Origin: Alcanivorax sp. DSM 26293
GTDB lineage: Bacteria; Pseudomonadota; Gammaproteobacteria; Pseudomonadales; Alcanivoracaceae
Direction: 5' to 3'
DNA length: 64,000 bases
Assembly: GCF_900107995.1 (NCBI RefSeq)
Contig: NZ_FNUM01000008.1
Coordinates: 62,001-126,000 of the forward strand
Below are positions 1 through 64,000 of this stretch, piece by piece. Positions within the stretch are counted from its first letter, which is position 1, and each line of letters opens with the position of its first letter. The notes beneath the pieces were generated by a model. It had not been told where the DNA came from. It made no database searches and saw only the letters and a list, made by a program, of their open reading frames with translations. The position numbers were made by a program, and so were the translations under genes.

Positions 1-1
1 G

Positions 2-565
2 TCACTGCCCGGCGACTTTCCGGTTCCCATTCTGGTGGTGCAACACATGCCGGCGGTATTCACCCGTGCCCTGGCCACTCGTCTGAACCAGAACGCCGCG
101 CTGAATGTGGCTGAGTGCGACAGCAGGCAACGCGCCGAGCCCGGTCAGGTATGGCTGGCCGCAGGCGACTACCATATGACCGTGGATAAACAGGGCGACA
201 ACACACTGATTGCCCCACTGCGCAGTGAGCCGGTGAACTTCTGTCGCCCTGCTGTGGACATTCTCTTTTCCAGCGCCGCCAGGCATTTTGGTTCCAATGT
301 CCTGGCCGTGGTGCTGACCGGCATGGGTCAGGACGGCCTGGACGGTTGCCGCCAACTGGCCAGGGCCGGTGCCCAGATAGTGGTGCAGGACCAGGCATCC
401 AGCGCGGTATGGGGCATGCCCGGAGTCGTATCAAGAGCCGGGCTTGCCTGCGCTGAGCTCCCCTTGCAGGACATGTCGACGGAAATCATGCGACGGGTTA
501 ACCGTGGCCGCCCCACCTTCCGCGCGCGACAGCGTGCCGCCATGAACCCCGAGGCACAGGGATGA
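2..565 (+). CDS. cheB: CheB-type protein-glutamate methylesterase, C-terminal part (cut by window edge)
   Basis: Catalytic part of a chemotaxis methylesterase, which removes methyl groups from chemoreceptor glutamates during adaptation. The frame is open from the first complete codon (position 2), so the receiver domain and early esterase domain lie off the left edge. Visible family features are VVQHMP, the region of the catalytic His, and LTGMGQDGLDG, which holds the catalytic Asp. The stop overlaps the ATG of cheR (ATGA at 562-565), so the two are translationally coupled. Family assignment is firm. The chemosensory system it serves cannot be told from this fragment. Confidence 0.9.
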   Translation, partial: SLPGDFPVPILVVQHMPAVFTRALATRLNQNAALNVAECDSRQRAEPGQVWLAAGDYHMTVDKQGDNTLIAPLRSEPVNFCRPAVDILFSSAARHFGSNVLAVVLTGMGQDGLDGCRQLARAGAQIVVQDQASSAVWGMPGVVSRAGLACAELPLQDMSTEIMRRVNRGRPTFRARQRAAMNPEAQG

Positions 566-1386
566 GCTGTATCAGCGAAAACAGCTATCTCACTCTCTGC
601 GCCCTACTCTCTGATCAGATCGCGCTCAGCCTGCCAGCGGACAAGGTGTACCTGGCAGAGGCCAGGCTGCAGAATCTGGCCAGCCAGCACACCCGGGGGG
701 ACATCAATGCGCTCATAGAGAAGGCCTCCACCGTGGCTGAGGATGCACTGCGCACCGAGCTGGTAGAAGCCATGGCAATCAATGAGACGTATTTTTTCCG
801 CGACCCGATTCTCAGCGAGAGTTTCCTGGACACCATGATCCCCACCCTGCTGGATAAACGGCGGGCGGACAAAACCCTGCGCATCTGGAGCGCCGCCTGC
901 AGCACCGGCCAGGAGATCTACAGCGTTGCCATGTTGCTGGACCAGCATTTTCCACAATTGAGAAACTGGCAGGTCACCCTGATCGCCAGTGATTTCTCCC
1001 AGTCCGCATTGAGCAAGGCAAAACAGGGCTGCTATGGCCTTAACGAAATGAACCGCGGCTTGCCCGCGCGCAACATGGCGCTTTATTTCGAGCAACAGGG
1101 ATTGGACTGGCAGATAAAAACCGAGATCCGCGAACGCATTCGCTTTGAAAAAATCAATTTGATCCGGGAATGGCCAGAGGAACTGCCGTTATTTGACATC
1201 GTGCTGCTGCGCAACGTGCTGCTTTATTTTTCCATGGACGATCGCCTGCGAGTACTTCGCCGGGTACGCGAACAGACAGTCAGTGACGGCTACCTGCTCC
1301 TCGGCGCCACCGAGAGCCTGGAAAAATCCGCCGGCTTCATTCCGGCCATTCCCCGCAGCCATCGTCCTTTTTTCCAACCTGTTTGA
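562..1386 (+). CDS. cheR: CheR-type chemotaxis protein methyltransferase
   Basis: 274-aa S-adenosylmethionine-dependent methyltransferase that methylates receptor glutamates, opposing CheB. The N-terminal helical CheR domain (about residues 1-75) leads into the family motif ETYFFRD (from about residue 75). The SAM-binding block WSAACSTGQEIYS follows near residue 108, and LLRNVLLYF near residue 217. Length is normal. Start is the ATG overlapping the cheB stop. It is followed after 10 bases by a CheX-like gene, so the run is cheB-cheR-cheX. Confidence 0.93.
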   Translation: MSCISENSYLTLCALLSDQIALSLPADKVYLAEARLQNLASQHTRGDINALIEKASTVAEDALRTELVEAMAINETYFFRDPILSESFLDTMIPTLLDKRRADKTLRIWSAACSTGQEIYSVAMLLDQHFPQLRNWQVTLIASDFSQSALSKAKQGCYGLNEMNRGLPARNMALYFEQQGLDWQIKTEIRERIRFEKINLIREWPEELPLFDIVLLRNVLLYFSMDDRLRVLRRVREQTVSDGYLLLGATESLEKSAGFIPAIPRSHRPFFQPV

Positions 1387-1396
1387 GGGTGCACCT

Positions 1397-1843
1397 ATGG
1401 AAATGTCATCGCAACCCGCCATGCTGTCACAGAAAATTGCCCGCATCGGAGCCAATGTGCTCAGCGATTTCCTGAACATTCCGGTTCGGGCCCAGAGCGG
1501 CCCTCCTCCCACCGTGCAACATGGCGCGGAGGTTGCGATTTCGGGGAAATGGAAAGGCAGCGTGACCGTCTGCACCTGCGACGCTCTGGGCCCGCGAATC
1601 GCAGCCCGGATGTTCCGAAAAGAGGATGACGCCGTCACCGGCGAAGATATCATCGACGCCCTCACGGAATTGACCAACATCATCGCCGGTAACATCAAGG
1701 CTATCCTGCCCGGCCCCAGCCAGTTATCGCTGCCTGTGCCACTGGCAGTACTGCCCGGCGAGCATCGCAACAATGTGGACGTAACGTTATTCGATGATCG
1801 TCAGGGGATGCTGCGGATCAGCCTGCAGCCGGCGGAGCATTGA
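1397..1843 (+). CDS. CheX-like chemotaxis phosphatase-family protein
   Basis: 148-aa protein resembling the CheX/CheC-type domain that dephosphorylates CheY-P or related receivers. The start ATG at 1397 lies 10 bases after cheR; the same frame is open further upstream, but only inside cheR. Visible: a central helix with GEDIIDALTELTNIIAGNIK, similar to the conserved E..N helix of CheX/CheC, then a beta-rich C-terminus. Its place behind cheB-cheR supports a role in chemosensory signal termination. Assignment rests on this motif and context. Confidence 0.7.
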   Translation: MEMSSQPAMLSQKIARIGANVLSDFLNIPVRAQSGPPPTVQHGAEVAISGKWKGSVTVCTCDALGPRIAARMFRKEDDAVTGEDIIDALTELTNIIAGNIKAILPGPSQLSLPVPLAVLPGEHRNNVDVTLFDDRQGMLRISLQPAEH

Positions 1844-1852
1844 GGCCTTTCA

Positions 1853-2100
1853 TGTAGGAGCTATGCTTGCATGGCGAACCGCGCTTGCGCGGGAATCGTC
1901 CGTAGGGCGATCAGGACTATCAGTGCTCGACAGCTTCCAGAAAACACTGCGGACAGACTTTGATCTTTGCCGCCTCGCTACGCTCGGTTCGCCATGCGAG
2001 CATCGGTATTCGCTTCGCTCACCCTTCGGGCCGCACAGAACTACGTGCGTTACTCCGCTACGCTCCGTTCCTACAGCGGCTTCGTAGAAATCCAGAGAAC
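1853..2100. repeat. Composite REP-like intergenic repeat
   Basis: Non-coding 250-base stretch between the cheX-like and thioesterase stop codons. It opens with the REP word TGTAGGAGCTATGCTTGC, has an inverted partner (GGTTCGCCATGCGAGC) near 1988, and ends with a block (CGTTACTCCGCTACG then CCTACAGCGGCTT) that recurs near 9730-9770 and, inverted, near 16212-16245. Short frames within it have no family resemblance. Confidence 0.75.
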
Positions 2101-2137
2101 CGCTCACTCGTTCCTTATACAACAAGTGTAGCTCGCC

Positions 2138-2593
2138 TCAGACAGGCTCGCCCGCCGGGCCGGTACTGCTGGAGCGCAACCGGAACGTGCCCTCGCCCAT
2201 GGCCAGTAGCTGCCCCTTCTGATCGAACACTTCCATGGTGCTGTTATAGATCCTGGAGCCACCGGCACGTCGCGTGCCGATGGCGCGGATCAACCCTTCA
2301 CCGGCCTGGCCGGTAAAGGTATTGGTCATGGAGAGTGTCACCGCTTTGCGAATACGGGCAGGATCAGCACAGTAGGTCCCCGCGCAGGCACCGGCCACAT
2401 CCATCAATGTGGCCAGCACACCACCGTGAATCACGCCACCCAGGTTCAGGTGTTCCGGACGGACCTGAAGCCCCAACACTGCCCGGCCGTCTTCCCATTC
2501 CAGAAAATGAAACCCGACCAGGGCGGGGAAACCCATATTGAAACGTGCATTGGCGTCTTCCATGGAAAACGCGGATGGCGGTACTTCTGCCAT
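2138..2593 (-). CDS. PaaI-family hotdog-fold thioesterase
   Basis: 151-aa hotdog-fold protein, probably an acyl-CoA thioesterase. It carries the family signature LNLGGVIHGGVLATLMDVAGA (helix with HGG) in the middle, and the fold's usual C-terminal strands (YNSTMEVFDQKGQLLAMGEGTFRL). I chose ATG 2593 (MAEVPPSAF); upstream codons in the same frame would run into the IclR gene. It sits 25 bases downstream of iclR on the same strand, so the two probably form an operon in this lipid-catabolism region. Substrate unknown. Confidence 0.85.
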   Translation of the reverse strand: MAEVPPSAFSMEDANARFNMGFPALVGFHFLEWEDGRAVLGLQVRPEHLNLGGVIHGGVLATLMDVAGACAGTYCADPARIRKAVTLSMTNTFTGQAGEGLIRAIGTRRAGGSRIYNSTMEVFDQKGQLLAMGEGTFRLRSSSTGPAGEPV

Positions 2594-2618
2594 GGCTTGT
2601 CCTCGACAGAGACAGGAA

Positions 2619-3419
2619 TCAGGCCCGCCCCTGTACCATCTGTTCCACTTGGGCCACCACATCCTTGAGTCGTGGTCCCAGGTTTTCAATCAGGGTGCGG
2701 CGGCTGAGGCGCAGTGACGAACCGCCACAATTGAAAGGCACCACCTGGGCACCGCCGTCCAGGATCAGCGGTACGGCAACGCCGCTCACATCCCGGTTCC
2801 ACTCGCCATCGGAAATGCAGAAGCCGTACTCCTGATACTCCTCATAGGCAGACTGCAGGCTGCGCTCCAGCTCCGGCCAGGCCGCCGGGTCCTGACGGCG
2901 AATCTGTTCGTAATATTGTTCCCGCTCGGCTTCCGGGGTGGCCGCCAGAAAGGCCCGGCCCAGGGCCGAGGTGGCCATGGGCACACGGGAGCCGATATTC
3001 AGCCGCAGCACCAGGGGACCGTTACCCTGGCATACCTGAATGTAGGTCACCTGGGCACCATCCGGCGCTCCGATGGCCACCATGCAGTCGGTGGCATCGG
3101 CCAACTCCTGCATAAAGGGCCGGGCCAGTTCCCGCACGCCTTCGCTGGCCAGATAACGGTACCCCAGATCCAGTACCCCGGGGCCCAGCCGGTATTTCTC
3201 CAGCTGTGGCACATAGCGCAGGTAACCGAGCTGTGTCAGGGTGGCGGTCATGCGCGAGACGGTTGGGCGGGGAATATTGGTGCGCTTGGCCAGTTCCGCA
3301 TTGCCCAGGTATTCGTCAGCGGGTCCGAAACAGCGAAGAATATCCAGCCCCCGCGCCAGGGCGGTGACGAAATTCCGGTCTTTGTCGTTAGTACCCACGT
3401 CGGCAACAGCTCTGCGCAT
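2619..3419 (-). CDS. IclR-family transcriptional regulator
   Basis: 266-aa regulator. An N-terminal winged helix-turn-helix (LAKRTNIPRPTVSRMTATL, about residues 40-60) is followed by the IclR effector domain with VRELARPFMQELADATD and the late segment ISDGEWNRDVSGVAVPL. ATG 3419 is preceded by AAGGAAA at a good distance; an earlier start at 3485 is possible. It is divergent from the aldehyde dehydrogenase gene at 3706 and probably controls it. Two palindromes in the shared intergenic region (3572-3586, 3614-3631) are operator candidates. The ligand is unknown. Confidence 0.9.
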   Translation of the reverse strand: MRRAVADVGTNDKDRNFVTALARGLDILRCFGPADEYLGNAELAKRTNIPRPTVSRMTATLTQLGYLRYVPQLEKYRLGPGVLDLGYRYLASEGVRELARPFMQELADATDCMVAIGAPDGAQVTYIQVCQGNGPLVLRLNIGSRVPMATSALGRAFLAATPEAEREQYYEQIRRQDPAAWPELERSLQSAYEEYQEYGFCISDGEWNRDVSGVAVPLILDGGAQVVPFNCGGSSLRLSRRTLIENLGPRLKDVVAQVEQMVQGRA

Positions 3420-3571
3420 GGTTGTTTTTCCTTTCAGGCTTCGGGATCGGGAATCCTTCCCCGGTATAACGGGCATAGATTCCACTTATAGTTGTTTATT
3501 CACCGCGCAAATATAGCAAAAAGCGGTTTCACCTGCATAAGCCAGTGTTGGCCACGAGAGAACGCCTGAAG

Positions 3572-3586
3572 CACAATGATTTTGTG
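3572..3586. promoter_or_regulatory. Palindrome, candidate operator
   Basis: CACAA-TGATT-TTGTG, perfect 5-base arms, in the divergent iclR/aldehyde dehydrogenase intergenic region. Role as an IclR site is inference. Confidence 0.3.
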
Positions 3587-3613
3587 TTTCAGCCAGATCC
3601 ACCTTGTCACGGG

Positions 3614-3631
3614 ATTGGCCAAGTGGTCAAT
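3614..3631. promoter_or_regulatory. Imperfect palindrome, candidate IclR operator
   Basis: ATTGGCCA-AG-TGGTCAAT, 7 of 8 arm positions paired, 75 bases before the aldehyde dehydrogenase start. Size and position fit an IclR-type operator; no binding data. Confidence 0.4.
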
Positions 3632-3705
3632 ATTTTAAAACTTCGTTCCATTATTGTATTGTGGCACGTCTGACTCAAATCAGTCACCAACAAAAGGATA
3701 CCCCC

Positions 3706-5130
3706 ATGGGCTCGCTGCAACAGTTCTATATCAATGGCCATTGGGTCGCCCCTGCCGATGGCGCCGGCAGCCACACCGTGATTAACCCGGCCACGGAGAA
3801 ATCATTGGGAGAGCTGGCCATGGGTGGCGCGGCGGATATCGATGCCGCCATCAGCGCCGCGGCCGCAGCCTTTCCGGCATTCAGCGCCGAACCCCTGGAA
3901 ACCCGCCTGGGATACCTGGAACGCATTGCTGAAGGCTACCAGGCGCGGCTGGAAGACATCGCCCAGGCCATCAGCCAGGAGATGGGCGCCCCCATTAGCC
4001 TGGCCCGCAAGGTGCAGGCCCCCATGGGACTGGGTCATCTGAAAACGACCCTGGCCGTGGCGCGGGACTTCCCTTTTGAGGAGCAGCTTGGCCAAGCGCA
4101 GATCCGACGGGCCGCTGCCGGCGTCTGCGCCCTGATCACCCCCTGGAACTGGCCCATGAACCAGGTCATGTGCAAGGTGGCCCCGGCCATCGCCGCGGGC
4201 TGCACCATGGTGCTCAAGCCCAGCGAATTTGCCCCCCTCTCGGCACAGATTCTGGCGGAAATCATGGACGAGGCCGGCCTGCCAGCCGGGGTGTTCAATA
4301 TGGTTCATGGCGATGGCGCCCAGGTCGGCCCCATGCTGTCCAGTGATCCGCGTATTGATGTGGTCTCCCTGACCGGATCCACCCGGGCCGGTGAGTCTGT
4401 CAGCCGCGAAGCCGCCGCCACCATCAAGCGGGTATCCCTGGAGCTGGGTGGCAAATCCGCCAATATCCTGTTGCCGGGCTGCGATCTGCAAAAAGCGGTG
4501 ACCCATGGGGTGCGGGCCATGATGAACAACACCGGGCAAAGCTGTAACGCCCCCTCCCGAATGCTGGTCCCCGCCGACCGGTTAGCCGAGGCTGAAGCCA
4601 TTGCCGCCCAGGCCTGCGACAGTATTGTGGTGGGCGATCCGCAGAACGAGGATACCGTCATCGGCCCCATCGCCAACGGCCGTCAGTACCAGCGGGTGCA
4701 ATCCATGATCGAGACAGGCCTCCAGGAAGGAGCAACATTGGTAGCCGGTGGCACCGGCAAACCGGCGGGCATGGAAGCCGGCTATTTCGCCCGCCCTACG
4801 GTCTTCAGCCAGGTCAGCAACACCATGACCATTGGCCGCGAGGAAATCTTCGGCCCGGTGCTGGTGATGATCCCCTACCAGGACGTGGACGAGGCGGTGG
4901 CCATTGCCAACGACTCGGACTATGGCCTGTCCGGTTATGTGTACGGAGAAGACAGTGACGCCCGGGCGGTGGCAGCCCGCTTGCGTACCGGCATGGTGCA
5001 TATCAATGGCGCCGGCCCGGATCTGCAGGGCGCCTTTGGTGGCTTCAAGCAATCCGGCAATGGCCGCGAATGGGGCCGCTTCGGGCTGGAGGAGTTTCTG
5101 GAGACCCAGTCATTGTTCCTCCCTCACTGA
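3706..5130 (+). CDS. Aldehyde dehydrogenase family protein
   Basis: 474-aa NAD(P)-dependent aldehyde dehydrogenase. Visible motifs: TPWNWPMNQ (cofactor-side loop), LELGGKSAN with general base Glu at residue 246, and NTGQSCNAPSR with catalytic Cys at residue 280, the normal 34-residue spacing. EEIFGPVLVM follows near the C-terminus. I chose ATG 3706, preceded by AAAGGA; an in-frame upstream start would add residues unlike the family. It is divergent from iclR. It probably oxidises an aldehyde to the acid feeding the nearby acyl-CoA genes; the substrate is not evident. Confidence 0.92.
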   Translation: MGSLQQFYINGHWVAPADGAGSHTVINPATEKSLGELAMGGAADIDAAISAAAAAFPAFSAEPLETRLGYLERIAEGYQARLEDIAQAISQEMGAPISLARKVQAPMGLGHLKTTLAVARDFPFEEQLGQAQIRRAAAGVCALITPWNWPMNQVMCKVAPAIAAGCTMVLKPSEFAPLSAQILAEIMDEAGLPAGVFNMVHGDGAQVGPMLSSDPRIDVVSLTGSTRAGESVSREAAATIKRVSLELGGKSANILLPGCDLQKAVTHGVRAMMNNTGQSCNAPSRMLVPADRLAEAEAIAAQACDSIVVGDPQNEDTVIGPIANGRQYQRVQSMIETGLQEGATLVAGGTGKPAGMEAGYFARPTVFSQVSNTMTIGREEIFGPVLVMIPYQDVDEAVAIANDSDYGLSGYVYGEDSDARAVAARLRTGMVHINGAGPDLQGAFGGFKQSGNGREWGRFGLEEFLETQSLFLPH

Positions 5131-5182
5131 TAGAACCTCTTCACCTGTCATTTACGGACACAAAAAGACCTCTTTTGTGTAC

Positions 5183-5218
5183 TGGCACTAGCGCCCCGGC
5201 CGGGGCGCGAAAGTGCCA
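5183..5218 (+). terminator. Long GC-rich stem-loop after aldehyde dehydrogenase
   Basis: Two nested perfect arms: TGGCACT (5183-5189) with AGTGCCA (5212-5218), enclosing an 18-base perfect GC palindrome at 5191-5208. No clear T tract follows, so it may be a terminator, a processing structure or a protein site. Confidence 0.4.
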
Positions 5219-5248
5219 TTTACCTGTTGTGCTGTAACCCTGAGTATC

Positions 5249-5268
5249 GTGACATTCTTTAATGTCAC
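5249..5268. promoter_or_regulatory. Perfect 20-bp palindrome, candidate operator
   Basis: GTGACATTctttAATGTCAC, 8-base perfect arms with a 4-base spacer, 46 bases before the start of the PF10118 gene. The size suits a TetR- or GntR-type dimer. Confidence 0.45.
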
Positions 5269-5313
5269 AGTTTGACATCCACCGGTAATAACCGGTCGGG
5301 ACCAGGAGGACAC

Positions 5314-6252
5314 ATGACAACAACAGCATCCAGCAACATCAAGGCCGGTCAGCAGAGCGCTCAGAAAATGCCGTTGGGCGCCACCGTGAACATTCCGCCC
5401 CGTCGTCTGGACTTCCAGTTCGACGACAAAACCACGGCGCGGTATTTCTATGACAATGACCCCTTCCTGAGCGCATTCTGGCTGAGCTTGTCTGCCCTGT
5501 TCCCGGAAGGCGAAGCCTTTTTCGTGGATTCCGTGCGCCACTATCGCAAGGACATCACCGATCCCAAACTGAAAGCCCAGGTGGCTGGCTTCATCGGCCA
5601 GGAAGCCATGCACAGTAAAGAGCATGAAGCCTGGAACGAAATGGGTGTGAAATTCGGTTACCCCACCGACAAACTGGACAAGACCCTGGGCAAGCTGCTC
5701 GGTCTGGTGCAGAAACGCACGCCGAAAATCTTCCAGCTGGCCGCCACGGTCTGTCTGGAGCATTACACCGCCATCATTGCCGAGCAGCTGCTGCGGGAGC
5801 CGGAACACCAGGCCCGCATTCTCGACGACGCCACTGCCAAGCTGTGGCTGTGGCACGCGCTGGAAGAGAACGAGCACAAGACCGTGGCCTATGACGTGTA
5901 CGAAAAAGTCAGTGGCAACTATGCCATCCGCGCCGGTGCCATGATTCCCACTACCGTGATCTTCTTCGCGGTACTGGCTGCCTTCCAGGCACGCATGCTG
6001 GCCTCCGATGGTCGCCTGCTGAACGTCAAGAACAACTGGAACGGCATCAAGTTCCTGTTCGGACGCAAGGGGCTGTTCACCAAGCTGGCGCCCCAGTACC
6101 TGGACTTCTTCAAGCGCGATTTCCACCCGTCCCAGCATGACACCGACGCCCTGCTGGACGAGTGGCGGGAAAAACTCTTCGGCGACCAGGGCCTGCTCAC
6201 CGAGCAACACGCCCAGGCCAGCCAGCGCAAGGGCAAGAAGAAAGCCCACTGA
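5314..6252 (+). CDS. Metal-dependent hydrolase family protein (PF10118-like)
   Basis: 312-aa protein of the predicted metal-dependent hydrolase family. Repeated acidic/His helices that could bind metal are visible: GQEAMHSKEHEAWNE (about residues 93-107), CLEHYTAI, and HALEENEHKTVAYDVY (about residues 185-200). A hydrophobic stretch around residues 210-230 may be a membrane helix. ATG 5314 has an AGGAGG site five bases before it. It is monocistronic, with a palindromic operator candidate upstream and a strong terminator after it. No reaction is established for this family. Confidence 0.8.
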   Translation: MTTTASSNIKAGQQSAQKMPLGATVNIPPRRLDFQFDDKTTARYFYDNDPFLSAFWLSLSALFPEGEAFFVDSVRHYRKDITDPKLKAQVAGFIGQEAMHSKEHEAWNEMGVKFGYPTDKLDKTLGKLLGLVQKRTPKIFQLAATVCLEHYTAIIAEQLLREPEHQARILDDATAKLWLWHALEENEHKTVAYDVYEKVSGNYAIRAGAMIPTTVIFFAVLAAFQARMLASDGRLLNVKNNWNGIKFLFGRKGLFTKLAPQYLDFFKRDFHPSQHDTDALLDEWREKLFGDQGLLTEQHAQASQRKGKKKAH

Positions 6253-6274
6253 TCGCGTCTGTTTCTCTCCTTCC

Positions 6275-6301
6275 AGGGCCGCTTTATGCGGCCCTTTTTT
6301 A
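6275..6301 (+). terminator. Rho-independent terminator
   Basis: AGGGCCGC-TTTAT-GCGGCCCT followed by six T. It lies 22 bases after the PF10118 gene stop. Confidence 0.92.
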
Positions 6302-6422
6302 TTGCACGCTTTATGCTCCACGGAACATGTAGGCTCAGTTCACTCTACTATCCACCCAGCTATTTCTGTGCTTCTTCACTTGCTTCCACGACAGTGTCCT
6401 GTAGAACAGTAGCAACCCTGGG

Positions 6423-8480
6423 ATGAGATTCATGAAGCGTCGTTATTTAACCGTTTTCCTGCTGCTGCCTCCGCTTTCACTGCTTGCCGATCCGGTCACT
6501 CTTGAGCCGGTGACCGTCACCAGCACCCGTATGGAAAGGCCCCTGGCCGACACACCCGCCGCCGTAACGGTCGTCAATGCCGACAGCAATCTGCGGGGCC
6601 AGACCCGTCTGCAACTGGATGAAAGCCTCAACCGGGTTCCGGGCCTTTATCTGCAGAACCGTTACAACTTCGCCCAGGGCTTGCGCCTGTCATCACGGGG
6701 TTTTGGTTCCCGTGCCCCTTTCGGGGTCAGGGGGCTGCGTCTGAATGTGGACGGTTTCCCGGAGATCCTGCCGGACGGTCAGTCGCAACTGGACAGCATC
6801 GATCTGTTTGCAGTGGAACGACTAACTGTATTGCGTGGCCCCAGCTCCCTGTTCTACGGCAACGCCACCGGTGGCGTGGTGGACATCGACACCCGATCCG
6901 GAAAAACCCGCAGCGATGCCGCCAGCGTATCCATGATCGGTGGCAGCCACGGGCTGACACAAGCCAATGTGCAGACCCGCGGCCGCCATGGCCCGGGCCA
7001 TCACGCTCTCAGCCTGACTGCGCTGGATTACCGCGGCTTTCGTGAACAAAGTGAAGTGCGCAAATACCAGTTCACCGGCCAGGCAGGCTGGGATCTTGCC
7101 GACACCCGCTCAATGACGCTCTTCCTTACCGCCATGGATACCCCCGTTGCCCAGGACCCGGGGGGGCTGACCCGACAACAGGCTCACCAGGACCGGCGAC
7201 AAGCCAGCTCCTTTGCTACCCGGCTGGATGCAGGCCAGCAGGTCGACCAGCAGCGTCTCGGGCTGCATTACCGCGATGAAGCCTTCGCCAATGGGTTGCT
7301 CAATGCCCGCGCCTTTGTCAGCCAGCGGGACTTCCGCCAGCAACTGCCCTTTCCCGGCAGCAGCCTGATCGATTACCAACGACGTTTTTACGGCGCCCGC
7401 CTGGATTACACCCTGCCCTTCACCATATTGGCACGCCCCCATCGGCTACTGCTCGGTGTGGACCTGGATCGCCAGGAAGATGACCGTGGCCGCCGTGCGG
7501 TCAGTGCCACCGGCAACATCACTGCGGTGACCGCCGACGAAGACCAGCACGCCAGCGCCGGGGGGATCTTCCTGCAACTGGACAGCCATCTGTCCGACCA
7601 TCTGATGTTCACGGTCGGTGGCCGGGCGGACCGGCTGCGCATGACCATCGACGATGCATTACTGACTGATGGCAACGACAGTGGTCGCCGGGAGTTTGAA
7701 GAACACAGCTACAGTGCCGGGCTGAGCTGGCAAGTCGGCCCCGCCCACACGCTCTACACCACAATCAGTTCTGCCTTCGAAAGCCCCACCTTCACTGAGC
7801 TGGCCAACCCTTCAGGAAGCGGTGGCTTCAATCCGGACCTGGAGCCCCAAACCGCACTCAACCGGGAAGTGGGTGCCCGTGGCACACTCGGTGAACGGCT
7901 CTTTTATGAGGCGGCACTGTTCCGGGTGGACGTGGAGGACGAAATCACCCCCTACCAGATCGACGGCCGCACCTTTTACCAGAATGCCGGAAAGACTCGC
8001 CGCGATGGCCTGGAGCTGGGGCTGGAACATGCCACCACCGACCGGTTGACCCTGTCTCTGTCCTGGACCTGGTCCGACTTCCGTTTCCAGGAATTTTTCG
8101 ACACCCAGCAGAATGTGGATGTGAGCGGCAACCGGTTACCTGGCATCCCGCAACATCAGCTGTTTGCAAAGGTTGACTGGCAGGCGGAAAGCGGCCTGTT
8201 TGCATCAGTAGAGTCGATACTGGGCAGCCACCGCTATGCGGAAAACACCAATCGCACCCGGGTCGGCAGCCAGGTCCTGGTGAACCTGCGGGGCGGCAAG
8301 GCATGGAAACTGAACCAACAAACGCTGACCCTGTTTGCCGGCATCAACAACTTGTTGGACCGTGACTACTACAGCAACCTGCGCATCAACGCCAACAGCG
8401 ACCGGCCAGTAGAAAACCGCGGCTACTTCGAACCCGGCCCGGGCACAACCTATTACTCTGGCATCACGCTGGATTGGTAA
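6423..8480 (+). CDS. TonB-dependent outer membrane receptor
   Basis: 685-aa receptor with an N-terminal signal peptide (MKRRYLTVFLLLPPLSLLA, cut before DPVTLEPV) and a TonB-box-like TLEPVTVTSTR. The plug domain carries VRGLRLNVDGFPE and VLRGPSSLFYGNATGGVVDI, and the 22-strand barrel ends in the aromatic residue TLDW. ATG 6423 and ATG 6432 are both possible starts. It takes up a large ligand such as a siderophore across the outer membrane by TonB energy. No Fur box is obvious upstream, unlike the receptor at 28163, so the ligand may not be iron-related. Confidence 0.9.
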   Translation: MRFMKRRYLTVFLLLPPLSLLADPVTLEPVTVTSTRMERPLADTPAAVTVVNADSNLRGQTRLQLDESLNRVPGLYLQNRYNFAQGLRLSSRGFGSRAPFGVRGLRLNVDGFPEILPDGQSQLDSIDLFAVERLTVLRGPSSLFYGNATGGVVDIDTRSGKTRSDAASVSMIGGSHGLTQANVQTRGRHGPGHHALSLTALDYRGFREQSEVRKYQFTGQAGWDLADTRSMTLFLTAMDTPVAQDPGGLTRQQAHQDRRQASSFATRLDAGQQVDQQRLGLHYRDEAFANGLLNARAFVSQRDFRQQLPFPGSSLIDYQRRFYGARLDYTLPFTILARPHRLLLGVDLDRQEDDRGRRAVSATGNITAVTADEDQHASAGGIFLQLDSHLSDHLMFTVGGRADRLRMTIDDALLTDGNDSGRREFEEHSYSAGLSWQVGPAHTLYTTISSAFESPTFTELANPSGSGGFNPDLEPQTALNREVGARGTLGERLFYEAALFRVDVEDEITPYQIDGRTFYQNAGKTRRDGLELGLEHATTDRLTLSLSWTWSDFRFQEFFDTQQNVDVSGNRLPGIPQHQLFAKVDWQAESGLFASVESILGSHRYAENTNRTRVGSQVLVNLRGGKAWKLNQQTLTLFAGINNLLDRDYYSNLRINANSDRPVENRGYFEPGPGTTYYSGITLDW

Positions 8481-8556
8481 CTCCCGTTCTTGCGGGAGCT
8501 AGACGTGTATGGCACATCATGGGGTGTATCGACCGCCAAGGTCTGGGTAAAACGTA

Positions 8557-8631
8557 GGGTGCACTGAGCCTAGGGCGAACTGCACCATCAAACGCCGGAT
8601 CGGTGCAGTTCGCCCTAGGCTCAGCGCACCC
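8557..8631. repeat. 30-bp inverted repeat (long palindrome)
   Basis: Arms 8557-8586 and 8602-8631 match at 29 of 30 positions around a 15-base loop. Core word: GCCTAGGGCGAACTGCACC. It lies between convergent genes and resembles dispersed intergenic palindromes. Confidence 0.8.
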
Positions 8632-8668
8632 ACGTGCTGAAAAAACACCGGTGCTTGCGAACATAAAA

Positions 8669-8702
8669 AAGCCCCGGTCACATTTGCACGACCGGGGCTT
8701 TG
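8669..8702 (-). terminator. Rho-independent terminator of the minus-strand SDR gene
   Basis: AAAGCCCCGGTC paired with GACCGGGGCTTT around a short loop, ending in a T run on the minus strand, just after the stop at 8725. Confidence 0.9.
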
Positions 8703-8724
8703 CCTTTCTTCTCGCCAACATCAA

Positions 8725-9495
8725 TCAGAACGCAGACACACCACCATCCACAGCAATGGCCTGGCCATTCATGTAGCTGTTGGCCGGCGACAACATCATC
8801 AGCATGACGGTGACGATTTCCTCCGGCTCGCCCAGCCGCTTCATGGGGCAACCGGACGCCAGCATGGCGTGCATTGCAGCCTTGTCCTGGGATAGCTCCC
8901 CTTCATCCACCATGGGCGTATGGGTATAGAACGGGCAGATCGCATTGACACGGATATTGCGTTTCGCCATCTCCACGGCGGCGGTTTTGGTCAGGCCAAT
9001 CACCGCATGCTTGGCAGCGGAATAGGCGCCGATTTTGGGTGCTCCCCCAAGCCCGGCCATGGAGCTTACGTTAACGATGCTGCCACCGTTTTCTTTCATG
9101 GCAGCAATCTGATGCTTCATACCGAACATCACCCCTTTCACATTCACGTTCACTTGCTGGTCCAGCACTTCCTCGGTGAGCTGATCGAAAGGAATAAAGC
9201 CATGGGCAATACCCGCATTGTTCACCGCCATATCCAGATGGCCAAACTGCGCCAGGGCCGTTTCCACCATGGCCTTGCAGTCCGCTTCGCTGGACACATC
9301 ACAACGCAACGCCGCCACTTTGACACCCTGCTCCGCCAGCCCTTCGGCTTGCGCATTCAGGGCATCCATATTGATGTCCCCCAGCACCAGCGCGGCCCCA
9401 CGCTTGCCCAGCTCTTCCGCCAGCAACTTGCCGAAGCCGCTGGCAGCGCCGGTGATCAGTGCCGTCTTGCCGGTAAAATCGAGGATTGGATCCAT
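8725..9495 (-). CDS. SDR family oxidoreductase
   Basis: 256-aa classical short-chain dehydrogenase/reductase. N-terminal cofactor motif TGAASGFG (residues about 15-22), NNAG near residue 92, catalytic Ser in VSSMAG and the YSAAK Tyr-Lys pair. D in LGDINMD after strand 2 suggests NAD(H) preference. ATG 9495 has AGGAGA upstream. It likely oxidises or reduces a hydroxyl/keto group of a lipid intermediate; the surrounding gene set suggests catabolism. Confidence 0.9.
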   Translation of the reverse strand: MDPILDFTGKTALITGAASGFGKLLAEELGKRGAALVLGDINMDALNAQAEGLAEQGVKVAALRCDVSSEADCKAMVETALAQFGHLDMAVNNAGIAHGFIPFDQLTEEVLDQQVNVNVKGVMFGMKHQIAAMKENGGSIVNVSSMAGLGGAPKIGAYSAAKHAVIGLTKTAAVEMAKRNIRVNAICPFYTHTPMVDEGELSQDKAAMHAMLASGCPMKRLGEPEEIVTVMLMMLSPANSYMNGQAIAVDGGVSAF

Positions 9496-9552
9496 GAAAG
9501 ATTCTCCTGATAATTAAGTCGCCACGGGCTATAAATTCAGCTCTCTCAGACT

Positions 9553-9775
9553 GGCCGTAGGAGCGTCGCTGGCGGCGCGATGTCAGACTCTGACCAAGCT
9601 TCCGGTTTTCTGGAGAAATCTGTCGAGCTCTGAAATGCCTGATCGCCCTTCGGTCGATTTCCGCGCTGCGCGCGGTTCGCGCCTCGAGAGGCGTTATTCG
9701 CTTCGCTCACCCCTTCGGGGCCGCCCTGCGTGCGTTACTCCGCTCCGCTACGTTCCTACAGCGGCTTTGTAGAAA
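9553..9775. repeat. Composite REP-like intergenic repeat
   Basis: About 220 non-coding bases between two minus-strand SDR genes. It opens with the second REP word GTAGGAGCGTCGCTGGCGG (9557), then has GC-rich hairpins. It ends with the same TATTCGCTTCGCTCACC ... CCTACAGCGGCTT block seen at 2010-2090. It may form terminator-like structures for the gene at 9798-10562 upstream of it on the minus strand. Confidence 0.75.
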
Positions 9776-9797
9776 GCCCGAATTGTGCTGGTAGCGA

Positions 9798-10562
9798 TTA
9801 GATAGTCATCCCGCCATCCACCACGACGCATTCCCCGGTCACATAACTGGAGGCATCGGATACCAGGTACAGCACGGTGCCCGCCATCTCTTTCGGGTCG
9901 GCATGGCGGCGCATGGGGATCTGGCTGATGGCGGAATCGTAGATGTCCTCGTTGGTAAACAGGGCACCGGCAAACTTGGTTTTGGTCAGGCCCGGCAACA
10001 AGGCATTGACCCGGACGTTGAACTGGGCGCATTCCTGGGCGAAAGATTTGGTCATGCTGATCACCGCCGCCTTGGAAATGGAATAGACGCCCTGCATGTC
10101 ACCCGGGGTCAGGCCGTTCACGGATGCCGTGTTCACGATGGCACCGCCACCGTGCTCACGCATGAGCTTGGCGCCTTCCACGGACATGTAGAAATAACCG
10201 CGCAGGTTCACGTCCACGGTCTTGTCGAAAGCCTCCACCGGGGTATCCAGGATGTGCCCGAAGTACGGGTTGGCGGCAGCGTTGTTGACCAGAATATCCA
10301 GTTTGCCGTGAACCTCACGGATATGGGAAAACACGGCTTCGATCTGCGCCATTTCCCCAATATGGCAGGCAAAGGCTTCGGCACTGCCACCGTCAGCCTT
10401 GATGGCATCGGCCACGGCCTGACAACCGTCGATCTTGCGGCTGGACACGATCACGTGGGCGCCCTGCTCCGCCAGCAATTTGGCAATCTCTTCGCCAATC
10501 CCCCGGCTGGCACCGGTGACCAGGGCAATCTTGCCCTCAAGGTTAAAAAGGGTGGTACTCAT
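9798..10562 (-). CDS. SDR family oxidoreductase
   Basis: 254-aa classical SDR. TGASRGIG (about residues 15-22), SSRK after strand 2 (favouring NADP(H)), NNAA, NTASVNG with the catalytic Ser, and YSISKAA with the Tyr-Lys pair. It ends VVVDGG. ATG 10562 starts the real protein; the frame stays open to 10610, but that part is a repeat arm. It is transcribed after the phosphotransferase gene but separated from it by a terminator-like repeat element. Confidence 0.9.
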   Translation of the reverse strand: MSTTLFNLEGKIALVTGASRGIGEEIAKLLAEQGAHVIVSSRKIDGCQAVADAIKADGGSAEAFACHIGEMAQIEAVFSHIREVHGKLDILVNNAAANPYFGHILDTPVEAFDKTVDVNLRGYFYMSVEGAKLMREHGGGAIVNTASVNGLTPGDMQGVYSISKAAVISMTKSFAQECAQFNVRVNALLPGLTKTKFAGALFTNEDIYDSAISQIPMRRHADPKEMAGTVLYLVSDASSYVTGECVVVDGGMTI

Positions 10563-10585
10563 TACGACTCTCCCGATAAAAAGCG

Positions 10586-10708
10586 TCAAGCTACAAGCTG
10601 CAAGCTTCAACGCGAGCAGACCCTGTAGCCATTCGAAAAACGGAAAAACCGCGCCGCAACGTCAACGCGGTTTTCCTTGTAGCTTCAGGCTTGCAGCTTG
10701 AAGCTGCT
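10586..10708. terminator. Terminator hairpin flanked by inverted tandem-word arms (AAGCTACAAGCT type)
   Basis: Left arm 10586-10610 (TCAAGCTACAAGCTGCAAGC...) is the approximate inverse of right arm 10678-10708. Between them a hairpin, AAAACCGCG with CGCGGTTTT, resembles a bidirectional terminator. It lies directly after the stop codon of the phosphotransferase gene. Confidence 0.75.
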
Positions 10709-11755
10709 TTACGCCCCTTCTTTGATGATCTGTACGGCCATGGACGCCAGTGGCTCGACCAGCGCGCCGACCTGAGCCGCTTCCTTGCTGGAGGCGTTGC
10801 CATCCACGGCCCGTTTCGCCACACCCTGGCAGATGGCAGCAAGACGGAAGAAACTGAAGGCCAGATAGAATTCCCAGTTGTCGATGCGGTCGATACCGCG
10901 GCGCTGGCAGTACTGGTCCACATACTCTTTTTCCGTGGGGATCCCCAGTGCCTTGCGATCCACACCCTGCAGGCCCGCCATCTTGGCGCCCCGCTGTGGC
11001 ATTCGCATCCCCATGCACTGATAGGCCAGGTCCGCCAGCGGATGCCCCAACGTGGACAGTTCCCAATCCAGTACTGCGATGACTTTCGGCTCACTGGGAT
11101 GCCACATCATGTTGTCGAGACGGTAGTCGCCGTGTACCAGTGACACCTGACCATCGTCCTCCGGCTGATTGGCCTGCAGCCAGGCGATCAGTTCGTCCAT
11201 GGCCGGGATGTCCTGCAACTTGGACGCTTCGTACTGTTGGGTCCAGCGCCCCAGTTGTCGCTCGAAGTAGTTGCCGGGCTTGCCGTAATCCGCCAGGCCG
11301 ACCTCGTCCAGATCGACACTGTGCAGGGCTGCCAGCACCCGGTTCATTTCCTGGTACATGGCTGCACGGGTAGCATTGCCCGCTTCGCCCTCGCCGGCTT
11401 CCGGCAAGGACGCGCCCCAAAGAATGCGTCCCTCACAGAATTCCATCACGTAGAACATGGAACCGATCACATCCCGGTCTTCGCACAGATGTAATACCTG
11501 CGGCACCGGGACGTCCGTATCTTTCAGGGCTGCCATGACACGGAACTCGCGATCCACCGCATGGGCAGACTTGAGCAACTTGCCCGGCGGTTGCCGGCGC
11601 AACACATAGGCGCCGGACGGCGTGGTGATCTTGAAGGTGGGGTTGGACTGGCCGCCGTCGAACTTGTCAGCCTCGATAGGCCCCTTGAAGCCATCAATAT
11701 GCTGCTCGAGGTATGCGGCCAGTTTCTGTGTATCCAGCGTATCCACCTGGGACAT
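10709..11755 (-). CDS. Phosphotransferase family protein (ACAD10/11 N-terminal-like kinase)
   Basis: 348-aa aminoglycoside-phosphotransferase-fold kinase. Visible: FDGGQSNPTF near residue 33, YVLRRQPPGKLL with the ATP-binding Lys, LVHGDYRLDNMMW (catalytic HGD loop, about residue 206) and VIAVLDWELSTLGHPLADLAY (metal-binding Asp). This subfamily is fused to acyl-CoA dehydrogenase in eukaryotic ACAD10/11, where it phosphorylates 4-hydroxyacyl-CoA. Here the acyl-CoA dehydrogenase is the next gene upstream, on the same strand 80 bases away. A role in 4-hydroxy-acid breakdown is inference. Confidence 0.88.
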   Translation of the reverse strand: MSQVDTLDTQKLAAYLEQHIDGFKGPIEADKFDGGQSNPTFKITTPSGAYVLRRQPPGKLLKSAHAVDREFRVMAALKDTDVPVPQVLHLCEDRDVIGSMFYVMEFCEGRILWGASLPEAGEGEAGNATRAAMYQEMNRVLAALHSVDLDEVGLADYGKPGNYFERQLGRWTQQYEASKLQDIPAMDELIAWLQANQPEDDGQVSLVHGDYRLDNMMWHPSEPKVIAVLDWELSTLGHPLADLAYQCMGMRMPQRGAKMAGLQGVDRKALGIPTEKEYVDQYCQRRGIDRIDNWEFYLAFSFFRLAAICQGVAKRAVDGNASSKEAAQVGALVEPLASMAVQIIKEGA

Positions 11756-11796
11756 GGAGCTCTCCTGTTTTTCTCTGTCTGCTGCGCAATAGGCAA

Positions 11797-11822
11797 AGCC
11801 CGGGGTGTCTTCACACCCCGGG
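11797..11822 (-). terminator. Strong hairpin between acyl-CoA dehydrogenase and kinase genes
   Basis: Perfect 11-bp stem GCCCGGGGTGT-CTTC-ACACCCCGGGC in the 80-base gap. On the minus strand only TTTGCC follows, so it may attenuate rather than fully stop transcription into the kinase gene. Confidence 0.6.
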
Positions 11823-11835
11823 CAAACACCGCTTC

Positions 11836-13044
11836 TCAGGCGAAATATTTGGCCAGATTACGGCCCAGTTGCATCATGTGCACCTGGTCCGGACCATCCG
11901 CCAGCCGTAGGGTACGGGCATAGCTGAAGAAGTTGACCAACGGTGTATCCTGGCTCAGCCCCACCGCACCGTGGACCTGAATCGCCCGATCAATCACATT
12001 TAACGCCATATTGGGCGCCACCACCTTGATCATAGCGATCAAATCCTTGGCGACTTTGTTACCTTCGCGATCCATGGTGTCCGCCGCCTTCAAGGTCATC
12101 AGCCGTGCCTGCTCGATTTCACACCAGGATTTGGCCAGGTCCTCACGCACGGAACCCTGCTTGCTCATGGGCTGACCGAACACCACGCGCTCGTTAACGC
12201 GCTTGGCCATCAGTTCAAACGCTTCCTGCGCGGCACCGATCAGGCGCATGCAATGGTGAATGCGGCCCGGGCCCAGGCGGCCCTGGGCAATTTCGAAACC
12301 ACGGCCTTCACCCAGAATCATGTTTTCCTTGGGCACCCGTACATTCTCAAACACCACTTCCGCATGCCCTTCCGGCGCATCGTCGTAGCCGAACACCTTC
12401 ATGGGGCGCACGATGTTGACCCCGGGGGTGTTGGTGGGCACCAGAATCTGGGATTGCTGTTGATGGCGGTTCGGGTTATCCGGGTCGGTCTTGCCCATCA
12501 CGATCATGATCTCGCAGGTCTTGCGCATGGCACCGCTGATATAAAACTTGCGGCCATTGATCACGTAATCATCGCCGTCCCGCTCGATGCGGGTTTCGAT
12601 ATTGGTAGCATCGGACGACGCCACTTCCGGCTCGGTCATGGCAAAGGCACTGCGAATACGGCCTTCCAGCAGCGGTTGCAGCCAGTCTTTCTTCTGTTGC
12701 TCGTTACCGTACTTGGCCAGCACTTCCATGTTGCCGGTATCCGGCGCGGAACAGTTAAAGGCTTCCGAAGCGATACGGCTGCGGCCCATTTCCTCGGCCA
12801 GCGGTGCGTATTCCAGGTTACTCAAGCCGGCACTGTATTCCCCGTATTCCTTGGGCAGGAACAGGTTCCACAACCCTTTGGCGCGGGCTTTCTCTTTCAG
12901 CTCTTCCATCACCGGCGGCGTTTCCCACGGGCTTTTTTCCAGCTGTTCATGGTACAGGCCTTCCACCGGACGGATCTCGGTATCGATGAAATGGCGAACC
13001 TGGTTGATCAGGTCCTGCACTTTTTCCGTGTATTGAAAATCCAT
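11836..13044 (-). CDS. Acyl-CoA dehydrogenase family protein
   Basis: 402-aa flavoprotein that introduces the alpha-beta double bond into acyl-CoA. Visible: [19 protein letters not shown] (FAD/substrate region, about residues 130-150), [11 protein letters not shown], the helical C-terminal domain with [13 protein letters not shown], and [15 protein letters not shown]. Length and motifs resemble the long-chain or ACAD11-type subgroup. Start ATG 13044 is preceded by AGGGAGA. It precedes the ACAD11-like kinase gene, so the two likely act in one pathway. Confidence 0.92.
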
Positions 13045-13101
13045 GTCGCTCTCCCTTGTCGCGTGTTCGTTTACAGTCTTGGTGCTGCGTAAAAAACGGA
13101 A

Positions 13102-13779
13102 TTAAAAGTAGGTAATGGCCTCGAACCGATCCGGACGATCCAGATGCGGCACATTATTGAAACTGGCCATGCGCACTACCTTGTTATTGAAAAAACCGTG
13201 GCTGACGCTGCTGTTGCGAATCTGCAGGTTCAACTCCACTACGGTGTCATCGGCAGCATTCAGGGCATGCTTGAGAAACATGGCCATGGCACCGCCGGAA
13301 CTGACGATGAGAATGCGATCTTTGTCGCTGTACTGTTGCTGGATATGGTGACGCGCCGCCAGCACCCGGTCGGAAAAATGTTGCCAGCTTTCCGGCAAAT
13401 CGCCGCTCAGCTCATCCAGACGCCAATGCTTCATGGCCGTTTTCAGCGCCTTGTAGAACGCCGCCACCGGCGCGCCCTCCGCAGGGGCCTGTTCCGGGAA
13501 CTGCGTCAGGTAGGCATCCACAATGGATTGAAAGTCGAATTCATTCAGCCCGGCATGAATATCTTCCGGCAGCGCCACGCCAAGGCCTTCGCAGATACCG
13601 GCACCGGTTTCCCGGTGGCGCACCAGATCGCCGGAAACCAGCGCATCGAAGCCCATGTCCCGTTCGGCAAAATACTCGCCAAGCCACCGGGCCTGCTGGT
13701 GGCCAAGCTCGGAGAGACGGTCATAGTTATCGGTGCCGAACGATGCCTGTCCGTGGCGGACAAGATAGAACTGGGCCAT
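13102..13779 (-). CDS. Histidine phosphatase family protein with altered second active-site residue
   Basis: 225-aa protein of the phosphoglycerate-mutase-like fold. The phosphorylated His is present (YLVRHGQ, His9) with the expected acidic residue region (NEFDF, Glu80). Where family members usually have V[ST]HGG, this one reads IVSSGGAMAM, so Ser161 replaces the second catalytic His. It may be a poorly active phosphatase or one with another chemistry. It lies 57 bases upstream of the acyl-CoA dehydrogenase gene on the same strand and may be the first gene of that operon. Confidence 0.82.
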   Translation of the reverse strand: MAQFYLVRHGQASFGTDNYDRLSELGHQQARWLGEYFAERDMGFDALVSGDLVRHRETGAGICEGLGVALPEDIHAGLNEFDFQSIVDAYLTQFPEQAPAEGAPVAAFYKALKTAMKHWRLDELSGDLPESWQHFSDRVLAARHHIQQQYSDKDRILIVSSGGAMAMFLKHALNAADDTVVELNLQIRNSSVSHGFFNNKVVRMASFNNVPHLDRPDRFEAITYF

Positions 13780-13960
13780 GTGGAATCCTTACAACGGGCA
13801 AGAGAGCAATTCGCAATGACCCCAGCCTAGTGCAGGCCCGCGAGTTAGTGAAATTGATATTTTGAATCTGGCAGAATGAATATGGTGCATGACGATTTAG
13901 CTATTATTCGAAATGCTGTTTCGATATCTTCGGTAGCTTCCCCACTTGCCGGAGACTTCC

Positions 13961-14734
13961 ATGACCGATCTGACTCTCACCAGCGGCTGCGTCCAGGCCC
14001 GGGAACAGGGTGCCGTGCTGCATCTGGTGCTGGACCGGGCTGCCAAGCTCAACGCCATGACCGCCAGCATGTACCAGGACCTGACCCGAGGCGTCGAACA
14101 TCTGGCCAAGCGGGACGATCTGCATGTGCTACTGCTCACCGGCAATGGTCGGGCCTGGTGTGCCGGCAACGATATCGGCGATTTTCTCAATGCGGACCCG
14201 GCCAGCCGGGATAGCGGCAAGCTCAGCCCCGCCATGGTGCTGGTTCACGCCCTGATGGCCCTGGACAAACCTGTGGTGATTGGCGTGCAGGGCAATGCCA
14301 CCGGTATCGGCACCACCCTGCTGCTCCATGCGGACCTGGTGGTGGCCGCCGACGATGCCCGTTTTCAGACTGCCTTTATCAATCTGGGCCTGGTCCCGGA
14401 AGCCGGCTCCAGCCTGCTGCTTCCTGCCCTGATCGGTCGCCAGAATGCCAACCGCCTGCTGCTGGCCGGCGATACCCTGACAGCAGAGGAAGCGGAGCGC
14501 TGCAGTCTGGTCGCCTACCGGGTCACCCCTGACGAACTGGAGCCCACCGCCAAGGCTCTGGCCCAGCGACTGGCAGAGAAATCTCCACCAGCCATGGCCA
14601 TGACCAAGCAACTACTGCGTCACAGCCATGAAGCCATCAAGACACAGATCGAAAAGGAAAGCGTGCTGTTTGCGGAGAGGATGTTCAGCGAGGATACGAG
14701 GGAGCGGTTCTCTAAATTCTTAAAAGGAAGTTGA
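13961..14734 (+). CDS. Enoyl-CoA hydratase/isomerase (crotonase) family protein
   Basis: 257-aa crotonase-fold protein acting on acyl-CoA thioesters. The first oxyanion-hole segment is visible (GRAWCAGNDIGDF, about residues 65-77), and the second in VQGNATGIGTTLLLHADL. The region of the usual catalytic Glu reads LVPEAGSS, keeping one acid. ATG 13961 is preceded by GGAGA. It is divergent from the histidine phosphatase gene and convergent with the TetR gene. Hydratase versus isomerase cannot be settled by eye. Confidence 0.87.
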   Translation: MTDLTLTSGCVQAREQGAVLHLVLDRAAKLNAMTASMYQDLTRGVEHLAKRDDLHVLLLTGNGRAWCAGNDIGDFLNADPASRDSGKLSPAMVLVHALMALDKPVVIGVQGNATGIGTTLLLHADLVVAADDARFQTAFINLGLVPEAGSSLLLPALIGRQNANRLLLAGDTLTAEEAERCSLVAYRVTPDELEPTAKALAQRLAEKSPPAMAMTKQLLRHSHEAIKTQIEKESVLFAERMFSEDTRERFSKFLKGS

Positions 14735-14897
14735 TAATTGACAGTTGAAAGTTGACAGCGAAAACCTTCGCGAGAATCTTTATATATAAACAGAAACGCC
14801 AGAGGCCGCGACCAAGTTATAGTCGCGGCCCCTAGCGTTAGAAACCAATCAACTTTCCCCGTGTAGCTGTCAACTGACAACTATCAACTGTTAACTA
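14730..14897. terminator. Bidirectional terminator flanked by inverted tandem-word arms (GTTGACAGTTGA type)
   Basis: Left arm 14730-14758 (GTTGATAATTGACAGTTGAA...) is mirrored by right arm 14864-14897. The central hairpin 14801-14832 pairs AGGGGCCGCG-like strands (AGAGGCCGCG with CGCGGCCCCT). It lies between convergent crotonase and TetR genes, and both stop codons fall in or at the arms. Confidence 0.8.
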
Positions 14898-15520
14898 TTT
14901 TTCATCACTCCCCGCAGCGCCACCAGCACCACTTCATCCACCACATCCTGCCGTTGTTCCGGCGTTTCCGAATCGCGGGGCTGGTACCAGTTGATCACCG
15001 AGTTCATGGCACCGAAGACCGGCTTGATGGACATCCTCGGACGCGCGGCACGCATGGTGCCATTGGCAATGCCTTCTTCCAGGACAGTCAGAAACAGATC
15101 TTCGCAACGCCGGCGGCGCTCCTGAAGACGCTCCAGCTGAACACGCTGGGCTTCCGTGGTGCTGCTGCGCAGCAACATCTGCACCGCTTCCGACACGGTA
15201 CGCTGGTAGGGCTGGGTCCGGATCAGGGTGCGGACATAACAGCGGGCCATCTCGGTAAACCGTTCCGAAGCCGGCAAACCGGAACTCACCACCGGTTCCA
15301 GCTCTTCAAAAAGCGCGTCCATGGCACGATGGTGGATCTCGAAGAATAGCTGCGCCTTGGAATCAAAGTAGTGATAGACCATGCCCTTGGTGGCAGAAAG
15401 TCGCCGGGCAATGTCGTCAATACTGGTGGCATTGAAGCCCCGCTCCATAAAGCACAGGGCCGCCGCGTCAAGAATGGCATCGCGGGGGTCGGTCAGCAGG
15501 GCGTCGCTTTGTTCTGGCAT
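14891..15520 (-). CDS. TetR-family transcriptional regulator
   Basis: 209-aa repressor-type protein. The N-terminal helix-turn-helix is FMERGFNATSIDDIARRLSATKGMVYHYFDSK (residues about 25-57). The C-terminal helical ligand domain is like regulators of acyl-CoA or fatty-acid genes. ATG 15520 is supported by GAGGAG upstream. The stop TAA is inside a repeat arm. It is divergent from the MaoC gene 213 bases away and may regulate the MaoC-SDR-thiolase run. Confidence 0.9.
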   Translation of the reverse strand: MPEQSDALLTDPRDAILDAAALCFMERGFNATSIDDIARRLSATKGMVYHYFDSKAQLFFEIHHRAMDALFEELEPVVSSGLPASERFTEMARCYVRTLIRTQPYQRTVSEAVQMLLRSSTTEAQRVQLERLQERRRRCEDLFLTVLEEGIANGTMRAARPRMSIKPVFGAMNSVINWYQPRDSETPEQRQDVVDEVVLVALRGVMKNS

Positions 15521-15733
15521 GGTGCTCCTCAATCACGGTGCAGACCCGTTTAAGGGGAAAATAGTGACATAACCGACGCGCCCCACCATTGACCCTCCCG
15601 CACCCCAGTGACGGAATTCTCGCCCTTCATGCCGTTTTTCACCCTTTACGGCCAGTTACGCCACTCCCATACTCCCGATCTTAAAACAATATTCTGAAAA
15701 GATAGCGCAGCCGCGCCCTAACAGGGAGAGCCC

Positions 15734-16204
15734 ATGAGCAGATCGCAGATCACTATTGAAGCCCTGCAAGCCAAGACCGGTGAAGTGCTGGGTGTGTCCC
15801 AGTGGCGAACCGTGGACCAGCCAAGAATCGACGGCTTTGCCGAGCTGACGGAAGATCCTCAATGGATTCACACGGATCCGGAGCGTGCCGCCAGGGAAAG
15901 CCCTTTCGGCACCACCATCGCCCACGGTTTTCTGTCCCTGTCACTGCTTTCCGCCATGGCCATGGATGTGCTGCCTGCCATCAAGGGCCAGGCCATGGGC
16001 ATCAACTACGGTTTCGACAAGGTGCGTTTCATGAACCCGGTGCGCGAAGGCAGCAAGGTACGCGGCACCTTTACCCTGCTGGAAGTGAAGCAACGCTCAG
16101 AGAGCGAATGGCAACTGCGCCATGGTGTGACAGTGGAAATCGAAGGCCAGGACAAACCCGCCCTGATCGCCGAATGGCTGAGCCTGGCGATCGTACCTGC
16201 TTGA
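15734..16204 (+). CDS. MaoC-family (R)-specific enoyl-CoA hydratase-like protein
   Basis: 156-aa hotdog hydratase. The catalytic Asp/His block is visible: FAELTEDPQWIHTDPERA then FGTTIAHGFLSLSL (about residues 36-75). Such enzymes add water to trans-2-enoyl-CoA to give the (R)-3-hydroxyacyl-CoA. That product would suit the MFE-2-like dehydrogenase encoded next. Start ATG 15734 has AGGGAGAG upstream. No terminator is obvious before the following repeat. Confidence 0.9.
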   Translation: MSRSQITIEALQAKTGEVLGVSQWRTVDQPRIDGFAELTEDPQWIHTDPERAARESPFGTTIAHGFLSLSLLSAMAMDVLPAIKGQAMGINYGFDKVRFMNPVREGSKVRGTFTLLEVKQRSESEWQLRHGVTVEIEGQDKPALIAEWLSLAIVPA

Positions 16205-16440
16205 TTTAACAGGCCGCTGTAGGAACGTAGCGCAGCGGAGTAACGACCGTAGGTCGGCCCGTAGGGTAAGCGAAGCGCATAACGTCGCTCGCGGCGCGAT
16301 AACCGGGTTACCGGTATCGAGTTTTGAGTCGCGAGGAGCGAAAACCCTGTTGTCTGTGACTTTCGGAACTCGCTTCTCGTGACTCGCAACTATCCCGAAT
16401 CGCGCCGCCAGCGACGCTCCTACAAATAGCATTTGATGTG
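16205..16440. repeat. Composite REP and inverted-word element
   Basis: Non-coding stretch. 16212-16245 is the inverted copy of the CGTTACTCCGC block seen near 2050 and 9735. 16281-16300 and 16399-16423 carry GGCGGCGCGAT-type REP words in opposite orientation. Between them (16319-16387) are mirrored words of the GAGTCGCGAGGAGCGAAAAC type, matching those at 17390-17483. Confidence 0.7.
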
Positions 16441-16460
16441 AATTATCCGGAGAAAGAAGC

Positions 16461-17381
16461 ATGACAATCCGTTTTGACAATCAGGTGGCCATCGTCACCG
16501 GGGCCGGCAACGGCCTGGGGAAATCTCACGCTCTGGAGCTGGCCCGTCTGGGGGCCAAAGTCGTGGTCAATGATTTCGGTGGTGCCCGTGATGGCAGCGG
16601 CGGCTCCACCGAGGCGGCCGAGCAGGTCGTCGCGGAAATCCAGGCCGCCGGCGGCGAGGCCATTGCCAACGGTGCCGATGTGTCCAGTCCGGAACAGGTG
16701 GACGCCATGGTGAAACAGGCCATGGATACCTGGGGGCGCATTGATGTGCTGATCAACAATGCCGGTATTTTGCGCGACAAGAGCTTTGTGAAAATGACCC
16801 AGGACGACTGGGACAAAGTCATCGCCGTGCATTTGACCGGCTCCGAAATCTGTACCCGCGCGGTCTGGCCGATCATGCGCGAACAGGGATATGGCCGTAT
16901 CGTCATGACCACCTCAACCTCTGGCCTGTACGGTAACTTCGGTCAGGCCAACTACGGCGCCGCCAAGATGGCCGTGGCCGGCTTGATGAATACGCTTTGT
17001 ATCGAAGGGGAAAAGTACAACATCAAGGTCAACTGCATTGCGCCCACCGCCGCCACTCGTATGACCGAAGATCTTATGCCCCCGGAAGTCCTGGCCATGC
17101 TGGAGCCAAAGGAAATCACCCCAGCGGTCCTGTTCCTGTGCAGTAACAAAGCACCGACCCACCGCATCGTACTGGCAGGTGCCGGCTGCTACGCCATGGT
17201 TCGCCTGATGGAAAGCGAAGGTGTCTATCTGGATGAAGACGAGCGAAATGTGGATGGCGTCGCCGCCCATTTCAAGCAGATCGGCAATATGGACAACGCC
17301 CGGGAAATTCTCGCCGGCGGTGACCATGTGACCAAAATTCTTACCAAAGCCGCCCAGGCCAAGGGCATCAAGCTGGGTTAA
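16461..17381 (+). CDS. SDR family protein, MFE-2/HSD17B4-type (3R)-hydroxyacyl-CoA dehydrogenase-like
   Basis: 306-aa SDR with TGAGNGLGKSHALELA, and VVVNDFGGARDGSG after strand 2, a signature of the (3R)-hydroxyacyl-CoA dehydrogenase unit of multifunctional enzyme type 2. Further motifs: NNAG, TTSTSGLYGNFGQANYGAAK with Ser and Tyr-Lys, and the longer C-terminal part (residues about 230-306) typical of this subgroup. It probably takes the product of the MaoC hydratase to a 3-ketoacyl-CoA, which the thiolase then cleaves. GGAGAAAG precedes ATG 16461. Confidence 0.88.
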   Translation: MTIRFDNQVAIVTGAGNGLGKSHALELARLGAKVVVNDFGGARDGSGGSTEAAEQVVAEIQAAGGEAIANGADVSSPEQVDAMVKQAMDTWGRIDVLINNAGILRDKSFVKMTQDDWDKVIAVHLTGSEICTRAVWPIMREQGYGRIVMTTSTSGLYGNFGQANYGAAKMAVAGLMNTLCIEGEKYNIKVNCIAPTAATRMTEDLMPPEVLAMLEPKEITPAVLFLCSNKAPTHRIVLAGAGCYAMVRLMESEGVYLDEDERNVDGVAAHFKQIGNMDNAREILAGGDHVTKILTKAAQAKGIKLG

Positions 17382-17389
17382 AGGACAGT

Positions 17390-17483
17390 AGCGAGTCACG
17401 GGTACCGAGTTTCGAAAAGCAAAACCGGGTTGCTAACATGTTCTGGTTTCGCCTTTCGAAACTCGGTACTCGTCACTCGCTTC
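17390..17483. repeat. Inverted tandem-word element (GAGTCACGAGTACC type)
   Basis: Left arm AGCGAGTCACGGGTACCGAG... (17390-17420) is mirrored by a right arm at 17452-17483. A weaker AAACC...GGTTT pairing lies between. It sits in the gap between SDR and thiolase genes, so full termination there is unlikely. Confidence 0.7.
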
Positions 17484-17546
17484 TCACACACTTCAGGCTG
17501 CTGCACCCTCCCCCGCAGCAGCCCTTATCTGGACCAGGAGAGAACC

Positions 17547-18752
17547 ATGAGCAGAGAAGCCGTCATCGTATCCACCGCCCGTACCCCCATAGGTAAAGCC
17601 TACCGGGGCGCCTTCAACGACACCCAGGCCCAGGCCCTGGGTGGCCATGCCATCAAGCACGCCGTGGAGCGCGCCGGCATCGACCCGGAAACCATCCAGG
17701 ACGTGATCATGGGTGCCGCCCTGCAGCAGGGCAGCACCAGTGGCAACGTGGCCCGCCAGTGTGCCCTGCGTGCGGGTCTTCCCACCACGGTGTCCGGCAT
17801 GTCCATGGACCGCCAGTGCGCCTCCGGCCTGATGGCCATCGCCACCGCCGCCAAGGAAATCATCGTCGACAACATGGATGTGACCGTGGCCGGCGGGCTG
17901 GAGTCCATTTCCCTGGTGCAGAACGACAAGATGAACACCTTCCGCGCCGCCGACCCTTGGCTGAAACAACACCGCCCGGACATCTACATGTCCATGCTGG
18001 AAACCGCCGAGATTGTGGCCGACCGCTACAACGTCTCCCGTGATGCCCAGGACGAGTACGCCTACCAATCCCAGATGCGCACCGCCGCTGCCCAGCAAGC
18101 CGGCAAGTTCGACGACGAGATCGTCCCCATGACCACCGTCATGAAGGTGATGAACAAGGAAACCAAAGAGATTTCCGACCAGGAAGTTACCCTGAGCAAA
18201 GACGAAGGCAATCGCCCGCAAACCACCCTGGAAGGCCTGCAATCCCTGCAGCCTGTCTTCAAGGGTGGCCAGCAGGTTCAGGAAGGCGGCTTCATCACCG
18301 CCGGTAACGCTTCCCAGTTGTCTGACGGCGCCAGCGCCTGCGTGCTGATGGAAGCGAAGGAAGCCGAGCGACTGGGCCTGCAACCGCTGGGCGCTTATCG
18401 CGGCATGGCCGTGGCCGGCTGTGATCCTGACGAGATGGGTATCGGCCCGGTTTTCGCCGTACCCAAGTTGCTCAAGCGCTTTGGACTGACCATTGATGAC
18501 ATCGGTATCTGGGAACTGAATGAAGCCTTTGCCAGCCAGTGCCTGTACAGCCGCGACCGGCTGGGTATCGACCCGGAGAAATACAACGTGAATGGCGGCG
18601 CCATTTCCATCGGCCACCCCTACGGCATGTCCGGTGCCCGCATGACAGGCCACGCCCTGATCGAAGGCAAGCGCCGGGGTGTGAAATATGTGGTGGTGAC
18701 CATGTGCATTGGCGGCGGCATGGGTGCCGCTGGCTTGTTCGAAGTGTTCTGA
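17547..18752 (+). CDS. Acetyl-CoA C-acyltransferase (thiolase)
   Basis: 401-aa thiolase, the last step of beta-oxidation (3-ketoacyl-CoA to acyl-CoA plus acetyl-CoA) or the reverse condensation. Nucleophilic Cys91 in MDRQCASG, then [23 protein letters not shown] with the active His, and [10 protein letters not shown] with the second Cys. ATG 17547 follows CCAGGAGAG. It is third in the MaoC-SDR-thiolase series and ended by a strong terminator. Confidence 0.95.
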
Positions 18753-18775
18753 TTGCTGTCTCTGACTTCCCCTTC

Positions 18776-18801
18776 AGGGCGCCACACGGCGCCCTTTTTT
18801 T
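18776..18801 (+). terminator. Rho-independent terminator of thiolase gene
   Basis: AGGGCGCC-ACAC-GGCGCCCT followed by a run of T, 24 bases after the stop. Confidence 0.93.
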
Positions 18802-18918
18802 GTCTTCATGATCAGGGGCCACTGCCGGGACAAACCTTACTGTGTTTTCTGCGATGGAATTCTTTAGCAAATGTGTCAACGCTCACAAATAACACTAAAA
18901 TGAAATCTTCTTTTATTT

Positions 18919-18933
18919 GTTACCCTGGGTAAC
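18919..18933. promoter_or_regulatory. Perfect palindrome, candidate operator of the DUF1302 gene
   Basis: GTTACCC-T-GGGTAAC in the 528-base non-coding stretch before 19281. The rest of this stretch holds a second palindrome (19086) and a hairpin (19243); I see no gene in it. Confidence 0.4.
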
Positions 18934-19085
18934 GAATCACCGAGAACGGTAAACATCCACTTTAATATCGTTTCTCTCTCCTGGTCTTGGATCACGAAAA
19001 CCCCATAAAACCTAACGCCTTTATTCCAGAAACAGGCTCTTCGCTCCCTATTTCCCTTCAACTTCGACGTTGGTCTGTCTTGACC

Positions 19086-19103
19086 ACATACCCGTCGGTA
19101 TGT
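19086..19103. promoter_or_regulatory. Perfect palindrome, TetR-type operator candidate
   Basis: ACATACC-CGTC-GGTATGT, 7-base perfect arms. The form is common among TetR-family sites. Distance to the DUF1302 start is 178 bases. Confidence 0.45.
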
Positions 19104-19242
19104 ATGAATTGAATCCGACGTATCGCTTTTTGAAATAATGGTTCAAAAAAACAAAAGGCGAGGGTCAGGATTTTAACGCCCGATGGGACCGGGAGTGACA
19201 ACAAGTGCGCTACAACAACGTTCACAACAACAAACGGAATGT

Positions 19243-19265
19243 CTACCCGGCTCATCACCGGGTAG
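19243..19265 (+). promoter_or_regulatory. Hairpin next to the DUF1302 ribosome site
   Basis: CTACCCGG-CTCATCA-CCGGGTAG directly before the GGGAGAG ribosome site of the gene starting at 19281. It could stabilise the mRNA 5' end or control translation. Confidence 0.5.
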
Positions 19266-19280
19266 TGGGAGAGCAAAATA

Positions 19281-21047
19281 ATGCGAAGCAAAGCGATCGC
19301 TGTCGGCTGCAGCAGTGCCCTGGCTCTGGGCCTGCTGACAGCCGCAGCCCCGGCCATGGCTGGCGAAAAACAAATCAATGACGACATCAGTCTCAAATGG
19401 AACCTGAAAGCGTCCGTGGGCGCGATTTCCCGTATGGAGTCTGCCCGCAAGGAAAACCTGTTTGCCGGTGATACGCCCGGCGGCACCTCCGGTTCCGCCG
19501 TCTCCGACGACGGCAACCTGAACTATGATGGTGGCGAAGTGGTATCTGCCGTCGCCAAGGCAGTGGGCGACGTCAACCTGCAGTACAGGAACTACGGCCT
19601 GTTTGTGCGTGCCAAGGGCTGGTACGACTATGTGCAGAAAGAGAAGGATGTCCCCCACGGCAACTTCCCCAATGAATTTGTCGGTGGCGAGCCGCTCAGC
19701 GATGACGGCTTTGATCGCAACTCCAAATTCCAGGGAGCCACCTTCCAGGCCTTTTTTGTCCACGGCACCTTTCAGGTCAATGAGCAGCCGCTGAAGTTGA
19801 AGGCGGGTCGCCAGACGCTATTGTGGGGGCGTAGCCTCTATTCCCGGGGCTCCCTCAGTGCGTTGAACGCCATTGACCTGGCAGCCCTGCACCGCCCCGG
19901 TGCCGAGTACACCGAGTTCCTCAAACCCGCTGGCATGGTGACCGCCGACTACCAGTTTACCGACCGGCTCTCCATGAAATCCTTTTACCAGTATGAGTGG
20001 CGGGCAGCGAACCTGGATGGCTGCGGCACCTTTTTCTCCACGCTCGACAACACCGCCGTCGGGTGTGATGCCACCTTCTCCAGTTCCGTCATCATTCCCA
20101 ACAAAACCGCCTTTGAAAACGGTCTCTACATTCCACGTCGAGACGAAAAAGAGCCGGATGATGGCGGTCAGTACGGGCTGAAATTCGACTATGCCTTCCC
20201 GAAATCCAAGGCCAAGGTGGGCGCCTACTTCCTGAACTATCACATGCGTCTGCCGATCTATTCGGTGACCAAGGAAGACAGCCCGCTGGCACAGGGGATT
20301 ACCGCCGGCAACGACATCGCCTACTTCTATGAATACCCGGAAGATATTCAGGTGATCGGCCTCACCGCCGACAAGACCTTCGAAGGGATCGGCAACCTGG
20401 CCATGAACCTGAGCTATCTGCCGGATATGCCGGTCCAGATCAACACGCCGGATCTGACTACCTCGCGGGTGCTGGAAGCCAATGGCGTACCGGCAGCCGC
20501 CGCACAGGGGTTTGCCACCGTTCCCCAGGACACCATTGATTATGTCTATGGCTCGGGCAACGAAGTGACCGGCTTCAAGGAGTTCGATATTCAGCGTGCC
20601 GAATTCACCTTTACCACGGTTATCCCCAAAGTACTGGGCGCCCAGAAAACCATCGTTTCTGCCCAGGTCGGCTCGGAATTCATTCAGGATTTGCCGGACC
20701 AGGAAGACATGCGTTTTCGCCGCCACACCAACTTCGGTGTCGGTGATCTGGGCGAGGACGGCTATGTGACTGACTTCAGCTGGGGCTACCAACTGACGCT
20801 GAAATCCACCTATGCCAATGCCATTGGCCCGGTGACACTGACTCCGTCACTGACCCTGCAGCACGGTGTAGAAGGCTACTCCAGTGATGACGCCCTTCAG
20901 GAAGACCAGCGCAGCCTGGGCCTGGGTATCGGCATGGGCTACAAGAAGCTCAGCGCGGACCTGTCTTACACCACCTATAACGATGCCAGCTATAGCGTAG
21001 TCAACGACCGGGATTACCTGTCCCTGAGCACCACCTACAGCTTCTGA
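19281..21047 (+). CDS. DUF1302 family outer-membrane protein
   Basis: 588-aa exported protein: signal peptide ending AAPAMA-GE (about residue 27), many alternating amphipathic strands, and a C-terminal aromatic (TTYSF), as in outer-membrane beta barrels. The family is common in lipid-, sterol- and hydrocarbon-degrading proteobacteria and is usually encoded with a DUF1329 partner. Here the next gene is instead a lipoprotein. A role as a channel for hydrophobic substrates is inference. The long upstream region with two palindromes suggests substrate-controlled expression. Confidence 0.85.
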   Translation: MRSKAIAVGCSSALALGLLTAAAPAMAGEKQINDDISLKWNLKASVGAISRMESARKENLFAGDTPGGTSGSAVSDDGNLNYDGGEVVSAVAKAVGDVNLQYRNYGLFVRAKGWYDYVQKEKDVPHGNFPNEFVGGEPLSDDGFDRNSKFQGATFQAFFVHGTFQVNEQPLKLKAGRQTLLWGRSLYSRGSLSALNAIDLAALHRPGAEYTEFLKPAGMVTADYQFTDRLSMKSFYQYEWRAANLDGCGTFFSTLDNTAVGCDATFSSSVIIPNKTAFENGLYIPRRDEKEPDDGGQYGLKFDYAFPKSKAKVGAYFLNYHMRLPIYSVTKEDSPLAQGITAGNDIAYFYEYPEDIQVIGLTADKTFEGIGNLAMNLSYLPDMPVQINTPDLTTSRVLEANGVPAAAAQGFATVPQDTIDYVYGSGNEVTGFKEFDIQRAEFTFTTVIPKVLGAQKTIVSAQVGSEFIQDLPDQEDMRFRRHTNFGVGDLGEDGYVTDFSWGYQLTLKSTYANAIGPVTLTPSLTLQHGVEGYSSDDALQEDQRSLGLGIGMGYKKLSADLSYTTYNDASYSVVNDRDYLSLSTTYSF

Positions 21048-21109
21048 GACGACAAAGGACACCGCAGGCTACCCCCCGGTGGCCTGCCAACCAGAATGAG
21101 GATGGAACG

Positions 21110-21730
21110 ATGAGAAAACTGCAATTCGCCATGGTGGCCCTGTTCGCTGTGCTGCTCATGGCCTGTGCCTCCGGCTACCACGATACCCGTGTGGTCAACA
21201 CCCAGACCGGCGTAGAAAAAGACCCACAGGGTCCCTACCAGTCATTGGTGGTGGGGGTCCTCGTTGAGCACGAACTGCGTGGTCACCTGGAAAACGCCAT
21301 CGTTGCCAGGTTTGCCGAGCAAGGCATCAAGGCCACCGCCGCCCATACGGTCTTTGGTGACAAAGGCATCGAAGGCAAAAGCCGCGACTATCTGGCAGAA
21401 CGCATGCAAGAAAACGGCTTCGACAGCGCCCTGGCGATCCACCTGGAAGAACAGCGCAGCGAAACCCTTGAGGTCAAAGGCGACCCGGGCGCGGCCGTCC
21501 CGATCGCCGGCACCATGACCATGCGTCCCCAAGTGTTCAGCGATGACTTTTTCGTCAATGAGGACATCTATGTGGTTCGGCTGGACCTGTGGGACGTGGC
21601 GCAACAAGCCATCATCTGGCAAGGCAACACCGTCAGCTTTAACACCGGCGGCTTCAAGGGCCTGGAAAAAGGGGCCGGCCACTTTGCCCAGGTCATCACC
21701 AACGCCATCGGCAAGGCCGATATCTTCTGA
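21110..21730 (+). CDS. Putative lipoprotein of unknown function
   Basis: 206-aa protein with a lipoprotein signal (LFAVLLMAC, Cys about residue 19). I do not recognise the mature domain: it has alternating beta/alpha segments (VGVLVEHELRGHLENAIVARFAEQGIKA near the start) and a late segment VVRLDLWDVAQQAIIWQGNTV. These faintly recall lipoproteins that assist outer-membrane or secretion assembly. It lies 62 bases after the DUF1302 gene, on the same strand and before a strong terminator, so the two probably form an operon. Confidence 0.75.
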   Translation: MRKLQFAMVALFAVLLMACASGYHDTRVVNTQTGVEKDPQGPYQSLVVGVLVEHELRGHLENAIVARFAEQGIKATAAHTVFGDKGIEGKSRDYLAERMQENGFDSALAIHLEEQRSETLEVKGDPGAAVPIAGTMTMRPQVFSDDFFVNEDIYVVRLDLWDVAQQAIIWQGNTVSFNTGGFKGLEKGAGHFAQVITNAIGKADIF

Positions 21731-21763
21731 TTCTGTTTTCTCCTTGATTGTCTCCACCTTCCT

Positions 21764-21788
21764 TGCCCACTTCGGTGGGCATTTTTTT
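21764..21788 (+). terminator. Rho-independent terminator
   Basis: TGCCCAC-TTCG-GTGGGCA followed by seven T; ends the DUF1302-lipoprotein operon. Confidence 0.95.
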
Positions 21789-21856
21789 GCCCTGTCACGC
21801 CCCTGTCATCCCGGCCCGGCATATTGACCTCCTATCACGGAGAGAGGCTCGCCCTC

Positions 21857-21885
21857 TTGCTTCTGGCAGGCGTCATCGCTAGGCT
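21857..21885 (+). promoter_or_regulatory. Candidate sigma70 promoter for leader peptide and DAHP synthase
   Basis: TTGCTT and TAGGCT with a 17-base spacer, ending 28 bases before the leader ATG. The -10 is weak; assignment rests on spacing and position. Confidence 0.4.
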
Positions 21886-21913
21886 TGAAAGCTGAACTCA
21901 ACGAGATTTCATC

Positions 21914-22024
21914 ATGAACGCAGCCCGCCACAATCACAGCATGCCTGCAGACCGCAAAACGGTCGGCACCGTTGTGCCCGCTGCCTTCTATTACGGGTAT
22001 TGGTTTAGCCGCTCGCGCGCCTGA
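21914..22024 (+). CDS. Aromatic amino acid leader peptide
   Basis: 36-codon frame ending in a run of aromatic codons: PAAFYYGYWFSRSRA, with Phe, Tyr, Tyr, Tyr, Trp and Phe within seven codons (about 21986-22006). Its stop codon is inside the first stem of an attenuator-like structure. The first gene downstream with a known function is DAHP synthase, which commits carbon to Phe, Tyr and Trp. Known attenuation logic predicts ribosome stalling here when charged aromatic tRNAs are scarce. The ribosome site is weak (ACGAGAT), and a second in-frame ATG at 21941 could be used. Confidence 0.8.
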   Translation: MNAARHNHSMPADRKTVGTVVPAAFYYGYWFSRSRA

Positions 22025-22102
22025 CTTATACCCAGGCGCGCCCGCTACGGGACGCCTGCCGAAACACGAAAACCCCGGTCGGTATCCCGCCCGGGGTTTT
22101 TT
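22015..22102 (+). promoter_or_regulatory. Transcription attenuator with terminator hairpin
   Basis: Stem 1:2 is a perfect 9-bp pairing, GCGCGCCTG (22015-22023) with CAGGCGCGC (22033-22041), overlapping the leader stop. An alternative 2:3 pairing uses CAGGCG (22033-22038) with CGCCTG (22053-22058). The terminator pairs AAAACCCCGG (22069-22078) with CCGGGGTTTTTT (22091-22102). A ribosome held at the aromatic codons would cover strand 1 and free strand 2. How 2:3 would block the terminator is not fully clear by eye. Confidence 0.75.
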
Positions 22103-22138
22103 ATTGCCCAGACAAGCGCACGACAGAGGACAAACAGC

Positions 22139-22234
22139 ATGTATCGATATAGCCAGCACTTTAAAGCATCGCGATTTAGCCAGTGGCAGCGCCCGCTCCA
22201 GCGAACACTACGATCGAATCACGCGCGACGATAA
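22139..22234 (+). CDS. Small basic, aromatic-containing reading frame before DAHP synthase
   Basis: 31-aa frame with a good ribosome site (AGAGGA, 8 bases before ATG). It contains Tyr2, Tyr4, Phe8, Phe13 and Trp16 in its first half and many Arg in the second. It lies between the attenuator terminator and the DAHP synthase start, with no second terminator behind it. It may be a second translated leader, a translational coupler or a true small protein. I recognise no family. Confidence 0.5.
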   Translation: MYRYSQHFKASRFSQWQRPLQRTLRSNHARR

Positions 22235-22260
22235 TGCGCACAGAACGTTAAGGAATGACC

Positions 22261-23304
22261 ATGCAACAGACACAGAGCCACATCGCCAGCCCCGCCGACC
22301 CCCGTTCGCGCCGCAGCGTGCCACTGCCCTCCCCCAGCGCAATGCGCGAGCGCCTGCCGGTGGACGCCCAGCTGGCGGCACAAATCCAGGCCCATCGACA
22401 GACCGTACGCGATATTCTCAACGGCGAAGACGACCGCCTTTTAGTGATCACCGGTCCCTGCTCGCTCCATGACCCGAAATCCGCCCTGGAATACGGCCAT
22501 CGCCTCAGCGAACTGTCCCGTCAGCTGGACGACAGGATATTCCTGGTAATGCGTGCCTACGTGGAGAAACCCCGCACCACGGTGGGCTGGAAAGGTCTGC
22601 TTTACGATCCGCACCTGGACGGTAGCAACGACATCGGCACCGGTCTGAACGTGTCTCGCCATCTTTTGCTGGACCTGGCTCGTCTGGGTCTGCCCCTGGC
22701 CACGGAACTGTTGCATCCCATGGCCGCCGACTACCTGGGCGACCTGCTCAGCTGGGCGGCCATTGGCGCCCGCACCACCGAATCCCAGATCCACCGGGAG
22801 ATGGTCAGCGGTCTGCCCATGCCCGTGGGTTTCAAGAACGGTACTGACGGCAGCATCGATGTGGCCAGTGACGCCATGGGCGCCGCCGAGCATCCCCACA
22901 CGCACCTGGGCATCGACCACAACGGTCACAGTGCGTTGCTGCAAACCGCCGGCAACCTGGATACGCACCTGGTGCTTCGCGGTGGGCATCATGGCCCCAA
23001 TTACGATGCAGAAAATATTCGCAGTGCCGTCAATGCCTTGCAGGCGAAAGGCCGCAACCCACGACTGATCATCGACTGCAGCCACGCCAACAGTGGCAAA
23101 GACCCGCTCAAACAGCCGGAAGTACTGCAGGATCTGCTTGCACAACGCCGCAACGGGCAAAAGCATATCGCCGGAATCATGCTGGAAAGTCACCTGCAGG
23201 ATGGCAAACAGCCGCTGAAAAAGCCCCTCCAGTACGGCCTGTCCATCACCGATGGTTGCCTGGGCTGGGACAGGACAGCGCAGTTACTCTGCGGCATCGA
23301 TTAG
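22261..23304 (+). CDS. aroF/G/H-like: 3-deoxy-7-phosphoheptulonate synthase (DAHP synthase, class I)
   Basis: 347-aa enzyme condensing phosphoenolpyruvate and erythrose 4-phosphate, the first shikimate-pathway step. Visible: LVITGPCSLHDPKSALEYG (about residues 60-78), VMRAYVEKPRTTVGWKGLLYDP, ATELLHPMAADYLGDLLSWAAIGARTTESQ, GFKNGTDG, LRGGHHGPNY, and IIDCSHANSGKD with a metal-ligand region. ATG 22261 fits the AAGGA site; ATG 22255 would be too close to it. The isozyme (Phe-, Tyr- or Trp-sensitive) cannot be told by eye. Expression is probably set by the upstream attenuator. Confidence 0.93.
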   Translation: MQQTQSHIASPADPRSRRSVPLPSPSAMRERLPVDAQLAAQIQAHRQTVRDILNGEDDRLLVITGPCSLHDPKSALEYGHRLSELSRQLDDRIFLVMRAYVEKPRTTVGWKGLLYDPHLDGSNDIGTGLNVSRHLLLDLARLGLPLATELLHPMAADYLGDLLSWAAIGARTTESQIHREMVSGLPMPVGFKNGTDGSIDVASDAMGAAEHPHTHLGIDHNGHSALLQTAGNLDTHLVLRGGHHGPNYDAENIRSAVNALQAKGRNPRLIIDCSHANSGKDPLKQPEVLQDLLAQRRNGQKHIAGIMLESHLQDGKQPLKKPLQYGLSITDGCLGWDRTAQLLCGID

Positions 23305-23337
23305 AGCGGTTCACAGGGACGAACCCGGCAGGAAATA

Positions 23338-23351
23338 TTGATCCAAATCAC
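23338..23351 (+). promoter_or_regulatory. FNR/ANR-type box
   Basis: TTGAT-CCAA-ATCAC against the consensus TTGAT-N4-ATCAA, 9 of 10 positions. It lies 73 bases before a small membrane-protein gene. It overlaps the left arm of an inverted repeat, ATCACGACACC (23347-23357) with GGTGTCGTGAT (23381-23391). Confidence 0.6.
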
Positions 23352-23423
23352 GACACCGGCACCTATTCAGTAAAGGCGATGGTGTCGTGATATTGTCGAG
23401 ATAACAGACTGGAGACCTGCACC

Positions 23424-23522
23424 ATGACACTGGAACAATTGATTACCGCTTTCGTACTGTTCCTCAGCAGCATTGCCTTGGTGGCGTTTATTGTTTATCT
23501 GAAAAATCAGTCAAAAAACTAA
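23424..23522 (+). CDS. Small single-span membrane protein
   Basis: 32-aa protein: short N-terminal segment MTLEQ, one hydrophobic helix of about 20 residues (LITAFVLFLSSIALVAFIVYL), then a basic tail KNQSKN. TGGAGA precedes ATG 23424. An FNR-type box upstream suggests oxygen-dependent expression, as for small subunits of respiratory complexes, but I do not recognise it as any known one. It is monocistronic and convergent with pbpC. Confidence 0.7.
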   Translation: MTLEQLITAFVLFLSSIALVAFIVYLKNQSKN

Positions 23523-23553
23523 TATGGCGCCGTCGCATGTAGCGTTAAAACGC

Positions 23554-25887
23554 TTATTTCCCCAACACCTTGAACCGGTGGCCTAATCGAAACCCCTGGT
23601 CATCCACCAGCGTCAGCGTATGCCAACCGGGTTCAGCGATGATCGCCTGCTCATGGAAATGACGGGTCTTGCCGAGAAAACGATCATCCAGGTGCCAGAA
23701 CAGTTCTGCCTCACTGCGCTGATGGACAGCGCGGAATACTGCACGTCCCAAACGACCATTCAGCTCCACAGGAATGTAGATAGCGGTGCCCGCATGGGGG
23801 TAGACCAGTGCCATGGGTGGCTCGCTTTGCATGGCGCGGGCGCCGGCCACACAGTCCGCCCGCCAGGACGGCAAGGGCCGATACTCCGGATGATGGCGGC
23901 GATAGAACCAGGCGTGGGCGGGTGGTAGTACAAACCAGTCCCGATGCTGCATCTGACTCACTGATTCACACTGACTGTGCACCCGTTGGCCATTGGCATC
24001 CAGGTGCACGCGGATATGGTGTGGCGTGACAGTCTGAAAATGGCTCTGCCGCGGAGCCCACTGGTCCGCGGTCTCACACCGGCCCCCTGCCAGGTAGCCA
24101 TCATCGGCACAAACCTGCACGGTTTTCAGCTCATCCAATGGCGGCTGTGGCCAGGACGCAGTCCCCAGCAGGCTGAACACATCCAGCATCAGTGGTGCCG
24201 CCGTCGCCGCGCCCCCGAGTGATGGCGCCGGCTCACCATTGCCGTTGCCCGCCCAGACACCCACCGTATATTGCCCATTACTGCCGATGGCCCAGGCATC
24301 ACGCAGTCCATAGCTGGTGCCGGATTTCCAGGCAATTGGCTGGCTGGAGGTGAACAGTCGCCACTGCTGTGCCGTGCCTGGTCTGGCGACCTCCCGCATG
24401 GCCTCCAGGGTAAGCCAGGCAGCACCGGGGCTCAGTGCCATCCCCGGTGCCGTGGCGGTTTGTTGCTCTGCCAGTGTTCTCACCGGTTCTGCTGGTAGCC
24501 CGCTGGCGCTTGCCATCATCTGCGCATAAATGGCGGTGAGCTCGTCCAGGCGTCCTTCTGCACCACCGAGAATCAGGGTGAGTCCGTAGTCTTCCGCGCT
24601 GCGAAACAGGGTGGTCATGCCCAGGCGCTGGAGTTCGCTATGAAAGCGTCCCAACCCGTAGTCTTTCAACATACGTACCGCAGGAATGTTCAGCGACTGG
24701 CTAAGGGCTTGATGGGCTGGCACCGCGCCCCGATAACCATGATCAAAGTTTTCCGGGCTGAAACCACCGTAGTTAGTGGGCAGATCTGCCACCAGGGTGC
24801 CGGGTAGCAGGCGCCCGTCATCCAGCATCAAGCCGTACAACAAGGGTTTGAGCACACTGCCGGTGGAACGGGGGGCACTGGCGATGTCCACGGCGGCGCC
24901 GTACTCCACAGGGTCCCCATGGGAGACATTGCCCACATAAGCGCGGGTCTGTCGTTGCTGATGATCAATGACCACCACCGCCACGTTATGCACCCCATCG
25001 CGGGCCAGCCGCCGACCATGTTGCCGGGCCAATTCCTGAACCCGCCGTTGAAGATCCGCATCCAGCGTTGTGGTCAGTAGCCGTCGCGTTGACGTCTTCG
25101 AGAGGGTGTTGAGCAAGTGAGGAGCCAGCCCCGCCAGAGGTCTGGGCGCGGCAGGCAACGGCTCCATCAGCGCCAGGCGCAGGTCTGCCTCAGCCATGGC
25201 ACCCTGTCGGTGGAGTTGTTGCAGCAGGGCATCACGTTTGGCCAGTAGCCGCTCCCGATTGCGCCCGGGATGAATCAGCGAAGGCGAATTGGGTAGCACT
25301 GCCAGCAGGGCCGCCTCCGCCCAGCTCAAGGCTCCGGGTTCGCGGCCAAAATAACGCCAGGATGCGGCACGCAAGCCGACTATGTTGCCACCGAAGGGAG
25401 CCCGGCTGGCGTAATGGACAAGGATCTCCGGCTTGCTGAAGTGCCACTCCAGCTGCAATGCCAGTAGCGCCTCACGGGCTTTTTCGGTGAGAGTCCGCGG
25501 CGGATCGTCACGCAGTAGCCGGGCCAGCTGCATGCTCAGGGTGGAACCTCCGCTGACCACCCTTCCCGCTTCCAGGTTCAGGCGCATGGCCCGGGCGATG
25601 GCCAGCGGATCAATGCCCGGGTGCCGGTAAAAGCGCTTGTCTTCGAACAACAGCAGTGCCTGTTCGTATTTGTCCGGCAGCTGTGCCACCGGCACGAAAC
25701 GCCACTGCTGATCCTCGGCAATCCGGGCATCCAGCAGACGGCCGTGGCGATCCAGCATCAAGGTGGCGTAGGGCGTGTTATCCAGCCGCTCAGGCAGCGG
25801 CCACCATTGCAGGGCCGCCAGCATCAGTAGCGAAGCAAGCCCCCCCCCTATCAGGAGAAAGCGTCTTTTCGGGTATTGTCGCTTCAT
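23554..25887 (-). CDS. pbpC: Penicillin-binding protein 1C
   Basis: 777-aa bifunctional peptidoglycan synthase. One N-terminal membrane anchor (FLLIGGGLASLLMLAAL) is followed by the GT51 transglycosylase domain with EDKRFYRHPGIDPLAIARA and GGSTLSMQLARLL. The transpeptidase domain has SVLK (in STGSVLKPLLYG), SLN and KSGTSYG, and a C-terminal PbpC-specific domain follows (residues about 690-777). ATG 25887 begins MKRQYPKRR; no strong ribosome site is seen and a slightly longer start is possible. The usual YfhM partner gene is not adjacent. Confidence 0.93.
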   Translation of the reverse strand: MKRQYPKRRFLLIGGGLASLLMLAALQWWPLPERLDNTPYATLMLDRHGRLLDARIAEDQQWRFVPVAQLPDKYEQALLLFEDKRFYRHPGIDPLAIARAMRLNLEAGRVVSGGSTLSMQLARLLRDDPPRTLTEKAREALLALQLEWHFSKPEILVHYASRAPFGGNIVGLRAASWRYFGREPGALSWAEAALLAVLPNSPSLIHPGRNRERLLAKRDALLQQLHRQGAMAEADLRLALMEPLPAAPRPLAGLAPHLLNTLSKTSTRRLLTTTLDADLQRRVQELARQHGRRLARDGVHNVAVVVIDHQQRQTRAYVGNVSHGDPVEYGAAVDIASAPRSTGSVLKPLLYGLMLDDGRLLPGTLVADLPTNYGGFSPENFDHGYRGAVPAHQALSQSLNIPAVRMLKDYGLGRFHSELQRLGMTTLFRSAEDYGLTLILGGAEGRLDELTAIYAQMMASASGLPAEPVRTLAEQQTATAPGMALSPGAAWLTLEAMREVARPGTAQQWRLFTSSQPIAWKSGTSYGLRDAWAIGSNGQYTVGVWAGNGNGEPAPSLGGAATAAPLMLDVFSLLGTASWPQPPLDELKTVQVCADDGYLAGGRCETADQWAPRQSHFQTVTPHHIRVHLDANGQRVHSQCESVSQMQHRDWFVLPPAHAWFYRRHHPEYRPLPSWRADCVAGARAMQSEPPMALVYPHAGTAIYIPVELNGRLGRAVFRAVHQRSEAELFWHLDDRFLGKTRHFHEQAIIAEPGWHTLTLVDDQGFRLGHRFKVLGK

Positions 25888-25950
25888 GGGCTGGCAGACA
25901 GAGGGAGACACTGAAAGCCTACTCAACAATGGGGAAAGGGTCGACCGGAC

Positions 25951-25976
25951 AAAAAAACGGGCGCATCAAGCGCCCG
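25951..25976 (-). terminator. Rho-independent terminator of cysH
   Basis: CGGGCGC-ATCAA-GCGCCCG with seven A on the plus strand, i.e. a T run on the minus strand, just after the cysH stop. Confidence 0.92.
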
Positions 25977-25998
25977 TTTTGTGTGGCTTTGCTATGGC

Positions 25999-26709
25999 TT
26001 AAAGGTGAAGACCACACTCGGTTTTCTGCTGGCCTTTCCAGCGGCCTTCGCGGCCTTCGCCCTTGAAGGTACAGTGGCTGCAGCCGATGGAGTTGTAGCC
26101 TTCCGCCACCAGCGGGTGGAACGGCAGATCATGCTCCGCGATGTAGCTGTCACGCTGCTCCTTGGTCACGTCGATCATGGGGTTGAACTTGATCATCCCG
26201 CCACGCTCTTCGAAGACCTGCAGGCCCGCCCGATGCTCGGTCTGCCAGCCCATCAGGCTGGAAATCCACAGGTCGTAGTTTTCCTTGGCCTCGTCCAGCG
26301 GGTTCACCTTGTTCACCTGGCAGCACAGGTCCGGATCGGATTCCCACATGCGGTTTTCCAGGGACACCTGGTGGTGATCCGGGTCCGGCGTCACGTCGAT
26401 GACGGTCAGGCCGAAGCGGTCAATCAGGTAGTCCTTGTACTTGAGGGTTTCCTCGAAGTGGTAGCCGGTATCAATGAAATGCACCGGCTGATCAGGACGA
26501 ATCGTGGAGATGATGTGCAGAAAATAGGCAGAGGTCGCCGCGAAGGAAGAGGTCACCATGATCCGTTCGGGAGAAAAATCCTCGAATACCCGGGCGATAC
26601 GTTCCTCAAAACTCAACGGACCATAGACACGATTCAGCTCCGCCAGGGCCTCTTTGGACAGGCCGGCGGTGTTGTCTCCGAAACGTGTAATAAGCTGTGC
26701 ACTACCCAT
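25999..26709 (-). CDS. cysH: Adenylyl-sulfate/phosphoadenylyl-sulfate reductase (iron-sulfur type)
   Basis: 236-aa assimilatory sulfate reduction enzyme making sulfite from APS (or PAPS). Visible: VTSSFAATSAYFLHI (nucleotide loop), HFIDTGYHFEET, and the C-terminal catalytic Cys in KTECGLHL. The CCQ pair (DLCCQVNK) and CSHC are the four Cys ligands of a [4Fe-4S] cluster, pointing to APS rather than PAPS as substrate. Single gene with its own terminator. Confidence 0.93.
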   Translation of the reverse strand: MGSAQLITRFGDNTAGLSKEALAELNRVYGPLSFEERIARVFEDFSPERIMVTSSFAATSAYFLHIISTIRPDQPVHFIDTGYHFEETLKYKDYLIDRFGLTVIDVTPDPDHHQVSLENRMWESDPDLCCQVNKVNPLDEAKENYDLWISSLMGWQTEHRAGLQVFEERGGMIKFNPMIDVTKEQRDSYIAEHDLPFHPLVAEGYNSIGCSHCTFKGEGREGRWKGQQKTECGLHL

Positions 26710-26826
26710 GATCTACAGCACCTCAAAACAGGAATTGCGAGTGCCATGATAGGGTTTCAGCGAAGAAGATAAAGGAATATATGGTGATACTTTTATAACA
26801 TTCGGACATATGCCTCGCGAACCAAC

Positions 26827-26867
26827 CTGTCACCGGGAGCGACTCAGCTGCCCTCCCCCGGCGACAG
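26827..26867 (-). terminator. Hairpin after the outer-membrane protein gene
   Basis: CTGTC (26827-26831) pairs with GACAG (26863-26867), extended by GC-rich strands inside. It lacks a good T run, so termination is uncertain. Confidence 0.4.
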
Positions 26868-26879
26868 TGATTCTGCGGG

Positions 26880-27392
26880 TCAGAACCGGTAGTTCAAGCC
26901 CAGACCGATCAGCTCCTGGGAGCCAAAGTCATTATCTACCAGGCGCAGATACTCCAGGCTCATGCTGATGTGCTCTTCCATACCCAGATCAAAACCGCCG
27001 CCATAGGAAGCGCCGTCGTCACGCAGGGTTTCGCCGTTGAAGTCATTCTCCACGTAGCTGTAGCCACCGATCAGATACGGGCGAACTGCACCGGCTACGG
27101 GCGGCGTCAGTCGGGCATAGACGCCGTAGTGGAAATCGTTTTCCACCTCCACCCCCCGGTAGGAATCATCACCGAAGGCCTTGCCCGCATGGACCTCGGC
27201 ACTGATCAGTTCATGCAGAACCATGCCTCCCCGCACTGTCAGCCCTGTCAGAGTCACGTTGCTCACCGAACCACGATCGATGTTCAGCATATTCACCTGG
27301 GCACCGGTGTAGAACTCCGCCTGTGCTGCAGTACCGGCCAACAGCAAACCCGCTGCAAGCGTTCCACGAAAAATTCCGGATTGTTTCAACAT
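26880..27392 (-). CDS. Small outer-membrane beta-barrel protein
   Basis: 170-aa exported protein: signal peptide ending GTAAQA-EF (about residue 25), then eight or so amphipathic strands, ending in LNYRF, the C-terminal aromatic used for outer-membrane insertion. It resembles the OmpA-like/OmpW-like small barrel group. AAGGAGA precedes ATG 27392. Function not known. Confidence 0.75.
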   Translation of the reverse strand: MLKQSGIFRGTLAAGLLLAGTAAQAEFYTGAQVNMLNIDRGSVSNVTLTGLTVRGGMVLHELISAEVHAGKAFGDDSYRGVEVENDFHYGVYARLTPPVAGAVRPYLIGGYSYVENDFNGETLRDDGASYGGGFDLGMEEHISMSLEYLRLVDNDFGSQELIGLGLNYRF

Positions 27393-27426
27393 TCAGCTCT
27401 CCTTGGTTTTTCTTATCAGTCCCACC

Positions 27427-27443
27427 GCGGGGAATAGCCCCGC
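27427..27443. other. Short GC hairpin in a 303-base gap
   Basis: GCGGGG-AATAG-CCCCGC in the divergent gap 27393-27696 between the outer-membrane barrel and DUF4168 genes. Apart from this I see no gene or clear regulator site in the gap. Confidence 0.35.
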
Positions 27444-27696
27444 TTACCCATTGAAACTGTCACAGCGGAAAAATGAAAGGGTTACACGCCGGATCCGGTT
27501 TGCCGGTCTGATCTGATGACTCAAGTGACGTCTACCACCACGCAGATTTACATAACTTAACAAAAACGGCGGAACGGCTGCTCTCAATCATGTCGGACCT
27601 TGCATGTGTCACTCGCGACGACGCAAGACGTTATGACACAGAAACGGCCTTCTGATTTTTATTCGGGGGCATGAATATGCGAAGGAGACTGATTCC

Positions 27697-28107
27697 ATGA
27701 AAAAGCCAATGATCACCCTGGCCGCACTACTGTTTTCCGGTGCCCTGACCGCCACCGCCACGGCCCAACAGCCCGGAAACCCCGCCACTCCCCAGCAAAA
27801 CGCACCGCAAACCCAGACCATGCAGACGCCACAGAATCTGCCGGATGAGTCTGAATTTTCCGATGCGGATCTTGATGCCTTTATTGCCACCCAGAAAGAG
27901 ATGGCAGGGATCCAGCAGACTTATTCCCGGAAACTGCAAGCCAGCAAGGATGAGCCCCAAAAGGCCATGAAGGTGCAGCAGGAAGCCCAGCAGAAAATGG
28001 TAGAAGCCGTGGAAGAGAACGGGCTCGAACTGGAAAGATACAATCAGATCGTTCGCCTGGCACAGCATGATGCGGACTTCCGCGCCACGCTTCAGGAAAA
28101 GCTCTAA
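27697..28107 (+). CDS. DUF4168 family exported protein
   Basis: 136-aa protein with signal peptide (cut near TATA-QQ), a Pro/Gln-rich linker (residues about 25-50) and the DUF4168 domain: FSDADLDAFIATQKEMAGIQQTYS ... NGLELERYNQIVRLAQHDADFRATLQ. The helical domain is found in many envelope proteins of unknown role. AAGGAG precedes ATG 27697. It shares a bidirectional terminator with the receptor gene that follows. Confidence 0.85.
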   Translation: MKKPMITLAALLFSGALTATATAQQPGNPATPQQNAPQTQTMQTPQNLPDESEFSDADLDAFIATQKEMAGIQQTYSRKLQASKDEPQKAMKVQQEAQQKMVEAVEENGLELERYNQIVRLAQHDADFRATLQEKL

Positions 28108-28118
28108 TACTGAGACTT

Positions 28119-28149
28119 AAAAAAACGCCGGCAAATGCCGGCGTTTTTT
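28119..28149. terminator. Bidirectional terminator between DUF4168 and TonB receptor genes
   Basis: ACGCCGGC-AAAT-GCCGGCGT with A run before and T run after, serving both convergent genes. Confidence 0.93.
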
Positions 28150-28162
28150 CTTCCACTCGCTT

Positions 28163-30115
28163 TTAGAAATTCACCGTTACCCCGAGCCAGTAACGCCGAC
28201 CATCTTCCACATAACCGTACTCATCCTCGAAGATTTTCCTGTCGGCCAGATTGTAGATACCGGTATTCAGCTTCGCCTGGGGTGAGAGACGGAACCCTAC
28301 CCCCGCATCCACCAGGGTATTGGATGGGGCGATGATCGCACTGCTGGATGGGCCGGTGGTCGGCTGGCTTTCCTTACCCCGGTAGCGCACCGTCAGCCAG
28401 GGAGAAACCGTGTCCGTGGCCTGCCAGTTGGCCTGCAGACTGGCCAGATGCTCTGGCAGTTGGTTGAGGGGCTCGCCCTTGTAATCGCCGGATTTTTGCT
28501 CGGAATCCGTATAGGTATAACTCAGGTTCAGGGACAGCACCCGGTAGAACGTGGTCGACAGGGCAGCTTCCACACCCTGGGTTACCGCTTCATCCACATT
28601 GACCCGATAGGTGGGGTCGGAACCGAACTGGTTGGGGCCATCAGTGCAGATCTCGATCGGACAGGCGATGCGGGTGATCTTGTCTTCAAAGTCGTTATGG
28701 AAAACCGTGACATTGGCCTGAAGGTCCCGGCCGGCGTTGAAGTACAGCCCCAGCTCCTTGTTCACGGACGTTTCCGGCTCCAGATCCGGGTTACCATAGA
28801 TATTGCCACCGCGGCTCACCTGTCCCCAATCCGGAGTAATCTCTCGCAGGGAGGGAGACCGGAAGCCGGTGGAGACACCGCCTTTCAGGGTCCAGCGGGG
28901 GCTGAACCCCCACACGCCATAAAGACGCGGGCTGAAGTGGCTACCAAAGTCATCATCGTCATCCATCCGTGCCCCGGCGGTAAGCGCGAACGTATCCGTG
29001 AGCATCCATTCGTCTTCCGCAAAGAGTGCGTATTTGGCGGTATCAATTCGGGTACGGTCGGAAATCCGGTTGGAGGTCTTGTCGGAGAGCGCTTCCTCGA
29101 TAAAGTCCGCACCCAGTGTCAGCCGGTGATCCCCCAGCGGCATCACCAGTGACGTCTTGGCAGAGGTGTTGGTAATCACCATTTCGCGGCTCTCGTTTTC
29201 CGCCCTCTCCCGTTGCACGTAGGTGTCTGAGGTACCGATTGCCCAGCGTCCAGTATGGCTCAATGAAAAAGCTTCGCGGGTACTGCGGTTGTCGGAATCG
29301 GTACACCCACCCCGGCAGCCGGTCGCCTGGGCACTGTAGCCGATCAGAGAGCGGCGCCGCTGGTCCACCTGGCTGGCCTCCAGCACGACGTCGTGATCCT
29401 TGCTGGGTGTCACCGACAATTTGGCAGTCAGATTTTTCAGGTTTTTTTCTTCAAAACCGTTTTCAAACAAATCTTCTTCCCGATCCTGGAAGCGACCATA
29501 AAGCTGCAAACCGACCAGGCCGTCCTTGAGAGGGCCGGTGAGGCTGAAATTACCCTGCTTGATATCACCGGAGCGGGAGTCATCCTGAATAATGGTGTCC
29601 AGCTGAACGGCGCCTCCCCACTCGTCGGCCACCTTGCGGGTAATCACATTGATCACCCCGCCAATGGCATCGGATCCGTAAAGGGTGGACATGGGACCGC
29701 GCACCACCTCAATCCGCTCGATACTTTGCAGGGGCGGCAGCCAGTCCTGCTCGAAACCGGCACTGCCGTTGGGACGGGTTTCGCGAGTGGAAACCCGTTT
29801 GCCATCCACCAGAATCAAGGTATACGCCGAAGGCATACCGCGCATGACAATATCCGTGCCGCGATCACCGGAACCCCCACCGGTAACAATCACCCCGGGA
29901 ATATCGCGCAGGGCATCGGTGGCATCCTTGTAGTAGCGCTGCTCAATCTGCTCCCGGTTAATCACGCTGATGGAAGCCGGCGCATCTTCCACTTGCTGAG
30001 CGAAGCCACCGGCAGTCACGGAAATCTGCCCCAGTTCATGGCTCCCCTGTTCTGCCCAGGCCATTCCGCTGGTCGCCAACAGCACTAACCCCAGGTTCCC
30101 CAAACGCATTCCCAT
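28163..30115 (-). CDS. TonB-dependent siderophore receptor, catecholate (FepA/PfeA-like)
   Basis: 650-aa outer-membrane receptor. Signal peptide (LVLLATSGMAWA-EQ), TonB box region GQISVTAGG, plug motifs IVMRGMPSAYTLILVDGKRV and RIEVVRGPMSTLYGSDAIGGVINVITRK, and a barrel ending VTVNF. A Cys pair in an extracellular loop (TGCRGGCTD) is typical of enterobactin-type receptors. ATG 30115 has GAGGAG upstream. A candidate Fur box lies in the 155-base upstream gap. It adjoins a two-component system, as PfeA does with PfeR/PfeS. Confidence 0.9.
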   Translation of the reverse strand: MGMRLGNLGLVLLATSGMAWAEQGSHELGQISVTAGGFAQQVEDAPASISVINREQIEQRYYKDATDALRDIPGVIVTGGGSGDRGTDIVMRGMPSAYTLILVDGKRVSTRETRPNGSAGFEQDWLPPLQSIERIEVVRGPMSTLYGSDAIGGVINVITRKVADEWGGAVQLDTIIQDDSRSGDIKQGNFSLTGPLKDGLVGLQLYGRFQDREEDLFENGFEEKNLKNLTAKLSVTPSKDHDVVLEASQVDQRRRSLIGYSAQATGCRGGCTDSDNRSTREAFSLSHTGRWAIGTSDTYVQRERAENESREMVITNTSAKTSLVMPLGDHRLTLGADFIEEALSDKTSNRISDRTRIDTAKYALFAEDEWMLTDTFALTAGARMDDDDDFGSHFSPRLYGVWGFSPRWTLKGGVSTGFRSPSLREITPDWGQVSRGGNIYGNPDLEPETSVNKELGLYFNAGRDLQANVTVFHNDFEDKITRIACPIEICTDGPNQFGSDPTYRVNVDEAVTQGVEAALSTTFYRVLSLNLSYTYTDSEQKSGDYKGEPLNQLPEHLASLQANWQATDTVSPWLTVRYRGKESQPTTGPSSSAIIAPSNTLVDAGVGFRLSPQAKLNTGIYNLADRKIFEDEYGYVEDGRRYWLGVTVNF

Positions 30116-30231
30116 CTTCCTTATCTCCTCAATCATCTCGACAACAGGACCGGACGCTCAAACAGAGACGGATCCCCCGAACACGGCCAGAGCCGCATAA
30201 ACATGAATGAACATGCTTCACGGCAAGAGAT

Positions 30232-30250
30232 GATATTGATTCTTATTTGC
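30232..30250. promoter_or_regulatory. Candidate Fur box before the receptor gene
   Basis: GATATTGATTCTTATTTGC matches 13 of 19 positions of the classical Fur consensus GATAATGATAATCATTATC. Confidence 0.5.
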
Positions 30251-30270
30251 AGATAAAGAAGATTTACAAA

Positions 30271-31611
30271 CTATACAGCCGCCGGCAGGCGCAGGTGGAT
30301 CCGCAGACCTGGACTCACGTTTTCGGCCCATAGCTGGCCGCCCAGGCGCTGTACCGCACGGCGGGCAATGCTCAACCCCAGACCGAAACCACTGTTGCCG
30401 GCACGGGCACTGTCCAGCCGGACGAAAGGCGCGAAGATATCCTCCAGCCGCTCCGCAGGCACACCGGGCCCCTGATCAGTCACCCACAGGTGCCACCACA
30501 TGCCTTCCCTGGCGCCGCAGAGGGACACACTTCCCTGGGCGGGAGAATAGCGCACCGCGTTCCGCACCAGGTTTTCCAGTACCTGGGCCAGGGCATTCAG
30601 ATTGCCGCGGACCTGGGCGTCGACAGGCAAGTCACAGGGGAAGCGGGAGGGATGCCAGTCACTTTCGAACGCGGCGTTATCGCTCACCACATCCCACAGT
30701 GCCCACAACGAAATTGACTCCTGCCCGGCATCATCGGACTCCGTGTCCTGCCATCCCAGTGCCAGGGTATCGTTCACCAGGGTACGCATCTGGATCAGCT
30801 CCCTGGCCACCCGTTGCCGCAGGGCTTGCTCGTCCATCTGGCTTTCCAGGGCCACCGCCAGACGACTGAGGGGCGTACGCAACTCGTGGGACATGTCATT
30901 GAGGAGCTGGCGCTGGGTGGTCAGCATGGCCGACACCTGTTCGGCCATGTGATTGAAGCTGCGGGCCACATCACCAAATTCGTCCCGGCGCTGACTCAGC
31001 GGTGGGTGGACCCGGGCCTCCGGGTCATCCTTGAATTGCATCACCTGCTGCTGCAAGCCGCGCAGCGGCCCGCGGACGCGCCAGAACAGCACCAGCCCCA
31101 GTGCCAGGGCCACCAGGGCGGGTAACCCCACCATTAACAGGGACTCCCATATCGGCCAGTCCTGAGCAGGCATGAAGCGAGGCGGTAGCTGCATGACCAG
31201 GCGACCCTGTTCCGGTCGCTGGGGAAAAGGCACACCGATATAAGGCATGGAGCGATAACGAAAACTCATGCGCCACTCCAGCCCCCGCTGAAACCGCAGG
31301 CCGTCCCGCTCTGATTCTGTCAGCGGCATACCGCTGAGCGACTGGTCATCCTGGCTGACCACCATGATGTCGCCGGGTTCATGCTCAGCCACGGCAGCGA
31401 TCCAGGCCGCCACACCCGGAGCCCCCTCCTTCAGCCAGGCTTGTTCCGCATCGGCGGCATAACCGCGCATCACGGTTTTCGCCTCATTACTGAGCAACAA
31501 CGCCCGGTTACTCAGGGTGCGATTGAGCCAGTGGCTGAGCGTGACGGTACACACCGCCGTTACCATCAGCAGCATTGCCAGTCGCCAAAGCAGGGAATGT
31601 CGATCAAGCAT
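30271..31611 (-). CDS. Sensor histidine kinase
   Basis: 446-aa membrane kinase: TM helix near residues 8-28, periplasmic domain to about residue 155, second TM (ESLLMVGLPALVALALGLVLFW). Then HAMP, the HisKA dimerisation box with MSHELRTPLSRL (phospho-His), and the HATPase domain with N-box VLENLVRNAVRYS, DQGPGVP and GFGLGLSIA. Its ATG shares one base with the response-regulator stop (TGATG). It probably senses a siderophore-related or envelope signal and controls the adjacent receptor. Confidence 0.92.
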   Translation of the reverse strand: MLDRHSLLWRLAMLLMVTAVCTVTLSHWLNRTLSNRALLLSNEAKTVMRGYAADAEQAWLKEGAPGVAAWIAAVAEHEPGDIMVVSQDDQSLSGMPLTESERDGLRFQRGLEWRMSFRYRSMPYIGVPFPQRPEQGRLVMQLPPRFMPAQDWPIWESLLMVGLPALVALALGLVLFWRVRGPLRGLQQQVMQFKDDPEARVHPPLSQRRDEFGDVARSFNHMAEQVSAMLTTQRQLLNDMSHELRTPLSRLAVALESQMDEQALRQRVARELIQMRTLVNDTLALGWQDTESDDAGQESISLWALWDVVSDNAAFESDWHPSRFPCDLPVDAQVRGNLNALAQVLENLVRNAVRYSPAQGSVSLCGAREGMWWHLWVTDQGPGVPAERLEDIFAPFVRLDSARAGNSGFGLGLSIARRAVQRLGGQLWAENVSPGLRIHLRLPAAV

Positions 31612-32321
31612 CACAGATGAGCGGTCACCAGGGTATAGCCCTGCCCCCAGACGGTGCGCACGGTGGATTCCGACACCCCGGCAGCACGCAACTTGCGGCG
31701 CAGATGGCTGACATGCAAGTCCAGGCTGCGGTCGTGGCGACCCCATCCCCGATACAGCACAGCCTGATAGAGGAAGGGCTTGCTCAACACCTGGTCACGG
31801 TGCTCCAGCAACACCTGCAGGAGACGGAATTCAGTGCCGGTCAGGCCCAGATCCTGATGCCGATAACTCGCACCCTGGCTGGCCTCGTCCAGCACCAGAC
31901 CACCGGCGGCTTCCGTTAGCGCAGGCCGATGCCGCTCCAGGCTGACCCGCCGTAACAGCGCCTCCACCCGTACCGCCAGTTCGGCCATGCTGAACGGCTT
32001 TGGCAGGTAATCATCGGCGCCACCAATCAGCCCTTGAATCCTGGCCTGCTCGTCACCCAGGGCGGACACCACGATCACGGGCACCGGGCTTCTCCGGCGA
32101 AGCTGTGCCAGCAATTCCAGCCCATTCAGACCGGGCAGCAGGATGTCCAGCAATACCAGATCAAAGTCACCGGAAGCCGCCGCCGCCAAACCCCGGGCGC
32201 CATCCGCACAGAGGGTGGTTTGATAACGGCGCTCCGTCAGAAAGTCACGCAGATGGGCGCCGAGTAGCGCATCGTCTTCGATGATCAGCAGGCGGGAAGG
32301 GATATGGGCAACGGCATTCAT
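31611..32321 (-). CDS. OmpR/PhoB-type response regulator
   Basis: 236-aa regulator. Receiver domain with IIEDD near the N-terminus, phospho-acceptor Asp in LVLLDILLPGLNG, and KPF lysine. The C-terminal winged helix ends in LDLHVSHLRRKLRAAG...VRTVWGQGYTLV. ATG 32321 (MNAVAHIPSRLL) gives the normal length; the frame is open upstream through a Fur-like site. It is the first gene of the regulator-kinase pair. Confidence 0.93.
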   Translation of the reverse strand: MNAVAHIPSRLLIIEDDALLGAHLRDFLTERRYQTTLCADGARGLAAAASGDFDLVLLDILLPGLNGLELLAQLRRRSPVPVIVVSALGDEQARIQGLIGGADDYLPKPFSMAELAVRVEALLRRVSLERHRPALTEAAGGLVLDEASQGASYRHQDLGLTGTEFRLLQVLLEHRDQVLSKPFLYQAVLYRGWGRHDRSLDLHVSHLRRKLRAAGVSESTVRTVWGQGYTLVTAHL

Positions 32322-32326
32322 TCGCG

Positions 32327-32345
32327 AATGATAAGAATTACCATT
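32327..32345. promoter_or_regulatory. Candidate Fur box at the regulator start
   Basis: AATGATAA-GAA-TTACCATT: arms pair at 7 of 8 positions, as in Fur sites. It lies immediately before the response-regulator ATG, so binding would block its expression. Confidence 0.55.
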
Positions 32346-32425
32346 CGCTGAATCCAGCATTATTTGAATCAAATTCAAAAAAGGGCTCCGTCTTACATTC
32401 TTTACAGCCCCCGCGTCTATTTAAA

Positions 32426-32444
32426 AAGAACCATTCTCATTACC
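32426..32444. promoter_or_regulatory. Candidate Fur box before the PepSY operon
   Basis: On the minus strand GGTAATGAGAATGGTTCTT, about 14 of 19 matches to GATAATGAGAATCATTATC. Confidence 0.6.
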
Positions 32445-32481
32445 ATCCCTGGCATCGAAATTTGCCGAGCCCTCCCCCGCT

Positions 32482-33087
32482 GTGAACAAGAAACGCAAAG
32501 CCTTCTGGCTGAAACAGCTCCACCAATGGCACTGGATCACCTCGGCCCTGTGCCTGATCAGCCTGCTGTTATTCAGCCTCACCGGGATCACCCTGAACCA
32601 TGCCAGCGCCATTGGTGCAGATCCGACGGTACAGGAACAGGAAGCCCTATTGCCCGCCCCACTGCGGCAACAGCTCGCCCTCAGGCAAGAAGGGGCCCTG
32701 CCCATGCCCGTCCGCGTCTGGCTGGAACGGGAGATGCAGATCCGTACCGGTGACAAAGTCGCCGAATGGTCCGCCGGGGAAGTCTATCTGGCCCTGCCCC
32801 GCCCCGGCGGCGATGCCTGGCTGGCCATTGATCTCAATGATGGCAGCGTGCTGGCCGAACAGACCGACCGGGGCTGGATCGCCTTTTTCAATGACCTGCA
32901 CAAGGGACGGCATACCGGCGCGGCCTGGACCTGGTTTATCGACATCTTCGCCGTGGCCAGCCTGCTGTTCGCACTCACCGGCCTTGGGCTGATGATGCTC
33001 CACGCCAAACGTCGTCCGGCCACCTGGCCGGTGACCCTGGCCGGGCTGGCACTGCCCTGGTTACTGATCGTGTTTTTCATGCACTAA
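32482..33087 (+). CDS. PepSY-associated transmembrane protein
   Basis: 201-aa inner-membrane protein starting at GTG 32482. First helix with WLKQLHQWHWITSALCLISLLLFSLTGITLNH, a periplasmic segment with a PepSY-like fold (residues about 45-145), then FFNDLHKGRHTGAAWTWFIDIFAVASLLFALTGLGL and a last helix. Conserved His (HQWHW, LHKGRH) recall haem- or iron-handling PepSY proteins. It is first in a three-gene operon with DUF2271 and DUF4198, a set known near iron-uptake genes. Confidence 0.88.
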   Translation: MNKKRKAFWLKQLHQWHWITSALCLISLLLFSLTGITLNHASAIGADPTVQEQEALLPAPLRQQLALRQEGALPMPVRVWLEREMQIRTGDKVAEWSAGEVYLALPRPGGDAWLAIDLNDGSVLAEQTDRGWIAFFNDLHKGRHTGAAWTWFIDIFAVASLLFALTGLGLMMLHAKRRPATWPVTLAGLALPWLLIVFFMH

Positions 33088-33099
33088 AAGGACAGCCCC

Positions 33100-33588
33100 A
33101 TGCGTTTATTCCCCGTCTTGCTGTTTTCTCTGCTGGCCGGTTATGCCGGCGCCGATACCTTTCAGGTGGAAGTGGAAATCCCCCGATTAAGAGTGGCGGA
33201 ATACCACGCGCCCTACGTGGCCTTCTGGGTAGAAAACAGTGATCGCAGCACCATCCTGCCACTGGGCCTGTGGTACGACGACCAGGAAAAGTGGCTCAAG
33301 GATATCCGCCAATGGTGGCGACGTACCGGCCGTGGCCAGCAAAAGCCCTATGACGGCCTCACCGGCGCCACCCGCAGCCCGGGCAAACACTCGGTGGATT
33401 TCAGCGAACTGCAACGCCTGCAGGAGCTGCCGAAGGGGAATTACCAACTGGTGGTGGAAGCCTCTCGGGAAGTGGGCGGCCGTGAAGTGGTGCGTCTGCC
33501 CTTCCAGTGGCCCGCCAGCCGACCTCAGCAACACCAGGCTAACGGTAGCAGTGAACTGGGCACCGTCACGTTGACCCTCACCCCCTGA
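33100..33588 (+). CDS. DUF2271 domain protein
   Basis: 162-aa exported protein with signal peptide (LLAGYAGA-DT). The DUF2271 pattern is visible: YVAFWVENSDRSTILPLGLWYDDQEKWLKDIRQWWRRTG, then the GLTGATRSPG loop and a C-terminal beta strand pair. It is 12 bases after the PepSY gene and 28 before DUF4198. Probably periplasmic; its role in iron or FMN-dependent chemistry is unproven. Confidence 0.87.
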   Translation: MRLFPVLLFSLLAGYAGADTFQVEVEIPRLRVAEYHAPYVAFWVENSDRSTILPLGLWYDDQEKWLKDIRQWWRRTGRGQQKPYDGLTGATRSPGKHSVDFSELQRLQELPKGNYQLVVEASREVGGREVVRLPFQWPASRPQQHQANGSSELGTVTLTLTP

Positions 33589-33616
33589 CGCCAATCACCA
33601 TGAAAAGGAGAACACC

Positions 33617-34417
33617 ATGAACACCACACTGAAGCGCATCAGCCTGTTATCCCTGCTGGCAATGGCATTGCCCGCCCAGGCCCACAAGCTGTGGCTGCTG
33701 CCCAGCCATACCAGTGTCTCCGAGCCCCAGTGGGTCACCGTGGATGCCAGCATCTCCAATGACATCTTCGCCGTGGAGCGCGCCTACCCGCTGGATTATC
33801 TGCAAGTCACCGGCCCGGATGGTCAGGCCGCTACCGTGGAAAATCTGCTTAAAGGTCACCGCCGCAGCGTCTTCGATGTGAACCTGGACAAACCCGGCAG
33901 CTACCGGATCGCCGTGGCCAACCCCGGTTATTTCCTGATGTACCAGGTGAACGGTGAACGTCAACGCGCCCGTGGCATGAATGCGGACAAACTGCTCGCC
34001 GAGCTCCCCAAAAATGCCAGCGACGTAACCCTGATTGAAGTCCATAACCGCCTGGAGACTGTGGTCACCCTGGGCGCTCCGACCCCCATTGCGCCCACCG
34101 GTAAAGGCATGGAACTGGAAATGCTGACCCACCCCAACGATCTGTACGCGGGTGAAACCTCGCAATGGCGTCTGCTGGTAGACGGCAAACCGGCCACCGG
34201 TGTGGCAATGGAACTGGTCCCCGGCGGCACCCGTTATCGGGATAGCCAGGACAACTGGACCGTGATCAGCGACGACAAGGGGATGCTGTCCATCACCTGG
34301 CCGGCCGCCGGTCGCTACTACCTGGAAGCCGCCAGCACTGATGACAGGGTCAGCAACCCGAAAGCCGACCAGCGCCGGCTGCAATATCTGGGGACCGTGG
34401 AAGTGTTGCCGATGTGA
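33617..34417 (+). CDS. DUF4198 domain protein
   Basis: 266-aa periplasmic protein: signal peptide (LALPAQA-HK) with mature N-terminus HKLWLLPSHT, characteristic of DUF4198 and suggesting metal binding by the exposed His. Two Ig-like beta segments follow (WVTVDASISNDIF ... and NDLYAGETSQWRLLVDGKPATGVAMELVPGG). AAAAGGAG precedes ATG 33617. Last gene of the PepSY/DUF2271/DUF4198 operon, likely Fur-controlled. Confidence 0.87.
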   Translation: MNTTLKRISLLSLLAMALPAQAHKLWLLPSHTSVSEPQWVTVDASISNDIFAVERAYPLDYLQVTGPDGQAATVENLLKGHRRSVFDVNLDKPGSYRIAVANPGYFLMYQVNGERQRARGMNADKLLAELPKNASDVTLIEVHNRLETVVTLGAPTPIAPTGKGMELEMLTHPNDLYAGETSQWRLLVDGKPATGVAMELVPGGTRYRDSQDNWTVISDDKGMLSITWPAAGRYYLEAASTDDRVSNPKADQRRLQYLGTVEVLPM

Positions 34418-34517
34418 GAGGCGGCGGCGAGCGTCTAGCTGCTTGCTTCGAGTGTATCGCGGGTGGGCCCGTGCAGAATAAAAACGCCCTGCCCGCGACA
34501 TTATTCCTGGCCTTTCT

Positions 34518-34600
34518 GTAGGAGCGTCGCTGGCGGCGCGATTCGGACTTTAGGGAGGGCTGGGCTCTTTATGTAGGAGCTATGCCCGGGCGAGCACTTC
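34518..34600. repeat. Two REP-like words
   Basis: GTAGGAGCGTCGCTGGCGG (34518) and TGTAGGAGCTATGC (34572), one of each REP family, in the 234-base gap between convergent genes. A hairpin-like AAAACGCCCTGCCCGCG precedes them. Confidence 0.6.
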
Positions 34601-34651
34601 CCAACCTTTCCCTACCCAACCGAGCGTAGCTCGTAGCTCGAAACTATCCCT

Positions 34652-36196
34652 TCAAACCCTGACTTCGGTCTGCACTTTTTTCGCGGCACGGCCCATCACA
34701 TCGATGATTTTTTCCCGTTCGCGTTTTTTCAGTTCGGCACTTTTCACGTGCAGGCTGAAGCCCTCCGCTTCAAAGTCCAGGTCCACCGTCTTGTCCTGTT
34801 TCAGGTCAGTGGCGGATCGGGCCAGCGTCTTGAGGATGGAGTTCTTGTCGAAATTGCGCACCCGCTGCACATCCAGATGAATGCCGAAGCCCTGGGTTTC
34901 AGCGGATACATAGCGGTTGCGGGCGCCGGCATCCTTCTTGGCCCCCATGGCTTCATACACCGGAATCGGCCGGTTGAATCCCTTGACCTGAATGTCGCCA
35001 ATATTGCGGCACTGAATACGGTCTTTCACCAGCTCCTGGGTGGCCTGGGAAATCAGTACACCACCGGGGCGACAGGCGGATTCCAGTCGGCTGGCCAGGT
35101 TCACGTCGGTACCCAGAATGGTGTAATCCATTCGCGAGTCGGTACCGAAGTTGCCCACTGTCACGTAGCCGGTATTGATACCAATGCGGATTTCCAGCTT
35201 GTGATCAATGCCCTCCCGCTTCCAGCGCTGACGCAGCAGTTTCATCTGCTCCTGCATTTCGATGGCCATCATGACACAGTGGAAGGCATCTTCCTGGGCA
35301 CCGGCGCTTTTGGGATCGCCAAAAAATACCATCACCGCGTCCCCGATAAACTTGTCGATGGTGCCGCCATGACGCAAAGCGATGCGGGTCATTTCACTGA
35401 GATAGGTATTGAGCATGCTGGTCAGGGTTTCCAGCGGCAGCTCCTCGGAAATGGCACTGAAGCCCTTGATGTCGGAAAAGAACACCGTCAGCCGTTTGCG
35501 GCGGGTTTCCAGCTTGGCATCACGCTTACCGGAAAACAGCGATCCCCACACCTGGGGCGGCAGATACTTGGCCAGTTTGCGCGACATATCCACCGCCTGC
35601 TTCTGCTGGCGGCGCACGGCATCCTGGGCTTGCTTCAGATAACGGGCCTGGAGATGCGCAAAGGCGGAAGATGCCCCCACATAGATCCCCAGGCCCAACA
35701 GGGAAATGACCGTCAGCAAGATCGGTGACTGCTCCACCGGCAAGGCGGGAAAACCCAGAATCCAGCCCATCACCAGCGCACCGATGGCCGTCATCAACAG
35801 GTTCAGTAGCCAGGGCTTCAGGCCACCACTGCTCACCGCATTGGCATGCACAATGATCAACAACACCATCGAGGGCACCAACGCGAAATGCAGCAGGGCA
35901 CAGACCACACCGATGATCATCGCATCGGCCTGCATCAAAAGTGTATGAACCGGCTTTTGCGGGCGATCCTGCCTTTCGGCCAGAAGCAGCAAGCCTTGGG
36001 CGGTCAAAGGATATACAAGCAACCCCGCCACCCCGAGCATGTAAATCTGTGGGTACAATTCCAGCTTGAGGCCGGCCATGAGAATCATGGCAGCCACCAG
36101 AAAAGCCAGTAAACGGATGTAATTGGCCTGACGCCGCGCCCGCTCCATGGGACCGATATGCAGTCGGCGGGCTTTCTTTTTGATTGAGCTTGGCAT
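34652..36196 (-). CDS. Class III adenylate/guanylate cyclase with MASE2 membrane domain
   Basis: 514-aa signalling enzyme. The N-terminal MASE2-type membrane domain (residues about 20-190) has five to six helices. A linker with KLAKYLPPQVWGSLFSG follows, then the cyclase homology domain: FFSDIKGFSAISEELP (first metal Asp), GGTIDKFIGDAVMVFFGDP (second Asp), and IRIGINTGYVTVGNFG. A C-terminal extension of about 90 residues is of unknown function. It should make a cyclic nucleotide at the inner membrane. No good ribosome site is visible before ATG 36196. Confidence 0.9.
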   Translation of the reverse strand: MPSSIKKKARRLHIGPMERARRQANYIRLLAFLVAAMILMAGLKLELYPQIYMLGVAGLLVYPLTAQGLLLLAERQDRPQKPVHTLLMQADAMIIGVVCALLHFALVPSMVLLIIVHANAVSSGGLKPWLLNLLMTAIGALVMGWILGFPALPVEQSPILLTVISLLGLGIYVGASSAFAHLQARYLKQAQDAVRRQQKQAVDMSRKLAKYLPPQVWGSLFSGKRDAKLETRRKRLTVFFSDIKGFSAISEELPLETLTSMLNTYLSEMTRIALRHGGTIDKFIGDAVMVFFGDPKSAGAQEDAFHCVMMAIEMQEQMKLLRQRWKREGIDHKLEIRIGINTGYVTVGNFGTDSRMDYTILGTDVNLASRLESACRPGGVLISQATQELVKDRIQCRNIGDIQVKGFNRPIPVYEAMGAKKDAGARNRYVSAETQGFGIHLDVQRVRNFDKNSILKTLARSATDLKQDKTVDLDFEAEGFSLHVKSAELKKREREKIIDVMGRAAKKVQTEVRV

Positions 36197-36342
36197 GTGA
36201 ACCGTTTCACGTGATTTGCGAGAAGCTTATCCGTTTCCCTTCTAAGAAAAAAGACTGGCATGATCAAAGGCAGACAGATAGCGGTGACTGGGACTTGTTA
36301 TCAAATCGGGCTACCATGGCGCCCCAGTACAAGGAGCCCTGA

Positions 36343-36900
36343 ATGGACACCATCACCGCCCTGACCACCCGTGTTTCCAGCCCCCGTCTGGACCAGCCAG
36401 GCCCCAGCGATGAGCAGCTCGACCTGTTGCTGCGCGCGGCTATCCGTGCACCGGACCATGGCCTGTTGCGTCCCTGGCGGTTTATCGTCCTGGAAGGCGA
36501 GCAACGGGAACGGCTGGGCGACATCATGGAAGCCCAACTCCTGGAGGAGCAGCCGGAGGCCGATACACGCAGCCGGGAAATTGCCCGCAGCAAGGCAATG
36601 CGTGCACCGACCATCATCGTGGCCGTGGCGGAGGTCACCGAGAACCACAAGATTCCCGTGTGGGAACAGGTGCTGGCCGTTGGCGCCGCCGTACAGAACA
36701 TGATGGTCGCCGCCTATGAACTGAACCTGGGCGCCATGTGGCGAACCGGTGCCATGGCCAACTCCGATCTGGCCAAGCGCATGCTGGGCTTTGCCCCCAA
36801 GGATCAGGTGGTGGCCTACCTGTATCTGGGCACCCCGCTGGGCAATCTGAAAAGCCTGCCGGATGAGTCACCCGCCGACTTCATCCGTACCCTGCCATGA
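36343..36900 (+). CDS. YdjA-like nitroreductase family protein
   Basis: 185-aa FMN-dependent oxidoreductase of the small nitroreductase group. Visible: LLRAAIRAPDHGLLRPWRFIVLEG (FMN-binding), AVGAAVQNMMVAAYELNLGAMWRTG, and VVAYLYLGTP near the end. AAGGAG precedes ATG 36343. It overlaps the next gene by ATGA (36897-36900). Substrate unknown. Confidence 0.88.
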   Translation: MDTITALTTRVSSPRLDQPGPSDEQLDLLLRAAIRAPDHGLLRPWRFIVLEGEQRERLGDIMEAQLLEEQPEADTRSREIARSKAMRAPTIIVAVAEVTENHKIPVWEQVLAVGAAVQNMMVAAYELNLGAMWRTGAMANSDLAKRMLGFAPKDQVVAYLYLGTPLGNLKSLPDESPADFIRTLP

Positions 36901-37340
36901 TGGATCTGGCCGCGCTGGGAGAACGGGTCCGCGACGCCATCCCCCTGACTCGTCATCTGGATTTCACCTTCGCCGATTTCGACGGTCTCTGCCTGGTCGT
37001 CACCGCACCCCTGGCACCCAACCACAATGACAAGGGCACCTTCTTTGCCGGCAGCCAGTCTGCCCTGCTCACTCTGGCCGGCTGGGGACTGACCACGCTG
37101 GCGGCCCAGCAGAGCGGTCACCCGGCCGACGTGGTGGCCGTGGAAACCTCGCTGGAATACAAATTACCGCTGGACGGTGATCTGCATATCGCCGCGACCA
37201 TCAGCGAAGAAGACCGGGATCGCTTCACCCAGCGTCTCAGCCGACGGGGCAAGGCCACGCTTCGCATTCATGCCACGGGCACTGCCTCCGACGGCCAGGT
37301 GGTTTGCCTGTATCAGGGCCTGTACCTGGCTAGAACCTGA
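36897..37340 (+). CDS. Thioesterase domain protein (YiiD C-terminal type)
   Basis: 147-aa hotdog-fold protein matching the thioesterase-like half of YiiD: PLAPNHNDKGTFFAGSQSALLTLAGWGL with the central helix, then VVAVETSLEYKLPLDGD and a C-terminal strand. Translationally coupled to the nitroreductase gene. Actual substrate unknown. Confidence 0.82.
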   Translation: MMDLAALGERVRDAIPLTRHLDFTFADFDGLCLVVTAPLAPNHNDKGTFFAGSQSALLTLAGWGLTTLAAQQSGHPADVVAVETSLEYKLPLDGDLHIAATISEEDRDRFTQRLSRRGKATLRIHATGTASDGQVVCLYQGLYLART

Positions 37341-37390
37341 ATCTCCCGCCCGGAACTGCTCAAACCCTGACCAACCAGGCAGTGAGGCGC

Positions 37391-37419
37391 TTGCCTCAGG
37401 CCCCACCCTCCGGTACTCT
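37391..37419 (+). promoter_or_regulatory. Promoter of tRNA-Ser
   Basis: TTGCCT, 17-base spacer, TACTCT, followed by the GC-rich discriminator ACGCGCCC typical of stringently controlled stable-RNA promoters. The -10 and discriminator closely match those of the tRNA-Glu/Gly promoter at 48378. Confidence 0.75.
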
Positions 37420-37468
37420 ACGCGCCCTCAAGAGTTGGCCAGATGGCTCTTGAGCACAATCAGTTCAA

Positions 37469-37556
37469 GGTGGGGTGTCCGAGTGGCCGAAGGAGCACGC
37501 CTGGAAAGTGTGTATACGGAAACGTATCGAGGGTTCGAATCCCTCCCCCACCGCCA
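37469..37556 (+). tRNA. tRNA-Ser (GGA)
   Basis: Acceptor GGTGGGG (37469-37475) pairs with CCCCACC (37546-37552); discriminator G and encoded CCA end at 37556. Anticodon GGA at 37503-37505; long variable arm TATACGGAAACGTAT; T arm GAGGGTTCGAATCCCTC. Its 3' end is the attachment site of the adjacent island. Confidence 0.97.
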
Positions 37557-37558
37557 AA
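37540..37558. repeat. attL (19-bp direct repeat, in tRNA-Ser 3' end)
   Basis: TCCCTCCCCCACCGCCAAA, identical to 42408-42426; flanking bases differ on both sides, so the repeat is exactly 19 bp. Confidence 0.9.
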
Positions 37559-37567
37559 AAAAGAAAG

Positions 37568-37599
37568 CCCTGTAATTTCAACGAGTTACAGGGTTTTTT
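37568..37599 (+). terminator. Rho-independent terminator brought by the island
   Basis: CCCTGTAA with TTACAGGG then six T, 12 bases after the tRNA. It replaces the native one, which now lies beyond attR. Confidence 0.9.
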
Positions 37600-37607
37600 C
37601 TTGGGCG

Positions 37608-37630
37608 TTTTGTAGCAAACTTTTGTAGCA
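37608..37630 (+). repeat. Two direct TTTTGTAGCA repeats near attL (candidate integrase arm sites)
   Basis: TTTTGTAGCA at 37608-37617 and 37621-37630, same orientation as three copies near attR. Confidence 0.6.
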
Positions 37631-37631
37631 T

Positions 37632-37985
37632 TTATTCAAAAATCAGGGCCACAAGCCCAAAGAACAAACCCAGAATCAAGTTTGCCACAACAAAATGCCC
37701 CCATATCGCAAAGGCACGATTCAAAAACTTGGGATCAACAACTCGTGTCGCAGCCCCTCCTCTTTTCTCAATCGCATCTAGACGATCTATAAGCCCTTTC
37801 ACAATAACGCCAAGCTCCGCAACAGCAGCATCCCTATCAAGCTTTTTCCAAACCCCATTAACTTCTTTGTATCCCCTAAGCAATAGCTCAAGACGTATCT
37901 CCGAGAGGAAATCAGAAGAATATTTCCCCCTCTCATCATTGATACTTTCTAGTAGTTCTTCATCCAGACTTTTCTCAATATCCAT
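37632..37985 (-). CDS. Small C-terminally membrane-anchored protein, unknown
   Basis: 117-aa protein: an acidic helical N-terminus (MDIEKSLDEELLESINDERGKYS), a possible coiled stretch VIVKGLIDRLDAIEKRG, and a C-terminal membrane helix (FVVANLILGLFFGLVALIF). I recognise no family. A weak site TTAGGGA precedes ATG 37985. First gene inside the island next to the tRNA, on the minus strand. Confidence 0.65.
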   Translation of the reverse strand: MDIEKSLDEELLESINDERGKYSSDFLSEIRLELLLRGYKEVNGVWKKLDRDAAVAELGVIVKGLIDRLDAIEKRGGAATRVVDPKFLNRAFAIWGHFVVANLILGLFFGLVALIFE

Positions 37986-38071
37986 AGTCTAATATCCCTA
38001 ACATAGACATTTGGCAAATGATTTGAATTATGGGACAGTGACTATAGCGTAATTTCAACCCGAGACAGACC

Positions 38072-38476
38072 GTGAAAACGACTATTGTAATTTTCTCATC
38101 GTCGCTAATTCTCCTTTCTGGGTGCGCAAGCAAACAAGATCCTTGCGCTGGGACAACAGGCCTCGACCGCCCAGCCTGCGGTGCTCTAGGTTTTCAGCCC
38201 AGTGACTGGGCCACCAAGAAACTATTCTACACCCCTTCCTCACCAACAAATGACTCTTATCACGACAGCAGCGAATACTGGAATAACCGAGACAAACTGA
38301 ACCAGATGAGATCTGACCAAGAAGAATACAATCGTCGCCAAAAAGAAATGGAGCAAGGCCTACAGCAACAAAGAAGAGAGACGGAGAAACTCCAGCGTAA
38401 TTATGAAAGAGAAATACAAGACATGAAAATCAGACAAGAATACGACACCGACCCTCGCTATCCTTCCTACTATTAA
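38072..38476 (+). CDS. Putative lipoprotein with coiled-coil tail, unknown
   Basis: 134-aa protein starting at GTG 38072. Lipoprotein signal (SSSLILLSGC), a short region with two Cys (CAGTTGLDRPACG), then a highly charged Gln/Glu/Arg-rich stretch (residues about 75-120) that should form a coiled coil, ending DPRYPSYY. No family recognised. Island cargo, divergent from the 37632 gene. Confidence 0.65.
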   Translation: MKTTIVIFSSSLILLSGCASKQDPCAGTTGLDRPACGALGFQPSDWATKKLFYTPSSPTNDSYHDSSEYWNNRDKLNQMRSDQEEYNRRQKEMEQGLQQQRRETEKLQRNYEREIQDMKIRQEYDTDPRYPSYY

Positions 38477-38608
38477 CCGAGCAGTCCCAGCAAAATTCTA
38501 TATATACCCTCTCTGTTCTCTCTTTCTAAACCCTGAAAGACGTTGGTTAGGTTAAAGACTATAACCCCAGATAATGCTACCACTCGGTTCCCTCGTGGGC
38601 GCGTTTTC

Positions 38609-38627
38609 GACTTTGCAGAGCAAAGTC
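38609..38627. other. Perfect stem-loop, candidate oriT core
   Basis: GACTTTGC-AGA-GCAAAGTC followed by CCCCCTAATAGCATCC. In mobilizable elements an inverted repeat of this size often precedes the nick site. It is in the 730-base non-coding stretch 38477-39208 of an island that carries a relaxase. Assignment is inference. Confidence 0.35.
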
Positions 38628-38954
38628 CCCCTAATAGCATCCACCCCATTTGGGTGTGCTTGGAGCACTTTTGAGTGTTTGCTCTCTCAGGGTGTCACCC
38701 CCGGCTTTGCGTCGCTTAGCAAGTCTTTAACCATCTGGTGAAGATAGTCTCTGCACTGTTACTTGCGTCCTTTTCCAGTGATTGACGTTAATTGACAGCA
38801 CCACCTGAACAATTCGCTCCAATGTGTAAGCCGAACTCTCCAGCTCGACAGGGACAGCCCCCAGTATACGCGGGTACGCAGACAACCCTTGTACCGCTAG
38901 AATAAAACTTATAGACAATCTCCCATCACATCTTGAATCCAAAAAATTGCCGGA

Positions 38955-39073
38955 TATAGTGAGAAAAAATTATTTTTTTGAAGGTTTGTTTTTGGCAGGA
39001 CTTGAAATACAAAAAATGAGTGATAATCTTTTTTGTATAGTGGTTGTCCTGTCAAGACTTTCTTCTCACTATA
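38955..39073. other. Nested inverted repeats, about 120 bases
   Basis: Three roughly concentric pairs: TATAGTGAGAA (38955-38965) with TTCTCACTATA (39063-39073); GGCAGGAC (38994-39001) with GTCCTGTC (39046-39053); ATACAAAAAA (39007-39016) with TTTTTTGTAT (39029-39038). No coding frame explains them. Could be an origin, a transfer site or a structured RNA. Confidence 0.6.
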
Positions 39074-39208
39074 CCAAGAGTCGCAAGTAAAACTAAGCGG
39101 CTCTTTTTTATTCCTACAAAAAAATGTTTTCATATTTTTTTGTTTTGTCAAATTATTTCGAATCAATTTCCGATAATTAATAAAAAAAGAGGCCGAAGCC
39201 TCTATTCC

Positions 39209-39619
39209 TTATTTTTCTACCATTTTTGTTTTGCAAACGTTGCCATAGTAATAATCGTACTGTGGTGAGGGACCAAAACCTGATTTTGTGAAGTTGGTGA
39301 TATATTTTTCATCACAATAAACATTGTAGTTTATGTCACTTCGCCTCTGCCATTTTTTAACAAGCCTGTACTTAATGTTGATTACTTCATATTCTGGCTG
39401 AGGCTGGACTGGCTCTGCCGGGCCTGAACTTCCAGATCCGCTATCCTTTGGCGGCACATTAAAAGAATCAACATCAATTCCTATCCTATGATTCATGTCC
39501 GGTTTGGAAAAATTCATTTCCATCATTTTATGTGGGTCGAAGTTCGAGCTGTCTTGCGGTTCTTGTGCTAAAGCTGGAAGAGATATTGATAAAAGTGAAA
39601 TGATGAGTAATTTTTTCAT
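39209..39619 (-). CDS. Small exported protein, unknown
   Basis: 136-aa protein with signal peptide (LLIISLLSISLPALA-QE), a Ser/Gly/Pro linker (residues about 58-75) and a basic C-terminal domain with two Cys (YNVYCDEKY, GNVCKTK) and many Tyr. No family recognised. It has no clear Shine-Dalgarno sequence; instead ATG 39619 sits in an AT-rich leader almost identical to that of the relaxase gene (AAAAA-YTATT-ATG-AAAAA). Confidence 0.65.
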   Translation of the reverse strand: MKKLLIISLLSISLPALAQEPQDSSNFDPHKMMEMNFSKPDMNHRIGIDVDSFNVPPKDSGSGSSGPAEPVQPQPEYEVINIKYRLVKKWQRRSDINYNVYCDEKYITNFTKSGFGPSPQYDYYYGNVCKTKMVEK

Positions 39620-39659
39620 AATAGTTTTTATTTAAAGCATACACCCAAAAAAACAAAAA

Positions 39660-40652
39660 TCAAAATCCGGGTGGCTTTAGCCTTGGTGCAAGACTATTAC
39701 GGCGGCGCTTTCTTTCTTCTTCGTCAGGAACTTCAAATCCAGCCCTTTCAAGATCCTGCTCAGTTTTTTCAATCCTGTTGAGGGTTGAGTTAATCCTTTT
39801 GTCATTTTCATCTTCGACGTATTTCAAGAGCCTTTTACATTGATCCACATAAGTATCAATTTTTGAAAGTAAATATTCGCTTGCCTCAGACAATTCTTCT
39901 TCTTTTTCTTCTATCTCTCGCTTTTTCAGCGACATCTCAAGTTTCAGCTCATTAAATCCAGATTTGTTGTATTTCTCCTTCCACAGTTGAGCAATCTTGA
40001 TTTCTTTCCTTGCTCTCTTTCTCGCTTTAATAATTGTTCTTTCTTCTTTTTCTGCCTGTTTCTTTCTGGCAAGCCATAGCGGTTCATCACGTCCTTGGCT
40101 CAATGCTTCATAATTTTTATTATCAACCTTCAAGACCTCTAGCATGTAGTCATTAAACGCCTGTTTTGACGCATATACGGACTTTTTTTGCGTCAACCCC
40201 TTGTGATACTTCCCTTCTACGATATTGCCGACAAGGACGTGAATATGGTTGTTTTTGCTCTTGGTAGGTTCTTCATGGAAAACAACCCCGGTCACATCCC
40301 AGAGTTTTTGCGGGTCAATCCCGTTTTCGTTGGCTATCGCCTTCACTGCCCTTGCCGCTATTCCTACCCACTGCTTTTGCGTAGGTTGTGGAATATCTTT
40401 CGGCAGTGCAAAAACGTAGCTTTGCGCGTAATTCGACACCCCTCCACCACTAAGCCCTGCTCTACGTCTCTCCGCTTGTCTCAGCGAATGCTCCGCGAGC
40501 ATGTTGCGCGTGGCTTGTCTGGGGTCTTTCAGTGGGTGGATGTTTGTTGCAGCGTGGGAGGGCTCGTTTGCGCTCAGGAGATAGCGTGTGTAGCGAATCA
40601 GACCTTGGTCTTTCTTCTTCACCGCCTTCACCTTCACCGTCCAATTTTTCAT
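39660..40652 (-). CDS. Putative HUH-type relaxase/mobilization protein
   Basis: 330-aa protein, ATG 40652 (MKNWTVKVKAV); the frame is open further upstream but without a better start. An N-terminal domain has TRYLLSANEPSHAATNI, NYAQSYVFALPKD and the segment KNNHIHVLVGNIVEGKY. Its H-I-H is the metal-binding HUH motif of rolling-circle and relaxase nucleases; candidate Tyr residues are around YIRYTRYL-like text (IRYTRYLL). The rest (residues about 190-330) is a charged coiled coil. It probably nicks DNA for transfer or replication of the island. The exact family is not recognised. Confidence 0.65.
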   Translation of the reverse strand: MKNWTVKVKAVKKKDQGLIRYTRYLLSANEPSHAATNIHPLKDPRQATRNMLAEHSLRQAERRRAGLSGGGVSNYAQSYVFALPKDIPQPTQKQWVGIAARAVKAIANENGIDPQKLWDVTGVVFHEEPTKSKNNHIHVLVGNIVEGKYHKGLTQKKSVYASKQAFNDYMLEVLKVDNKNYEALSQGRDEPLWLARKKQAEKEERTIIKARKRARKEIKIAQLWKEKYNKSGFNELKLEMSLKKREIEEKEEELSEASEYLLSKIDTYVDQCKRLLKYVEDENDKRINSTLNRIEKTEQDLERAGFEVPDEEERKRRRNSLAPRLKPPGF

Positions 40653-40653
40653 A

Positions 40654-40676
40654 ATAATTTTTATTTTAAAAATTAT
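40654..40676. other. Perfect AT palindrome at the relaxase start
   Basis: ATAATTTTTA-TTT-TAAAAATTAT, 10-bp arms, ending two bases before the relaxase ATG on the minus strand; may be an autoregulatory site or mRNA hairpin. The rest of the gap to 40836 shows nothing recognisable. Confidence 0.45.
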
Positions 40677-40835
40677 CATAAAAAATCGGACTTGCAACTT
40701 CGCCCATGGTTTCGCTTTACCCGCAGGATCGATCCACTTCGATTTCAAGATAGGGGCTTTACTCCGTAAACCAGCGCTCCGCTCCCTTCTTGCTCAGGTG
40801 CTTCGCCCCCGAGACCCCCAAAGTCAAAAGACAAA

Positions 40836-42269
40836 TCAAAGGATTTTCAGGGTCGATATTGCTTTGAGTTTTTGCCTTGGGCTTGGCCCTGCACTGTAAA
40901 CGTCAAACGTAATCGTTCCCGTCTCATGTCCAACGATTGAAGCAATCGTTAGCCCCGGAACATCGTTGTTTTGCAGGAAGGTGATAAAGGATTTTCTCAG
41001 GCTATGGAAAACATGATCCGGGCCATACCCCAGATCTCTTTTCAGTCTGCCGAATTGTTTGCTAAGGGAGTCAGATCGCTTTCCATACTTGTTTCTACAG
41101 GACGCAGAAATAAGAAATTCTCCATTGGCGTCTTTTGTTAGACGCCTCACCAGTGGCTTTAAGTCATTATGAACAGGAACAATTCTCTCTGCATTCTCAT
41201 TTTTCCCATTACTGATATAAAAACAATCCACCCCATCCTCTTCCACAATATCAGTAACTTTCAACTGACAAAGCTCTTCAATCCTTGCACCTGTATAGGC
41301 TCCAAGCATTATCAGATCCGCAAGGTTTTGGCGCTTATTCTGCGCCTTAGCTGATTCATAAAGTCTCTGAATATCAGCAACAGTAAAGGCTTTTCGCTCT
41401 TTCTTGCGAACGCCCCTAATTTCCTCAAAATCGTGCTTTTCAAATGGGTTAGCTTGGTTTTGGTGCTGCTGCTTAAAAGTCTTGTCTTTCTTGATTGCCC
41501 ACTTCCAGAAACTATTTCCAGCAAATAGCTGGTTTTTCTTTGTCTTGGTGGCGCAATTGAGAGTATCAAGATACGCCTCGATACTCTCATGGTTCAGTTC
41601 CCGTTGGTTCTCTTCAAGCCAAGCCTTGAGTTTTTTGAGCCTACTTAACTGCGTATCTACTGTTTTTGCTACTACGCCCCTGCGCCGTTGGTAATCCTCA
41701 AAAGCATCCAACCGGGTAACTGTTATCGGTGACTTTGCCCTGTAATGGCTTGGGTCTTTGAGAATCTGCCCCACTTCGGCAGGATCTATAGGGTTGATGG
41801 ATGCCACCACCTGCCCTTGCAGTAGCTCTGTTAGCTCTTTCTGAAAACCTACCCAATCAGCAATATCACCGCCTTGGTATTTCTGCACCAGCGGCAATAC
41901 AGCTTCATAGTCCAGCCCGAATGAATCCAGCTCCTTCACCAGCTCAAAACTGGCCTCATTCGCTTCTTTCGTCTTTCCGAGTGCAGAGAGCCGCACAGAT
42001 TCATTTAAGTACGTCTCAATAGCCTGAGAGGCCAAATATGCCCCCTCTCGCTGACTTTCTGCCCTGTCAGGGGCAAAACCCCTTGCCTCAGCTATTGCGT
42101 CCCGCCATGCGCTTAAAAACGGCAATTTCAGCCGTTGGGCTTCTTGCTTCGAGCCTGTTTTGAGACTTGCCGTATATTCTCGGCGGTTGAGGATTGGGCG
42201 AACGTCAGCAGGGACGGAGAGACGGACGTACCAGTTACCGCCCCTGAGGATGAGGTTATCGCTTGCCAT
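40836..42269 (-). CDS. Tyrosine-type site-specific recombinase (island integrase)
   Basis: 477-aa integrase. An N-terminal arm-binding-like domain begins LILRGGNWYVRLSVPADVRPIL. A core-binding SAM-like domain spans about residues 180-290, then the catalytic domain. Catalytic residues visible: Arg in GARIEELCQL, His-x-x-Arg in VFHSLRKSF, His in IVGHETG, and nucleophile Tyr in TFDVYSAG. It lies at the attR end and reads towards the tRNA. It should catalyse integration at and excision from the tRNA-Ser 3' end. Confidence 0.93.
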   Translation of the reverse strand: MASDNLILRGGNWYVRLSVPADVRPILNRREYTASLKTGSKQEAQRLKLPFLSAWRDAIAEARGFAPDRAESQREGAYLASQAIETYLNESVRLSALGKTKEANEASFELVKELDSFGLDYEAVLPLVQKYQGGDIADWVGFQKELTELLQGQVVASINPIDPAEVGQILKDPSHYRAKSPITVTRLDAFEDYQRRRGVVAKTVDTQLSRLKKLKAWLEENQRELNHESIEAYLDTLNCATKTKKNQLFAGNSFWKWAIKKDKTFKQQHQNQANPFEKHDFEEIRGVRKKERKAFTVADIQRLYESAKAQNKRQNLADLIMLGAYTGARIEELCQLKVTDIVEEDGVDCFYISNGKNENAERIVPVHNDLKPLVRRLTKDANGEFLISASCRNKYGKRSDSLSKQFGRLKRDLGYGPDHVFHSLRKSFITFLQNNDVPGLTIASIVGHETGTITFDVYSAGPSPRQKLKAISTLKIL

Positions 42270-42299
42270 AGCTGTTCAATTTTTAGCCAAATTTGGCAA

Positions 42300-42345
42300 A
42301 ATTGTAGCAGTGGTGAGACTCATTTTGTAGCAATAATTTGTAGCA
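42300..42345 (+). repeat. Three direct TTGTAGCA repeats near attR (candidate integrase arm sites)
   Basis: ATTGTAGCA (42301), TTTTGTAGCA (42323) and ATTTGTAGCA (42336), all in the same orientation as the two copies beside attL. Confidence 0.6.
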
Positions 42346-42407
42346 AAACCAATTTTAAACCATTGAAAACAAAGGAAAACAAAGGCTTAGCCCCCAAATA
42401 TGGAAAG

Positions 42408-42426
42408 TCCCTCCCCCACCGCCAAA
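42408..42426. repeat. attR (19-bp direct repeat)
   Basis: Second copy of TCCCTCCCCCACCGCCAAA. The island ends here. Confidence 0.9.
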
Positions 42427-42429
42427 TTT

Positions 42430-42458
42430 AAAAAAGCCCCGCACTGCGGGGCTTTTTT
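42430..42458. terminator. Native tRNA-Ser terminator displaced by the island
   Basis: GCCCCGC-ACT-GCGGGGC with A run before and T run after, three bases past attR. In an empty site it would directly follow the tRNA. Confidence 0.88.
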
Positions 42459-42465
42459 GTGGGCG

Positions 42466-42537
42466 CCATGAGGGAGTTGAACCCTCACAACGCCAGGCGA
42501 TATCTTTCCGCGAAACCGGTAAAGATGTAACGCCTTC
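42466..42537 (-). other. Structured non-coding segment with tRNA T-arm-like sequence
   Basis: On the minus strand a T-arm-like GAGGGTTCAACTCCCTC is enclosed by GGCG/CGCC. It is preceded by a second long hairpin closed by GGCG/CGCC (ATCTTT with AAAGAT inside) and followed by the terminator at 42430. No matching acceptor stem or anticodon arm is seen, so it is a possible tRNA remnant or small RNA rather than a tRNA. Confidence 0.35.
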
Positions 42538-42544
42538 CGCCATC

Positions 42545-42630
42545 TGTTGGAGCTATGCTTGCCCCCCCAAGGGGGATCTGCGACATGCGAACCTTCTCCA
42601 ACCATTCGCCATGCAAGCATAGCTCCTACG
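42545..42630. repeat. REP-like inverted repeat (GGAGCTATGCTTGC family)
   Basis: GGAGCTATGCTTGC at the left and its inverse GCAAGCATAGCTCC at the right, with a C/G-rich hairpin (CCCCC AAGGGGG) inside. Same family as 1853 and 59923. Confidence 0.75.
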
Positions 42631-42708
42631 AAACACCGCCCTCGATCACCCTTGTTCCCGCTAGCCGCTCCTCGCTAAAGTAATCCGATTACCACAAGGG
42701 GCCACACC

Positions 42709-44187
42709 ATGACCAACACCCCCGGCTGGCTGGGCCGACTGGAAACATTGGGCAACAAACTGCCCCACCCGACCTTGCTGTTTGTCTGGCTTTGCCTGTT
42801 GCTGCTTCCGCTCACCGCAGTATTGGGAGCAATGGGGCTATCCACCGTGCATCCGCTCAGCGACGAGACGGTAACGGTGCGCTCGCTGGTCGACGGCGAC
42901 GGCATTCGCTATCTGTTCACCTCCTTGGTGGGCAACTTCACCGGCTTTGCACCACTGGGCATCGTGCTGGTGGCCATGCTGGGGCTGGGCGTGGCAGAGC
43001 AGTCCGGGCTGTTGTCAGTGAGCCTGGCCAGTCTGGTGCGACGGGCGTCCGGACGCACCCTGGTGATCACGGTGGCCTTTGCCGGGGTCCTCTCCAGCCT
43101 CACCGTGGATGCGGGCTATGTGGTGCTGATCCCGTTGGCCGGGCTGGTATTTCAGCTTGCCGGTCGCTCCCCCATCGCCGGCATCGCCACCGCCTTTGCA
43201 GCGGTATCCGGCGGCTTCAGCGCCAACCTTTTAGTGGGGCCGGTGGATGCCACCCTGGCCGGCCTGTCCACGGAAGCCGCCCGGATTGTGGACCCGAGCC
43301 GAACCGTGGATGCCACCGGCAATTACTGGTTCATTATCGTCTCCACCTTTCTCGTCACCGCACTGGTCACCCTGGTCACCCAGCGCATCACCGAACCCAG
43401 GCTGGCCAACCAGCCACGTGGTGAGGCCTCCGCCCCGGAAGTGCCAAGCAGCCACCCCCACGCCCTGAAATGGACGCTGGCCACCCTGGTGCTGCTGCTG
43501 GGGGGCATTGCCTTGCTGGTGCTACCCGCCGATGCGCCCCTGCGCCACCAGGACACCGGTGGCATCCTGGGCTCGCCGTTCATTCACGGGCTGGTAGTGA
43601 TCGTGGCAGTCATCGCAGGGGTGTGTGGTGCCGTGTATGGGCGGATGAGCGGCCAGTTTCGCAATGCCGGCGACATCATCAGTGCCATGGAAACCACCAT
43701 GGCCTCCATGGCCGGCTACCTGGTGCTGATGTTTTTCGCCGCCCAGTTTGTGGCCTGGTTCAATTACAGTCAGCTGGGACTGCTGCTCGCCATCGAGGGC
43801 GCTGCCTGGCTGGGCAGCCTGACGCTACCCAAGGTGGTGCTGTTGCTGTTTTTCGTATTGCTTGCCGCTCTGATCAATTTATTGATCGGCAGCGCTTCGG
43901 CCAAGTGGTCTATCCTCGCGCCCATCTTCGTACCCATGCTGATGCTACTGGGCATCTCCCCGGAAGCAACCCAGGCGGCCTACCGGGTGGGTGATTCCAG
44001 CACCAATATCATCACCCCGCTGATGCCCTATTTCGTACTGGTACTGGGCTTCGCTCGCCGCTATCAGCCAGACACCGGTATCGGCACCCTGATCGCCCTG
44101 ATGCTGCCGTATAGCCTGACGTTGTTGTTTGGGTGGTCGGTCTTGCTGGGAGTGTGGATCGGGCTTGGCTGGCCGTTGGGGCCTTAA
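42709..44187 (+). CDS. AbgT-family transporter
   Basis: 492-aa inner-membrane protein with about 12 helices, of the family of the p-aminobenzoyl-glutamate transporter; some members export sulfonamides. Visible: GNKLPHPTLLFVWLCLLLL near the N-terminus, VDAGYVVLIPLAG, AAVSGGFSANLLVGPVDATLAG, SAKWSILAPIFVPMLMLLG, and YRVGDSSTNIITPLMPYF, family hallmarks. Substrate unknown. No neighbour suggests one. Confidence 0.9.
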   Translation: MTNTPGWLGRLETLGNKLPHPTLLFVWLCLLLLPLTAVLGAMGLSTVHPLSDETVTVRSLVDGDGIRYLFTSLVGNFTGFAPLGIVLVAMLGLGVAEQSGLLSVSLASLVRRASGRTLVITVAFAGVLSSLTVDAGYVVLIPLAGLVFQLAGRSPIAGIATAFAAVSGGFSANLLVGPVDATLAGLSTEAARIVDPSRTVDATGNYWFIIVSTFLVTALVTLVTQRITEPRLANQPRGEASAPEVPSSHPHALKWTLATLVLLLGGIALLVLPADAPLRHQDTGGILGSPFIHGLVVIVAVIAGVCGAVYGRMSGQFRNAGDIISAMETTMASMAGYLVLMFFAAQFVAWFNYSQLGLLLAIEGAAWLGSLTLPKVVLLLFFVLLAALINLLIGSASAKWSILAPIFVPMLMLLGISPEATQAAYRVGDSSTNIITPLMPYFVLVLGFARRYQPDTGIGTLIALMLPYSLTLLFGWSVLLGVWIGLGWPLGP

Positions 44188-44191
44188 AGGC

Positions 44192-44339
44192 AGCAGCAAG
44201 CCCCAAGCTTCAAGCTGCAACACGAGGTAAAGACATTGCCAAATTCCAGTCGCCGTGCTCCGCGCTGAAACTCTCTTAAAACAAAAAAACCGCGTCCAAA
44301 GGGTGCGGTTTTTTTGTAGCTTGTAGCTTGTAGCTATTA
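44192..44339. terminator. Bidirectional terminator flanked by inverted tandem-word arms (AAGCTACAAGCT type)
   Basis: Left arm 44192-44221 (CCCCAAGCTTCAAGCTGCAA). Terminator 44283-44316 pairs AAAAAAACCGCG with TGCGGTTTTTTT. Right arm 44316-44339 (TGTAGCTTGTAGCTTGTAGC). It lies between convergent AbgT and DUF4870 genes; the DUF4870 stop abuts the right arm. Confidence 0.8.
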
Positions 44340-44705
44340 TTTAATCAACCGAATGGTCAACGGATAACGATACCGCTCTCCGCCATTGGCCTTCACCGCG
44401 GCGATGATGGTCATCACCAACCAGAAGATACCGATGATCGGCAACAGCAGACCGCCGATGACCACAAACATCAGCAGGAAGGCAATAAAGCCGGCAATGG
44501 AAATGGTGATGTTGAAGTTCAATGCTTCCTTGCCTTGGTCATCGACAAAGGCACTTTCATCTTTCTTGACCAGCCACATGATCAGTGGCCCCAGGATATT
44601 CCCGAACGGCACCACCAGACCCGCCAGCGCCAGGAGGTGGCAGGCAAGGCCCAGGCTGCGTTCTTCCGGTTTGGTTTCGCTCTGGGTCTGTTCCAGATCC
44701 GACAT
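44337..44705 (-). CDS. DUF4870 family membrane protein
   Basis: 122-aa protein with the DUF4870 pattern: HLLALAGLVVPFGNILGPLIMWLVKKDESAFVDDQGKEALNFNITISI, two more helices and a basic C-terminus. Three to four membrane helices in all. GGAGCGAAT precedes ATG 44705. It lies 36 bases after queF on the same strand, so co-transcription is likely. Function not known for the family. Confidence 0.9.
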   Translation of the reverse strand: MSDLEQTQSETKPEERSLGLACHLLALAGLVVPFGNILGPLIMWLVKKDESAFVDDQGKEALNFNITISIAGFIAFLLMFVVIGGLLLPIIGIFWLVMTIIAAVKANGGERYRYPLTIRLIK

Positions 44706-44741
44706 TATTCGCTCCTTGATAACGATGTTGGCTTGATGATG

Positions 44742-45581
44742 TTACTGACGGATGGTGCGTCGATTCGGTAAGGGCTGCTCGCTGTTGGAGCGGAACGGAT
44801 TGATGTCGATGCCTCCCCGGCGCGTAAAGCGACCATAAACGGTCAGGTGGCGTGGGGAGCACTGGCGCATCAGATCCACGAACATCTGCTCGATAATCTG
44901 TTCATGGAACCCCTGGTGATTTCGCAGGGACACCACATAACGCAGAAAACTGGCCGGGCTGATGGCACGACCGGTGTAGCGCACCACCACCGTGGCCCAG
45001 TCCGGCTGGTTGGTTACCGGGCAATGGCTACGTAGCAAGTGGGAATAAAGCTGGCCGGTCTGCTCGGCCCCCTGGTCGCACAGCAGCAGGTCGGGCCGGT
45101 ATTCATAGTGCTCAAACCCGATATCGATGTTATCCACGCACTGACCACGATCTTCCCAGACAGGAAAACCGGCGGATTCTTCCAGGGAATACAGCAACAC
45201 TTCCATATTGCCACCCACGGTCTGGGCCACATCCTTTTCAATGGCAGCGCGTACCTTGTCTCGACTTTCAAAACGGGTGTTGGCAAAGGAATTCAGATAC
45301 AGCTTGAGCGACTTGGATTCCACAATATTGGGGGTAGTACAGGGAATACGCAGCTCGCACAGGGCCACCACCGGTTTGCCTTTTTCATTGAGCCAGGACA
45401 GCTCGTAGGCATTCCAGATATCCGTGCCGTGGAACGGCAGGCTGGTATCCTCATCGCCCAGCTCCTCCAGCTCCAGGGATTCCCGCGCATCCCAGCGCGG
45501 CACCGGGCACAACAACGAGGGCATGTACTCATCCACATAATCGGTGGACCGCCCCAGTGGCGTTTCCTTCAAATAACTCAT
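44742..45581 (-). CDS. queF: NADPH-dependent 7-cyano-7-deazaguanine reductase QueF
   Basis: 279-aa long-form (two-domain) enzyme reducing preQ0 to preQ1 in queuosine biosynthesis. The active Cys is in [23 protein letters not shown], where the QueF motif ESKSLK is also present; the C-terminal half carries [16 protein letters not shown] and [19 protein letters not shown] 45581 is preceded by GAGGTAATC. Part of a minus-strand run with the ABC exporter genes. Confidence 0.95.
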
Positions 45582-45636
45582 GATTACCTCTTGGCACACC
45601 CGTCCATGGATTATATTCCCATCATAATCCGATTGT

Positions 45637-46410
45637 TTAGTGGCGAATACCCGTACCCCGTTGCAACAGCCACAGTGCCAGCAGATAGAAAGCCACCACA
45701 AACATCAGGATCGCTCCCAGTGACGCGTAGACATTCACATCACTGACACCCAGCACGCCGTAACGGAAGGCATTGACCATGTAAACGATGGGGTTCGCCA
45801 GGCTCACTGTCCGCCAGAATTCCGGCAGTAAATCGATGGAATAGAACACCCCGCCCAGGTAGGTCAGCGGCGTCAGAATAAAGGTGGGAACGATGGAAAT
45901 ATCATCGAACTTGTTGGCAAAGATGGCGTTGATGAAACCGCCCAGGGCAAACAGGGCCGCCGTCAGTATCACCACGGTGATGGTAATCAGCAGGTGCTGC
46001 ATGGACAGATGGGTGAAAAACAGACTGAGCAGGCTGACGATCAGGCCCACCAGCATCCCGCGCACCATCCCACCAACGATAAAGCCATTGAGGATCACGT
46101 GGGCCGGCATCGGCGACACCAGCATCTCTTCAATGGAATGCTGGAACTTGGTGGAAAAGAACGAGCTCACCACATTGCCGTAGCTGTTCTGTATCACGCT
46201 CATCATGATCAGGCCGGGGACGATGTACTGCATGTAATTAAACCCGCCCATCTCACCGATGCGGCTCCCGATGAGATTGCCGAAGATCACGAAGTACAGG
46301 GTCATGGTGATCGCCGGGGGCAGCAGTGTCTGCGGCCATATCCGGGTAAAACGACGGATTTCCTTGGTAACGATGGTGAGAAAGGCCACCCACTGTTCGC
46401 GTGCACTCAT
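45637..46410 (-). CDS. yadH: ABC-2 type transporter permease (YadH-like)
   Basis: 257-aa inner-membrane permease with six helices: [32 protein letters not shown] at the cytoplasmic N-terminus, [36 protein letters not shown] (coupling region) and the final helix before [10 protein letters not shown]. It overlaps the ATPase gene by ATGA (46407-46410). Partner of YadG in an exporter of unknown substrate. Confidence 0.93.
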
Positions 46411-47339
46411 GATGCCTGCTCCCCGGGCAGATTCTGCTCCACCAGTCGCACAAACAACTCCTCCAGCCGGTTGGCCTTGTTACGCATACTCATCACTTCG
46501 AAGTGCTGATCCGCCAACGCCACAAACAGGGTGTTGAGGCTTTGTGATTTGGGTACCGCCACTTCCAGCGTTCGGGAATCTTTCAGCCACACCTCGAACC
46601 CCTCCAGCACCGGCTCCTCGGTGACCGGCCGGGCCAGATCCAGAATAAAGGTTTCCACCTGCAGTTTTTCCAGCAGGGATTTCATGTCGGTATTTTCCAC
46701 GATGGTGCCGTGATCAATGATGGCAATGTGGCGACACAGGGATTCCGCCTCTTCCAGATAATGCGTGGTGAGAATGATCGTTTTGCCTTCACCGTTGATG
46801 CGGGTAAGGAAATCCCACATGGAACGGCGCAGCTCGATATCCACCCCGGCGGTGGGCTCATCCAGAATCAGCAGTTCCGGTTCATGCACCAGCGCCCGGG
46901 CAATCATCAACCTGCGCTTCATGCCGCCTGACAGGGTCCGAGACTGTTTGTCGCGTTTTTCCCACAGGCCCAGCTGGCGCAGGTATTTCTCCGCCCGTTC
47001 TCGAGCCAGGGGCGCGGGGATGCCATAAAAACCCGCCTGGGTGACGACGATGTCGAACACCTTTTCAAACTGGTTGAAGTTGAATTCCTGGGGCACCACG
47101 CCAATTTTCTGCTTGGCCAGGGCCCGTTCGGTATCCAGGGAATAGCCGAAGATACTCACCTCTCCGCCGGTCTTGTTGACCAGGGAACTGATCACACCGA
47201 TGGTGGTGGATTTGCCCGCACCGTTGGGGCCAAGCAGGGCAAAGAAGTCACCCTTCTCCACCTGCAGATCGATGCCCTTGAGCGCCTGCACACCATTGGC
47301 ATAGGTCTTGGTCAGATTACGAATCGTCAGAGCAGACAA
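46407..47339 (-). CDS. yadG: ABC transporter ATP-binding protein (YadG-like)
   Basis: 310-aa ATPase. Walker A GPNGAGKST (about residues 35-43), Q-loop VVPQEF, signature LSGGMKRRL, Walker B LLILDEPTAGVD, and H-loop TTHYLEE, then a C-terminal regulatory extension of about 80 residues. ATG 47339 is followed upstream by the histidine-phosphatase gene 44 bases away on the same strand. Confidence 0.95.
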   Translation of the reverse strand: MSALTIRNLTKTYANGVQALKGIDLQVEKGDFFALLGPNGAGKSTTIGVISSLVNKTGGEVSIFGYSLDTERALAKQKIGVVPQEFNFNQFEKVFDIVVTQAGFYGIPAPLARERAEKYLRQLGLWEKRDKQSRTLSGGMKRRLMIARALVHEPELLILDEPTAGVDIELRRSMWDFLTRINGEGKTIILTTHYLEEAESLCRHIAIIDHGTIVENTDMKSLLEKLQVETFILDLARPVTEEPVLEGFEVWLKDSRTLEVAVPKSQSLNTLFVALADQHFEVMSMRNKANRLEELFVRLVEQNLPGEQAS

Positions 47340-47383
47340 GGATTACCTCGCCAAAATAGTCGAATGGATGGTGAAGAGAGAGA

Positions 47384-48055
47384 TCAGTGGTCCAGCACCC
47401 GGTGGCCATGTTCACCACGCCAGACCCAGTGCATCTGCCCACCGCTGAACCACACCCACAGCCCTTCCATCATCCAGGGCCAGTCCTCTTCGCTGATGCG
47501 GCGGCGGCCATGCAGCTCGGCCACCAGCACCGCCAGAATGGTGTCATGGGTCACGTGAACATTGAGGTGGCCACTGGCCGGCTCCCGGGCTTTCAGGTAG
47601 GCCGCCAGCTTGCTGCGGCCTTCTGCCGGGGACAGCATGCCGTCGAACGGCTCCTGAAGGTGCTGATTGAGAAACCGGAAGGCCCCCATTTTCAGGAAGG
47701 TGGGCCCCACCTGGTTCAGGTCCTCCACATAGCACCCCGGCTCCACCAGGGTGGTATCCGTGGTGATATCGGGAATCTCATCAATCAGCCCCGCCTTGCG
47801 GGCGCCTTCTGCCATGGCGATGGCAGTATTCACACAGCGCCCCACCGGGCTGGAATAGAACGCCTCCACTGGCCGCGCCAGCTGGGCGCCCCATTCACGG
47901 GCCATGTCGATACCTTCCGGGGTCAGCGGCAACCGATAGTCGGCAAAGCCGTTCTTGGCCAACTCACGCACAGAATGCCGTGTCAGCAGATGAACAGGCT
48001 TGTCCTGCGGTAACAGGTTGAGGGCTTCCAGCAATCGGGGGTGTAGGCGGGCCAT
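47384..48055 (-). CDS. Histidine phosphatase family protein
   Basis: 223-aa phosphoglycerate-mutase-like protein. First catalytic His in LLTRHSVRE (about residue 26); YSSPVGRCVNTAI holds the phosphate-binding Arg; second His is present in VHVTHDTILAV. In contrast to the protein at 13102, both His are kept, so phosphatase activity is plausible. Length is normal. It may be first in the run phosphatase-yadG-yadH-queF-DUF4870. Confidence 0.88.
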   Translation of the reverse strand: MARLHPRLLEALNLLPQDKPVHLLTRHSVRELAKNGFADYRLPLTPEGIDMAREWGAQLARPVEAFYSSPVGRCVNTAIAMAEGARKAGLIDEIPDITTDTTLVEPGCYVEDLNQVGPTFLKMGAFRFLNQHLQEPFDGMLSPAEGRSKLAAYLKAREPASGHLNVHVTHDTILAVLVAELHGRRRISEEDWPWMMEGLWVWFSGGQMHWVWRGEHGHRVLDH

Positions 48056-48130
48056 AGTCTCTTCGCTTTCGGTCAGTCCCTAGTGTAAGGGCCGCCCGGT
48101 TGAAAGCAAATGACAGGGCCGGAAACGACG

Positions 48131-48152
48131 AAGGGACCCGAAAGGGTCCCTT
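48131..48152 (-). terminator. Hairpin after the tRNA-Gly gene
   Basis: AAGGGACCC-GAAA-GGGTCCCTT, perfect 9-bp stem just downstream of the tRNA operon; no long T run on the minus strand. Confidence 0.65.
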
Positions 48153-48158
48153 CTGATT

Positions 48159-48234
<76 letters not shown>

Positions 48235-48268
48235 TTAACTTTTTGCCAGCTAACGACCAGCGAATTAG

Positions 48269-48344
48269 TGGCGTCCCCTAGGGGAGTCGAACCCCTGTTA
48301 CCGCCGTGAAAGGGCGGTGTCCTGGGCCACTAGACGAAGGGGAC
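48269..48344 (-). tRNA. tRNA-Glu (TTC)
   Basis: Acceptor GTCCCCT/AGGGGAC with encoded CCA (76 nt). Anticodon TTC in loop CTTTCAC, T arm AGGGGTTCGACTCCCCT. First gene of the operon, 34 bases upstream of tRNA-Gly. Confidence 0.97.
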
Positions 48345-48350
48345 CCGGGC

Positions 48351-48367
48351 TTGACGTGGTACGTCAA
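48351..48367. promoter_or_regulatory. Perfect palindrome in the tRNA operon leader
   Basis: TTGACGT-GGT-ACGTCAA, between the predicted transcription start and the tRNA-Glu 5' end; may be a processing structure or protein site. Confidence 0.45.
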
Positions 48368-48377
48368 AGCGGCGCGT

Positions 48378-48406
48378 AGAATAGGTATCTGATCGGCCAG
48401 CGTCAA
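48378..48406 (-). promoter_or_regulatory. Strong promoter of the tRNA-Glu/Gly operon
   Basis: TTGACG (48401-48406), 17-base spacer, TATTCT (48378-48383) on the minus strand, then discriminator ACGCGCCGC. An AT-rich stretch (AAAATTTTTCC) just upstream could be an UP element. Confidence 0.85.
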
Positions 48407-48529
48407 GGAAAAATTTTGGCCCGGTCCGTCATTGACCCGAAAAACCTGTGCTGCTCTGATATTGGCGCGCTAGAACGGCGAAACTTTCGCCACACCGTTG
48501 AAAAAACAACCATTTACCGGGAGAGACCC

Positions 48530-49183
48530 ATGACCATCAAGCTGTACGGAGCCGCCCTGTCACCCTTCGTTCGCAAGACCCGCGTGGTGCTGGCACTGAA
48601 AGGAGTTGACTACGAAGCCGTACATATCGACCCCAACAATCCACCGGAAGGCTACGAAAAGATCAGCCCCATGAAACGCATTCCGGCCCTGGAAGTGGAC
48701 GGTCAGTACCTGGCGGATTCTGCCGCCATCTGCGCCTACCTGGAGAAGGTCTACCCGGAACCGGCCCTCTACCCCACCGACCCCATGGAACTGGGGCGGG
48801 CAATCTGGTTCCAGCGTTATGTGGACTATGACCTGGCCATGCGCTGTACCTTCGCCGTGTTCCGCAACCGGGTGGTCATGCGCCTGATCGGCAAGGAGTG
48901 CGATGAAGAGAAAGTGCAGCACGCCCTGACCACCACCATCCCGCCCCTGTTTGCCTATCTGGACAAGGAACTGGAGGGTCGTGAGTTCCTGGTTGGCGAC
49001 AGCCTGAGCGTGGCGGATATCAGCCTGGCCAGCCAGCTGGTCAACTTCAAACACGGTGGCGAAAGCATCGATCCGGCCAACTACCCCAACCTGGCCGCCC
49101 ACACCGAGCGCATGCACGCCCTGGAGCCCTTTGCCAAAACCATCGAGAAGGAGTCCGGGTTTATTCAGAAGGTGATGGGGTGA
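48530..49183 (+). CDS. Glutathione S-transferase family protein
   Basis: 217-aa protein. N-terminal thioredoxin-like domain: MTIKLYGAALSPFVRKTRVVLALKG with the glutathione-site Ser, KRIPALEVDGQYLADSAAICAYLE (cis-Pro and Glu/Ser glutathione ligands). The C-terminal helical domain carries LVGDSLSVADISLASQL. ATG 48530 is preceded by GGGAGAG; the longer open frame is not supported. It may detoxify electrophiles or isomerise a substrate. Confidence 0.93.
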   Translation: MTIKLYGAALSPFVRKTRVVLALKGVDYEAVHIDPNNPPEGYEKISPMKRIPALEVDGQYLADSAAICAYLEKVYPEPALYPTDPMELGRAIWFQRYVDYDLAMRCTFAVFRNRVVMRLIGKECDEEKVQHALTTTIPPLFAYLDKELEGREFLVGDSLSVADISLASQLVNFKHGGESIDPANYPNLAAHTERMHALEPFAKTIEKESGFIQKVMG

Positions 49184-49186
49184 ACA

Positions 49187-49349
49187 TAATTGACAGTTGA
49201 TAGTGGACAGTTGACAGCTACGCGTATCAGCACGTCATAGCTTGAAAGCAAAGAGGCCGCGCCCGGACTATGGACGCGGCCTCTTACTTTTGAGAATAAA
49301 CAAACCTGTCCCGCGCAGCTGTCAACTTTCAACTGTCAATTATCAACTG
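49187..49349. terminator. Bidirectional terminator flanked by inverted tandem-word arms (GTTGACAGTTGA type)
   Basis: Left arm 49187-49218 (TAATTGACAGTTGATAGTGG...), hairpin 49251-49285 pairing AAGAGGCCGCG with CGCGGCCTCTT, right arm 49318-49349. Between convergent genes; the stop of the minus-strand gene (49336) is inside the right arm. The core closely matches those at 14801 and 52966. Confidence 0.82.
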
Positions 49350-49839
49350 CCTTTGTCTCCACCGTCACCAGCGCCGCCCGACCATTCGGTGCCACCTTCA
49401 GCACCGCCACAGCGCCGTCCCGTAATTCCCGCTCCAGTTGCAGCGCCTTTTCCTTCGGGGCAAACAGGGCCTCGATGCCGTAGGTGACTCGGCGGGTGCC
49501 GCCCCAGGGCAAACCGCTGACTCTGCCGCGCAGGTAAAGACCCTGCGCCGGGGGCTGGTGGGACGGAGTCAGCCCGCGCCACAGCTCGCCGTCTTGCTCA
49601 AGAGGCAGATAAATCACGTCACCGGGACGAAATCCTGTCGCAGGCAGGGTGCTGAAATCGTAGCCCAGGCGGGCATAGTTGCCGCGGAACAGATCCCGCG
49701 GGTCCACCGGACGGGTTTCCACACGGATTTCCTTGCCCAGCCATAGCGGGTAGAAACCGTTCACAAAGACCCCGGCGAGAATCACCACTTGCAGGGTAAG
49801 CGCGGCCAGCAAGGCCAGGCCCAGAGTGCGTTGTTTCAT
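49336..49839 (-). CDS. GDYXXLXY-family protein
   Basis: 167-aa protein with an N-terminal membrane helix (LALLAALTLQVVILAGVFV) and the family motif in the form DPRDLFRGNYARLGYDF (about residues 47-63; Asn where the family name has Asp). A beta-rich periplasmic domain follows. The family is nearly always next to a DUF2157/DUF4401 membrane protein, as here (4-base overlap). The last codons are within a repeat arm. Function unknown. Confidence 0.85.
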   Translation of the reverse strand: MKQRTLGLALLAALTLQVVILAGVFVNGFYPLWLGKEIRVETRPVDPRDLFRGNYARLGYDFSTLPATGFRPGDVIYLPLEQDGELWRGLTPSHQPPAQGLYLRGRVSGLPWGGTRRVTYGIEALFAPKEKALQLERELRDGAVAVLKVAPNGRAALVTVETKAVDN

Positions 49840-51152
49840 GCCTGTCCCTCCCCGCTTTCCGGCGCCACAAGACGCTGCTGGCGACGCCAGTAGCGCGCCG
49901 CGCCATAGAGCACCGCCGCCGCCACCAGGAACATGGCCGCGGCGCCCAGGTAATCACCGAACAGATCCAGATAGCGCATCACCGCCAGCGCCAATACCAG
50001 GGCAATGCCGCTGTAGAAGAACTGGCTGAGGCCACGCCGCAAGCCCTCCTGAATCAGCACAATGGCCGACAACAACGCCAGCAGATTCACCGCCACCGCA
50101 AACAGCATGGCATCGTCCCGACTCAACAAACCATGAATCGCCAGCATCACGAATGGCAGCAGCATGACCAGCAAGCGCCCGCCGGTCTGTCCCAGACGGC
50201 GAAACACCAACAATGATGACGCCAGCAAGGCCGGCAGCAGCCCCAGCCACAACCCCGGGTCCGTCAACCCGGCCTGCTCATGGAGGTAACCCTCGGAGAA
50301 TTCGCTGAACGTGAACGGCAGCAATAGCAACAGATAGCCCCGCAGGGTCCATAGTCCGATCAGACTGCCGGCCCGTTGCCAGTGCAAGGCAGGGCGACTG
50401 CCCAGCCAACAGACCAGCGCATAGAGCAACGCCAGCAGGCCCAGATTCAGGGTCAGATGCCCGGCCTCGAAATCCGGCCCGCGCGGGTAGCCATAGGCCC
50501 AGCCCAGCAACAGATTCAGCCAGCTCACCGCCACTGCCGCCAGCACCAGCATCAGCCCCGCGGACCGGGCCTGTACCGCCACCGTCAGCCCCACTGCCAT
50601 GAACAGGGCCATGGCCCAGGGTGGTGAAAACTGCCCTTCGGCAAACAGCCAGAGCATGGCCACCGCCAGCATCAGCAGGGTAATCACCCGGCTACGCACC
50701 AGCCAGGCCATGGGTGCCACGCCCAGTGCCCAGTAAAACAGGCCATTCGGGAAATGTTCGCCCAGGTGGTAGATCTGCGCGATCAGCATGATCGAGGCGC
50801 CATAGCTGATGCCGCCGAGAAACAGCCAGCCGATACCCTCTCGGCGCTGCAGGTATTGATAGATGCCCACCCCGTTCAACGCCACGGTGGTAGCAATCAA
50901 GCCCAGCATGCGCACGGCCCGGGGGATCGACTCCCAGTTGGCTGACACCAGCATCAGGATGGCCATACCGACAAATAACAAGGCCACAGCGACCAGCACC
51001 TTGTAGGCCAGTGAACTGTCGGAATCGTCGTCCAGGCGGGTGCCGTAGCGGGCCAGAATGCGGTTGCCCTGGTCTTCACTGATATCGCCGTCGTCCACCC
51101 ACTGGCGACATTCGCTACGCAGCTCGCGACGCAATAACCCGAGAAGTTGCAT
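49836..51152 (-). CDS. DUF2157-type polytopic membrane protein
   Basis: 438-aa protein: a cytoplasmic N-terminus with helical LRRELRSECRQWVDDGDISEDQGNRILARYG (DUF2157 start), then about 12 membrane helices. ATG 51152 is chosen for its AAGGAACTC site. It overlaps the GDYXXLXY gene, its usual partner. No function is established. Confidence 0.85.
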   Translation of the reverse strand: MQLLGLLRRELRSECRQWVDDGDISEDQGNRILARYGTRLDDDSDSSLAYKVLVAVALLFVGMAILMLVSANWESIPRAVRMLGLIATTVALNGVGIYQYLQRREGIGWLFLGGISYGASIMLIAQIYHLGEHFPNGLFYWALGVAPMAWLVRSRVITLLMLAVAMLWLFAEGQFSPPWAMALFMAVGLTVAVQARSAGLMLVLAAVAVSWLNLLLGWAYGYPRGPDFEAGHLTLNLGLLALLYALVCWLGSRPALHWQRAGSLIGLWTLRGYLLLLLPFTFSEFSEGYLHEQAGLTDPGLWLGLLPALLASSLLVFRRLGQTGGRLLVMLLPFVMLAIHGLLSRDDAMLFAVAVNLLALLSAIVLIQEGLRRGLSQFFYSGIALVLALAVMRYLDLFGDYLGAAAMFLVAAAVLYGAARYWRRQQRLVAPESGEGQA

Positions 51153-51281
51153 GGAGAGTTCCTTGTGCTTTTCTTCGATCAGACCTGACGAGGTGGCGAA
51201 AGGCAACGCCAGGATGTTGCGAGAAATGAGCCAAGGCGTTCAATAAAGCCCCCTCTAGGAGCACCTCTGGCCAATGCCCGA

Positions 51282-51306
51282 ATCGCGCCGCCAGCGACGC
51301 TCCTAC
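51282..51306. repeat. REP-like word (inverted copy)
   Basis: CGCCGCCAGCGACGCTCCTAC, the inverse of the copies at 9557 and 34518, between two minus-strand genes. Single copy here. Confidence 0.7.
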
Positions 51307-51319
51307 GGAAAGGGAGAGG

Positions 51320-52807
51320 CTACACCGGCAGGCCGATGCGCTTGGCCTCCATGCGACGCAGGAACTCCAGCATCACCTGGCGATAGAGATCCTCGCCCAA
51401 CCAGGCGTCTTCCACCCCGGCATCGATGTTCGGGTTGTCGTTCACCTCGATCACTACCACCTGGTCCCCGGACTGTTTCAGGTCCACGCCATAGAGACCA
51501 TTGCCCATCAGCTTTGCGGCCTTGAGGGCGGCTTTCAGCACCTTGGGCGGGACTTCCTGTACCGGCAGGGTACGGCTGTTGCCGGATTCGGTCTTGCCGC
51601 CGCTCTGGTGGTGGTAGATCTGCCAGTGCCCTTTGCTCATGAAATACTGACAGGCGAACAGGGGCCGGTTGTTGAGCACGCCGATGCGCCAGTCGTAATC
51701 CGTGTACATAAAGGCCTGGGCCAATACCACCGACGACTGTTTCAGGTAATCCCGCAGGCTGGTGGCCAGCTCTTCGCGGGTCTTCACCTTGCTGATACCC
51801 CGGGAAAAACTGCCGTCAGGAATCTTCAACACCATGGGCAGTTTCAGCTCGTCGATCAGTCGGTCAATCTGCTCATCGTCATCGCTGAACACAAAAGCCG
51901 TTGGCGGCACCGGCACCCCGTTGGCCTGCATCAGTTCCGCCAGATAGATCTTGTTGGTGCAGCGCAGGATCGAACCCGGGTCATCCATCACCACCATGCC
52001 CTCCTGTTCTGCCTTGCGGGCGAACTGATAGGTATGGTGATCCAGTGCGGTGGTCTCGCGGATAAACAGACCGTCGTACTCACCCAGGCGGGTGTAGGCA
52101 TCACGGCCGATCTGGTCCACGCGAATCCCCAGCTGACGTCCGGCCCGAATAAAACGCTTCAACGCCGCCTTGTCACTGGGCGGCAACGCCTCTTCCTCGT
52201 TAACCAGCATGGCCAGTTCGTAGCGGTCACTGCGACGGCGGCGCGGGTTGCGCCAGACACGGGCATTGAACTGCTCCAGGGCCTGGGCAAAGGCATCTTC
52301 CTCGGCCCCTTTCAGTTGCTTCAGGGCCAACGGCTTCAACGCTTCGATGGTCCACTGCTCGCGGCGACGGAACTCCACCTTCAACAACGGACAGGGCAAC
52401 TGATCGAAAATCTGCCGCCCCAGGTCAGCCAGGCCTTCCTGGGTGGTGTGGCCGAAGTACAGCATCAGCGAGAAGTGATCCGTCCCACTGCCCTTGCGTT
52501 TCATGGCCTTGTCCAGCGCCGCTTCGAACTGACCGAAATGCAGGCCATAAAGCGCCTTGCGGCTCAGATCATTCACTGTTCGTACGGACGGCAACACCCG
52601 CTGCCCACGAGCTTCCGCCAGCAGGGAACAGTAGTAGCCGGGGCTGAGGTATTTATAGCTGCGGCACAGGTTGATCACCTGCACTTTCTTGTCGGTACAG
52701 ACCGGTTGCTGTGCCTGCAGATACTCCCGGGCAGAGAGCAGATGGCGGGCGGGATAGTAGGCGGCCCAGTCTGCCGGGTCGTCGACCAGAATAATAACCT
52801 GACTCAT
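51320..52807 (-). CDS. RimK-like ATP-grasp ligase with N-terminal RimK-like domain
   Basis: 495-aa protein. Residues about 1-200 form the RimK-associated N-terminal domain (INLCRSYKYLSPGYYCSLLAEARGQRVLPSVRTV). The ATP-grasp domain (about 260-495) carries LRCTNKIYLAELM, VLKIPDGSFSRGISKVKT (Lys and Gly loop), AQAFMYTDYDWRIGVLNNRPL, and the metal-binding end VVIEVNDNPNIDAGVEDA. It should ligate an amino acid or similar amine to a carboxylate in an ATP-dependent way; substrate unknown. ATG 52807 (MSQVIILVDD) is the likely start. Confidence 0.87.
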   Translation of the reverse strand: MSQVIILVDDPADWAAYYPARHLLSAREYLQAQQPVCTDKKVQVINLCRSYKYLSPGYYCSLLAEARGQRVLPSVRTVNDLSRKALYGLHFGQFEAALDKAMKRKGSGTDHFSLMLYFGHTTQEGLADLGRQIFDQLPCPLLKVEFRRREQWTIEALKPLALKQLKGAEEDAFAQALEQFNARVWRNPRRRRSDRYELAMLVNEEEALPPSDKAALKRFIRAGRQLGIRVDQIGRDAYTRLGEYDGLFIRETTALDHHTYQFARKAEQEGMVVMDDPGSILRCTNKIYLAELMQANGVPVPPTAFVFSDDDEQIDRLIDELKLPMVLKIPDGSFSRGISKVKTREELATSLRDYLKQSSVVLAQAFMYTDYDWRIGVLNNRPLFACQYFMSKGHWQIYHHQSGGKTESGNSRTLPVQEVPPKVLKAALKAAKLMGNGLYGVDLKQSGDQVVVIEVNDNPNIDAGVEDAWLGEDLYRQVMLEFLRRMEAKRIGLPV

Positions 52808-52893
52808 GAAAAGCCCTAAATTGCGAGGCGCCGGAGATGGCACCGATACCCGCGAATGTAGGGCCAGACAGGGAGGGGTAGCAAGCGGTTTTA

Positions 52894-53064
52894 TTCAGTT
52901 AACAGTGAATAGTGAACAGTTAACAGTTAACAGCGGCGCGGTCCAGCGCCGGTTCAACTACAAGCAAAGAGGCCGCACCCATGCCATGGACGCGGCCTCT
53001 CATCTTGCAAAGCAGGACCAGGCCCAATCGCGAACTGTTCACTGTTAACTATTCACTGTTCACT
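52894..53064. terminator. Terminator hairpin flanked by inverted tandem-word arms (GTTAACAGTGAATAG type)
   Basis: Left arm 52894-52933 (AGTTAACAGTGAATAGTGAA...), hairpin 52966-53000 pairing AGAGGCCGC with GCGGCCTCT, right arm 53032-53064. The ccmE stop is inside the right arm. The core is the same as at 49251 (shared CAAAGAGGCCGC), though the arm words differ. Confidence 0.82.
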
Positions 53065-53508
53065 GCCTTTCTTCGCTCCCGGATGACCGGCCTTTTCCAA
53101 GGCATCCTGGACTTCCGGCGGCATGTAGGTTTCGTCGTGCTTGGCCAGCACTTCCTCGGCCTCAAAGCGGTTGCGGCTTATCAGGGTGCCGTTGGCGACG
53201 ATGCCTTGCCCCTCGCGAAACAGGTCCGGCAGGATACCCTGATAGTGCACGGTAAAGCGGCCCTTGCCATCGGTGAGCACAAACTGCACGTCCAGGGTCT
53301 CCTGGTCGCGCACCACACTGCCCTCTTCCACCAGGCCACCCACTCGCATCTGGGTTTCCAGTGGCGCCTCACCGGCCATCACCTGCTGGGGAGTGAAAAA
53401 CAGATTGATGTTCTGGCGCAGGGCATAAAACATCAATCCGCAGGCGATAGCCAGGCCCACCAGAATGGAGACCACCAGGATCAGTCGCTGCTTGCGTGCC
53501 GCATTCAT
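53053..53508 (-). CDS. ccmE: Cytochrome c maturation haem chaperone CcmE
   Basis: 151-aa membrane-anchored periplasmic haem chaperone. One N-terminal helix, an OB-fold domain with RVGGLVEEGSVVRD and VHYQGILPDLFREGQGIVANG, and the haem-binding HDETYMPPE (His and Tyr). It overlaps ccmD by four bases. Unusually, no ccmF follows; a terminator element does. Confidence 0.96.
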   Translation of the reverse strand: MNAARKQRLILVVSILVGLAIACGLMFYALRQNINLFFTPQQVMAGEAPLETQMRVGGLVEEGSVVRDQETLDVQFVLTDGKGRFTVHYQGILPDLFREGQGIVANGTLISRNRFEAEEVLAKHDETYMPPEVQDALEKAGHPGAKKGSEQ

Positions 53509-53693
53509 TGTTCAGATTCTCCCAGAGAGTCACGGCGCTGTTGCCGTGCCAGACGTTGACGCACTTGTCCCTGCCCGCGTATCGCCAACACCATGTTGGC
53601 GATGATCAAAAGCGCACTGAATCCGTAGGCGCTCCAGACATAAAATCCATGTTTTCCCATGGCCAGAAAATCGGCAAAGCTGTCGAAAGCCAT
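53505..53693 (-). CDS. ccmD: Haem exporter small subunit CcmD
   Basis: 62-aa one-helix membrane protein: MAFDSFADFLAMGKHGFYVWSAYG, typical of CcmD, then a helix and a basic tail. ATG 53693 overlaps the ccmC stop by one base (TGATG). It supports release of holo-CcmE from CcmABC. Confidence 0.93.
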   Translation of the reverse strand: MAFDSFADFLAMGKHGFYVWSAYGFSALLIIANMVLAIRGQGQVRQRLARQQRRDSLGESEQ

Positions 53694-54451
53694 CAGTGCT
53701 CGCCCTCCTTCACCCGTTTGCTCACCCACTTGCTGCGCCGTTCCCGCCACAGCACCTCAGTACGAGCGCGTAGCAGCACATTGACGGCATAGAGCAGCCA
53801 CAGGCCCAGCATGCTCAACAGCAGCGGATACTTCATGGCCGGATCAATGGTGGATTCACCGAACATCTTCAGGGTGGAACCCTGATGGAGGGTCTGCACC
53901 CATTCCACGGAATACTTCACGATCACCACATTGATCACCCCTACCATGGCCAGCAGGCCCGCGGCCCGGGCTGCCTGGCGGGGATCGCGGATGACCGCCT
54001 GCAGGGCAATCACCCCCACATACATGAACAGCAGAATCAGCATGGAGGTCATGCGCGCATCCCACTGCCAGTAGGTACCCCAGGTAGGTTTGCCCCACAG
54101 GGCACCGGTCACCAGGGAAATGGCCGCCAGCGCCGCCCCAAAGGGTGCGATGGACTTGAGCATCACCTCCGCCATCTTCATGCGCCAGACCACCGCCACC
54201 AGACCGGACACGCCCAGAGCCATGTAGCCCATCAGGGCACCGCTGGATGCGGGCACGTGAATGAAGATGATCCGGTAGCTGTTGCCCTGCTGATAATCCG
54301 CCGGAGCAAATGCCAATCCCCAGACCAGGCCCGCCGCCAGAGTCAGCAAGGCAATGGGCGTCAGCCAGGGCAGTACCCGGGAGCTGAAGGTGTAGAAATA
54401 GCGCGGTGAGCCCAGCATGTGGTACCACCGCTTCAACGTTTGCCAGACCAT
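53693..54451 (-). CDS. ccmC: Haem exporter/handling protein CcmC
   Basis: 252-aa six-helix membrane protein with the Trp-rich haem-handling motif WGTYWQWDARMTSMLI and conserved His in IIFIHVPAS and VQTLHQGS. It loads haem on CcmE. It lies 15 bases after ccmB. Confidence 0.96.
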   Translation of the reverse strand: MVWQTLKRWYHMLGSPRYFYTFSSRVLPWLTPIALLTLAAGLVWGLAFAPADYQQGNSYRIIFIHVPASSGALMGYMALGVSGLVAVVWRMKMAEVMLKSIAPFGAALAAISLVTGALWGKPTWGTYWQWDARMTSMLILLFMYVGVIALQAVIRDPRQAARAAGLLAMVGVINVVIVKYSVEWVQTLHQGSTLKMFGESTIDPAMKYPLLLSMLGLWLLYAVNVLLRARTEVLWRERRSKWVSKRVKEGEH

Positions 54452-54466
54452 TTCGTTATCTGAACC

Positions 54467-55135
54467 TCAATTCCCTGAACTGATTTTGAGACCGGCGCTC
54501 ACCGCCAAGGGTCCCAGACTGATCGTTAATGCCAGCAAGGCACCCAGAATCGCCAGAATGCCACCCACATTGGCGCCACCGGCCGCCGCACTCACCGCCC
54601 CGGCGCCAAAAATCAGCACCGGGATATAAAGGGGAAGCACCAGCACGGCAAGCAGGATACCACCTCGATTGAGCCCCACCGTGAGGGCCGCGCCAATGGC
54701 GCCGACAATCGTCAGCGCCGGGGTGCCCAGCAGCAGGCTCAGCATCACCGTCCCCAGGGCCCCATCCGGCAGTTGCAGCATGTGGCCCAGCAGCGGCGAA
54801 ATCAGTACCAGCGGCAGGCCGGTGAGCAGCCAGTGAGCCAGCAATTTAGCCAGTACCGGCACCACTGGTATCACGGGGGCCGTGAGCAACATGTCCAGCA
54901 CACCGCTTTCCTGGTCCCGGCGGAACAGCCCATCCAGGGACAACATCACCGCCAGCAGGGCCGCCACCCAGAGCACCCCCGGCGCCACGGTAGCCAGCAA
55001 TTCCGGTTTCGGGGAGATTGCCAGCGGAAACAGGCTGATCACCATCACGAAAAAAAACAGCGGATTGATAATCTCCGCCGGGCTACGCCACAGCACCAGC
55101 AATTCCCGACCCAGGGCGGCACGGAAGGTATTCAT
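54467..55135 (-). CDS. ccmB: Haem exporter permease CcmB
   Basis: 222-aa membrane protein with six helices: ALGRELLVLWRSPAEIINPLFFFVMVISLFPL at the start, DGLFRRDQESGVLDMLLTAPV in the coupling loop, and AALTVGLNRGGILLAVLVLPLYIPVLIFG. It overlaps ccmA by ATGA. Forms the CcmAB ABC module. Confidence 0.96.
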   Translation of the reverse strand: MNTFRAALGRELLVLWRSPAEIINPLFFFVMVISLFPLAISPKPELLATVAPGVLWVAALLAVMLSLDGLFRRDQESGVLDMLLTAPVIPVVPVLAKLLAHWLLTGLPLVLISPLLGHMLQLPDGALGTVMLSLLLGTPALTIVGAIGAALTVGLNRGGILLAVLVLPLYIPVLIFGAGAVSAAAGGANVGGILAILGALLALTISLGPLAVSAGLKISSGN

Positions 55136-55761
55136 GACACCACCTCGGCACGGCCATTCTCCAGATGCAGTCGCTGCACGCCGTCGCCAACCCGGTGGTG
55201 GGAGGTATAGATCACCAGGGAGCCGGCCTCAGCGGCCTGCTGCATCTGCGCATCCAGTTGTGCCACGCCGTCCTGGTCGATGGCCGTGTAGGGCTCGTCC
55301 AGTACCCACACCGCTTTGCGCTGCAACCACAGCCGCGCCAGAGCAACCCGCCGTTTCTGCCCCGCAGACAGGTGTGCCGCCGGGACATCCTCGAAACCCC
55401 GCAAGCCCACCGCCGCCAGGGCCGCCATGGGGTCACCGGCCTGATGGTTCAGGGCGCAGGCATAGCGCAGGTTTTCCAGCGGATTGAGCTCTTCGCGGAC
55501 ACCGGGCTGGTGCCCCAGATACAACAGGTCCTGCTGCCATTGGGGCTGCCACCAGCGGCGCTCGCCCTCAAAGAAGCCATGCAGCCCCACCAGAATCCGC
55601 AACAGGGTGGTCTTGCCGGCGCCGTTGGCACCGGTAATCTGCCAGATTTCCCCGGCGCGGGCGGTCAGGCTCAGGCCACTGAACAGCATGCGATCGTCGC
55701 GCTCGCAGCCCAGTTGCACAAGCTCAAGTCTGGTGGATGAATCGGACAAAATTGCCTCCAT
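55132..55761 (-). CDS. ccmA: Haem exporter ATPase CcmA
   Basis: 209-aa ABC ATPase: Walker A TGANGAGKTT, signature LSAGQKRRVALARL, Walker B WVLDEPYTAID, and YTSHH at the H-loop. ATG 55761 (MEAILSDSS) gives the family length; ATG 55794 is an alternative. A TATACT hexamer (minus strand, 55775-55780) between the two could be the promoter -10, favouring the shorter form with a very short leader. First gene of ccmABCDE. Confidence 0.94.
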   Translation of the reverse strand: MEAILSDSSTRLELVQLGCERDDRMLFSGLSLTARAGEIWQITGANGAGKTTLLRILVGLHGFFEGERRWWQPQWQQDLLYLGHQPGVREELNPLENLRYACALNHQAGDPMAALAAVGLRGFEDVPAAHLSAGQKRRVALARLWLQRKAVWVLDEPYTAIDQDGVAQLDAQMQQAAEAGSLVIYTSHHRVGDGVQRLHLENGRAEVVS

Positions 55762-55847
55762 GGAACAGCGCGGCAGTATAGCATGCCCATTCATGTCAGG
55801 CTTGATTCAGGCTAGCCTGTCACTCTACCCACAAAGAGGATATCTCC

Positions 55848-56399
55848 ATGCGACTGATACCGGGATTGTTCACCCTGCTCCTCGCCAGCCTGCTGGGCGC
55901 CTGCGGCGGGGACAAGCCCCTGGCCACCGTCGACCAAGTAGACCTGGAACGCTACAGCGGCACCTGGTATGAAATCGCCCGACTGCCCCAGTGGTTCCAG
56001 CGCGGTTGCTATAACTCCACCGCCACTTACTCTCTCAATGAGGATGGCACCGTGCGCGTGGTCAACCGCTGCCAACGTGACGGCGAGGAACCCAGCGTAG
56101 CGGAAGGCACCGCCCGGGTGGTCCCCGGTTCTGACAATGCCAAACTCAAGGTGCGTTTCGACAGCTGGATCTCCAGGCTGTTACCCACCATCACCGAGGG
56201 CAATTACTGGATCATTGCCCTGGACAAGAATTACCAGACGGTGGTGATCGGCGAACCGAGCCGGGAATACCTGTGGATTCTGGCACGTAGCCCGGAGCTG
56301 CCAGATGATCAATATCAAGCATTGCTGCAGCTGGCCGAAAGCAAGGGCTTTCCGGTGAACGAGCTGCAACGCAACCGCGACCTGCAACCGGAACAGTGA
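55848..56399 (+). CDS. blc: Outer-membrane lipoprotein lipocalin (Blc-like)
   Basis: 183-aa lipoprotein: signal LLASLLGAC (Cys about residue 19), lipocalin motif YSGTWYEIARLPQWFQRGCYN (residues about 36-56), NYWIIALDKNYQTVVIGEPSREYLWILAR near the end. It binds lipids in the outer membrane or periplasm. It is followed after three bases by the DUF4279 gene and so probably heads an operon with DUF4279, CYTH and the SPOR-like gene. Confidence 0.93.
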   Translation: MRLIPGLFTLLLASLLGACGGDKPLATVDQVDLERYSGTWYEIARLPQWFQRGCYNSTATYSLNEDGTVRVVNRCQRDGEEPSVAEGTARVVPGSDNAKLKVRFDSWISRLLPTITEGNYWIIALDKNYQTVVIGEPSREYLWILARSPELPDDQYQALLQLAESKGFPVNELQRNRDLQPEQ

Positions 56400-56402
56400 G
56401 CC

Positions 56403-56810
56403 ATGGAACACCACGTCTATTTTGCGGTGTTCGGCTTTGACCATGATCCCCGCCAACTGGATCTGCTGCTGGGACAAAGCGCTGACGACTACTGGCATGA
56501 AGGGGAAAGCTTCAGCGAGGCCTTCCCCGAGGCACGCCGCCGGGAAAATCGCTGGATCCTCTCCAGCCAGCTGGACCACACCGCCAGCCACCGGGATCAT
56601 TTCGAGAAACTGCTCTACAAACTCAAGCGCCTGACGCCGCAACTGCAGGCCCTGGATCCGGGCTACCGTTTCGGCATCGGCGTGTCACATTACTTCGTGA
56701 TGGACGACCCGGCGTTCTACTTGCCCGCCGAGATTCTCGAGGGCTATGAAAGCCTGGGCTTTGCCATCACCTTCGATCAACTGGGACTCGACCATGGCAC
56801 AGGAAATTGA
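56403..56810 (+). CDS. DUF4279 family protein
   Basis: 135-aa protein with the DUF4279 layout: VYFAVFGFDHDPRQLDLLLGQSADDYWHEGES at the start, WILSSQLDHTASHRDHFEKLLYKL in the middle, and LEGYESLGFAITFDQLGLD at the end. Some DUF4279 proteins are immunity proteins of toxin systems; here there is no toxin neighbour. It overlaps the CYTH gene by 17 bases. Confidence 0.78.
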   Translation: MEHHVYFAVFGFDHDPRQLDLLLGQSADDYWHEGESFSEAFPEARRRENRWILSSQLDHTASHRDHFEKLLYKLKRLTPQLQALDPGYRFGIGVSHYFVMDDPAFYLPAEILEGYESLGFAITFDQLGLDHGTGN

Positions 56811-57267
56811 GCGTAAGTTTCTTATCAACGATCCGCGCATCGTGGATTCACTGGCCGGCGAACGGCTGACGCAGGGTTACCTGAGCCACGACAAGAACGC
56901 CACCGTGCGCGTTCGCATTGCCGGCACCCGCGGCTGGCTGACCATCAAGGGTAAAACCGTGGGCGCCACCCGCAGTGAATTCGAATACCCGGTGCCTGAG
57001 GAAGACGCCCGGCAAATGCTGGATGAGCTGTGCAACGCCGGCGTCATCGACAAGACCCGCTACCGCCTGCCCCAGGGCGAGCTGTGCTGGGAAATTGATG
57101 TCTTCCATGGTGACAACGATGGCCTCATCGTTGCTGAAATCGAACTGCCCAGTGAAGACACCCCCTTCGACAAACCCGACTGGCTGGGCGAAGAAGTCAC
57201 CGGCGATCCCCGCTATTACAACAGCGCACTGAGCAGCACGCCCTTCAACCAGTGGGCCGATGACTGA
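56794..57267 (+). CDS. CYTH domain protein (inorganic triphosphatase-like)
   Basis: 157-aa CYTH protein. N-terminal EIERKFL (ExExK) and basic/acidic tunnel residues in ATVRVRIAGTRGWLTIKGKTVGATRSEFEYPVP, then CWEIDVFHGDNDGLIVAEIELPSED. This short bacterial form typically hydrolyses triphosphate or related phosphate chains. ATG 56794 lies inside the end of DUF4279. A CHAD gene, the usual partner for polyphosphate binding, is close downstream. Confidence 0.92.
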   Translation: MAQEIERKFLINDPRIVDSLAGERLTQGYLSHDKNATVRVRIAGTRGWLTIKGKTVGATRSEFEYPVPEEDARQMLDELCNAGVIDKTRYRLPQGELCWEIDVFHGDNDGLIVAEIELPSEDTPFDKPDWLGEEVTGDPRYYNSALSSTPFNQWADD

Positions 57268-57430
57268 GCACCGCTATACCCTCTGGCGCCAGGACGATAA
57301 CGGCATCCGGGCCAGAGTGGCTGACTACCCGAGTCGCCAGGCAGCGGAACAGGCCCGTCAGCACTATGAGGCCCAAGGCCACAAGCAGATCTACTGGGTG
57401 GAAGACAATGATGAAGCTGGCGCTCAGTGA
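57260..57430 (+). CDS. Small SPOR-like protein
   Basis: 56-aa soluble protein overlapping the CYTH stop by eight bases. Pattern YTLWRQDDNGIRARVADYPSRQAAEQARQHYEAQGHKQIYWVED resembles one SPOR-type beta-alpha-beta unit (sequence split here: RYTLWRQDDNG, PSRQAAEQARQHYEAQGHKQ, IYWVED). No signal peptide. Probably translated by coupling with the CYTH gene. Role unknown. Confidence 0.72.
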   Translation: MTEHRYTLWRQDDNGIRARVADYPSRQAAEQARQHYEAQGHKQIYWVEDNDEAGAQ

Positions 57431-57505
57431 ATCACTGGATGGATAATGTTCATCACGACGCAGTCATAATATCCCGACAGACTCATGAGGAGGACGGAGG
57501 GAAGC

Positions 57506-58351
57506 ATGGACGAGAACACCCTGGTTGAACGGCTATGCCAGCAGGCCATCCGCATTAATGCGCAGGCACTGGCAGATCTGCAGCATCAACCCCTGCCCGC
57601 CAATGCCGTACACGACTGCCGGGTGGCCGTGAAACGGCTGCGCGCCCAATGGCAACTGCTGCGCCCCTGGCTCAGCCGCGACGATCACCGCGCCTTTGAT
57701 CACGGCATCCGCAGTGCCGCCCGGCTGCTGGCCGGCGCCCGCGACAACCACGTCATGGCCGCCACGCTACAGAAACTGGCCAGTAAGGCCGACAAGCCCC
57801 ACCGGCATTCCCTGAGCCGGGTGGCGAGCACACTGTTCAGCGACACCGACCTTCAGCCGGAAACCCACCACCATCAGGAAGCCATCACCGCCTTCGCCCA
57901 GGACCAGCAATATTGGCAGTCGCTGGCCCTGAGCATCAGCGACCATGAGTTGCTGGTCAGTGGTCTGGCGCGCACCTACAAGCAGTGCCGCAATCGCACC
58001 ATCAAGGCCCAGGGCGGCAGCGACCCGCAACCCTGGCATGACCTGCGCAAATGGGTGAAGTACCTGCTCTATCAGCAGCAGGCCCTGGCGGATCAAAACA
58101 TCCACACACCCTGCCACGATGCGGACCTGGAGCGCCTGGGCAAGAAACTGGGCAAACTCCACGACCTGCACATGCTCCGCGAGCATGTGCTGGCACACAG
58201 CCACGCCATCGAGAAGCAGAAAGACCTGGCCCATACCCTGGATGCCATCCACGGGCGGGAAAAACGTCTGCTGAAGAAATGCCAGACGGAAAGCCAACGC
58301 CTGTTTCAGATGCCCACCAAAAAATGGATCACCGGGGTGACCGCCAGCTGA
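57506..58351 (+). CDS. CHAD domain protein
   Basis: 281-aa all-helical protein with two four-helix repeats. Each has a His/basic signature: VHDCRVAVKRLRAQWQLL (about residues 38-55) and PWHDLRKWVKYLLYQQQAL (about 182-200). CHAD domains bind polyphosphate granules. GGAGGG precedes ATG 57506. It follows the CYTH-SPOR pair by 75 bases, so CYTH and CHAD are separate proteins here rather than a fusion. Confidence 0.9.
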   Translation: MDENTLVERLCQQAIRINAQALADLQHQPLPANAVHDCRVAVKRLRAQWQLLRPWLSRDDHRAFDHGIRSAARLLAGARDNHVMAATLQKLASKADKPHRHSLSRVASTLFSDTDLQPETHHHQEAITAFAQDQQYWQSLALSISDHELLVSGLARTYKQCRNRTIKAQGGSDPQPWHDLRKWVKYLLYQQQALADQNIHTPCHDADLERLGKKLGKLHDLHMLREHVLAHSHAIEKQKDLAHTLDAIHGREKRLLKKCQTESQRLFQMPTKKWITGVTAS

Positions 58352-58375
58352 CCGCTCGGGGGAACTTTTCCTTCC

Positions 58376-58403
58376 TTGCCCACTTCCAAGGGCTTGATAC
58401 AAT
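58376..58403 (+). promoter_or_regulatory. Promoter of the guanidine exporter gene
   Basis: TTGCCC, 16-base spacer, TACAAT; predicted start near 58410, just before the riboswitch. Confidence 0.6.
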
Positions 58404-58418
58404 CACCAATCCAGTGCC

Positions 58419-58483
58419 CGAGGACGACCTCGATCACGGCACTCACGGGCAGGCTGTTCAAAAGCCTGCCAGGGGACGACCCC
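58419..58483 (+). ncRNA. Guanidine-II (mini-ykkC) riboswitch
   Basis: Two stem-loops with identical ACGA loops: CGAGG-ACGA-CCTCG (58419-58432) and GGGG-ACGA-CCCC (58472-58483), the diagnostic layout of this riboswitch. The ribosome site AGGAG (58488-58492) lies a few bases after the second. Between them is an extra perfect hairpin GGCAGGCT...AGCCTGCC (58448-58470). Guanidine binding should expose the ribosome site of the SMR exporter. Confidence 0.9.
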
Positions 58484-58499
58484 ATGCAGGAGTTTTATC

Positions 58500-58817
58500 A
58501 TGGCATGGGTTCTGGTCATTCTCGCCGGCATCCTCGAATCCGGCTGGGCGTTAGGATTGAAAGCAAGCCACGGCTTTACCCGCCCGCTTCCTTCCCTGTT
58601 AACCGTCATCGGCATGGCCGCCAGCTTCTGGCTATTGGCCAAAGCCATGCAGACCCTGCCCGTGGGCACCACCTATGCAGTGTGGACCGGCATGGGCACC
58701 ATCGGCACCGTGCTGCTGGGCATTCTGCTGTTCCAGGATGCCGTCAATGCGCCGCGTTTGCTGTGCCTGGGGCTGATTCTGGCGGGCATTGTCGGGCTGA
58801 AGATTTTCACCCCGTAA
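58500..58817 (+). CDS. sugE/gdx: SMR-family guanidinium exporter (SugE/Gdx)
   Basis: 105-aa four-helix small multidrug resistance protein: VILAGILESGWALGLKASHGFT carries the essential Glu (about residue 13), then LPSLLTVIGMAASFWLLAKAM, LPVGTTYAVWTGMGTIGTVLLG and a last helix. The SugE/Gdx subgroup exports guanidinium by proton antiport. Control by a guanidine-II riboswitch supports this. Confidence 0.95.
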   Translation: MAWVLVILAGILESGWALGLKASHGFTRPLPSLLTVIGMAASFWLLAKAMQTLPVGTTYAVWTGMGTIGTVLLGILLFQDAVNAPRLLCLGLILAGIVGLKIFTP

Positions 58818-58902
58818 GCCCGAACAATAGGGGCGTGTCCCGGTTACCGGTTCCCTGTAACATGGGCCCACGCCCTCTCCTGCCGCTCACTACAGGTTTT
58901 CC

Positions 58903-59367
58903 ATGCTTAATAATGACGTTCTGCGCCGCGCTCGCTATATCTTCGACTTTGACGATAGCCGCATGATCGGCGTCTTCGCCGAAGCCGGCGAAACCGTGAC
59001 CCGGGAACAGATCAGCGACTGGCTGAAAAAAGATGACGATCCGGCCTTCCAGAAGTGCAACGACCGCACCCTGGCAATCTTTCTCAATGGCCTGATCAAT
59101 GCCCTGCGTGGCAAAAAGCCCGGCCCGCAACCGGAACCGGAATCCCGCCTGACCAACAACATGATTTTCATGAAACTGAAGATCGCACTGAACCTGCAGG
59201 CCGAGGACGTGCTGGCCATTCTGGAACTGGCCAACTTCCGTTTGAGCAAACACGAGCTCAGCGCATTCTTCCGCAAACCCGGCCACAAGCATTATCGGGA
59301 GTGCAAGGACCAGATCCTGCGTAATTTCCTGACAGGACTACAGATACAGTTTCGCGACGGGGAATAA
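58903..59367 (+). CDS. DUF1456 family protein (YehS-like)
   Basis: 154-aa protein made of two similar DUF1456 units: LNNDVLRRARYIFDFDDSRMIGVFAEAG (residues about 2-30) and LTNNMIFMKLKIALNLQAEDVLAILELANF (about 84-113), each followed by a helical DWLKKDDDP/AFFRKPGH segment. Function unknown; a helix-turn-helix-like fold is likely. Confidence 0.9.
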   Translation: MLNNDVLRRARYIFDFDDSRMIGVFAEAGETVTREQISDWLKKDDDPAFQKCNDRTLAIFLNGLINALRGKKPGPQPEPESRLTNNMIFMKLKIALNLQAEDVLAILELANFRLSKHELSAFFRKPGHKHYRECKDQILRNFLTGLQIQFRDGE

Positions 59368-59438
59368 ACCGTTACCTCAGAGGTAATGGCGCCAGCCCGG
59401 CAAACCGGGTTTCATGACAGGAACAGCGGAGAGATGCC

Positions 59439-59825
59439 ATGAAACCCGATCTGCCCCAAACCCTTTTTCTGTTAAACACCACCGTCCTGCTCACCCACCA
59501 GATTGATGCCGCCTACTGGCACGAATGGAATCTTTTCCACCTGCCCGGCGGCAATCAGTTCAACCTGATACTGAACCTGCCCATCATCGCTCTGGCACTG
59601 ATGGCCTTCCTGCAGGTGGCCACCCACAGCCCACACCAACGCCTGTCTCACCAATTCCTGGCTGGGCTGGGACTACTGACCGTCGCCATCCACAGCGGCT
59701 TCTTCCTGGCCGGACATCCAGAATTTAGGCAGCCCATGTCGCTGTTCCTGCTGGCAGCCACGTTCATTTTGTCTCTCGCACAACTGAAAACGTTGCCCCT
59801 TGCAAATCGCAACAGCCAAACCTGA
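59439..59825 (+). CDS. Small integral membrane protein (DUF6713-like)
   Basis: 128-aa protein with about four membrane helices and a conserved start: LNTTVLLTHQIDAAYWHEWNLFHLPGG then NLPIIALALMAFL. Resemblance to DUF6713 is from memory of the HQIDAAYWHEW pattern. Role unknown. ATG 59439 is preceded by GCGGAGAG. Confidence 0.7.
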   Translation: MKPDLPQTLFLLNTTVLLTHQIDAAYWHEWNLFHLPGGNQFNLILNLPIIALALMAFLQVATHSPHQRLSHQFLAGLGLLTVAIHSGFFLAGHPEFRQPMSLFLLAATFILSLAQLKTLPLANRNSQT

Positions 59826-59922
59826 GGAAAATCGCACCGCAGGCGAGCTGATTCAACAGCAACCCTGCCAGCATCTACTGGCGTTATTTTTCTCTATTAC
59901 CCAAGCCGACGTTTCCATGGAT

Positions 59923-59990
59923 TGTAGGAGCTATGCTTGCATGGCGAACTTCTCTTACGTCGTGTTCGCCATGCAAGCATAGCTCCTACA
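59923..59990. repeat. REP-like perfect inverted repeat (27-bp arms)
   Basis: Arms 59923-59949 and 59964-59990 are perfectly complementary (TGTAGGAGCTATGCTTGC...); 14-base loop. Between convergent genes and probably a bidirectional terminator or RNA-end structure. Confidence 0.9.
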
Positions 59991-59998
59991 GGAAAGGA

Positions 59999-60922
59999 TT
60001 AACTGCCTTTAACCGCCCGCACCCCGCTCAGGGTCTTGAAACACAACTCCTTGGCGGTTTCCCAGAATTCCTGCATGTAAGGGGTGTGATGGTCCTCCAC
60101 CCGCACGGCCGCGTACAGCGTGCGCCAGACGCCCTTCTCGCCCAGCCGCACGGTTTTCAAAAGGTCATGCTCGGTGTACTCGGTAAGCGCCCAGTTGGGT
60201 AACGCCGCCACGCCCCGGCCCGCCGCCACCAGTTGTGCTGTCATGGGAGTCAGTTCGGCGGTACGAATGGCGGCGGGTTCAGCATTGGCCGGGTTGAGGA
60301 ACGCCGTGAACACATCCAGACGCTCCCGCTCCACCGGGTAGGTAATCAGGGTCTGGTCGGCAATATCGTCCGGCTCAATCCACTTGCTTGCCGCCAGGGG
60401 CGACTGCCGGGATACCGCCAGCACCAGCTCATAGCGGAACAGGGGCAGATATTTCACCGCCTCGTTTTCCTGCGGATCGGAAGTGATCACCATATCCAGG
60501 TCACCGCGCACCAGCGCCGGCAAGGGCGCGAAACTGAAGGCCGCAGACAGGTCCAGTTCCACTTCCGGCCAGTGTTCGCGAAACGCATCCAGTGCCGGCA
60601 TCAGCCACTGGAAGCAGGAGTGACATTCAATGGCGATATGCAGGCGCCCGGTCTGGCCCGCCGCCAGGCGTTTCAGATCCCTTTCCGTTTGCTGCACCCG
60701 GGGCAACACCTCCCGGGCCAGCGTCAATACCCGCAAGCCAGCCGTGGTAAATCGCACCGGACGCGTGCGCCGGACCAGCAAGGCAGCGCCCAGCCTACCT
60801 TCCAGATCCTTGAGCTGATGGGACAGCGCAGACTGGGTCACATGAAGCCGTTCCGCCGCTTCCATCAGGGAACCGGCCTCTTCGATCGCCAGCAGGGTGG
60901 TCAGATGTCGGACTTCCAGCAT
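59999..60922 (-). CDS. metR: LysR-family activator MetR
   Basis: 307-aa regulator. N-terminal helix-turn-helix AIEEAGSLMEAAERLHVTQSALSHQLKDLE (residues about 12-41) with the MetR-like LEVRHLTTL start. The effector domain has IECHSCFQWLMPALDAFREHWPEVELDL, a MetR hallmark. It activates metE with homocysteine as coinducer. It is divergent from metE, the standard arrangement. Confidence 0.94.
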   Translation of the reverse strand: MLEVRHLTTLLAIEEAGSLMEAAERLHVTQSALSHQLKDLEGRLGAALLVRRTRPVRFTTAGLRVLTLAREVLPRVQQTERDLKRLAAGQTGRLHIAIECHSCFQWLMPALDAFREHWPEVELDLSAAFSFAPLPALVRGDLDMVITSDPQENEAVKYLPLFRYELVLAVSRQSPLAASKWIEPDDIADQTLITYPVERERLDVFTAFLNPANAEPAAIRTAELTPMTAQLVAAGRGVAALPNWALTEYTEHDLLKTVRLGEKGVWRTLYAAVRVEDHHTPYMQEFWETAKELCFKTLSGVRAVKGS

Positions 60923-60937
60923 GAGACAAACTCATAT

Positions 60938-60955
60938 TCAAAATTAGATATTTGA
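60938..60955. promoter_or_regulatory. Candidate MetR binding palindrome
   Basis: TCAAA-ATTAGATA-TTTGA in the 134-base metR/metE gap. Fits LysR-type half sites only loosely. Confidence 0.35.
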
Positions 60956-61056
60956 TTTTGCCTCAACTTCACCTGTCCCCACAATAGTCCCCAATCCCAC
61001 TGGCACCTGATGGCAGGCCAGCCAGTGTCCCCATTTCTGCATGAAAGGAAGACAGC

Positions 61057-63348
61057 ATGACCACCCTCCACAACCTCGGCTTTCCCCGTATTGGTGCCCG
61101 CCGTGAGTTGAAGCAAGCCGTGGAAGCCTACTGGGCCGGCGATCTGCAACAGACCGAACTGGAACATGTGGGCAAGAGCCTGCGCGAACGACACTGGGCG
61201 CTGCAGGCAGAAGCCGGCCTGGACCTGGTACCCGTGGGCGATTTCGCCTGGTACGACCAGATTCTGGAATTTTCCTGCCTGCTGGGCGTGGTACCCCACC
61301 GCTTCCAGCAGGACAACGAGCAACCGGTAAACCTGGATACCCTGTTCCGCATGGCCCGGGGCCGGGCCCCCACCGGCACGCCGGCGGCAGCCTGTGAAAT
61401 GACCAAATGGTTCGACACCAACTACCACTACATCGTGCCGGAACTGGCGGCAGACCAGACCTTCCGCATTGCCCGGGAAAGCCTGTTCGAGCAGGTAGAA
61501 GAAGCCAAAGCCCAGGGCCACGCCCCCAAGCCGGTGATCCCCGGCCCGCTCACCTATCTCTACCTGAGCAAGGGCGATAGCTTCGATGGCGCCGACGACA
61601 ACAGCAAGCTGGCTCTGCTGGACAGCCTGATCCCCGTATACCGCCAGATCCTGCAGCGGTTCGCCGATCAGGGCGTGGAATGGGTACAGATCGATGAACC
61701 GATTCTGGTGCTGGACCTGCCCGACAGCTGGCAACGCAGCTACCTGCGTGTCTATGATCAGCTCGCCGCCGCCAGTGATTGCAAGCTGCTGCTGGCCACC
61801 TACTTCGGCGGCCTGGAAAACAATCTGTTCACGGCTCTGGAACTGCCCGTGGATGGCCTGCACCTGGACCGGGTACGCGGCAACGATGATCTTGGTCAGG
61901 TGGTGCCGCGGCTGGGCGACAAGGTGCTGTCGCTGGGCTACATCAATGGCCGCAATATCTGGCGCACCGATCTGGATGCCGCCCTGGATGCGCTGATCCC
62001 CCTGCGCAACGAACTGGGCGATCGCCTGTGGCTGGCGCCCTCCTGTTCCCTGCTGCACAGCCCGGTGGATCTGGATCAGGAAGACAAGCTGGATAGCGAG
62101 CTGAAAAGCTGGCTCAGCTTTGCCAAACAAAAACTCCAGGAACTGGCGCTACTGGGCGGCGCCCTGGACGGCGACAGCAGCGTCAATGCGGGTCTGCAAT
62201 CCCAACGCGACGCCCTGCAAGCCCGCGGTCTGTCCAATCGTATCCATAACCCGGTAGTGGGCAAGCGGTTGGCTGACGCCGGCAACGTCTCCCGCGACCG
62301 CAACAGCCCCTTTGCCGAGCGCATTGCCAAACAACAGCAAGCGCTGCAATTGCCGGCCTTCCCCACCACCACCATCGGCTCCTTCCCGCAGACCCGGGAA
62401 ATCCGTACCGCCCGCCGCGACTGGAAAACCGGTCGCCTGGACGACGCCTCCTACACCGAGCAGATGAAGCAGGAAATTGCCCGCTGCATCCGCTATCAGG
62501 AAGAGGTGGAACTGGATGTGCTGGTGCACGGCGAAGCCGAGCGTAACGACATGGTGGAATACTTCGGTGAACTACTGGACGGCTTTGTCTTCACTCGCTT
62601 CGGCTGGGTGCAGAGCTATGGCTCCCGCTGCGTGAAACCGCCGATCATCTTCGGTGACGTGCAGCGCCCCGAGGCGATGACCGTGGCGTGGGCGCAATAC
62701 GCCCAGTCGCTCACCGACAAACCCGTCAAAGGCATGCTCACCGGGCCGGTGACCATCCTGCAGTGGTCCTTCGTGCGCGATGACCAACCCCGCGCCGATA
62801 CCTGTCGCCAGATCGCCCTGGCCCTGCGCGATGAAGTGCAGGACCTGGAAGCCGCCGGCATCAAGGTGATCCAGATCGACGAACCCGCCCTGCGCGAAGG
62901 CCTGCCACTGCGCAAGGCAGACTGGGGCCAGTACCTTGACTGGGCCGTGGACTGCTTCCGCCTGGCCACCGTGGGCGTGGCCGACGATACCCAGATCCAC
63001 ACCCACATGTGCTACTCGGAGTTCAACGACATCATCGAGGCCATCGCCGCTCTGGATGCGGACGTGATCACCATCGAAACGTCCCGCTCCAACATGGAAT
63101 TGCTGGATGCCTTCCGAGATTTCCAGTACCCCAACGACATTGGTCCGGGCGTGTACGACATCCACTCCCCCAATGAACCGGACGTGGGCTGGATGGTACA
63201 ACTGATGGAAAAAGCCGCGGAGCGACTGCCCAGAGAACGGCTGTGGGTAAACCCGGACTGCGGCCTGAAAACCCGCAAATGGGAAGAAACCCAAGGCGCG
63301 TTGGCCAACATGGTGGATGCCGCAAAGCAGCTGCGCGAGGCGGGTTAA
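61057..63348 (+). CDS. metE: Cobalamin-independent methionine synthase MetE
   Basis: 763-aa enzyme moving a methyl group from 5-methyltetrahydropteroyl-triglutamate to homocysteine. N-terminal barrel: [36 protein letters not shown]; linker. Catalytic barrel: [43 protein letters not shown], and Zn ligands in HTHMCYSEF and the NPDCGLKTR end. AAGGAAG precedes ATG 61057. Probably MetR-activated. Confidence 0.97.
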
Positions 63349-63355
63349 ACGTCCC

Positions 63356-63529
63356 GTAGGAGCGTCGCTCGCGGCGCGATAAGCCAAAACCTGAAAAGAC
63401 GGATTTACCACAGAGGACACAGAGATCACTGAGGGAAAAACAATTTTTTCTCTGTGTACTCCGTGCCCTCTGTGGTGAAAATGCTTTTGATCCTGGTTTG
63501 GGTTATCGCGCCGCGAGCGACGCTCCTGC
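63356..63529. repeat. Nested inverted repeat: REP arms enclosing CACAGAGGACACAGAG words
   Basis: Outer REP arms 63356-63391 and 63495-63529 are nearly perfect inverses (GGAGCGTCGCTCGCGGCGCG). Inside, 63404-63425 (ACCACAGAGGACACAGAG) is mirrored at 63450-63480. Lies between convergent metE and the NrtA-like gene and may end transcription of both. Confidence 0.82.
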
Positions 63530-63552
63530 AGACGCCTGCCAAGGGGCGAGGA

Positions 63553-64000
63553 TCAACTCTGACCCTCCTCTTCCGCTTCAATCACCTTCAACAACCGATC
63601 CGGACCCAGCTCCACCGGCTTGGGTTCGCCGGGTAATTGCCAGTGGCCTGCGTGGCGCTCGTCCGGTTTGCTGTCCATTAGCGGCAGGCTGGTGAGATCT
63701 GCCAGGGCATCGCGAAACAGGTCGGTGCGGTAGCACTGGGCAGCAAAGGTCTGGGTTTCTTCCAGGCTGCATTGGCGCCAGCGCTGCATTTCCTCCAACA
63801 GGAAACGGGCGTCAGATCGCCAGGGAAAATTCGCATGGAAACCGGCGAACACATGAAAGTGATGGGCCGGAAACGGCTGCCCGGTCAAGCCGCCGGGCAG
63901 GCGCTGGCTGAACGGTGCGCGAATGATTTCCGCCGGTACATCCAGCCAGGCCGGATGCGCCAGTAGCGACAGGCTCTCCAGGAGATGCTCGTCGGCGTGG
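63553..64000 (-). CDS. NrtA/CmpA/NasS-type substrate-binding protein, C-terminal part (cut by window edge)
   Basis: Last 149 or so codons of a minus-strand gene that runs off the right edge. The segment FAGFHANFPWRSDARFLLEEMQRW (split: FHANFPWRSDA, RFLLEEMQRW) is typical of nitrate/bicarbonate-binding proteins of the NrtA, CmpA and NasS group, as is the preceding LAHPAWLDVPAEIIRAPF. It may bind nitrate for an ABC importer or act as a NasS-type nitrate sensor. The partner genes lie outside the window. Confidence 0.72.
   Translation of the reverse strand, partial: HADEHLLESLSLLAHPAWLDVPAEIIRAPFSQRLPGGLTGQPFPAHHFHVFAGFHANFPWRSDARFLLEEMQRWRQCSLEETQTFAAQCYRTDLFRDALADLTSLPLMDSKPDERHAGHWQLPGEPKPVELGPDRLLKVIEAEEEGQS

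Follow-up and report, generated by a model that had tools for sequence, protein, structure and literature searches.

The Pseudomonas RNA P15 and an aromatic leader peptide in Alcanivorax: a predicted attenuator of DAHP synthase that probably senses phenylalanine, tyrosine and tryptophan

Leader attenuators of aromatic biosynthesis

In the leader-peptide attenuators of E. coli trp and pheA a stalled ribosome picks between mutually exclusive RNA hairpins. Leader attenuators of DAHP synthase genes are already known or predicted in other bacteria. According to the accessible parts of the reports, the aroR leader located before aroF in C. glutamicum contains Phe-Tyr-Phe and mediates attenuation by Phe, not by Tyr (PMC4046766, PMC11802643). 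The uORFC-13-1 motif of Acholeplasma, likewise found before aroF, is presented in the available excerpt as a predicted uORF, with at least one Phe codon named, together with a terminator; the same excerpt refers to a hypothesised attenuator of E. coli aroF (PMC8632094). For Shewanella, the accessible part of a survey records RNA motifs ahead of aroF (“attenuator sensing tyr-tRNA”) and aroH (PMC2659441), and excerpts of two further papers describe putative attenuators before aroAI-alpha-Y > tyrA in Vibrio (PMC1173090) and the control of DAHP synthase genes by the DNA-binding regulators TyrR and TrpR (PMC5343134).

We analyzed a stretch of 64,000 nucleotides from Alcanivorax sp. DSM 26293 (the window), in which a DAHP synthase gene is preceded by a short ORF with a run of aromatic codons. 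In contrast to E. coli trp and pheA, this leader has three amino acids in one run, and a stalled ribosome would favor stem 1:2, while a separate helix, 3:4, would act as antiterminator. It shares with aroR-aroF an aromatic leader peptide in front of a DAHP synthase gene, but aroR, which we liken to it by its published description, belongs to an actinobacterium and features Phe-Tyr-Phe only. The combination of uORF and terminator before the gene is common to uORFC-13-1, a motif that, unlike the Alcanivorax leader, is described from Acholeplasma and environmental sequences, as a prediction only. With the aroF and aroH leaders of E. coli and Shewanella it has the hypothesised attenuation in common (for aroF by Tyr-tRNA), and a leader with all three aromatic amino acids is not described for these genes in the excerpts available (PMC2659441, PMC8632094).

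We found no paper linking P15, or a DAHP synthase gene of Pseudomonas or Alcanivorax, to a leader peptide in a search for the most part confined to literature outside subscription. The main text of a P. aeruginosa 3'-end mapping paper contains neither PA2843 and PA1750 nor DAHP or tryptophan, and one attenuator survey and one structured-RNA survey mention neither DAHP nor P15. In the original prediction, an attenuator that senses Phe, Tyr and Trp jointly would amount to a distinct, integrated control. Our analysis supports the attenuator itself, but aromatic-codon attenuators of DAHP synthase genes had already been reported or predicted elsewhere. As far as we searched, the new points are a proteobacterial family that combines all three aromatic amino acids in one block and is identical with P15, a proposed relay of four helices, and a second leader ORF. 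We consider it very likely that the DAHP synthase gene is under ribosome-mediated transcription attenuation by translation of the leader.

The leader ORF and its conservation upstream of DAHP synthase

The features of the locus are listed in Table 1. The 36-codon frame with FYYGYWF near its end, on which the original prediction was built, was recovered as described. It terminates with TGA at 22022–22024 and five sense codons lie between FYYGYWF and the stop, so that the locus has the short leader ORF rich in end-product codons that is typical of ribosome-mediated attenuators. No other ORF of 8–60 codons on either strand of the window has six or more aromatic residues in seven including F, Y and W, and 60 simulated sequences of 64 kb, matched in dinucleotide frequencies, produced none; a run of this type is rare by chance. 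A terminator-like site (21764–21781) is located 3' of the gene upstream of the leader, which therefore probably begins its own unit. The promoter candidate is weak: its blocks are partly conserved among 11 aligned upstream regions of the Alcanivorax type, and a consensus promoter scan missed it.

Table 1. Features of the DAHP synthase leader region in the window
Feature	Coordinates	Strand	Remarks
Possible promoter, TTGCTT (21857–21862), 17 nt, TAGGCT (21880–21885)	21857–21885	+	Inferred, partial conservation
Leader ORF, 36 codons, MNAARHNHSMPADRKTVGTVVPAAFYYGYWFSRSRA	21914–22024	+	Aromatic sORF at 109/109 orthologous loci
Match to Rfam RF00627	21982–22097	+	56.8 bits, E 1e-10, below gathering score 70
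Putative regulatory codon run F-Y-Y-G-Y-W-F	21986–22006	+	F, Y and W all at codons -3 to +3 in 89/89 aligned leaders
H1 hairpin, GGGTAT...ATACCC, expected without ribosome	21995–22033	+	-15.3 kcal/mol alone
Stem 1:2, 22015–22023 / 22033–22041, perfect 9 bp	22015–22041	+	-17.6 kcal/mol alone; holds part of the stop codon
Stem 2:3, CAGGCG..CCCG / CGGG.CGCCTG, 22033–22044 / 22048–22058	22033–22058	+	-14.6 kcal/mol alone
Predicted antiterminator 3:4, 22048–22052, 22054–22056, 22058–22061 with 22076–22079, 22081–22083, 22085–22089	22048–22089	+	-16.9 kcal/mol
Intrinsic terminator, 22069–22082 / 22087–22100, 13 bp, T run to 22102	22069–22102	+	-20.7 kcal/mol alone
Shine-Dalgarno-like AGAGGA of second leader ORF	22125–22130	+	
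Second conserved leader ORF, MYRYSQHFKASRFSQWQRPLQRTLRSNHARR	22139–22234	+	Between terminator and DAHP synthase gene
Class I DAHP synthase gene	22255–23304	+	NCBIfam aroFGH 454.3 bits, cut-off 173.2

The downstream gene had been taken for a class I DAHP synthase, and the NCBIfam aroFGH model agrees. Its start is probably ATG 22261 rather than 22255, since TAAGGA at 22249 gives the appropriate spacing. The nearest named records are from Alcanivorax, therefore the enterobacterial frame of the original prediction, which compared the locus with TyrR/TrpR repression, does not apply. TyrR and TrpR act on the same pathway step as the proposed leader, but as DNA-binding regulators, and neither TrpR (PF01371) nor TyrR (TIGR04381) was found in the genome of the window or in 12 other genomes of the genus, while both models detected the regulators in an E. 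coli control. One relative carries a DAHP synthase match with a single in-frame TGA (L006, G006:C1:1188379-1189422).

For comparison we collected 111 loci with 700 nt upstream of each DAHP synthase gene and separated two of them (L002, L031; about 51% identical) as paralogues. An ORF with at least five aromatic residues in seven was present before the orthologous gene at all of the remaining 109 loci, seven of which are duplicate contigs. None of 20 paralogues from the same genome set (50–53% identical) had such an ORF when 651 nt upstream of each were tested in this way. The core codon motif together with a G run and a T run at the position of the terminator was found at 108 of the 109 loci, corresponding to 89 distinct leaders (alignment A1); the remaining locus (L030) shows a variant aromatic run in place of the core motif. 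A conserved intrinsic terminator between leader ORF and gene, as expected for ribosome-mediated attenuators, is thus part of the family, and the recurrence of both run and terminator in relatives, proposed earlier as a check, was borne out.

Numbering codons from the glycine of the run, all 89 leaders contain F, Y and W within codons -3 to +3, with six aromatic residues in 73 and five in 16. A1 rows were chosen by the codon motif G-[YF]-W-[FY], so that G and W are fixed by selection. At positions -3 to -1 F and Y interchange, and the only nearly fixed aromatic residues are Y+1, W+2 (by the row motif) and F+3, each occurring once. The leader ORF ends three codons early, at codon +6, in eight of the 89 leaders, all retaining the core. 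These are of P. putida type (L047, L061, L066, L076, L077, L104, L105, L109) and have an altered segment 1 as well.

The block GGGTATTGGTTTAGC is nearly invariant even at synonymous sites (GGG 88/89, TAT 85/89, TTT 86/89, AGC 87/89), a degree of conservation that, judged from the alignment, exceeds the needs of codon sensing. It would suit a riboswitch or a protein-bound leader in which this block binds the ligand or protein and the peptide is secondary. We regard such an element as very unlikely, for the block reads in frame as Gly-Tyr-Trp-Phe-Ser, part of it is paired in the consensus hairpin of P15, the flanking aromatic codons vary and more distant leaders retain the aromatic run in another order (FFWWFGYGFYFS, FWYWGYWF, FSYWYWF).

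In whole-genome searches with a covariance model built from A1, all 27 distinct matches of at least 40 bits were located at DAHP synthase loci with an aromatic-rich sORF upstream. At E≤0.01 some match was obtained in 50 of 244 genomes of the order and 26 of 369 genomes of the class, many of them weak. Fetched matches of up to 35.3 bits mostly lacked a DAHP synthase gene; those of the class search without one in the fetched locus (L144–L164, L166, L167) were discarded as noise, and two of the order search (L137, L140) were also taken as noise. One match (L165) is antisense to another at the same place (L142).

Alternative helices and the position of the ribosome

The fold of the whole leader surpassed all of 200 dinucleotide shuffles (z -3.55). 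The 9-bp stem with the stop codon, the alternative stem and the rho-independent hairpin had all been predicted correctly. An exchange between the two stems does not by itself account for read-through, which needs an additional antiterminator helix that the original prediction did not name.

We propose that a single block of seven codons monitors how much charged Phe-, Tyr- and Trp-tRNA is available. When all three amino acids are ample, the ribosome would reach the stop codon, and since this codon lies within segment 1, stem 1:2 would be blocked. Stem 2:3 would then form first, segment 3 would be held and the terminator would close, giving a terminated leader RNA of about 210 nt if the candidate promoter is the right one. 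If any one of the amino acids is short, the ribosome would stall within FYYGYWF, block H1 and leave segment 1 free; stem 1:2 would capture segment 2 and release segment 3, which, by pairing with the loop and the upper part of the 5' arm of the terminator, would form antiterminator 3:4 and permit read-through. In the absence of translation H1 and 2:3 would favor termination in Pseudomonas-type leaders only. We hold this exact relay of four helices, as modeled here, to be fairly probable.

To simulate the ribosome, the transcript was cut 13 (or 11) nt beyond the first base of the codon in the A site, everything 5' of the cut was removed, and the remaining RNA was folded at the length reached just before the 3' arm of the terminator appears, for 26 Alcanivorax-type and 63 Pseudomonas-type leaders. 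With the ribosome at codons -3 to +3, the mean probabilities in Alcanivorax-type leaders were 0.97–1.00 for stem 1:2 and 0.89–0.92 for the antiterminator; at codon +5 they were 0.00 and 0.28, and stem 2:3 reached 0.67. Pseudomonas-type leaders gave 0.73–0.75 and 0.65–0.68 at codons -3 to +3, and 0.00, 0.19 and 0.57, respectively, at codon +5. The averaged simulations follow the four-helix relay, with read-through best at the seven aromatic codons and 2:3 dominating from +4/+5. Codons upstream of -4 showed only a moderate contrast with the run in Alcanivorax-type averages, and with the 11-nt footprint the downstream edge of the read-through plateau shifted by about one codon. When the stop codon occupied the A site, the antiterminator rose again with the 13-nt footprint (0.56 and 0.45) and less so with the 11-nt one (0.44 and 0.16). 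Without a ribosome, stem 1:2 (0.69) and the antiterminator (0.63) were favored over H1 (0.12) in the Alcanivorax type, and the Pseudomonas type gave H1 0.62, 2:3 0.36 and antiterminator 0.31. When Tyr +1 occupied the A site, the minimum-energy folds had core pairs of 1:2 in 66–77 of the 89 leaders and core pairs of the antiterminator in 64–75, except for the pairs 81x128 (46) and 77x132 (23).

The leader of the window itself behaves differently. Its antiterminator is stronger than stem 2:3 (Table 1) and has a probability of at least 0.90 at equilibrium for every ribosome position. The last base of stem 2:3 (22058) is transcribed 31 nt ahead of that of the antiterminator. As there is no switch at equilibrium, switching in this leader must depend on the order of folding.

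The run might in principle serve mainly a single amino acid, the other aromatic codons being passengers of a ribosome-mediated attenuator. Such a sensor would resemble C. glutamicum aroR, whose Phe-Tyr-Phe is reported, in the part of the paper available, to act on Phe limitation only (PMC11802643), and it would agree with the near fixation of just the three residues from +1 to +3. All seven codons lie inside the simulated read-through window, and no leader of A1 has lost F, Y or W. We therefore view a single-amino-acid sensor as possible but rather unlikely; codons and geometry suggest that the leader probably senses Phe, Tyr and Trp together.

Pairing of the terminator arms in general, plotted against ribosome position, proved too blunt a measure, with a dip past the run in the groups and none in the window leader. 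It was replaced by helix-specific probabilities and used for the shuffle control. Here read-through dropped past the run by a mean of 0.27 for 20 real leaders, compared to 0.04 for 240 shuffles; 16 of the 20 drop, L001 (the window), L007, L019 and L105 lack a clear drop, and 38% of single shuffles exceed a drop of 0.05. Mutually exclusive structures switched by ribosome position, a hallmark of ribosome-mediated attenuation, are seen in the simulations as an average over 89 leaders and above shuffles; they are absent at equilibrium in the window leader and footprint-dependent at the stop.

We also looked for the compensatory changes that the original prediction had named as a check. The terminator pair set is paired in 90.6% of cells of A1 compared to at most 55.4% in slid controls, and the antiterminator set in 83.1% compared to at most 45.5%; one antiterminator pair (81x128) is unpaired in 41 of the 89 rows. 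Double changes occur at seven terminator pairs, a number reached by 1 of 500 shuffles, and at four antiterminator pairs, reached by 95 of 500, in a control that ignores relatedness. No double change was found in stem 1:2 among the 89 leaders. The RNAalifold consensus of A1 contains a local hairpin at columns 19–29 (outside the relay model), part of 2:3 and the terminator, and its covariation term is -0.54; H1, stem 1:2 and the antiterminator are absent from it. As A1 is too conserved for strong covariation and the shuffles ignore relatedness, the structural claim rests mainly on overlap, consistency and geometry.

Correspondence to the Pseudomonas RNA P15

A search of Rfam, also suggested at the outset, returned RF00627 for the window, a match that spans the full model (1–119) over the same hairpins but stays below the gathering score. 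H1 is the first hairpin of the P15 consensus. In a permissive Rfam scan RF00627 was matched in all seven loci submitted (113.1, 103.7, 93.2, 91.0, 70.6, 68.0 and 56.8 bits): L056, L046, L067, L041 and L019 reach the gathering score of 70, L087 has 68 and the window (L001) 56.8. The leader of the window falls short of the gathering score of the family; it lies at the homologous position and aligns with members above the cut-off. Of 12 genomes searched with RF00627, ten had a match at E≤0.01 and eight a match above the cut-off. These eight all belong to one family (f21), and in each the sole match above the cut-off is the DAHP synthase leader. Another genome of this Pseudomonas family (G258) has no orthologous DAHP synthase and no P15 match, the paralogue alone being found. 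Matches to RF02278 and RF02837 in the window region were rejected as far below their cut-offs. The Rfam Trp leader and Phe leader families had no match in the window at gathering scores, nor at E≤0.5 in 21700–22400.

RF00627 is listed as a gene, “Pseudomonas sRNA P15”, and the part of the entry available names neither a leader peptide nor a target. In the accessible part of a 2008 paper P15 is counted among the sRNAs detected by Livny et al. (PMC2375449). Both records would agree with P15 as a trans-acting small RNA, as it was first named, with the terminator as its 3' end and the ORF incidental or part of a dual function. We judge this to be very unlikely: P15 occupies a fixed site before one gene, with the aromatic sORF at every one of the 109 loci, aromatic codons are exchanged for aromatic codons, the ORF stop overlaps the competing stems, and a 2008 survey, in the part available, had already put forward P15 as a possible cis element (a riboswitch). 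In a dRNA-seq study of Alcanivorax dieselolei 11 of 549 sRNAs were assigned to Rfam families, and P15 is not named in the accessible text (PMC9788540). From sequence comparison we conclude that P15 most plausibly is the DAHP synthase leader, the named loci examined coming from species other than P. aeruginosa, and that it controls this gene by attenuation, probably in response to Phe, Tyr and Trp.

A second leader ORF and the meaning of the family

Between terminator and DAHP synthase gene we noticed a second conserved ORF. Its Pseudomonas form reads MNYATYYRYD..AWRFS.LRSGQPAASDRS..GG..CRTPQ; shorter Y-rich forms (..YRYDWRFS..RTP/L) occur in Stutzerimonas and some Pseudomonas, a related form in Halotalea and Y-rich WRFS..RS...ATSDR forms at the loci of another family (f37). 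It was not found at eight loci with the gene close behind the terminator (L021–L025, L027–L029). The core block is carried by 73 of the 89 leaders; for an alignment of this ORF (A2) 40 representatives were chosen and 36 of them aligned (L041, L080, L091 and L100 omitted). Part of the invariance of the block in A2 is built in, since the rows had been selected for carrying it. Codon evidence was therefore taken from a degenerate-pattern search, which gave W-R-F-S/T ORFs in 64 of the 89 leaders; the window, with S-R-F-S, is not among them. In the core, Arg is CGA and Phe is TTT in 64/64, and the upstream Tyr codons vary.

No Pfam or NCBIfam family matched the peptides of either leader ORF (five peptides). 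Folding with the ribosome at varying positions on the second ORF revealed no switch point for access to the DAHP synthase start: in the long form, for which 40 of 43 loci were scanned, mean access was 0.50 (free) and rose to at most 0.60; the short form (21 loci) started at 0.39 and reached at most 0.58. In many relatives the two leader ORFs have TTTAGC in common, placed shortly behind a Trp codon (TGGTTTAGC, TGGCGATTTAGC; in the window 22001–22009 and the second-ORF core). By eye, the stop of the second ORF in L056:2216-2434 and other Pseudomonas loci adjoins a G+C-rich hairpin ending at the Shine-Dalgarno sequence of DAHP synthase, and the stem sequence differs between Pseudomonas and Stutzerimonas types.

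We tentatively suggest that two tandem leader ORFs run DAHP synthase in Pseudomonadales and relatives, a joint reading for which our confidence is low. The first ORF (P15) would be an OR gate, at which lack of Phe, Tyr or Trp stalls the ribosome and lifts termination; the second, Tyr-rich ORF with its core TGG CGA TTT would adjust how well the same mRNA is translated or how stable it is; and in Alcanivorax the two ORFs together would take the place of TyrR and TrpR.

If the attenuator reading is true, a function could be assigned to an Rfam family that is entered there only as a small RNA, and a single leader peptide would monitor three end products together. Such a leader would also indicate how organisms without detected TrpR or TyrR may control entry into the shikimate pathway. 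Pseudomonas putida is used for making aromatic compounds, so that such an attenuator in front of one of its DAHP synthase genes would make a practical target.
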